A program made the translations under genes and the position numbers. The notes under the pieces are model-generated. The model was not told the DNA's origin. It saw only the letters and a list, made by a program, of their open reading frames with translations, and did no database searches. DNA of 26,230 bases, taken from positions 1-26,230 of the IMG/VR virus record IMGVR_UViG_3300008114_000134; one strand, given 5' to 3'. The DNA comes from a virus. Positions 1 through 26,230 of the stretch are shown here, piece after piece. Within the stretch, counting starts at the first letter, position 1, and each line of letters begins with the position of its first letter.

Positions 1-114
1 CATTAGTACCTCAAAGTGAGGCTTGCATAGTTCGACGGGTTCCCCCACCCCGGTAGGGTTGGCGATACGGGTAGCCCATTCTTCGCCGCATATTTTGCAT
101 TGAAAGAGACTCAT
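1..114 (-). CDS. Small zinc-binding protein, C-terminus cut by window edge
   Basis: Leftward reading frame starting with ATG at 112-114 and still open at base 1, giving 38 visible residues. It starts MSLFQCKICGEEW and later has ELCKPHF. A CxxC pair followed by a third Cys and a His about 25 residues on looks like a small zinc ribbon of the kind found in many short phage proteins. A purine-rich Shine-Dalgarno (GAGAGG, complement of 123-128) precedes the ATG. The upstream gene ends at 119, only four bases before this start, so the two are probably co-transcribed and translationally coupled. Function unknown; DNA, RNA or protein binding through the zinc knuckle is inference only. Confidence 0.6.
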   Translation of the reverse strand, partial: MSLFQCKICGEEWATRIANPTGVGEPVELCKPHFEVLM

Positions 115-118
115 ATCC

Positions 119-280
119 TTAGCCTCTCTTTCTTACAACTTGGTAAGAGTTAAGGTTAAGGTTTAGAGTTGGCAGAATTGATGCCTTGATTAAGTCCATA
201 ATTTGATTTTCAAGGGTCAATGAATCGCCGTACATATCCGCCCAGTCGTCTACCTCTATTGTTAATTTATAGTTAGCCAT
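119..280 (-). CDS. Hypothetical small acidic protein, 53 aa
   Basis: The start chosen is the ATG at 278-280 (MANYKLTIEVDDW), not an upstream in-frame ATG near 334. The 280 ATG has a strong AGGAGA Shine-Dalgarno at the right distance, and the longer form would run through its own promoter. The protein is a short beta-strand (NYKLTIEVDDW) followed by a helix (LENQIMDLIKASILPTL) and a basic tail (VVRKRG). I do not recognise a family. It has its own promoter and a GlxR/Crp-like operator upstream (325-378) and probably shares an mRNA with the zinc-ribbon gene to its left. Likely a regulatory or host-takeover protein, by position only. Confidence 0.6.
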   Translation of the reverse strand: MANYKLTIEVDDWADMYGDSLTLENQIMDLIKASILPTLNLNLNSYQVVRKRG

Positions 281-324
281 TTTTATTCTCCTGTCTAGTT
301 GGGATTGTTCCCGTGCCCCCATAC

Positions 325-351
325 GGTCTCGCACCGTGCGCCGCCTGTCAA
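325..351 (-). promoter_or_regulatory. Probable promoter for the 119-280 gene
   Basis: The leftward strand has a perfect TTGACA at 351-346, then after 15 bases GAGACC (330-325) at the -10 position. The -10 match is poor by the sigma-70 consensus, but the same GAGAC sits at a similar distance behind TTGACA in front of the neighbouring gene, which supports both. The operator at 363-378 lies 11 bases upstream of TTGACA. The leader has small hairpins and ends in a Shine-Dalgarno block, GACAGGAGA. Confidence 0.5.
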
Positions 352-362
352 CGGTTGGGGGC

Positions 363-378
363 TGTGAGTTACCTCACA
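363..378. promoter_or_regulatory. GlxR/Crp-like operator, copy 2
   Basis: TGTGAGTTACCTCACA matches TGTGANNTANNTCACA, the site known for actinobacterial GlxR and closely related to enterobacterial CRP, with both five-base arms perfect. It overlaps a second palindrome, TCACATTAATGTGA (374-387), which contains the stop codon of the 379-570 gene. The centre lies about 20 bases upstream of the -35 TTGACA, a position suited to activation by a CRP-type protein. Binding is inferred, not shown. Confidence 0.6.
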
Positions 379-570
379 TTAATGTGATGGGAATGTTCCG
401 AATCCGTACTCTTCGTAATTCTGCTCCATTGATAAGGTCTCAACCCTTAGGGCGTCAACCTTGTCGATTAAATCCAAGGCGAACCCTTCGGTGAGGTGAC
501 CAGATTTAGAGAGGTCAACAATTGCCTCTTTCAAGATATTAAAATCGTGAATGTTTAATTTTGCTGTCAT
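379..570 (-). CDS. Hypothetical small protein, 63 aa
   Basis: ATG at 568-570 with a strong AGGAGA Shine-Dalgarno. The protein begins MTAKLNIHDFNILKEAIVDL and is mostly helical and acidic, ending in an aromatic/Gly tail (EEYGFGTFPSH). No known domain recognised. It is the first gene left of the origin-like region and has its own operator-promoter cassette (618-671) resembling that of the next gene. Its stop codon lies inside the palindrome that regulates the following gene, so ribosomes or transcription finishing this gene could interfere with that operator. Possibly an early regulatory protein, by location only. Confidence 0.65.
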   Translation of the reverse strand: MTAKLNIHDFNILKEAIVDLSKSGHLTEGFALDLIDKVDALRVETLSMEQNYEEYGFGTFPSH

Positions 571-617
571 TTTCTATCTCCTGTCGCTGTGGGCACTTCC
601 CACCTTGCTATCGCAAG

Positions 618-645
618 AGTCTCACGCTCAAGGGGGGTGTGTCAA
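618..645 (-). promoter_or_regulatory. Probable promoter for the 379-570 gene
   Basis: Leftward TTGACA (645-640) is followed after 16 bases by GAGACT (623-618). The leader then forms a perfect CTTGC-GATA-GCAAG hairpin (complement of 604-617) and a GTGGG/CCCAC hairpin just before GACAGGAGA and the ATG. The layout matches the promoter at 325-351. The operator at 656-671 ends 10 bases upstream of TTGACA. Confidence 0.55.
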
Positions 646-655
646 GGATATTTCG

Positions 656-671
656 TGTGATTTACATCACA
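656..671. promoter_or_regulatory. GlxR/Crp-like operator, copy 1
   Basis: TGTGATTTACATCACA matches TGTGANNTANNTCACA perfectly. It shares the extended form TGTGAkTTACmTCACATTA with the copy at 363-378, so the central TTAC and the flanking ATTA are also conserved. Same spacing to a TTGACA box as the other copy (10 versus 11 bases). Either the host GlxR/Crp or a phage regulator with similar specificity could bind it. Confidence 0.65.
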
Positions 672-691
672 TTATTCGACAAGGGTAAATA

Positions 692-708
692 TCGATTTAT
701 CGACAATT
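692..708 (+). repeat. Origin-flanking 17-bp direct repeat, left copy
   Basis: TCGATTTATCGACAATT. It matches the copy at 961-977 at 15 of 17 positions (consensus TCGATWTRTCGACAATT). A shorter related piece, TTCGACAA, lies at 675-682. The two full copies bracket the palindrome, the tandem repeats and the DnaA boxes. Possibly a binding site for a phage replication or partition protein. Confidence 0.6.
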
Positions 709-710
709 GA

Positions 711-734
711 AAGTAGTTGAAAGTTCAACTACTT
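711..734. repeat. 24-bp palindrome
   Basis: Perfect inverted repeat with 11-bp arms (AAGTAGTTGAA and TTCAACTACTT) around a 2-bp centre. The two-base centre makes it a better dimeric protein-binding site than an RNA hairpin. It lies between the leftward promoter and the tandem repeats of the origin region, so it could be an operator for a replication initiator or phage repressor. Confidence 0.65.
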
Positions 735-739
735 CCCCG

Positions 740-800
740 CTATGTTACCGATGAGTAACTTACAGGGTCTCTATGTTACCGACCAGTAACTTAAGGTTCT
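740..800 (+). repeat. Two tandem 30-31-bp units, each with a GTTAC-N6-GTAAC palindrome
   Basis: Unit 1 (740-770) and unit 2 (771-800) abut directly. Both start CTATGTTACCGA and continue AGTAACTTA, then a GGGTCT/GGTTCT end. Each has a perfect GTTAC/GTAAC inverted repeat with a 6-bp spacer (744-759 and 775-790). The palindromes are 31 bp apart, about three helical turns, so two dimers would sit on the same face. This resembles iterons of plasmid-type origins. It lies just left of the DnaA boxes. Confidence 0.65.
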
Positions 801-805
801 CGAAG

Positions 806-900
806 TTATCCACAGGGCAAAGTTATCCACAGGTTTATCCACAGGCAGATAGTTCCCCTGTGGATAATTATTGATAATCCGATTTTCATTTATTATGTAA
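806..900. other. Probable replication origin core: four DnaA boxes plus AT-rich unwinding region
   Basis: Four perfect 9/9 copies of the DnaA box TTATCCACA: 806-814, 823-831 and 835-843 in direct orientation and 859-867 inverted. A very AT-rich stretch follows (about 864-900, including TTATTGATAAT and TTTATTATG), the usual layout of a DNA unwinding element next to a DnaA cluster. Four perfect matches in 62 bases are far beyond chance. Iteron-like repeats (740-800) lie immediately to the left. Phage/plasmid P1, F and pSC101 use DnaA boxes together with iterons, so a theta-type, host-DnaA-assisted origin is the natural reading. DnaA titration or a DnaA-regulated promoter is the alternative. Confidence 0.75.
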
Positions 901-907
901 ACCTAAA

Positions 908-926
908 GAGACCCTTGATGGGTCTC
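908..926. other. Stem-loop
   Basis: GAGACCC and GGGTCTC form a perfect 7-bp stem around TTGAT. On the leftward strand it is followed by TTTAGG, on the rightward by ACAATATGAG, so neither side has a convincing terminator U-run. It may be a weak terminator or a structural element at the right edge of the origin. Confidence 0.4.
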
Positions 927-960
927 ACAATATGAGACGGAATAGAGAGACAGGTCAGTG

Positions 961-977
961 TCGATATGTCGACAATT
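961..977 (+). repeat. Origin-flanking 17-bp direct repeat, right copy
   Basis: TCGATATGTCGACAATT, second copy of the repeat at 692-708. The copies are about 270 bp apart with the DnaA boxes between them. A TGACCC/GGGTCA inverted repeat (996-1019, 12-base spacer) follows a little further right. Confidence 0.6.
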
Positions 978-1060
978 ATAGATAGTCATATGCTTTGACC
1001 CCGGGTGTATTTAGGGTCAGTGTGATGTATATATATGTCTTACCCAATATATTTCTGTTA

Positions 1061-1087
1061 TAAAATAGCCCTGTGACCAGGGCTTTT
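1061..1087 (+). terminator. Terminator-like hairpin
   Basis: AGCCCTG (1067-1073), loop TGAC, CAGGGCT (1078-1084), then a run of T into TATATA. An A-run on the other side (TAAAATAGC) means it could act in both directions. No rightward gene ends just before it, so it would stop transcripts coming out of the origin region, insulate the late operon, or end a small RNA started inside the control region. Confidence 0.55.
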
Positions 1088-1139
1088 ATATATAGTAGCC
1101 CCCATATATAATATATTTATATACCTAGTGTTCGGTTTT

Positions 1140-1255
1140 ACCCGTTCCAACGGGTTATCTTATATAGCAAGAACTTATAAAGTTCTAGCGAACTTCGCTT
1201 CGCTAGGGCTTCGCTCGTTCGATATAATATATAAATATCGAACCTACTTCGTAGG
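1140..1255 (+). other. Array of five stem-loops upstream of the late operon
   Basis: Consecutive inverted repeats: ACCCGT/ACGGGT (1140-1155); AGAACTT/AAGTTCT with ATA loop (1170-1186); CTAGCGAA/TTCGCTAG (1185-1206); GTTCGATAT/ATATCGAAC with an AT-only loop (1217-1243); CCTAC/GTAGG with TTC loop (1243-1255). Several are separated by a few bases or overlap end to end. TTCG-containing tracts recur. The whole 1000-1338 stretch has no convincing gene. It could be a structured leader RNA, a packaging (pac/cos) site, which is often near terminase, or part of the origin. A TATAAT at 1223-1228 could be a -10 box, but I see no good -35. Confidence 0.5.
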
Positions 1256-1307
1256 AATGCGCCAGAGTTATGCCGTTATTTAATAGGCGTGATAGGTGTT
1301 ATATTTA

Positions 1308-1338
1308 TGCCCCAGAGGGGCACAGGATGGGACACTAA
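1308..1338 (+). promoter_or_regulatory. Hairpin and ribosome-binding region of the terminase gene
   Basis: TGCCCC and GGGGCA form a 6-bp GC-rich stem with AGA loop (1308-1322). It ends directly before AGGA (1324-1327), which lies 11 bases before the ATG at 1339. A mini-frame ATGGGACACTAA (1327-1338) ends exactly at the start codon. The hairpin next to the ribosome-binding site suggests control of terminase translation; this is inference. Confidence 0.45.
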
Positions 1339-3207
1339 ATGGGACGTAAAGCCGGTAAGCAAGATATGTCCAAGAAGGAAGCCCAGGAGCGAGTTCTCAT
1401 CCAACTAGCCCAGGGCAACACCATTACTGGTGCTATGGGTACCGTCAACCGTAATGACACAACTTTTAGACAATGGGTGATGCAAGACCCTGAGTTCAAG
1501 GAACGCTCCGAAAAAGCCCGCCTAGAAGGTAAGGGCATCAAGGCTGACCTCAAGGAGTTAAAGGACATCGAGTTCCCTGACTTCTGTGAGCAGTTCCTAG
1601 ATACCAAACTCTTCCCCCACCACCTCAACTGGTTCGATATGATTGAGGGTCGGGAACCTAGATGGCTACATCCTGCTATGACCTACGAACAGGCAGCCCT
1701 CAACAGAATCTTAATTAACGTACCACCTGAGCACGCCAAGTCTACGGTCATCACGACCAACTACGTGGTCTACCGAATTGTGACCAACCCGAACACTAGA
1801 GTCATTATCGTCTCTAAGACTCAGGGTATGGCTCGTAAGTTCCTAGGAGCAATCAAGACTCGACTAAGCCATCCGGCTTACACCAAGTTACAGGTTGCCT
1901 TCGGTCCAAATGGTGGATACAAGGCAGATGCTACCCAGTGGCAGGCAGATATGATTTACCTAGGTACTGGTAGAGATTCAGGCGAGAAGGACCCAACGGT
2001 TCAAGCCCTCGGTATCGGTTCTCAGATTTACGGTGCACGTGCCGACTTGATTATCGTCGATGACGCTGTGATGGGTTCAAATGCCCACGAGTGGGAAAAA
2101 CAGATGGACTGGCTTCAGAAGGAAGTTATCACCCGTCTTGGTAGACACGGTAAGTTAATTATCGTTGGAACCAGAGTGGCACCGATTGACCTCTACAAGA
2201 TGCTCCGTGACCCAGGGCAGTGGTCCGGTGGCAAGTCACCTTTCACCTACTGCGCTATGCCAGCCGTTCTTGAGTTTGATGAGAAGCCTGCTAACTGGAA
2301 AACACTTTGGGCTAAATCAGACCAACAAGAAAACGAATTGGATGACCCAGATGAGAACGGACTTTTTCCCAAGTGGGATGGACCTTCTCTCTTTACGCGC
2401 CGCTCTGAAGTCGCACCGTCAGTTTGGGCTATGGTCTACCAGCAAGAAGATGTCCAAGAAGACAGCATCTTCTCCCCTATCTGTATCCAAGGTTCCGTCA
2501 ACGGAATGCGAAAGCGCGGTCCTCTCAAAGTAGGAACTGCTGGACATCCTAAGCATCTTGAGTCAACCTATACAGTTATGGGTCTTGACCCTGCTATGGC
2601 AGGTGCCACAGGTGCAGTCATTGTTACTTACAACAGAGCCGACGGAAAGATTTACGTACTTGATGCAGTCAATATGACTGACCCAAGCCCAGCCAAGATT
2701 CAATCCTTGATTGAAGAATGGGTTGAGAAGTACAAGCCACAAGAACTGCGTATTGAAATTAACGCTCACCAGAAGGCTTACGCCCTGGATGAGAACTTAA
2801 GAAACTTTCTAGCCCAGTATGGGTGCCAGTTGAACTCACACTTCACTGGTAAGAATAAGTGGGACACATCTTTTGGTGTGGCATCTATGGCAATGCTCTT
2901 TGGCAATGCACGTGATGGTCGATTCCAAGATAACAACATCATCGAACTGCCTTCTAACGAAGGCTCCGAAGGTCTTAAGACTTTGGTTCAAGAGTTGATT
3001 ACCTGGAAGCCAGACACCAAGAACCCTACCGACTGCGTTATGGCTCTATGGTTTGCGATTATTCGCATCCGTGAGTTGATGCAGCAGTCATCCAGAGTGG
3101 GACAGTACCAAACCAACCGATGGGCAACTAGGGCGCAGATGTCCTCACGTGGCTCACTGAATTTAGACGAAGCCTTTGCAGAGCAATGGGCACAAACTTA
3201 CGGATAG
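1339..3207 (+). CDS. terL: Terminase large subunit with N-terminal small-terminase-like HTH
   Basis: 622-aa packaging motor and nuclease. Residues about 12-66 look like the helix-turn-helix of phage small terminases: LAQGNTITGAMGTVNRNDTT followed by FRQWVMQDPEFKERSEKAR. The ATPase follows: Walker A-type VPPEHAKST (128-136), Walker B LIIVDD (237-242) and a coupling-motif-like IIVGTR (274-279). The RNase H-like nuclease has its expected acids at D417 (MGLDPAMAG), E473 (RIEINAH) and about D566 (NPTDCVMALWF). Walker A has A in place of the usual G before K (EHAKS rather than RHGKS). No separate small terminase gene is seen in the window. The frame opens the rightward late operon; the next gene starts 8 bases after its stop. 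Confidence 0.92.
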   Translation: MGRKAGKQDMSKKEAQERVLIQLAQGNTITGAMGTVNRNDTTFRQWVMQDPEFKERSEKARLEGKGIKADLKELKDIEFPDFCEQFLDTKLFPHHLNWFDMIEGREPRWLHPAMTYEQAALNRILINVPPEHAKSTVITTNYVVYRIVTNPNTRVIIVSKTQGMARKFLGAIKTRLSHPAYTKLQVAFGPNGGYKADATQWQADMIYLGTGRDSGEKDPTVQALGIGSQIYGARADLIIVDDAVMGSNAHEWEKQMDWLQKEVITRLGRHGKLIIVGTRVAPIDLYKMLRDPGQWSGGKSPFTYCAMPAVLEFDEKPANWKTLWAKSDQQENELDDPDENGLFPKWDGPSLFTRRSEVAPSVWAMVYQQEDVQEDSIFSPICIQGSVNGMRKRGPLKVGTAGHPKHLESTYTVMGLDPAMAGATGAVIVTYNRADGKIYVLDAVNMTDPSPAKIQSLIEEWVEKYKPQELRIEINAHQKAYALDENLRNFLAQYGCQLNSHFTGKNKWDTSFGVASMAMLFGNARDGRFQDNNIIELPSNEGSEGLKTLVQELITWKPDTKNPTDCVMALWFAIIRIRELMQQSSRVGQYQTNRWATRAQMSSRGSLNLDEAFAEQWAQTYG

Positions 3208-3214
3208 GAAACCA

Positions 3215-5014
3215 ATGGCATTATCAATGGAGCAGGTTGCAGCGAGAGTTCAATCTCTGCGCTACCGCAACAATGAGCGTGATGCACGCAATCTCGATGT
3301 CCTTGCTGTCCGCAAAGGAAAAATCTCTGAGGTTTACCCAGACTTCTTCCCAGATGGCGTAGATGCAAACGTAGTCGCAAACTTTATCGACATCGTAGCC
3401 CGCGACCTATCTGAAGTAATGGCTCCGCTTCCAGCGGTTAACTGCTCTGCAGCCAACGCGGTCAATGACCGTGCACGTTCTTTTGCAGATAAGCGTACTC
3501 GCATTGCTGCTAACTATTTTCAACATTCTGATTTGGCTGTACATATGTACTCAGGCGCTGACTGGTACATAACATTTGGTTTCGTCCCTTTCATCATTGA
3601 ATTAGACGAAGAAAGCAAACTGCCTCGCATCCGCGTAGAAAACCCAGTGGGGGCTTACCCAGAGTTTGACCGCTACGGACGCTGTGTTGCATTTGCAAAA
3701 CGATATATGATGACGCTAGGCGAACTCGTTACTCAGTTCCCTGAATACGATTCAATGCTCCTTGGACCTATGGGTTACAAGCAGGACTTGAATGCTCAGG
3801 TTGAGTTAATTCGCTATTACGACAAAGACCAGTCGGTCATCTATATCCCATCAAAGGACAACCTAGTTCTATCGAAGGCTGCAAATCCTATCGGTAAGAT
3901 GATGGTAGTCATCGCACGTAAGCCATCTATCGACGGTGAACTACGTGGACAGTTTGATGATGTTCTTGGTATCCAGTTGCTCCGCAACCGCTTTGCGTTG
4001 CTTGCAATGGAAGCAGCAGAGAAGAGCGTTCAGGCTCCTATCGTTCTTCCACAGGATGTACAGGAACTACAGTTGGGTGGAGATGCGGTTATCCGTACAT
4101 CTAACCCAGCGGGTGTTCGTCGCGTGGAACTCAATGTGCCAGCGGGAGCATTTACAGAACAGCAACTACTCAACCAGGAACTCCGAGTAGGTGCACGTTA
4201 TCCTGAAGGACGTACAGGAAACATTGATGCCTCTATTGTCACTGGACAAGGCGTACAGGCTCTTATGGGTGCATTTGACACCCAGGTTAAGTCAGCACAA
4301 GCAATCTTTGCTGCAGCACTTCGTGATGTAATCAGCACTTGCTTTGAAGTTGATGAAAGAATTTTCCCAGAAGAGAAGACCATTCGTGGTGTCGACGCTG
4401 GTTCCCCATACGAAATCACATACAAGCCTTCTAAGGACATCAAGTCTGACTACTCAGCCGATGTTCGTTACGGAATGCTTGCTGGTTTAAACCCTGCACA
4501 GGGACTTATCTTTATGCTTCAAGCACTTGGTGGCGGTCTTATCTCCAAAGATATGGCTATGCGTGAACTCCCATTCACCGTTAACGTAACACAGGAATTA
4601 GAAAAGATTGAAATTGAGAAGATGAGAGATTCTCTTCTTGGTTCCATTACTGCCTACACACAAGCCATCCCACAAATGGCTGCATCTGGCGGAGATGCTT
4701 CAGAGGTAGTTCGTAAAATTGCTGCGGTTATCAAAGCACGCCAAAAGGGACAGGCGCTTGAGGATGCGATTGAAGCAACCTTCGCTCCGCAGCAACAAGT
4801 TCCTCCTGCTGGGGCAGCACCTATGGTTGAGCAACCGTCCCCTGCTCCCGCCGCTTCTCCAGCAGGAGGCGCTCTTCCACCAGAAGGCGCACCGCAAGGT
4901 ATGCCAGGTGAAGCACCTGCTATGCAGCAACGACCAGATATGCAAACACTTATTTCAGCACTTACCTCAAGCGGTAAGGGTTCAGCAAGAGTGACAACTA
5001 CGTCAAAAAGATAA
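3215..5014 (+). CDS. Portal protein
   Basis: 599-aa protein directly after terminase, the expected portal position. The start chosen is ATG at 3215 (MALSMEQVAARVQSLRYRN), with TAGGAA just upstream; the in-frame ATG at 3176 lies inside the terminase gene. Features fit a portal: an N-terminal segment with FPDGVDANVVANFIDIVARD, a beta-rich wing, a helical stem (LLNQELRVGARYPEGRTG), and a Pro/Ala/Gln-rich flexible C-terminus from about residue 530 (PQQQVPPAGAAPMVEQ). Portals form a dodecamer at the unique vertex through which DNA is packaged and ejected. No protease domain is fused to it; the next gene supplies one. Family assignment comes from pattern and context. Confidence 0.85.
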   Translation: MALSMEQVAARVQSLRYRNNERDARNLDVLAVRKGKISEVYPDFFPDGVDANVVANFIDIVARDLSEVMAPLPAVNCSAANAVNDRARSFADKRTRIAANYFQHSDLAVHMYSGADWYITFGFVPFIIELDEESKLPRIRVENPVGAYPEFDRYGRCVAFAKRYMMTLGELVTQFPEYDSMLLGPMGYKQDLNAQVELIRYYDKDQSVIYIPSKDNLVLSKAANPIGKMMVVIARKPSIDGELRGQFDDVLGIQLLRNRFALLAMEAAEKSVQAPIVLPQDVQELQLGGDAVIRTSNPAGVRRVELNVPAGAFTEQQLLNQELRVGARYPEGRTGNIDASIVTGQGVQALMGAFDTQVKSAQAIFAAALRDVISTCFEVDERIFPEEKTIRGVDAGSPYEITYKPSKDIKSDYSADVRYGMLAGLNPAQGLIFMLQALGGGLISKDMAMRELPFTVNVTQELEKIEIEKMRDSLLGSITAYTQAIPQMAASGGDASEVVRKIAAVIKARQKGQALEDAIEATFAPQQQVPPAGAAPMVEQPSPAPAASPAGGALPPEGAPQGMPGEAPAMQQRPDMQTLISALTSSGKGSARVTTTSKR

Positions 5015-5028
5015 CAAAGTAGGGGACA

Positions 5029-5571
5029 ATGACAACACTGATTGGTATCGAATACGACGATAGTTGTGTCCTTGTTGCTGATAGCAGGACTACAGATGAC
5101 AGTGGATATATCTACACTCATCCAAGTGTCAAAAAGATTTCAGAATCAAATGGTTACTTGATTGCAGGCTCAGGCGAGGTTCTACCTTGCGATGTAGCAC
5201 AACATATCTGGGAACCACCAGTTCCAACAAAGTCCGACAAGAAGGATTTGTTTCATTTTATTATTACAAAGTCGATGCCATCGCTTCGTAAATGTCTTTC
5301 ATCAAATGGTTTTAACTTTGATGAGCCAAAGACAGAACAAAGATTTCAATTTCTCATAGCATTGTGCGGTGAGATATTTGATATCGACCACGAGTTAGCA
5401 GTAAGTAAGAACATAAGCGGAGTTTACGCTGCAGGTTCTGGTGCACCTTATGCACTCGGAGCACTGCACGCAGGGGCAGATGCTTACGAAGCAATGGAAA
5501 TTGCATCAAAACTTACAGCCTTTACCTCAGGTCCTTATCTATCCAAAACACAATTCAAACATTCTAAGTAG
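5029..5571 (+). CDS. Proteasome beta/HslV-like Ntn hydrolase, probable prohead protease
   Basis: 180 aa, starting MTTLIGIEYDDSCVLVADSR. Once Met is removed, Thr1 is N-terminal. Asp17 and Arg19 of the ADSR motif fall where proteasome beta subunits have them, and Lys34/35 (VKK) match the catalytic Lys33 within one residue. The glycine motif AGSGAPYALGAL (135-146) corresponds to the GSGS/YALG region of the family. The usual Asp near the C-terminus (before T-x-GP) seems to be Thr (SKLTAFTSGPY), so activity is likely but unproven. There is no propeptide, as in HslV, so Met aminopeptidase alone would expose the nucleophile. Position between portal and internal/scaffold genes is that of phage head-maturation proteases. 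GGGG Shine-Dalgarno before ATG at 5029. Confidence 0.75.
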   Translation: MTTLIGIEYDDSCVLVADSRTTDDSGYIYTHPSVKKISESNGYLIAGSGEVLPCDVAQHIWEPPVPTKSDKKDLFHFIITKSMPSLRKCLSSNGFNFDEPKTEQRFQFLIALCGEIFDIDHELAVSKNISGVYAAGSGAPYALGALHAGADAYEAMEIASKLTAFTSGPYLSKTQFKHSK

Positions 5572-5579
5572 GAGGCAAC

Positions 5580-6044
5580 GTGACTACTGCACCTCAAGAC
5601 CCACGTGGCGGATACCGCCCAACAGCAGGTCAAAATAACACAGGTGTTTCAGCAACAGGTGGTAACGGTTCAGCCGACGGTGTTCCAAACATCAACTACA
5701 CAGGCTTTGCGTATGGACAGAACCAAGAAATTAACCAAGCAGCGAACTCAGGTCTACCTATGGGTCAGCAACCAGCAACACCTGCTGGTATGGCAAATAT
5801 GAATCTTCCGGAGATTACTCCTATCACCGCACCTTCAGAGACACCTGACCGCCCTATTACATACGGTATGCCATTCGGTGATGGTGCTGGTCCAGAAGTT
5901 AACCCACTTCCTGTAGGTCTCGCTCAACAGCAGGACCCTTCATATCAAATTATTCGTGCGCTTTACCAACAGAATCCACGCAACGAAGACCTGCGTTATC
6001 TTGTTGAGACAATGGATGCTCAAGCACAGCAAATGGTGCAGTAG
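5580..6044 (+). CDS. Pro/Gln/Asn-rich virion-associated protein, unknown function
   Basis: 154 aa from a GTG start with a strong TAGGAGG Shine-Dalgarno. Residues 1-120 are low complexity, rich in Gly, Asn, Gln and Pro (RGGYRPTAGQNNTG, PMGQQPATPAGM) and probably disordered. The last 35 residues look like an ordered helical tail (DPSYQIIRALYQQNPRNEDL). The stop codon overlaps the GTG of the next gene (TAGTG), so translation is probably coupled. Position after the protease suggests a minor head or internal protein, perhaps a protease substrate. I do not recognise a family. Confidence 0.7.
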   Translation: MTTAPQDPRGGYRPTAGQNNTGVSATGGNGSADGVPNINYTGFAYGQNQEINQAANSGLPMGQQPATPAGMANMNLPEITPITAPSETPDRPITYGMPFGDGAGPEVNPLPVGLAQQQDPSYQIIRALYQQNPRNEDLRYLVETMDAQAQQMVQ

Positions 6045-9000
6045 TGGCAGACCAGAAAAAACTTTCAGGCGTACTCTCACAGGCTCAACTTGATGCTGAG
6101 GCGCTTTACGCTGCAGCAGCAGGCATAAATCCTGCACAGGCTGAACTGATTAAGAAGAACGCACAGGGAAACATTATGTCTCCAGGTGTTCTCCAGTCAT
6201 TGTCTGCACTAGGTGTAGATGCCAAGTCTGGCGTAGCAGCAAGCATTGCTAATATTGATGCGTCAACTCGTGAACAACGTCTTGCTAATCAGAAAGATGT
6301 TGCTACAAAGCGAGAGACTGAAGCATTTAAGGATACTAAGCGCGGTCAAGTTTGGCAAGCAATTAAGTTTGGTGCTCGTGGTGTAATCACAGCCTTCAGC
6401 GCAATTCCTCAGTTCGTAGATGCAACATATAGAGTAACTCGTGAAGAGGTCCAGAATCGTGGAGTTGTATCTGGATTAACCGCAGGCTTGGGTATTAACC
6501 CATTCCTTAGCGGTGAAGAAAAAGGCAAGATTATTGATAGAACTTTAGAGCAGACTCAGTACGGTCAGATTGCACTCAAATCAATTGCTGATGCTAAAAA
6601 AGGAAAGTTCCCTGACATCCAAATGGGTGAAGGATTTTTTGCTTCTGAAGAAATTGGTATTGGGCACAAGGCTCGCCAGGCTTCACTTGGTGCAGCAAAG
6701 ATTGCAATTCGTAATGACGAAGGCAAACTCCTTGGCTACCGACCAAGAACATTATTTGGTGATTCATTCTCGAATGTATTCACATTAGGAAATCCTGAGA
6801 CCGTAGCAGGAGCAAACATTGCTCTAGCGGCAGATATTGCTGGCTCATTCTTCCTTGACCCAGGCATTGCCAAAGGTCAGCAGATTAGAGAACTAAGAAA
6901 ACTTGCAGAACAACAGCAAGCATCAGGTGCTCTTAAGGCTGCAGCAGAGACTATGAAGCGTCTGTCAGACATTGAAGAAGTAGAAAAGCAGGTCATTGAA
7001 TCCGCTAAGGCTCTTCGTACTCAAGCAGATGCAGTCAAGAACCTTGACGCTGAAACTTTAACAAAGCGTGCACGTGATGCACGTGATGCTGCAACTGGCA
7101 AAGCCGAAGATACAATTAAATCTTCAGTAAGTGTACGTGTTGCACAGGCTCGTCTTGACGAGATTGCAGCAAAGAAGGCTGAACTTATTGAGAAGGCTAA
7201 TACAGCCACTGAATCTCGTAAGGCTATCGAGGCAGCACTTAAGGCTCCTGCAATAGTTGAGCGTACACAGAATGCTTTAATCAAGCAGACAAAGCAACTT
7301 GAGCAAGTCAAGTCAGAAATTTCAGATGCTGTTGCAGCAGGTCGTTCTCCGATGTATACATCAGATGACCTTGACAATCTACAAGCATCTATTAAAGCAC
7401 TAGAAGAAAAACTCGCTACAACAAAGGGTTTAATTCCAGAGACTCCTGTAACACAGGATGCACTCCTTGCTGCTAAAGAACTTGAAAAGAAGTCTAGGGC
7501 TTTCGTTAAGGAAGCATCTGAGGCTGAAAAGTTCTCTATCAAGCAGGTAGCAGAGCGTTCTAAAACACAGAGAGCAATGGAATCACTGAATGAGCGTGCT
7601 CTTCGTGAGGCTGCTAAGGCTAAGAAGGCTGAGCGTACTCTTTCAGAGAAACTATCTGATGCAACTCTTAGTCTCAAGGATAAGCGTAAGGCTTGGGAGA
7701 TAGATGTTCAGCGTCTTGCTAACATCAATCAAACTGCAGAGCGTCCAGAGTTTGCATATCAGGCTATCGCTGACTTCTTGACCGCTGGTCACGGAACTGC
7801 AGCAGTTGATAAACTCGTTGAGTTAACCGACTGGAAGCAAATCTGGCGTAAAGCAGATGGCAAGATTAACCACGATGTAGCACGAGCACTCGCTGATGCT
7901 ACAACTCCAGATGATATTGTTGACATTCTCAGCCCATATCTCCTTAAGGGTGATATCCAGGCTGGGGTTCTAAAGCCAGGATTACTTGCCCGTAGAGGCG
8001 AAGCAATTACTGCCCGCACAAAGTTTGCTATGCCAGCAGTGCGTACACTCCAGGGTGTAGGGGCACGAGTACAGTCTCGTTTAATCGAGCACGAGAAGTA
8101 CGCTAACCTATTTTCAGCATTCAATAATGGTGCACAGGTTGTTGCCAAGTCGGTAAGACGTGGATATCAGACTAAGGTTAAGGCTGGTTCTATCGTCAAT
8201 ATCCACGATAGAGAAGAACTTTTGCGTGCTACAGAAGACTTTGGCGTAGCATCTAAACTTGATAGAAAAGTTCTTGATGGAATCATTGATGAGATTGCAG
8301 ATGCTGCTTCAGCATCAGTTGCTGGCTACGCCGCATCAGTCAAATTGATGAAGGCTGTCTTTGCTCAGTATGGGGAAAAAGTTCCATCATATATGCAGGA
8401 CTCATTCAAGAGTTACACAACAGCATTCCAGAATTCTGCCGAAGAGATGTCATCTTACTGGGCTAAACGCCACGTTGCAGGAGATGCAAAACTTGAATAT
8501 ATTACACTCAAGGGCGAAAGCGTTGTTCTTCCTGGTCCACATCTTTCATCTGAGTTGTTGAACTCAACAGTATATTTCCCACCAGTTTCAGAGTTACTAC
8601 GCCTTACATCTAAGTTGAGCAAAATTAAAACAGTTTCTCAGGCAACCGAAATTGGCGATGCTCTTATCGGAAACTTCTGGAAGAAGATGGTATTGGTACG
8701 CCCGGCGTACATCATCCGTAACATTGCAGAAGAGCAGATTCGTGTGGCTGCGACAGGTCACATCTCATTCTTTAGCAATCCAGGTATGGCTATGGCTATG
8801 TGGCTTGGTCGTGACGAAGGAAAGTCTTGGCGCAAAGTCTTGCGTCAGTTTGACACATACCGTCACACAGTATTTGACGAAGGATTCTCAACTGGTGATG
8901 ATGCACTAGACATTCTTGATGAGACACTTGGTCACAATGTAAAGAACTCATATGTAGATATGATGAACTCTAATACAACTGGTCTTGATGCAAGCAACTT

Positions 9001-11485
9001 TAAGGTCTTACAGTTCAAGAACATTGGACCAGTAACCTTTGGAGCACCACGATTCTTTGATGGTATCGCTAACCAAATGCGTATGCTTAACTCAGATACA
9101 TTTGCAAGAGTCGTAGCAGGCTTTGATACACCTCAAATCAAGGCAGCAATGGCTAAGGGACAGTTCCGCCAGGATGCTGTCATTGATTACTTCCTATATG
9201 GCGCAGGGCGCAAGGAATTAGACGCATTTGCTGAGTCAACACCACAAAAGTTTAAGGCGTTTATCAAGACTCCTGAAGGTCTTAGGAGTTATCTATACAC
9301 AGGCAAGTCACCAAAGGGTGAAGATATCTCAGTTCTTGCTCGTGTGACAGAAACAACAGGTGGCAATAAGTCACTTATGGAAATGGTTGCCAGAGGCAAG
9401 GTTTCTATTGGTGGCACAGAGTTCAAAATCCCACGTCCTGAGGATGGGGCAGTTAACTCAATTAGCAATTCTAAGGCAATGAAGGCTGGCAAGAAAGCAC
9501 TGCTTGAAGAGCAGTCTAAATTTGCTAAACAACTCAAAGATACATTTTCTGATGCCGGGAACTGGGACAATGTTACGGTAAATGTTCCATCTAGGAATGT
9601 TGCTATTGCCGAAGGTGAAAATTCTAAGAACTTTGTATCTAGGTTTGTTGACGGGTTCTTTGATAAGGCTACAGAATTTGAAAAGAATACAACATTCGGT
9701 CCAGAGTTCCGTCAGGCTTACTGGGATGCTATCAATCGCATCGCAAAGTCGCTAGATTCTGACGCTAAGGCTGCACTTTTTGCTGCTGCACAGGATTCAT
9801 TGACTCCATTGCAGAAGGCTGGTAAGCCAGTAGGTTCAAAGCACCCAGTATGGAATGCATTTAATGCAGCAGATGGCAATGGTCCACTATCTTTGGAAGA
9901 TGCTCACGCATATGCAGACAACTATGCTCGTAAGCAAGTCAAAGACCTGTTCTATAATGCTCAAGAGAAGCGACTTATCTTCCATCAACTACGTTTGATT
10001 GCACCATTTGCAGCAGCGTGGGAGAATACAATCAGCAAGTGGGCTGAACTGGGTATGGAAAACCCATATAAGATTTATAAGGGTGTTAAAGCACTACAGT
10101 GGGCACAAGACCCAGAGTCTTCATCCATCTATCTTATGACAGATGCTTCAGAATACTACGACCCTAACCAGGGATTCTTCTTTACTAACCCTGATTCCGG
10201 TCAGCGTCAATTCTTTGTACCATTTGCTGGCACCGTAATGGCTGCCCTTGCGAAGCAAGTAACTGGTGCTAACTACAATGGTGCACCTATAGCATTTACT
10301 GCTAACCCTATGTCATTTAACTTCGCATTCGGTTCAGGAACAATGCTTCCTGGTATCGGTCCTGGAGTTACACTGCCTCTTAGCGCATTAAGTACATTCA
10401 ATAACAATATGATTGACAATATGCCAATGGGTATCCAGAAGTGGCTATTCCCATTCGGGCGTGCAGACTTTAGTGGTGGATTGCAGTCAGCGATTCTACC
10501 TGGTAACTGGAACAAGATTCTAGGCTTTGCAACAGGCTCAGAGAATACATACGCATCTAACTTTAAGCCAGTAATGAACTATCTTGCATCAGGTGGAAAC
10601 TATAACCTAGATAACCCTGATGACCAGGCTCGCTTGGTTGCAGATACAGATACATTCTCACGCTGGGAATCAGTAATGCGTGGCGTTGTTGGTCTAGTAT
10701 CACCTGTAAGCCTTATCCAGAATGGTCTTGCCAAGGATAAGGATGGGGATACAACCCTACAGACAGCACTGCTTGAAGATTTCCAGACTATATTCCAGAG
10801 CAATGATGGCGATTACAACAAGACTTGGTATGACTTCCTTAACCTATACGGTGCATCTCAAGCCTTCGCGCTTATCACAGCAAGCGCAGGAAATGGTCCA
10901 TCTAACTGGGATTCATACAACTTCGTAATATCTAACCCTGATGTTGCATCTAAGTATCAAGATGTATGGGGATATGTAATGCCAGGTGGTGGGTTATCTA
11001 CAGAGATGTACAAGTGGAATGTTATTCACGGTACAAAGAAAAAGTTATCTCCAAAAGAAATTCTTGATAAGGTAAACAACCAGCGTTATTACGCTACCCG
11101 TGATGCACTTATGACACGAGTAGATGCAGGCGAACTAGACAAAGACGGTTATCGCGTAGCACTCCAGACACTTAAGGATGCTATGGGCGGTGGACCTGTT
11201 GCAGAGTTCGACCCTAATAAGCGTGGTCGTGTTATCTCTCAACTCCAAGAACTTACTAGGGATGAGCGATTTGTAGATGCTCCATCAGTAGTAGCATTAC
11301 GCGACTATATGGCTTTGCGTCAGACATCATTAGATAACCTAGGCAAGAAGACATTCACTGGTGCAAAGTCAGAACAAGAAGAACGTGACTGGCTTGCAGC
11401 ACAAGCAGAGTGGGTTATCGAAAGTAATCCAGATTTTCAGAAGATGTTCTACGCATTTTTCGCAAATGAATTGGAAGGTAAATAA
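6044..11485 (+). CDS. Giant internal virion protein (1813 aa), probable ejection protein
   Basis: GTG start overlapping the previous stop. Residues about 280-560 form a long Ala/Lys/Glu-rich helical or coiled-coil region. A mixed region follows, with segments such as WKKMVLVRPAYIIRNIAEEQ (about 877) and LIFHQLRLIAPFAAAWENTI (about 1310). A hydrophobic, Gly-rich stretch lies around 1390-1450 (FVPFAGTVMAALAKQV and later), which could insert in membranes. I see no transglycosylase, RNA polymerase or other catalytic motif. With the two following genes it parallels the three internal core/ejection proteins of T7-like phages, which leave the head and span the envelope during DNA entry. A tape measure is less likely because no tail-tube or chaperone genes lie next to it and it precedes scaffold and capsid. 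Confidence 0.75.
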   Translation: MADQKKLSGVLSQAQLDAEALYAAAAGINPAQAELIKKNAQGNIMSPGVLQSLSALGVDAKSGVAASIANIDASTREQRLANQKDVATKRETEAFKDTKRGQVWQAIKFGARGVITAFSAIPQFVDATYRVTREEVQNRGVVSGLTAGLGINPFLSGEEKGKIIDRTLEQTQYGQIALKSIADAKKGKFPDIQMGEGFFASEEIGIGHKARQASLGAAKIAIRNDEGKLLGYRPRTLFGDSFSNVFTLGNPETVAGANIALAADIAGSFFLDPGIAKGQQIRELRKLAEQQQASGALKAAAETMKRLSDIEEVEKQVIESAKALRTQADAVKNLDAETLTKRARDARDAATGKAEDTIKSSVSVRVAQARLDEIAAKKAELIEKANTATESRKAIEAALKAPAIVERTQNALIKQTKQLEQVKSEISDAVAAGRSPMYTSDDLDNLQASIKALEEKLATTKGLIPETPVTQDALLAAKELEKKSRAFVKEASEAEKFSIKQVAERSKTQRAMESLNERALREAAKAKKAERTLSEKLSDATLSLKDKRKAWEIDVQRLANINQTAERPEFAYQAIADFLTAGHGTAAVDKLVELTDWKQIWRKADGKINHDVARALADATTPDDIVDILSPYLLKGDIQAGVLKPGLLARRGEAITARTKFAMPAVRTLQGVGARVQSRLIEHEKYANLFSAFNNGAQVVAKSVRRGYQTKVKAGSIVNIHDREELLRATEDFGVASKLDRKVLDGIIDEIADAASASVAGYAASVKLMKAVFAQYGEKVPSYMQDSFKSYTTAFQNSAEEMSSYWAKRHVAGDAKLEYITLKGESVVLPGPHLSSELLNSTVYFPPVSELLRLTSKLSKIKTVSQATEIGDALIGNFWKKMVLVRPAYIIRNIAEEQIRVAATGHISFFSNPGMAMAMWLGRDEGKSWRKVLRQFDTYRHTVFDEGFSTGDDALDILDETLGHNVKNSYVDMMNSNTTGLDASNFKVLQFKNIGPVTFGAPRFFDGIANQMRMLNSDTFARVVAGFDTPQIKAAMAKGQFRQDAVIDYFLYGAGRKELDAFAESTPQKFKAFIKTPEGLRSYLYTGKSPKGEDISVLARVTETTGGNKSLMEMVARGKVSIGGTEFKIPRPEDGAVNSISNSKAMKAGKKALLEEQSKFAKQLKDTFSDAGNWDNVTVNVPSRNVAIAEGENSKNFVSRFVDGFFDKATEFEKNTTFGPEFRQAYWDAINRIAKSLDSDAKAALFAAAQDSLTPLQKAGKPVGSKHPVWNAFNAADGNGPLSLEDAHAYADNYARKQVKDLFYNAQEKRLIFHQLRLIAPFAAAWENTISKWAELGMENPYKIYKGVKALQWAQDPESSSIYLMTDASEYYDPNQGFFFTNPDSGQRQFFVPFAGTVMAALAKQVTGANYNGAPIAFTANPMSFNFAFGSGTMLPGIGPGVTLPLSALSTFNNNMIDNMPMGIQKWLFPFGRADFSGGLQSAILPGNWNKILGFATGSENTYASNFKPVMNYLASGGNYNLDNPDDQARLVADTDTFSRWESVMRGVVGLVSPVSLIQNGLAKDKDGDTTLQTALLEDFQTIFQSNDGDYNKTWYDFLNLYGASQAFALITASAGNGPSNWDSYNFVISNPDVASKYQDVWGYVMPGGGLSTEMYKWNVIHGTKKKLSPKEILDKVNNQRYYATRDALMTRVDAGELDKDGYRVALQTLKDAMGGGPVAEFDPNKRGRVISQLQELTRDERFVDAPSVVALRDYMALRQTSLDNLGKKTFTGAKSEQEERDWLAAQAEWVIESNPDFQKMFYAFFANELEGK

Positions 11486-12660
11486 TGACAACGGGACCAA
11501 CACCTACTCCCCAGCCTAGTCCTGCTTCTACTGGAACATTATCACCTAGAGCACAGGAAGTAATTGCTACCCGTCAAGGTCAATCTGTTTCATCTGGCAC
11601 CGCTTCTAAAGGTGTTGACTTTAGTAAGATTAACCGAGGGTATGACCCTGTAACTGGTAAGCCGATGACTAAGGTTATCTATCAACCAGTTAAGGGTGTT
11701 GTCTACAATGAGGCATACATTAACAATATGTCTCCTGAAGAACGCGAAGCGTTCCAGCAGAAACTATTAGATATTGGTGCCTACCCAAAGGGTTATGTAC
11801 CTGTCAAGGGATTAGTATCTCAGCAAGACTATGATGCCACAGCCAAACTTGTTAATATTGGTGAGCAAAAGGGTATTGGTAATATCAATACTGTCATTGA
11901 TACCATCAAGAAGGACAAGGAACTACAGGCATATCTTAAGACTGGTGGCTTTACTGGCACTGGTACAAAGGTAATCACAGATACAACTGAGGCTAAGTCT
12001 AATCTTAATAGTTTTTTCCTTGATATGTTTAACGATAAGCCAAGTAAAGCAGAAGTAAATGCTTATCAGAATGCACTCAATGCCCGTGAGAGAACTGCTA
12101 AGGGTGGTATGTCAGCGCAGGAGCGCAACGATATCATCTTATCTATTGCCAATAAGAGACTATCTTCGCTGACATCAGGTGCCCTTACAGGGGATATGAC
12201 TGCTGCAGAGAAGTTAGATGAAGGTCAACTAGGTAAGAGAGTCCGTGAGATTCGTGCACAGTACGAAGAGAACGGTATTCCTGTTAGCGATAGAACTGTC
12301 TACAAGTTAGCAGGCAAGTCATTCCGCAGTGAGACTGCTTGGGATACAGTGCAAGAAGACATTGTTCGCAGTGCATCACTCCAATGGGGTAAGGCTGCCG
12401 AAGGTCTTAAGCCAGGACAGACTGTACGCTCACGCCTACAGCCATACATAACCCTTCGCTCACAGATTCGTAATGTACCTGAAGACCAGATTAAGACTCA
12501 GGATGTAGTCGATGCTCTTAATGCAGACGGAACATTAAAGAATGTTGCTGACTATAAGGCAGCACAGTACAAGAGCGATGACTATCTTAACGGTGATGAA
12601 TACAAGTCTGTAGTTCTTAACGATACCAAGACCGTACTACGTAACTTTGGAGTGATGTAA
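11485..12660 (+). CDS. Probable internal virion protein, 391 aa
   Basis: Overlaps the giant gene by one base (TAATG), so it is probably translated by coupling. It starts with a Pro/Thr/Ser tail (MTTGPTPTPQPSPASTGT), then has a mainly helical body with charged segments (MSPEEREAFQQKLLDIG; DKPSKAEVNAYQNALNARER; QLGKRVREIRAQYEENG). No catalytic motif and no transmembrane helix is evident. Size, helical character and location between two other suspected internal proteins suggest a core/ejection component. Not recognised by family; function inferred from context only. Confidence 0.65.
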   Translation: MTTGPTPTPQPSPASTGTLSPRAQEVIATRQGQSVSSGTASKGVDFSKINRGYDPVTGKPMTKVIYQPVKGVVYNEAYINNMSPEEREAFQQKLLDIGAYPKGYVPVKGLVSQQDYDATAKLVNIGEQKGIGNINTVIDTIKKDKELQAYLKTGGFTGTGTKVITDTTEAKSNLNSFFLDMFNDKPSKAEVNAYQNALNARERTAKGGMSAQERNDIILSIANKRLSSLTSGALTGDMTAAEKLDEGQLGKRVREIRAQYEENGIPVSDRTVYKLAGKSFRSETAWDTVQEDIVRSASLQWGKAAEGLKPGQTVRSRLQPYITLRSQIRNVPEDQIKTQDVVDALNADGTLKNVADYKAAQYKSDDYLNGDEYKSVVLNDTKTVLRNFGVM

Positions 12661-12662
12661 TA

Positions 12663-13820
12663 ATGGCGAAGAAACCTAAACTTGCTCCAACAGTAACTAT
12701 TGGTGGAGCGCCAGCAGGTTACAGACCTGTTGCATCAGTGCAACCAACTGTTACTATCGGTGGTGCACCAGCAGGATATAAGCCTACTACATCAATGCAG
12801 CCAACCGTCACCATTGGTGGCGCTCCTGCTGGCTATACACAGACAACTACACCTAACTATATTACAGGTGAGGGTGTGCCAGGAGTAGGTGGTTTTACCC
12901 CTACACCTAATTACATTACTGGTGAAGGAGTATCACAACCAGGTGTACTTCCTAAGGTAACAGTAACCCCAAAGACATCACCATTCGATGCAGCAAGTGA
13001 TGCAATCCTTGCCAACACACTTAAGTCTTATGGAATGGAAGGCGTTGCTGCAACGATTGCACAGATTCGTGCAGACTATCCAGAGATTTCCAGTGAGAAC
13101 CTACTACTTCTACTTAAGAATGATAACCGCTACAACGCTGAATACAATAAGCGATTCGCTGGCAATGTTAAGTTAAAGGCAGCAGGGCTTCCCACTCTTG
13201 ATGATGCTACATATCTTAAGACTGAAGATGAATACAAAAAGATTTTTACAGCGTATGGTGCAACATCACTAGCAACCAAAGATTACTACGCAACACTTAT
13301 CGGTAATCGTATGGATGCGGTAGATGTTACTGAACGTATGAATAAAGGTTATGCTCGAATTATAAATACACCGGGAGTCAAGCAGGCTTTCCAAGCCTTC
13401 TACTCTGCAGCGACAGATGGTGACATCCTTGCTGTACTAATGGACCCTGAGACACAGTTCCCTATTCTGGAAAGAAAAGTATTAGCAGCAGAAATTGGCG
13501 GAGCAGCACTTGCTCAAGGTCTAAAGACAAGCCTTGCTACTGCAAACGAACTCGTCGGTGCTAACGTAACACAAGCCGCAGCGCAAACAGGATACTCAAC
13601 TATCGCTCAAGGTATGGGTACATACGAGAAGATACTTGAAATGAATACTGGAAAAGATGTTAAGACAGAGGATGTTCAAGCAAAACTTGAAGCATCGAAA
13701 CTTAAGAAAGAAGCCAAGGCTATTCAAGAAGAGCAGGCTGCTATTGGCGTAGAGGTTGCAAGATTCTCTGGAGGTCCAGGAAGATTTGCATCTAAGGATA
13801 GAGCCCAAGGCTTAATCTAA
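12663..13820 (+). CDS. Probable internal virion protein with N-terminal repeats, 385 aa
   Basis: ATG two bases after the previous stop. Residues about 9-65 are three copies of a 19-residue unit beginning PTVTIGGAPAGY, followed by two copies of PNYITGEGV, then a helical body (FDAASDAILANTLKSYGMEG to the end) with a coiled-coil-like charged C-terminus (KLEASKLKKEAKAIQEEQAA). The N-terminal repeats are probably extended and may bind the portal, a neighbouring internal protein, or peptidoglycan. No enzymatic motif seen. The reading frame stays open for 42 codons beyond the TAA. Confidence 0.65.
   Translation: MAKKPKLAPTVTIGGAPAGYRPVASVQPTVTIGGAPAGYKPTTSMQPTVTIGGAPAGYTQTTTPNYITGEGVPGVGGFTPTPNYITGEGVSQPGVLPKVTVTPKTSPFDAASDAILANTLKSYGMEGVAATIAQIRADYPEISSENLLLLLKNDNRYNAEYNKRFAGNVKLKAAGLPTLDDATYLKTEDEYKKIFTAYGATSLATKDYYATLIGNRMDAVDVTERMNKGYARIINTPGVKQAFQAFYSAATDGDILAVLMDPETQFPILERKVLAAEIGGAALAQGLKTSLATANELVGANVTQAAAQTGYSTIAQGMGTYEKILEMNTGKDVKTEDVQAKLEASKLKKEAKAIQEEQAAIGVEVARFSGGPGRFASKDRAQGLI
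12687..12857 (+). repeat. Three 57-bp coding repeats (19-aa units)
   Basis: Units start at 12687, 12744 and 12801, each encoding PTVTIGGAPAGY plus a variable linker. Third codon positions differ between copies (for example gga gcg cca, ggt gca cca, ggc gct cct) while the protein is unchanged. This points to an old duplication kept by selection on the peptide. A second pair, encoding PNYITGEGV, is at 12852 and 12906 (54-bp period). Confidence 0.8.
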
Positions 13821-13945
13821 AACAAGAATCCTGAGCGGACCTACCAGCCCCGCCAGCGTAACAGACTGGTAGCAAGAGCCAGACCAATCCCCCGACTGGA
13901 ACCTGAGGCTTGCGAACTAACTAATAGAGAAGGGTGGCAGTTGCT
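13821..13945 (+). other. 125-base intergenic stretch before scaffold, with stem and in-frame extension
   Basis: More GC-rich than its neighbours. Contains CTACCAG (13841-13847) and CTGGTAG (13866-13872) as an inverted repeat, and AGAAGGG near the scaffold start. The frame of the preceding gene remains open after its TAA for 42 codons, reading as an Arg/Pro-rich peptide (NPERTYQPRQRNRLVARAR), and ends in TGA overlapping the scaffold ATG (ATGA). Could be a regulatory leader for the scaffold-capsid pair, a decayed gene end, or a readthrough extension. Confidence 0.45.
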
Positions 13946-14425
13946 ATGAGCAACAACTACTGGGATGAAGAAGACGATGACCTCGATACCGATGTATCGG
14001 AAACACAGATGGATGGAAGCGACCTCTTAAAGAAGTTGCGGAAAGCCAAGCGTAATGACGAGAAGCGTATCAAGGAACTCACTGAGCAACTTGAGGGACT
14101 AACCAAGTCGCAGCGTGAGCGAACCGTCAAGGAAGTCCTAGAAAAGAAGGGTGTGAATCCTAAAGCAGTACGACTAATCCTCAAGGACATCGACGATGTA
14201 TCTGAAGAGTCAGTGAATAACTGGCTAGAAGATAACGGAGATTTGTTCGGGCTTACAAGTACTCAGGAAGCACCGCAAGCGAGTGAAACAGACCGTGCTG
14301 CATTACGTCAGCAGGATGTTATGACTCAGGGTGCAATAACACCCGACAGAGCAGAGAACTTAAGTTTGAGAATGGACCAGGCAGATAACCTGGATGATTT
14401 CTTGAACGTTCTCCGTTCGCAATAA
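13946..14425 (+). CDS. Scaffolding protein
   Basis: 159 aa from ATG at 13946 (MSNNYWDEEDDDLDTD); an in-frame GTG at 13934 would add four residues but leaves AGAAGGG too close. Very acidic N-terminus, then a charged coiled coil (LLKKLRKAKRNDEKRIKELT), a short helical region (VKEVLEKKGVNPKAVRLILK) and an acidic/helical C-terminus (DQADNLDDFLNVLRSQ). Small size, high charge, coiled coil and position immediately before the major capsid gene are the hallmarks of phage scaffolds, which guide procapsid assembly and then leave or are cut by the prohead protease. Likely substrate of the Ntn hydrolase encoded at 5029-5571. Confidence 0.8.
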   Translation: MSNNYWDEEDDDLDTDVSETQMDGSDLLKKLRKAKRNDEKRIKELTEQLEGLTKSQRERTVKEVLEKKGVNPKAVRLILKDIDDVSEESVNNWLEDNGDLFGLTSTQEAPQASETDRAALRQQDVMTQGAITPDRAENLSLRMDQADNLDDFLNVLRSQ

Positions 14426-14464
14426 AACTAATCATAGTTTCTAACACTAAAGGAATAAACCTAA

Positions 14465-15418
14465 ATGGCAAACGCATATACAACCACAGGTTCCTCCTCA
14501 CTCGGAGGTACCGCTAATGCTGCCGGTCTTGTACAGAAGGCTTATGACCGTCTCTTGGAGTTCGCACTTCGTTCAGAGCCACTCATTCGTTCAGTCGCAG
14601 ACAAGCGCCCAGCACAGCAGGCAATCCCAGGTTCAACAGTAGTTCTACAACGCTACGTTGACCTAACAGCAACGACAACACCGTTGACTGAAGATGAAGA
14701 CAAAGATGCAGTAGCACTGTCTACACCAACATCTGTGACAATTACTCTTGCAGAGTACGGTAACTCAGTTCTCGTAACTCGTGCACTTGAATTGTTCTCA
14801 CTTGCAGATGTAGACCCAGCAATTGCTAACATCATCGCATTCAACCTTGCTGATTCAATTGACTCAGTTGCAATGACAACACTTCGTGGTGGCTCAAACG
14901 TCATCTACTCAGGTTCAACTGCAACATCAACAGCAACAGTTACAGCAGCAGCAACACTTTCATCAGCAAATCTTCGCCGCGCTGTTGCAAAGTTGCGTGC
15001 TAACAAGGCAACAGGTCGTAAGGGTTCACTCTACTGGGCTGGTATCCACCCAGAAGTTTCACACGACCTTCGTGCCGAGACAGGCTCTGCAGGATGGCTT
15101 CTTCCAAATCAGTACGGTTCAGTTCAGGACCGCATCTGGGCAGGAGAAATCGGCACATACGAAGGTGCATACTTCGTTGAGTCAGCACGTCTTTACAACG
15201 CAACAGACGGTTCAGGTTCTGCTCGCGTATACCGCACAATCATTGCAGGACAACAGGCAATGGCAGAAGCAGTGGCAGAAGAGCCACACGTAGTCATCGG
15301 ACCAGTAGTTGACAAGTTGATGCGTCACCGCCCAATGGGTTGGTACGGCGTACTCGGCTTCGCACGCTACCGTGAAGAAGCACTATACCGAATCGAATCA
15401 GGTTCATCAATCGCTTAG
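14465..15418 (+). CDS. Major capsid protein, N4-gp56 family
   Basis: 317-aa HK97-fold capsid subunit. Family-typical segments: YDRLLEFALRSEPLIRSVAD (27-46), a likely E-loop/P-domain region with YGNSVLVTRALELF (98-111), NLADSIDSVAMTTLRGG (127-143), GSLYWAGIHPEVSHDLRAE (187-205), TYEGAYFVESARL (231-243), and the C-terminal PVVDKLMRHRPMGWYGVLGF (280-299) with RYREEALYRIES. These closely fit the N4-gp56 capsid family. An AAGGA Shine-Dalgarno lies about 11 bases before the ATG. Codon choice is uniform, consistent with high expression. A 10-bp hairpin follows the gene. An N-terminal segment (1-20, Gly/Ser/Thr-rich) could be flexible or trimmed by the protease. Confidence 0.93.
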   Translation: MANAYTTTGSSSLGGTANAAGLVQKAYDRLLEFALRSEPLIRSVADKRPAQQAIPGSTVVLQRYVDLTATTTPLTEDEDKDAVALSTPTSVTITLAEYGNSVLVTRALELFSLADVDPAIANIIAFNLADSIDSVAMTTLRGGSNVIYSGSTATSTATVTAAATLSSANLRRAVAKLRANKATGRKGSLYWAGIHPEVSHDLRAETGSAGWLLPNQYGSVQDRIWAGEIGTYEGAYFVESARLYNATDGSGSARVYRTIIAGQQAMAEAVAEEPHVVIGPVVDKLMRHRPMGWYGVLGFARYREEALYRIESGSSIA

Positions 15419-15430
15419 TTGATTGACGGG

Positions 15431-15454
15431 TGAGGCTAGGGAAACCTAGCCTCA
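15431..15454 (+). terminator. Strong GAAA-loop hairpin after the capsid gene
   Basis: TGAGGCTAGG (15431-15440), loop GAAA, CCTAGCCTCA (15445-15454): a perfect 10-bp stem capped by a GNRA tetraloop. There is no T-run after it (it continues TCAGTAAG), so it is more likely a partial terminator/attenuator or an mRNA 3'-end stabiliser that raises capsid mRNA over the downstream genes. Confidence 0.7.
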
Positions 15455-15479
15455 TCAGTAAGTTCACTAAGGAGAACTA

Positions 15480-15749
15480 ATGGCAAATTATATATTCAGA
15501 CCACCTTATGTACTTGAGGGTCCATCAGGTAAGCATCGCTTGTTTTACTTTGCCACATTACGCAAAGGTGTAAGCATCGCTAAAAGCGGTGGAGTATATT
15601 CACGAGTTCGCTATGTAGTTGATTCAACCATCGCGGAATACGAAGAGTTTTATTCTGGCGGATGTCAACACGTAGTCAATGATGCAACAAAGACTGCACT
15701 TATTGCAGGTGGCGTTGGAGTAACAGAGGCAAACTTTACAGCACAGTAG
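15480..15749 (+). CDS. Small beta-rich phage protein, 89 aa
   Basis: AAGGAG Shine-Dalgarno right before ATG. The sequence alternates beta strands (ANYIFRPPYVLEGPSGKHRL, FYFATLRKGVSI, YSRVRYVVDSTI) and has aromatic residues and glycine turns. The N-terminus resembles small proteins I associate with actinophage structural operons. It lies directly after the capsid gene, so a capsid decoration or head-completion role is possible but unproven. No enzyme motif. Confidence 0.65.
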   Translation: MANYIFRPPYVLEGPSGKHRLFYFATLRKGVSIAKSGGVYSRVRYVVDSTIAEYEEFYSGGCQHVVNDATKTALIAGGVGVTEANFTAQ

Positions 15750-15757
15750 GGGACACA

Positions 15758-16072
15758 ATGAATTTACATCAGATACAAAAGCATCCTGAGTATGTCGAAG
15801 GTTGCTTTGGTTGCAAGATAGGAACGCTTGAACTAGGAACTGGTGATGCAACAAGAGACATCTCTGACAAGAAATGGACCTCTGAATTGCAGGCTTACCG
15901 AGATGCAAGAGCACAGGGTATGCAACCAGCGGGCACTACACGTGCTCACGTAGAAGCAGCATATGAAGCGTCAGCGACATTGGGTAAGGCGTACAACTCC
16001 GAGACAATGCCAAAGACAAAAGATATAAATAAAAAATCAACCGAGGTACTCAAAGAAATAGGAGCAATATAA
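15758..16072 (+). CDS. Small CxxC phage protein, 104 aa
   Basis: GGGG Shine-Dalgarno before ATG. The N-terminal motif HPEYVEGCFGCKIGTLEL (about 8-25) has His and a CxxC pair and looks like a half zinc site or metal-binding knuckle; I have seen the same HP-x-Y/F-x-x-GCFGCK pattern in other actinophage proteins but know no function. The rest is helical and polar (WTSELQAYRDARAQGMQPAG). One-base stop/start overlap (TAATG) with the next tiny gene. Confidence 0.65.
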   Translation: MNLHQIQKHPEYVEGCFGCKIGTLELGTGDATRDISDKKWTSELQAYRDARAQGMQPAGTTRAHVEAAYEASATLGKAYNSETMPKTKDINKKSTEVLKEIGAI

Positions 16073-16215
16073 TGCCAAAAGTAGGAATGAAAGAATTCGC
16101 ATACACAGCAAAAGGTATGGCAATGGCTAAGGCTGAAGCCAAGAAGACAGGCAAGCCAATGAAGAAGGCTGCTGCTAAGAAGATGGCAATGAAGAAAATG
16201 GGCAAGAAGAAGTAA
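16072..16215 (+). CDS. Tiny Lys/Met/Ala-rich basic protein, 47 aa
   Basis: ATG overlaps the previous stop (TAATG) and its own stop overlaps the next start. Starts MPKVGMKEFAYTAKGMAMAK and then consists almost only of Lys, Ala, Met and Gly, ending MGKKK. Similar tiny PKVG-K-x-F-x-YT proteins occur in many aquatic phages. Strong positive charge suggests nucleic-acid binding, perhaps DNA condensation in the head; function not established. Confidence 0.7.
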   Translation: MPKVGMKEFAYTAKGMAMAKAEAKKTGKPMKKAAAKKMAMKKMGKKK

Positions 16216-16394
16216 TGATGAATGCAAAACCAAAGCCAATGGCAACACCAATGGCTGGACCAAAGACTCGCATTGCTCCTATGCAATCAAAGGTAGAAGC
16301 AAAGCGCCAAGAGAAGGCACTTGCTGAACTGATGAAGAAGCGTGAGATGGAAGCAAAGCGCACTGGTATGTGGAATAACTACAACACGAACTAA
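16215..16394 (+). CDS. Tiny basic Met/Pro-rich protein, 59 aa
   Basis: ATG at 16215 within the overlap TAATGATG (a second ATG three bases on is equally possible). N-terminal half is Pro/Met/Ala-rich (MMNAKPKPMATPMAGPKTRI), the C-terminal half a charged helix (SKVEAKRQEKALAELMKKRE) ending in a polar tail (GMWNNYNTN). Not recognised. Its tight coupling to three other tiny basic genes suggests a common job, perhaps virion internal or DNA-binding. Confidence 0.65.
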   Translation: MMNAKPKPMATPMAGPKTRIAPMQSKVEAKRQEKALAELMKKREMEAKRTGMWNNYNTN

Positions 16395-16402
16395 GGAAAA
16401 TT

Positions 16403-16660
16403 ATGACAGACCCTAGACTAAAGCGAGCAGGAGTGTCAGGCTTTAACAAGCCTAAGCGCACACCGAATCACCCAACTAAGTCGCACGTTGTTGTGGCTAA
16501 ATCAGGAGACCAGGTTAAGACTATTCGCTTTGGTCAGCAGGGTGTCACTGGCGATAAGAAGCCAACAGCACGTCAGGCTTCATTCAAAGCACGTCACGCA
16601 AAGAACATTGCTAAGGGTAAACTAAGCGCAGCATACTGGGCAGATAAGGTGAAATGGTAA
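16403..16660 (+). CDS. DUF6321-like small basic protein, 85 aa
   Basis: AAGGA Shine-Dalgarno before ATG. The motifs KSHVVVAKSGDQVKTIRFGQ and SFKARHAKNIAKGKLSAAYW plus the ending ADKVKW fit a small phage family I recall as DUF6321 (name from memory, not verified). The family has no known function. Very basic, with a conserved RFGQQGV core. Ends in TAATG with the next gene. Location after the capsid gene suggests a virion component. Confidence 0.75.
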   Translation: MTDPRLKRAGVSGFNKPKRTPNHPTKSHVVVAKSGDQVKTIRFGQQGVTGDKKPTARQASFKARHAKNIAKGKLSAAYWADKVKW

Positions 16661-16815
16661 TGGCAAAGAAAGTAGCATTCTGGGATAAGAAGAACCCTAA
16701 GAAGAAGTCAACACCGCTTACCCCTGCACAGAAAACCAAGGCTAAGGCTATGGCTAAGAAGGCTGGAAGACCTTATCCAAATCTAGTTGACAACGCAAGA
16801 GCAAAGAAAAAATAA
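16660..16815 (+). CDS. Tiny basic protein with RPYPNLVDN motif, 51 aa
   Basis: Overlaps the previous stop by one base. Sequence MAKKVAFWDKKNPKKKSTPL leads into a Lys/Ala helix and then AGRPYPNLVDNARAKKK. The (R/K)PYPNLVDN motif recurs in tiny phage proteins I have seen; function unknown. Fourth of the run of tiny basic genes. Confidence 0.65.
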   Translation: MAKKVAFWDKKNPKKKSTPLTPAQKTKAKAMAKKAGRPYPNLVDNARAKKK

Positions 16816-16830
16816 ACAAAGGTGGGGACA

Positions 16831-17547
16831 ATGCAAGAAAGTATTTCAATCGCTTGGTGCGATAACGGAATGGTAGACGGTAAGTTTATGCAAGGCGTCT
16901 GCGATGTACTACTTAAGTCTGGATTAGAATTTAAGTCTACACTTCGCAGTCAAGGTAATCAGATTGCACGCCAGCGTGAGACAGTTATTACCTACTGGTA
17001 TGACAAGACAGATACAGAATGGCTACTCTGGGTTGACTCAGATGTTGTTATCAGTCCAGAGAAGTTCAAGTTACTTTGGGATAATAGAGACGCTGAGAAG
17101 CGACCTATCATTACCGGAGTCTACTTTACAACTGATACACCTGAAGAACCTTTGATGATTCCAATGCCAACTGTATTTAACTTTACAGATAACAAAGACG
17201 GTGGCTTTGGTTTGACCAGAGTGCACCCAATGCCTGAGAACAAACTGATTCAGGTAGGCGCTGCAGGTATGGGATTCATCCTGATGCACCGCAGTGTAGT
17301 TGAAAAGATTAGGGCAACCGTTCCTGACTCTCCTATGTTTATGGAGATGGGACGCGGGACAAAGTTTATTGGAGAAGACATTTACTTCTTCGCTCTATGT
17401 GACCAGGCAGACATTCCAGTCTACTGCCACACAGGTGCAACTGCTCCACATATGAAGCGGTTCTCATTTGATGAGCACTATTACAAAGCATTCTTTGGTG
17501 GCAATCAAGCACAAAAGAAATCGAATTTAATCGTACCAAAACGCTAA
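16831..17547 (+). CDS. Glycosyltransferase, GT-A fold
   Basis: 238 aa; the ATG at 16831 follows GGTGGGGACA, a good Shine-Dalgarno, and is preferred over the GTG at 16822. Key pieces: RSQGNQIARQRETVITYW (early nucleotide-sugar-binding-type helix), WLLWVDSDVVISPEKFKLLW with a DSD (DxD) metal-binding motif, AAGMGFILMHRSVVEKI, and GEDIYFFALCDQADIPVYCH followed by TGATAPHMKRF, where the GED and His are typical of acceptor/catalytic ends of this fold. Phage GT-A enzymes may modify virion proteins, host surface glycans (exclusion) or DNA bases. Placement inside the structural operon favours virion glycosylation or surface modification in late infection. No signal peptide. Confidence 0.8.
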   Translation: MQESISIAWCDNGMVDGKFMQGVCDVLLKSGLEFKSTLRSQGNQIARQRETVITYWYDKTDTEWLLWVDSDVVISPEKFKLLWDNRDAEKRPIITGVYFTTDTPEEPLMIPMPTVFNFTDNKDGGFGLTRVHPMPENKLIQVGAAGMGFILMHRSVVEKIRATVPDSPMFMEMGRGTKFIGEDIYFFALCDQADIPVYCHTGATAPHMKRFSFDEHYYKAFFGGNQAQKKSNLIVPKR

Positions 17548-17559
17548 GGAAGGTTAACA

Positions 17560-17826
17560 ATGGCACTAGGCAAAGCAGGAAGCAGCCTTACAGCAGAACT
17601 TAATAGGCTGGCAGGCATCACTGATGTCACAAAGTTTCTTGATGAACAGGGCGCTGCTAATGCTTGGGCTGGTACCACCGGACTTGCAACTGTAGGTGCT
17701 TTGAATATTAAAGTCTCAGCATCCCGAACAAGAGATAAGTTCAAGGACATTGATGGTGTCTGCAATGAACTTGCTGGAACAACTGGGCTTGCAGCCCCTG
17801 CAGCGTTAAGGAGCATCAACGCCTAA
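17560..17826 (+). CDS. Small phage protein with AGTTGLA repeats, 88 aa
   Basis: AAGGAAGG Shine-Dalgarno before ATG. Begins MALGKAGSSLTAELNRLAGI; the segment ANAWAGTTGLATVGALNIKV is echoed by CNELAGTTGLAAPAALRSIN, an internal duplication with AGTTGLA in both. Small proteins with this pattern appear in other phage structural operons, but I know no function. Its stop overlaps the next start (TAATG). Possibly a minor virion protein. Confidence 0.65.
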   Translation: MALGKAGSSLTAELNRLAGITDVTKFLDEQGAANAWAGTTGLATVGALNIKVSASRTRDKFKDIDGVCNELAGTTGLAAPAALRSINA

Positions 17827-18764
17827 TGACAACTACATTAACTAATATGATTGATGAAGTGCTTGTCAATCTTGCGGGATATACATTCCAGCAGGACCGC
17901 AGCACTTATATCAAGACAGCGGTTAGCACAACCACATCAACGGTTGCCTCACCTACTATCTTGAGCCTTGGCTCTACAGATTCAGTTGGTAAGGGTATCC
18001 TTGAGATTGACGAAGAACTTATCTGGGTAGATAACTTTGACCGTGTTTCTAACACAGCAACAGTATCTCCTTATGGGCGTGGCTATCTTGGTACAACTGC
18101 AGCAACACACGCAGCAGAAGCCAAAGTAACTATCTCTCCTACCTTCCCACGCTTTAATGTCAAGCGTGCAATCAATGACACTATCCGCTCCCTTGGAGCG
18201 AACATCTTTGCAGTGAAGTCGACAACCTTTACCTTCAATGCTGCAGTATCTACATACGCTTTTGCTAACCTGAACATCAAGAATATCTTGACTGTCTCTT
18301 GGCAGGAGATTGGACCTTCTAAGGAATGGCGTCCAATCCGTCACTGGGATTTAGACTCAGTAGCAAACCCTGAAGCATTTGGGTATACATCAGGTACTGA
18401 CCAAGTGCAGACAATCACTCTAGGTGAAGCACCTATCTCTGGTCGCACAGTAAAGGTTATCTATGCAACAGACCCAGAACCATTTACAAGCAACTCACAG
18501 ATTTACACAACAGTGACAGGCTTACCTGAGTCAACAAGAGATGTAGTAATCTTAGGCGCAGCCTATCGTCTGCTCTCATTCCTTGACCCAGCACGTGCTG
18601 CACAGGTTAGCCCACAGGCTGACGAGACAGACGCTAAGCGCCCATACGGTGCATCACAGACTGCAACCAAGCAACTCTACGCTCTTTACACACAACGCCT
18701 TAATGAAGAAACAAAGGCACAACAGCAGAACTATCCTCCCCGTGTTCACTACTCTCGCCGATAA
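17826..18764 (+). CDS. Probable head-tail adaptor / tail connector, 312 aa
   Basis: ATG overlaps the preceding stop. The N-terminal part is a helix (LTNMIDEVLVNLAGYTFQQD) followed by a beta module, GILEIDEELIWVDNF to YGRGYLGTTAATHAAEAKVT (about residues 60-100). The core has RFNVKRAINDTIRSLGANIF, and the C-terminal part a helical segment DVVILGAAYRLLSFLDPARA and a basic tail (YPPRVHYSRR). Size, helical bundle plus beta module and position before the tail fibre fit an adaptor under the portal. Identification is by pattern and context; a tail-tube role is an alternative. Confidence 0.55.
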   Translation: MTTTLTNMIDEVLVNLAGYTFQQDRSTYIKTAVSTTTSTVASPTILSLGSTDSVGKGILEIDEELIWVDNFDRVSNTATVSPYGRGYLGTTAATHAAEAKVTISPTFPRFNVKRAINDTIRSLGANIFAVKSTTFTFNAAVSTYAFANLNIKNILTVSWQEIGPSKEWRPIRHWDLDSVANPEAFGYTSGTDQVQTITLGEAPISGRTVKVIYATDPEPFTSNSQIYTTVTGLPESTRDVVILGAAYRLLSFLDPARAAQVSPQADETDAKRPYGASQTATKQLYALYTQRLNEETKAQQQNYPPRVHYSRR

Positions 18765-18773
18765 GGACCAGCA

Positions 18774-20843
18774 ATGACAGTTAGAAAATATTCCTCACGC
18801 TCTCAGCAGACTACTCTGTCTTCAGCGTTGACATCAAATGCCACAACGATGTCTGTCGTTTCTGGCTCCGCTCTTATGGGTGGCAAGACGCTTACTGGCA
18901 CTCAGACATACACAGTTGTTATTGACCCAGATACAGCCCTTGAAGAAATTGTAGATGTTACGGTCTACTCGTCTGGCAACACACTTACCATTACTCGCAA
19001 CATTGATGGCTCAACTGGACAGGCTCACTCAGCAGGTGCAGTAGTTCGTCATATGGCAATCGGTAGAGATTACCAAGAAGCCAATGACCACATTGAAGCA
19101 TCAACAGATGTTCACGGACTTGCTTCTGGAGCAGCGGTGGTTGGAACAACAACAACCCAGACTCTCACTAACAAGACTTTAACTAGCCCAACTTTAACAA
19201 CTCCCGCATTAGGAACCCCGGCATCAGGCGTGCTTACTAATACAACTGGACTTCCGTTAACAACTGGCGTAACTGGAACTCTTCCAGTAGCCAACGGTGG
19301 AACTGGTATTACTGCACTAGGAACTGGCATTGCTACATTCCTTGGTACTCCATCAAGTGCTAACCTTGCTGCTGCTTTAACAGATGAAACTGGTAGCGGA
19401 GCAAATGTATTTGCTACTAGCCCAACAATTTCTAGCCCTACTATTACTGGTACTGGTGCTATTGCTGGTACATTTACTGGAAACATTACAGGCAATGTAA
19501 CTGGCAACGTTACAGGCAATGTAACTGGTACATCTGGTTCTACTACGGGTAATGCAGCCACAGCAACAGCCCTTGCTACAGGGCGCACAATTAGTCTTAC
19601 GGGTGATGTAAGTGGTACTTCTGCATCATTTGATGGAACTGGAAACGCTAGCATTACAGCAGCCATTGCTGCTAATATAATTGTAGATGCAGACATTAAC
19701 GCTTCTGCTGCTATTACGGCTACTAAGATTGCTGGAACTGCTGTAACTCAAGCAGATACTGGCACAGTAACATCAACTATGATTTTAGATGGTACTATTC
19801 TTAATGCTGATATTAACGCATCTGCAGCCATTGCTCTTAGTAAGTTAGCGACTGACCCACTAGCAAGAGCCAATCACACTGGCACACAAACAGCGTCAAC
19901 TGTTTCTGATTTTGACACTCAGGTTCGTACATCTCGTTTAGACCAGATGTCTGCTCCTACTTCATCGGTTGCACTTAATGCTCAAAAGATTACAGGTCTT
20001 GCTGACCCTACATTGGCACAAGACGCTGCTACAAAAGCATACACAGACCTACAGATAACCAACCTTATTGCAGCAGCACCTGGTGCCTTAAATACTCTTG
20101 ATGAGTTGGCTGCAGCACTTGGTGATGATGCATCTTTTGCTACTACTGTAACTAACTCTTTGGCTGCTAAGTTGCCACTTGCGGGTGGCACTATGTCTGG
20201 TGCAATTGCTATGGGAAGCAATAAAATTACTGGACTTGGAACCCCAACATCTACTGGAGATGCTGCAACAAAAGACTATGCTGACACTAAGTTGCCACTT
20301 TCCGGCGGAACAATGTCTGGCGCTATTGCTATGGGAACCAACAAAATTACAGGAGTTGGAGACCCAACTAACGCACAAGATGTTGTCACTAAATACTATC
20401 TTGATAACGTAGTCCTTGCTCCATCTAATCTTACTGGTCCAATTACTTCTACTGGTTCTGCAACTTCTATTGCATCACAAACAGGTACTGGTACAAAGTT
20501 TGTAGTAGATAACAGTCCAACACTTATTACCCCTGTGCTGGGTGTTGCAACTGCTACCTCTATAAATGGAACAACTATTCCATCAAGCAAAACTCTTGTG
20601 GCTACAGACTCAACTCAATATGTAGTACCAAGCCAGACTGGTAACTCAGGTAAGTATCTGACTACAGACGGAACAACTTCATCTTGGGGAACTGTTGCTT
20701 CTTACTCAGCACCCACACTTGGCTCTACATCTATTGCATCAGGAGCCACAGTAACAACAATTTCAGGCTTAACGGACATTGTGCTCAATGGTCCAGGAAG
20801 CGTAACAGACGAACTAACACTGCTCCTTATGGGCGCACTCTAA
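18774..20843 (+). CDS. Tail fibre / receptor-binding protein, 689 aa
   Basis: AAGGACC Shine-Dalgarno before ATG. Residues about 1-115 are a virion-anchoring domain: beta strands ([20 protein letters not shown]), then [20 protein letters not shown] and [20 protein letters not shown]. Next a Thr-rich fibrous shaft with [20 protein letters not shown], a (TGNV)n run near residue 240 and SPTIT-type repeats. Residues about 400-545 carry tail-fibre KITGLADPT-type repeats with a 40-aa duplication. The C-terminus ([18 protein letters not shown] to LTLLLMGAL) resembles a common conserved phage fibre end. Likely trimeric and part of host recognition, probably together with the two following proteins. 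Confidence 0.8.
19476..19529 (+). repeat. TGN(I/V) 12-bp coding repeat run
   Basis: Four tandem 12-base units coding T-G-N-I/V inside the fibre shaft, with alternating synonymous codons (aca ggc aat gta, act ggc aac gtt). Short repeats like this allow slippage and length change in the shaft. Confidence 0.75.
20169..20408 (+). repeat. Two 120-bp direct repeats in the tail fibre
   Basis: Units 20169-20288 and 20289-20408 each encode 40 residues beginning KLPL(A/S)[11 protein letters not shown](S/T)NKITG. A degenerate earlier copy ([20 protein letters not shown]) lies at about 19980-20045. The copies abut exactly, indicating duplication or recombination in the shaft. Confidence 0.8.
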
Positions 20844-20859
20844 TAGAAAGTAGTAACTA

Positions 20860-21165
20860 ATGGCTACAGTAACAAAGGCTCTCTTTAGGGGAGCAGCAAC
20901 AACAACTCTAACAACAACACTGTATACAGTTCCCTCTGCTACAACAACAGTAGTATCTAATATTGTAGTAGTTAATACAGCAGCAACAGCAGCAACATTT
21001 GACCTTGCACTTGATGGAGTTAAACTTGCAGATACAACTGCTATTGCTGCTGACTCAATTGCTACCTTTGACATTAAGCAAGTAATTGCTGCTACTCAAA
21101 CAATCCAAGGTGGAGCATCAGCAACAACAGTTAACTTCCATATTAGCGGAGTGGAGATTTCCTAA
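20860..21165 (+). CDS. Small beta-sandwich protein, 101 aa
   Basis: Thr/Ala/Val-rich, alternating beta strands: TVTKALFRGAATTTLTTTLY, VSNIVVVNTAATAATFDLAL, LADTTAIAADSIATFDIKQV, TIQGGASATTVNFHISGVEI. Looks like a compact jelly-roll/Ig-like virion domain. Small proteins like this beside tail fibres in other phages are uncharacterised virion or fibre-cap proteins. Weak GAAAG Shine-Dalgarno. Its stop overlaps the next start (TAATG), linking it to the glycine-rich adhesin. Confidence 0.65.
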   Translation: MATVTKALFRGAATTTLTTTLYTVPSATTTVVSNIVVVNTAATAATFDLALDGVKLADTTAIAADSIATFDIKQVIAATQTIQGGASATTVNFHISGVEIS

Positions 21166-22133
21166 TGGCATCAACAGTATTTCCTTTACCAGTAACATCT
21201 AGTCCTTCAACTCTTGCAAAATCAATTACGGTTCCATCAGCAAATACAATGTATTCCGCTACAAGCACTTTTTCTGCAGGAATTTATACTATTACTTGCG
21301 TTTCTTCAACAATAGCAAAAGTTGATTTTTATGATGGAGCAACTTATATTGCAACAGCAACAACAGTATCTGGTTCTGTTACTTATAATTTAGGACAGGA
21401 TGCTACTTCTGTAAAAATTTATACAAATACTGGTTCTAGCATAGTTGTTTCTATAGCAATAACCGGAACAACTGTTTCTGCGGTTAGCGGAACGCTTGAT
21501 ACAATTACAAGTACAACAAACAATTACTCTCAAACTGGAGCAGTTTACGCTGTTGTAGTTGGTGGCGGTGGTGGTGGCGGTGGAGCCGTTGGTGGTTACG
21601 GTGGCGGTGGTGGCGGTGGTAGTGGTGGCGTTACCGAAGGAAGACTTGCTCTTTCTGGAACAACAACAATTACTATTGGCGCTGCTGGTAATGGTAACGG
21701 TGGTGCTGGCGGTGCAAGCAATATTGGAAACCTTACCGCTAACGGCGGTTCAGGCGGTGGTATTGGAAATAATAATGCTACCGGTGGTGGCGCTGGTGGT
21801 GGAGGCGGTGGTGGTACTCCTGGCGGAGCCAATGGTGGCAATGGTGGTTTTAGAAATGTTAATAACGCTACTGGAAACTTTGGCAATTCAGGAAATGCAA
21901 CTACAGCACCTACATTTACTTTTGTTGCAAATGGAACAACTGGCGGTGGCGCTGGCGGATATGCCAATGCCCACGGCAGTAACACACCAGCAACTGCTGG
22001 GTCTGGAATTGGAACCGGAGGAAATACTAACACTAACCCAACTGGTTACGGTGCCGGTGGTTGCGGTGGTGCAAACTCTGGTAGTGGACAAGCAGGCACA
22101 TCTGGTGTAGTTTATATTTTACGTGGATTATAA
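21165..22133 (+). CDS. Glycine-rich tail adhesin, 322 aa
   Basis: Residues 1-110 are a beta-rich domain (YSATSTFSAGIYTITCVSST, KVDFYDGATYIATATTVSGS). From about 125 on comes VYAVVVGGGGGGGGAVGGYG and long Gly-rich stretches interleaved with Asn, Ala and Thr, ending GTSGVVYILRGL, a typical C-terminal end of this family. Such domains are known to form polyglycine-II sandwiches in phage receptor-binding adhesins (for example the T-even gp38-type). Most likely the receptor-binding tip, working with the preceding fibre. The shadow frame 21559-22110 is only a frame-shifted reading of the GGN-rich codons. Confidence 0.8.
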   Translation: MASTVFPLPVTSSPSTLAKSITVPSANTMYSATSTFSAGIYTITCVSSTIAKVDFYDGATYIATATTVSGSVTYNLGQDATSVKIYTNTGSSIVVSIAITGTTVSAVSGTLDTITSTTNNYSQTGAVYAVVVGGGGGGGGAVGGYGGGGGGGSGGVTEGRLALSGTTTITIGAAGNGNGGAGGASNIGNLTANGGSGGGIGNNNATGGGAGGGGGGGTPGGANGGNGGFRNVNNATGNFGNSGNATTAPTFTFVANGTTGGGAGGYANAHGSNTPATAGSGIGTGGNTNTNPTGYGAGGCGGANSGSGQAGTSGVVYILRGL

Positions 22134-22147
22134 GGAGAATAAAACTA

Positions 22148-22360
22148 ATGGCAAATTTTGCAGTTATTAAAGATGGAAAAGTAGAAAACGTAATTGTATG
22201 TGAGTCAAAAAATGTTGCAGAAGAAGCAACTGGTTTGACTTGTGTTGAATATACAGATGTCAACCCTGCTTTTATAGGCTTGGGTTATGATGGCACTACA
22301 TTTGAGCAGCCTATTGTAGAAGAACCAGAAGAGGAAACAGTAGAACTACCAACCGAATAA
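22148..22360 (+). CDS. Tail-fibre accessory protein (YDGTTF-type), 70 aa
   Basis: AAGGAG Shine-Dalgarno before ATG. MANFAVIKDGKVENVIVCES, then VNPAFIGLGYDGTTFEQPIV and an acidic tail (EEPEEETVELPTE). The NPAxIGxGYDGTxF segment is common in small proteins next to phage tail fibres, annotated as fibre assembly or C-terminal fibre proteins. Codons here and in the next gene are noticeably more AT-rich than those of the capsid genes. Confidence 0.7.
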   Translation: MANFAVIKDGKVENVIVCESKNVAEEATGLTCVEYTDVNPAFIGLGYDGTTFEQPIVEEPEEETVELPTE

Positions 22361-22377
22361 TCATTTAAGGGGACAAA

Positions 22378-23061
22378 ATGAATATTACATTTACAAACGT
22401 ATCTGGGTTTGATGACTTGGAGCAGCCACAACCTGCTTCCAAGTTTATCCCAGATTGGTATAAAAATATGGAATCATACATTGGTGGAGAAAAAAAACCT
22501 AATGGTGACGGAAATACTAAGGCTACAATCAAACGTTGTATGCCAGTATTTGATGCTATCAACGCTGGTTATATTATTGTTTCACCTGCTGATGTATATG
22601 TAACAATTAAAGATGGACAGCAATTCTTTGAGTGGTCTACTTTAGGATTAATTTCATTTCATCCTATTGAACAAGCACCTACTCATCCAGCAAAAAACAA
22701 GCACGCTTATCCTAAGTGGGTAAATTACTGGGCAATCAAAACGCCTAAGGGTTATTCTACAATGTTTGTTCAACCAATGCACAGAGACTCTGTATTTACA
22801 ATACTTTCAGGCATTGTAGATACTGATGAATATTATGCTCCAGTTAATTTTCCTATGGTAATTAACGACCCTGAGTTTGAAGGATTAATTCCTAAAGGAA
22901 CACCTATTGCACAGGTAATACCGTTTAAACGTGAGTCTTGGACTATGCAATTTGGTGGAGAAAAAGAAATTAAAGAACAAGCAAATTTAGCAAATAAATT
23001 AAACACCACATTCTTTGATAGATATAAGAATATGTTTAGACAATTAAAAGAATACAAGTAA
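22378..23061 (+). CDS. Uncharacterised phage protein, possible moron, 227 aa
   Basis: AAGGGG Shine-Dalgarno before ATG. Starts MNITFTNVSGFDDLEQPQPA, followed by SKFIPDWYKNMESYIGGEKK; later HPAKNKHAYPKWVNYWAIKT and KGTPIAQVIPFKRESWTMQF. Proteins with the SKFIPDWYK and IPKGTPIAQVIPF pattern occur in cyanophages and other aquatic phages as an uncharacterised family; I recall the name DUF6065 but cannot verify it. The fold looks beta-rich and cupin-like, with a helical Lys-rich C-terminus. Coding is more AT-rich (TTA, AAA, AAT, ATT codons) than the flanking virion genes, suggesting later acquisition. Function unknown; a metabolic or structural role is open. Confidence 0.65.
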   Translation: MNITFTNVSGFDDLEQPQPASKFIPDWYKNMESYIGGEKKPNGDGNTKATIKRCMPVFDAINAGYIIVSPADVYVTIKDGQQFFEWSTLGLISFHPIEQAPTHPAKNKHAYPKWVNYWAIKTPKGYSTMFVQPMHRDSVFTILSGIVDTDEYYAPVNFPMVINDPEFEGLIPKGTPIAQVIPFKRESWTMQFGGEKEIKEQANLANKLNTTFFDRYKNMFRQLKEYK

Positions 23062-23085
23062 TATAATTACTATCTAAGGAGTAAC

Positions 23086-25308
23086 GTGGCTGGTCGCGAC
23101 ATAACAGAAGGTAGAGCCAATAGGTCTATCGCAGTTGACGTTGGTGTAGTTTCATCTACAGCAGTATGGCAGAACACCGATATGTCTTATGACGTAGCCA
23201 TAGGTGGACTCCCATTCTTCTATGCAATCAATGACGCACGCCCTTACATTCGTCAGACTGCACCCTTTCGTAAGGACCAGTTCGACAATGGAGCGGAGCC
23301 AGGTGAGCAATCACTTACTGGTTGGTGGATTAGAAGTCAAGCATCGTTCCACTCTGGTTCAGGCATTAAGTTCTATGACCCTGCAACTACAGATGAGAAT
23401 GGGCACTACCGCTTTGCCGACTCTAAGGGCGTCAATGTATGGACTAAGGGACAGGTAACACTGCTTAAGTCTTGTACATCTGCTCACATCACTACTGGTC
23501 CTATTGCAACTAATGGTGTAACACAACAGCACTTACGCTCAATTAAGTGGAGTCAGAATAGCAACACTTATAAAGGTGTACTCCTTCACGATGAGTATGA
23601 TGTAGATAAGATATTTCCAGCAATTACTGTATCTATTAGTAATAAGGCTTTAACCTCTAACGTAGCAACATTGACAACATCTGCGGCACACGGACTGTGT
23701 GTTGGTATGCAGATTACCATTAGCGGAGTCGATGCTACCTTTAATGGCGAGTATCGCATTACAGGTGTGCCAACAACTACAACATTTACTTATGCTAAGA
23801 CCGCTACTGATGTTACATCTGCTGCTGTATCTCCAGTCGGAAGTGGTGTAGCAGAACTTATTCACTTTATTGATTACAACTCAGGTACTGATTTGCCAGT
23901 CTACGCCATCTGTGATGACGGTACGTTTGCTTATTGGATTACCAATACAGCAACCAAGAAGACCGTATACAAGAAAGCACTGACAGCAACATCGGTTGAT
24001 GCTAATACAATGATGTTTGATGAGATAGGTTCTATTGCTAACGCTGCAATGGAGTACGTCAAAGACCGTATCGTATTGTGTGCCGATAACAAGGTATATG
24101 AATTTTCAACATCAGCATCTGCTATGCCAACAGCGGTGTACACACACCCAACAAGCACCCACGTCTACACATCAGTGGCTGCATCAGGACCTGCTATATA
24201 TGTTGCTGGCTATAATGGAATCCAATCAACTATTCAGAAGTTCACACTCTCTACTGCCGGAGTAATGCCTACTCTTACATCCGCAGTTGTCGCAGCAGAA
24301 CTACCCGTTGGCGAGATTGTCCACAAGATTTATTACTACCTTGGCTATATGATGATTGGTACTAACAGAGGTATACGAGTAGCAGCAATATCTGACCAAG
24401 ATGGTTCACTCAACTATGGTCCACTCATTGTAGAAACATCTCAACCTTGCTTTGACTTTGCAGCACGTGACCACTATGTATGGTGCGCTACTAGCGTAGG
24501 TGGTGAGGCTGGAGTAATCCGTATCGACCTATCTAATGAACTAGAAACCCTACGCTTTGCGTGGGCTAACGACCTTTATATGGATGGTGTTACTGGATAT
24601 AAGACAACCGCTTGTGCTTTTATTGGCAACGATGACCCTAATGTTCAAGATAGACTTACATTCTGCACGGCAAATAATGGCACATCAAATGGAGCAATTT
24701 ACATTGAAGATGCTTCCAACCTTCGTACATCAGGGTATCTAACTACGGGCAATATCCGCTATGGAACTCTTGAGCCAAAGAACTTCAAGCGCCTACTAGG
24801 TCGTGGTGAATTTACTTATGGTTCTATGACCCTAGAAACCGTAGATAAAAACAATGTTGAATATGACCATATCTCATATGACTCATCAGTAGCACCTATT
24901 GAGGTAGGTACATCATCTCCTGCTACAGCACAAGAGTATGTTGCCTATAAATTTATTATGTATCGTGATGGCACAGATAACACTAAGGGTCCTACATTCA
25001 AGGGATACCAGGCTAAGGCAACTATCGCTACACCTCGTCAGCGCATCTTACAATTCCCTGTCTATTGCTTTGACTTAGAGACAGACCGATACAACGCAAT
25101 GATTGGCTACGAAGGCAAAGCCTTTGAGAAGATTCTAGCCCTAGAAGAAGTTGAAGAATCAGGTGACGTACTTACCTGGCAAGACTTAACTACTGGTGAA
25201 TCTCGTCAGGCAGTTATTGAACAGATTTCATTCCAGCGTGCAACACCACCCGACAAACGTTTCAGCGGTTTCGGTGGAGTTATCCAAGTAACTATCAGAA
25301 CGGTATAA
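23086..25308 (+). CDS. Large tail protein, possible nozzle/beta-propeller, 740 aa
   Basis: GTG start with AAGGAG ahead. The N-terminal region has YIRQTAPFRKDQFDNGAEPG and EQSLTGWWIRSQASFHSGSG, a pattern I associate with actinophage tail proteins. Repeating beta-strand blocks (LPVYAICDDGTFAYWITNTA; GPAIYVAGYNGIQSTIQKFT; YYYLGYMMIGTNRGIRVAAI; DHYVWCATSVGGEAGVIRID) suggest a beta-propeller. Residues about 178-258 form an inserted module with SNVATLTTSAAHGLCVGMQI and FNGEYRITGVPTTTTFTYAK, known as a recurring domain in metagenomic tail proteins. The size fits a podovirus nozzle (T7 gp12-like), but a siphovirus distal-tail protein cannot be excluded. Confidence 0.6.
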   Translation: MAGRDITEGRANRSIAVDVGVVSSTAVWQNTDMSYDVAIGGLPFFYAINDARPYIRQTAPFRKDQFDNGAEPGEQSLTGWWIRSQASFHSGSGIKFYDPATTDENGHYRFADSKGVNVWTKGQVTLLKSCTSAHITTGPIATNGVTQQHLRSIKWSQNSNTYKGVLLHDEYDVDKIFPAITVSISNKALTSNVATLTTSAAHGLCVGMQITISGVDATFNGEYRITGVPTTTTFTYAKTATDVTSAAVSPVGSGVAELIHFIDYNSGTDLPVYAICDDGTFAYWITNTATKKTVYKKALTATSVDANTMMFDEIGSIANAAMEYVKDRIVLCADNKVYEFSTSASAMPTAVYTHPTSTHVYTSVAASGPAIYVAGYNGIQSTIQKFTLSTAGVMPTLTSAVVAAELPVGEIVHKIYYYLGYMMIGTNRGIRVAAISDQDGSLNYGPLIVETSQPCFDFAARDHYVWCATSVGGEAGVIRIDLSNELETLRFAWANDLYMDGVTGYKTTACAFIGNDDPNVQDRLTFCTANNGTSNGAIYIEDASNLRTSGYLTTGNIRYGTLEPKNFKRLLGRGEFTYGSMTLETVDKNNVEYDHISYDSSVAPIEVGTSSPATAQEYVAYKFIMYRDGTDNTKGPTFKGYQAKATIATPRQRILQFPVYCFDLETDRYNAMIGYEGKAFEKILALEEVEESGDVLTWQDLTTGESRQAVIEQISFQRATPPDKRFSGFGGVIQVTIRTV

Positions 25309-25309
25309 T

Positions 25310-25513
25310 ATGACAGCGCAAGATTGGGCTGCGTTAACCGTAGCAATAATGACAATACTCGCAGGGTTTGCGGCATTTGTCAGATGGCTAGTAAAGCATT
25401 ATTTGTACGAATTAAAACCAAATGGGGGCGGTTCCGTGAAAGACCAAGTGAACCGATTGGAAGAACGCGTTGACCAAATCTATCTCTTACTCTGCGAGAG
25501 CAAAGGCAAGTAA
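25310..25513 (+). CDS. Holin-like small membrane protein, 67 aa
   Basis: One transmembrane helix (AALTVAIMTILAGFAAFVRW, about residues 7-26), then a cytoplasmic segment with LKPNGGGSVKDQVNRLEERV, a short coiled coil. This one-TM plus coiled-coil layout is typical of small actinophage holins or their regulators. It starts one base after the preceding stop and lies next to a secreted protein, as expected for a lysis cassette. No endolysin is inside the window. An alternative is a membrane-bound antiholin or virion protein. Confidence 0.65.
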   Translation: MTAQDWAALTVAIMTILAGFAAFVRWLVKHYLYELKPNGGGSVKDQVNRLEERVDQIYLLLCESKGK

Positions 25514-26230
25514 GTACGCAGTATTCTTTTTACTACTAGGCACATCTTTCTTTTGGAATCCTCAAGCAAATGCAGCAACTGCATATACTGATGTGACTTG
25601 TGCTAATCAAGAAGGCACTCAACAAACATATCAAATTGGTTGGGATAATAGTCAGCAGTTCTTTGAAGGCAAGGGTTATATCCCTAGATTATTTTGTGAG
25701 GGTGGGTATTCATCTTCAGGATTTACTATCTATGTAAGCGATAATCTTGTCGATGCTTCTACTGGTTACTATAATGGCGTATCAGTAGAACCAACACCAA
25801 GCCCAACACCAACCCCTGAGCCAACCCCAACACCTACTGTAAGTCCCAGTCCGACGCCCGAACCTTCTCCGACTGTAGAGTCACAAACTGCTCCCGCAAG
25901 TGTTGAAACTCAGACTCCCGTTGTCGAAACTTCAACTGCTCCTGTTTCAACTGAGACTGAAACTGTTTCCTCTGAGACATCAACAGCAGTACAAGAGACA
26001 GCAACAGTAGTAGATACATCGACTGTAACATCTGAGACTCCTTCAGTTCCTAATGAGCAGGCACCTAGCGTACCTACTCCGCCTCCGGCAGTGGAGCCTG
26101 AACCAACACCTGCGCCCCCGGCTCCAGCACCTCAACCTGAGCCTCAGCCAGAACCAGTTGCGATACCTGACCCTGCACCGGAACCTCCGGCTCCAGAAGA
26201 GGAACCCCCGGTACCTGTGGAAGAGCCACC
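25470..26230 (+). CDS. Secreted Pro/Thr/Glu-rich protein, TTG start, runs off window
   Basis: An open frame in a different phase from the holin-like gene extends from 25452 to the window end without a stop. A TTG at 25470 with GGAAG just upstream gives MTKSISYSARAKASKYAVFF, then LLLGTSFFWNPQANA and ATAYTD: a good signal peptide with an ANA-A cleavage site. The mature part begins with a small domain containing two cysteines (DVTCANQEGTQQTYQIGWDN; PRLFCEGGYSSSGFTIYVSD), then a long Pro/Thr/Ser/Glu linker of PTP, PEP and VETS-type motifs through the edge. It overlaps the holin-like gene by 44 bases. The linker would span a cell wall and a domain may follow beyond the edge. Could be a wall-spanning lysis, adhesion or superinfection protein. 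Confidence 0.6.
   Translation, partial: MTKSISYSARAKASKYAVFFLLLGTSFFWNPQANAATAYTDVTCANQEGTQQTYQIGWDNSQQFFEGKGYIPRLFCEGGYSSSGFTIYVSDNLVDASTGYYNGVSVEPTPSPTPTPEPTPTPTVSPSPTPEPSPTVESQTAPASVETQTPVVETSTAPVSTETETVSSETSTAVQETATVVDTSTVTSETPSVPNEQAPSVPTPPPAVEPEPTPAPPAPAPQPEPQPEPVAIPDPAPEPPAPEEEPPVPVEEP

Follow-up and report, generated by a model that had tools for sequence, protein, structure and literature searches.

The replication origins of P1 (oriR), F (oriS) and pSC101 hold DnaA boxes near an AT-rich stretch. To our knowledge, most studies of host DnaA acting on phage control DNA have dealt with lambda and plasmid-like phages. In lambda, DnaA footprints lie next to pO (PMC3985674). DnaA is an established transcription factor; the E. 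coli protein favours box pairs 2 or 3 bp apart, and the datA and DARS loci of E. coli are small clusters of DnaA boxes outside oriC (PMC11317965).

The window analyzed in this work is the complete viral contig IMGVR_UViG_3300008114_000134 (26,230 bp). Sequence comparison places it in a large family of phages, and 'Ca. Planktophila' (Nanopelagicales) is the host of those members that have been cultured. At least 595 terminase relatives were confirmed in IMG/VR, and the best 80 were retained as L003-L082. The terminase gene shares ~75% DNA identity with those of two isolated phages, LanE43AprE7 and LanE43AprF5 (E7 and F5), which were isolated on, and lyse, 'Ca. Planktophila' strain LanE-43 of the order Nanopelagicales, the low-GC hosts of the relatives (PMC10202952). 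From these hosts we infer a Planktophila-type host for the window phage itself, and six complete Planktophila-type genomes reached via a 16S probe, including LanE-43, were used for host comparisons. The DnaA boxes are housed at 571-1338, a divergent intergenic region bordered on the left by small leftward ORFs, the first of which is followed by others further left, and on the right by the rightward terminase gene terL (Table 1). Elsewhere in the window, a 1813-aa protein encoded at 6044-11485 in the virion gene block has no PHROG match at E 0.001, and an ORF at 25470-26228 that runs off the contig end has a long low-complexity tail rich in proline, threonine and glutamate.

Table 1. Positions of sequence features in and around the divergent control region of the window
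Feature	Position	Strand	Remarks
First leftward ORF, 63 aa	379..570	-	start of the variable leftward small-gene operon
CRP-like palindrome TGTGATTTACATCACA	656..671		in 43/60 relatives, usually ~130 bp left of the element
Palindrome AAGTAGTTGAA-N2-TTCAACTACTT	711..734		one of the optional palindromes of the region
GTTAC-N6-GTAAC palindrome, copy 1	744..759		motif shared with the operator that precedes the ETF gene of the host
GTTAC-N6-GTAAC palindrome, copy 2	775..790		motif replaces the element-proximal DnaA box in L006
DnaA box 1, TTATCCACA	806..814	+	identical to the main box at host oriC
DnaA box 2, TTATCCACA	823..831	+	3-bp gap to box 3 (double-box spacing)
DnaA box 3, TTATCCACA	835..843	+	ends 4 bp before the GATAGT core
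GATAGT core of the GGGG(A)GATAGTC element	848..853	+	core only in the window; G-run weak or incomplete
Predicted terminase cut / terminal-repeat end	between 850 and 851		analogous to GGGGGGAGTG/AGTCC of the related Streptomyces phages
DnaA box 4, inverted	859..867	-	5 bp beyond the GATAGT core; same in L023
AT-rich stretch	861..910		76% A+T; right of the boxes
Palindrome TGTCGACA	967..974		recurrent in the family
Large terminase subunit (terL)	1339..3207	+	phrog_38, 3.2e-71; anchor for all comparisons

A preliminary description of this locus had reported a phage with four exact host-type DnaA boxes, three direct and one inverted, followed by an AT-rich region, and all of this holds. The boxes start 17, 12 and 24 bp apart, span ~62 bp, and are the only exact copies of TTATCCACA in the 26,230 bp. 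When the whole window was shuffled with its dinucleotides preserved, 0.31 copies arose on average and never four. Across the family, TTATCCACA reaches a density of 0.46/kb within the 900 bp preceding terL, against 0.008/kb in the remaining sequence. The box form, which had been taken as informative about the host, also agrees with it, in that oriC of the low-GC Nanopelagicales mainly uses TTATCCACA and not the TTGTCCACA of high-GC actinobacteria. Since the phage boxes equal the commonest box in the dnaA flanks and oriC of the six host genomes, host DnaA very likely binds them. Boxes 2 and 3 form a same-strand pair whose 3-bp gap is within the spacing favoured by E. coli DnaA; an intergenic control region carrying boxes at such a functional double-box spacing is what we would expect of a host-DnaA operator.

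The spacing of box pairs was surveyed in 120 viral loci (L086-L205) fetched with a 1-14-bp gap pattern. Gaps of 2 bp (35), 3 bp (40) and 4 bp (18) together account for 93 pairs and gaps of 11-14 bp for 40, with only 8 pairs at 5-10 bp, so that the two peaks lie about one helical turn apart. This bimodal pattern in unrelated viral contigs suggests that viral box pairs are generally under selection for DnaA binding, and that host-DnaA binding has been selected in many phages. Both the spacing selection and a box density far above background and shuffles make it very improbable that the four boxes are chance or inert sequence brought along by recombination, even though this region turns over quickly as a hot spot of recombination. 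A general adjacency of viral DnaA arrays to terminases was considered and dropped, as the neighbours are mixed (terminases, methyltransferases, resolvases, primases) and a clear terminase excess was not established.

The distribution of the boxes was analyzed in the 60 relatives with a full upstream region, window included, a set drawn from the nearest terminases that may represent the family imperfectly. Exact boxes occur in 11 and are absent from 49 of these closest listed terminase relatives. On the terL tree, carriers of at least two boxes require 8 changes for 8 rows, no fewer than with shuffled labels; the boxes are scattered without clustering, and their gain and loss is rapid. Near-identical terminases accompany opposite box content, as in L061 (four boxes) versus L066 (none) and L011 (two) versus L005 (none). 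Exact boxes are missing altogether from E7 and F5, which are cultured and lytic, and from the near-full-length relative G002. The more distant relatives L135, L146 and L187 also have boxes close upstream of terL. A leftward gene linked to the boxes was sought among the gene families tested in 38 loci, where the best uncorrected p of 0.005 was unconvincing.

This sporadic presence would suit an accessory function such as titration of DnaA, in which replicating phage copies act as a datA-like decoy that absorbs host DnaA and blocks new rounds of host replication. Whole host genomes (1.3-1.5 Mb) hold just 5-14 exact copies of TTATCCACA, a number that a four-box phage would surpass with as few as tens of copies. 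The decoy is nevertheless improbable, as it explains neither its own small size nor the tight placement of the boxes at the terminus element described below.

The preliminary description regarded the boxes as an oriC-like core from which the phage starts replication with host DnaA, perhaps as a plasmid-like prophage. Under this model host DnaA would open the AT-rich stretch, with which the four perfect boxes are contiguous, and theta replication would start near the left genome end after loading of either host DnaB or the DnaB-like protein of the phage. Several observations are compatible with it: a cluster of high-affinity boxes, as found in an oriC, is present in the window; the more distant relatives listed above carry boxes at a similar place; and G002 has genes for a DnaB-like helicase and for a Toprim primase, along with an exonuclease and a RusA resolvase, and neither a DNA polymerase nor an initiator was recognised in the scanned proteins. 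However, the dnaA-dnaN regions of all six hosts contain an unwinding module composed of a box-like sequence, a GC-rich gap, a DnaA-trio (TACTACTACTACC; TTACTAC(T/G)ACTACC, with TTATTACTACTACC instead in one genome) and a TATATA stretch, and this module is found in none of 12 phage regions (eleven family regions with exact boxes and that of L135). A regular iteron array is absent from the window, and most box-less relatives have no iterons as a replacement; tandem repeats in the window region are limited to the boxes and one palindrome pair. AT-rich sequence comparable to that of the window is also present in the box-less relatives L005 and L006.

Cumulative GC skew, the check proposed for this model, tracks gene direction in six relatives and has no consistent minimum at the boxes, so an origin could not be located by this means. 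Conservation of the boxes in relatives, on which the origin claim had been made to depend, is largely lacking (11/60, scattered on the tree; none in E7 or F5), and the box-less relative G002 has its own helicase and primase. The plasmid-like prophage likewise found no counterpart in the gene content, since partition, integrase and Rep genes were not seen among the annotated proteins of this partial contig. A swap of replication modules between box-bearing and box-less phages was rejected as well, for ORFs of a size matching the helicase and primase of G002 occur in the box-bearing G003, G004 and G015. Because the trio is missing, most relatives are box-less, and E7, F5 and G002 are devoid of any exact box, the boxes can hardly be the essential origin of the family, and we consider a DnaA-dependent origin in the window phage doubtful.

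When the upstream regions were aligned, 54/61 relatives proved to share an element, GGGG(A)GATAGTC, that precedes terL by ~500 bp. Three Streptomyces phages with related terminases, Immanuel3, RosePharie and WRightOn, have deposited direct terminal repeats of 264-275 bp with ends GGGGGG(G)AGTG/AGTCC (the slash marks the end); in a fourth relative, Abafar, the deposited 396-bp repeat ends further right and not on the element. L056 comes from a contig whose first letters are AGTGTCC, 3 bp inside the core, where sister contigs read GGGGGAGAT/AGTGTCC; this break point is only suggestive of a terminus because the contig closes on itself with an overlap of ~127 bp. In view of its match to the Streptomyces terminal-repeat ends and to the L056 contig end, the element probably represents the terminase cut and terminal-repeat end, and is a candidate for such a site common to the Nanopelagicales phages and the Streptomyces Beephvirinae. 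An early idea that GATAGT is a promoter -10 box was given up for the terminus element after reading the Immanuel3 ends.

Relatives that possess the element contain 23 boxes, of which 22 are no more than 100 bp away from it, some to its left and others to its right. The predicted cut in the window falls between boxes 3 and 4, and the geometry of box 3 and the core matches that in L004, L019 (where the box is degenerate) and L023. In the literature searched, which largely excluded subscription journals, DnaA boxes have not been described at the terminase site of a phage. This arrangement raises the possibility of an accessory role in packaging, in which DnaA on both sides of the cut bends or marks the DNA and thereby times or places concatemer cleavage, like IHF at lambda cosB. 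Such a role would account for the clustering of boxes around an element equal to the terminal-repeat end of the Streptomyces relatives. We regard it as unlikely, given that most relatives keep the element and the terminase yet have no boxes, that the distance and side of the boxes relative to the element vary, and that the cut site in the window phage is predicted by analogy.

Palindromes are far more frequent than background in the control region and together form a mosaic there. Among the 60 relatives, the CRP-like TGTGAN6TCACA occurs in 43, TTGTCGACAA in 24, GTTAC-N-GTAAC in 14 (Markov 0.65), GTTGA-N-TCAAC in 12, and the SOS box CGAACN4GTTCG in 10 (Markov 0.1 sites per set). The SOS box is also found upstream of recA and lexA in host LanE-43, and lytic relatives may sense SOS through host LexA; such host-type boxes lie upstream of terL in L004, L005, L006, L015, L020, L023 and others. 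In both LanE-43 and IMCC25003, the motif GTTACY-N4-RGTAAC is located just upstream of an electron-transfer-flavoprotein (ETF) gene; a third host genome has a single copy. In the sisters L004 and L006, conserved flanks enclose a different block next to the element, and the GTTAC palindromes of L006 occupy the place of the boxes in L004, which is our main reason for reading the boxes as an operator.

In the window, perfect CRP/GlxR-like palindromes lie upstream of the leftward operon at 363-378 in addition to the copy in Table 1, and another is found in the Streptomyces phage Immanuel3 (L085, 304-319). A Crp-type protein is present in each of the six host genomes. The palindrome was not accepted as evidence for host CRP, as TGTGAN6TCACA is common in the phages of this family but has only 2 sites in the six host genomes. 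At 1050-1100, a conserved TTTCTGTTATAA is followed by a GCCCTG...CAGGGC hairpin, as upstream of terL in many relatives; a phage late promoter and attenuator is a possible interpretation.

We tentatively interpret the boxes as an optional host-DnaA operator in the divergent control region of the phage at its predicted genome terminus, a reading that is plausible while falling short of firm. It rests on the perfect host-type boxes, their close pairing, their position around the conserved element, their rapid turnover and the finding that relatives carry further host operators in this region, and the missing trio and regular iteron array are in line with it. According to this proposal, host DnaA would bind the cluster to form a compact complex over ~62 bp, and, depending on the replication state of the host and on its DnaA level, this complex would tune the transcription of the leftward small-gene operon, of the terminase-side leader, or of both. 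For other host signals, an equivalent role would fall to LexA (SOS) sites and to GTTACY-N4-RGTAAC sites, and the boxes would not be the required replication origin of the phage. A promoter scan of 560-1340 gave 3 sites versus 2.8 expected, no better than shuffles, and a weak promoter-like match, TTGATA-17-TATGTA, was read by eye at 871-899. Also against the operator, the boxes are up to ~150 bp from the likely leftward promoter, and their clustering at the terminus equally fits a role in packaging.

It is also possible, with somewhat greater reserve, that genuine host operators for LexA, DnaA and the ETF-gene regulator form an interchangeable set around the genome terminus that is exchanged by recombination. 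If so, each phage would be wired to a different host physiological signal, and DnaA boxes at the packaging end would couple phage development or packaging to the replication state of the host. The boxes appear as an optional, fast-swapped module next to the predicted packaging end in a phage family that is widespread and whose hosts are abundant freshwater actinobacteria. The cultured family members and the sequenced host make such reading of host state by a lytic phage directly testable.

Comparison with known systems places the locus apart from each of them. The oriC of the Nanopelagicales (acI) hosts has the same TTATCCACA boxes, some in close same-strand pairs (L224, gaps 2-3 bp), but these are spread over the dnaA flanks and accompanied by the box/TACTACTACTACC trio/TATATA module, whereas the phage boxes are packed in 62 bp and have no such module. 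Origins of the P1, F and pSC101 type share the AT-rich neighbour; in the window there are no iterons and no Rep gene was seen. Like datA and DARS, the window has a small box cluster outside oriC, although here it is on a phage. The Streptomyces Beephvirinae (Immanuel3, RosePharie, WRightOn) resemble the window family in their related terL and G-run-AG-AGTC terminus element, which in these phages is ~400 bp upstream of terL; their left ends contain no exact DnaA box, and the terminus of the window is a predicted one. A parallel in function would be lambda pR/pO, where host DnaA acts on phage control DNA with a cited effect on transcription (PMC3985674), as predicted for DnaA binding in the window. 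In lambda, the sites merely resemble the consensus and lie near ori-lambda with its own O protein, in contrast to the window, where perfect boxes stand at the terminase end with no known initiator.
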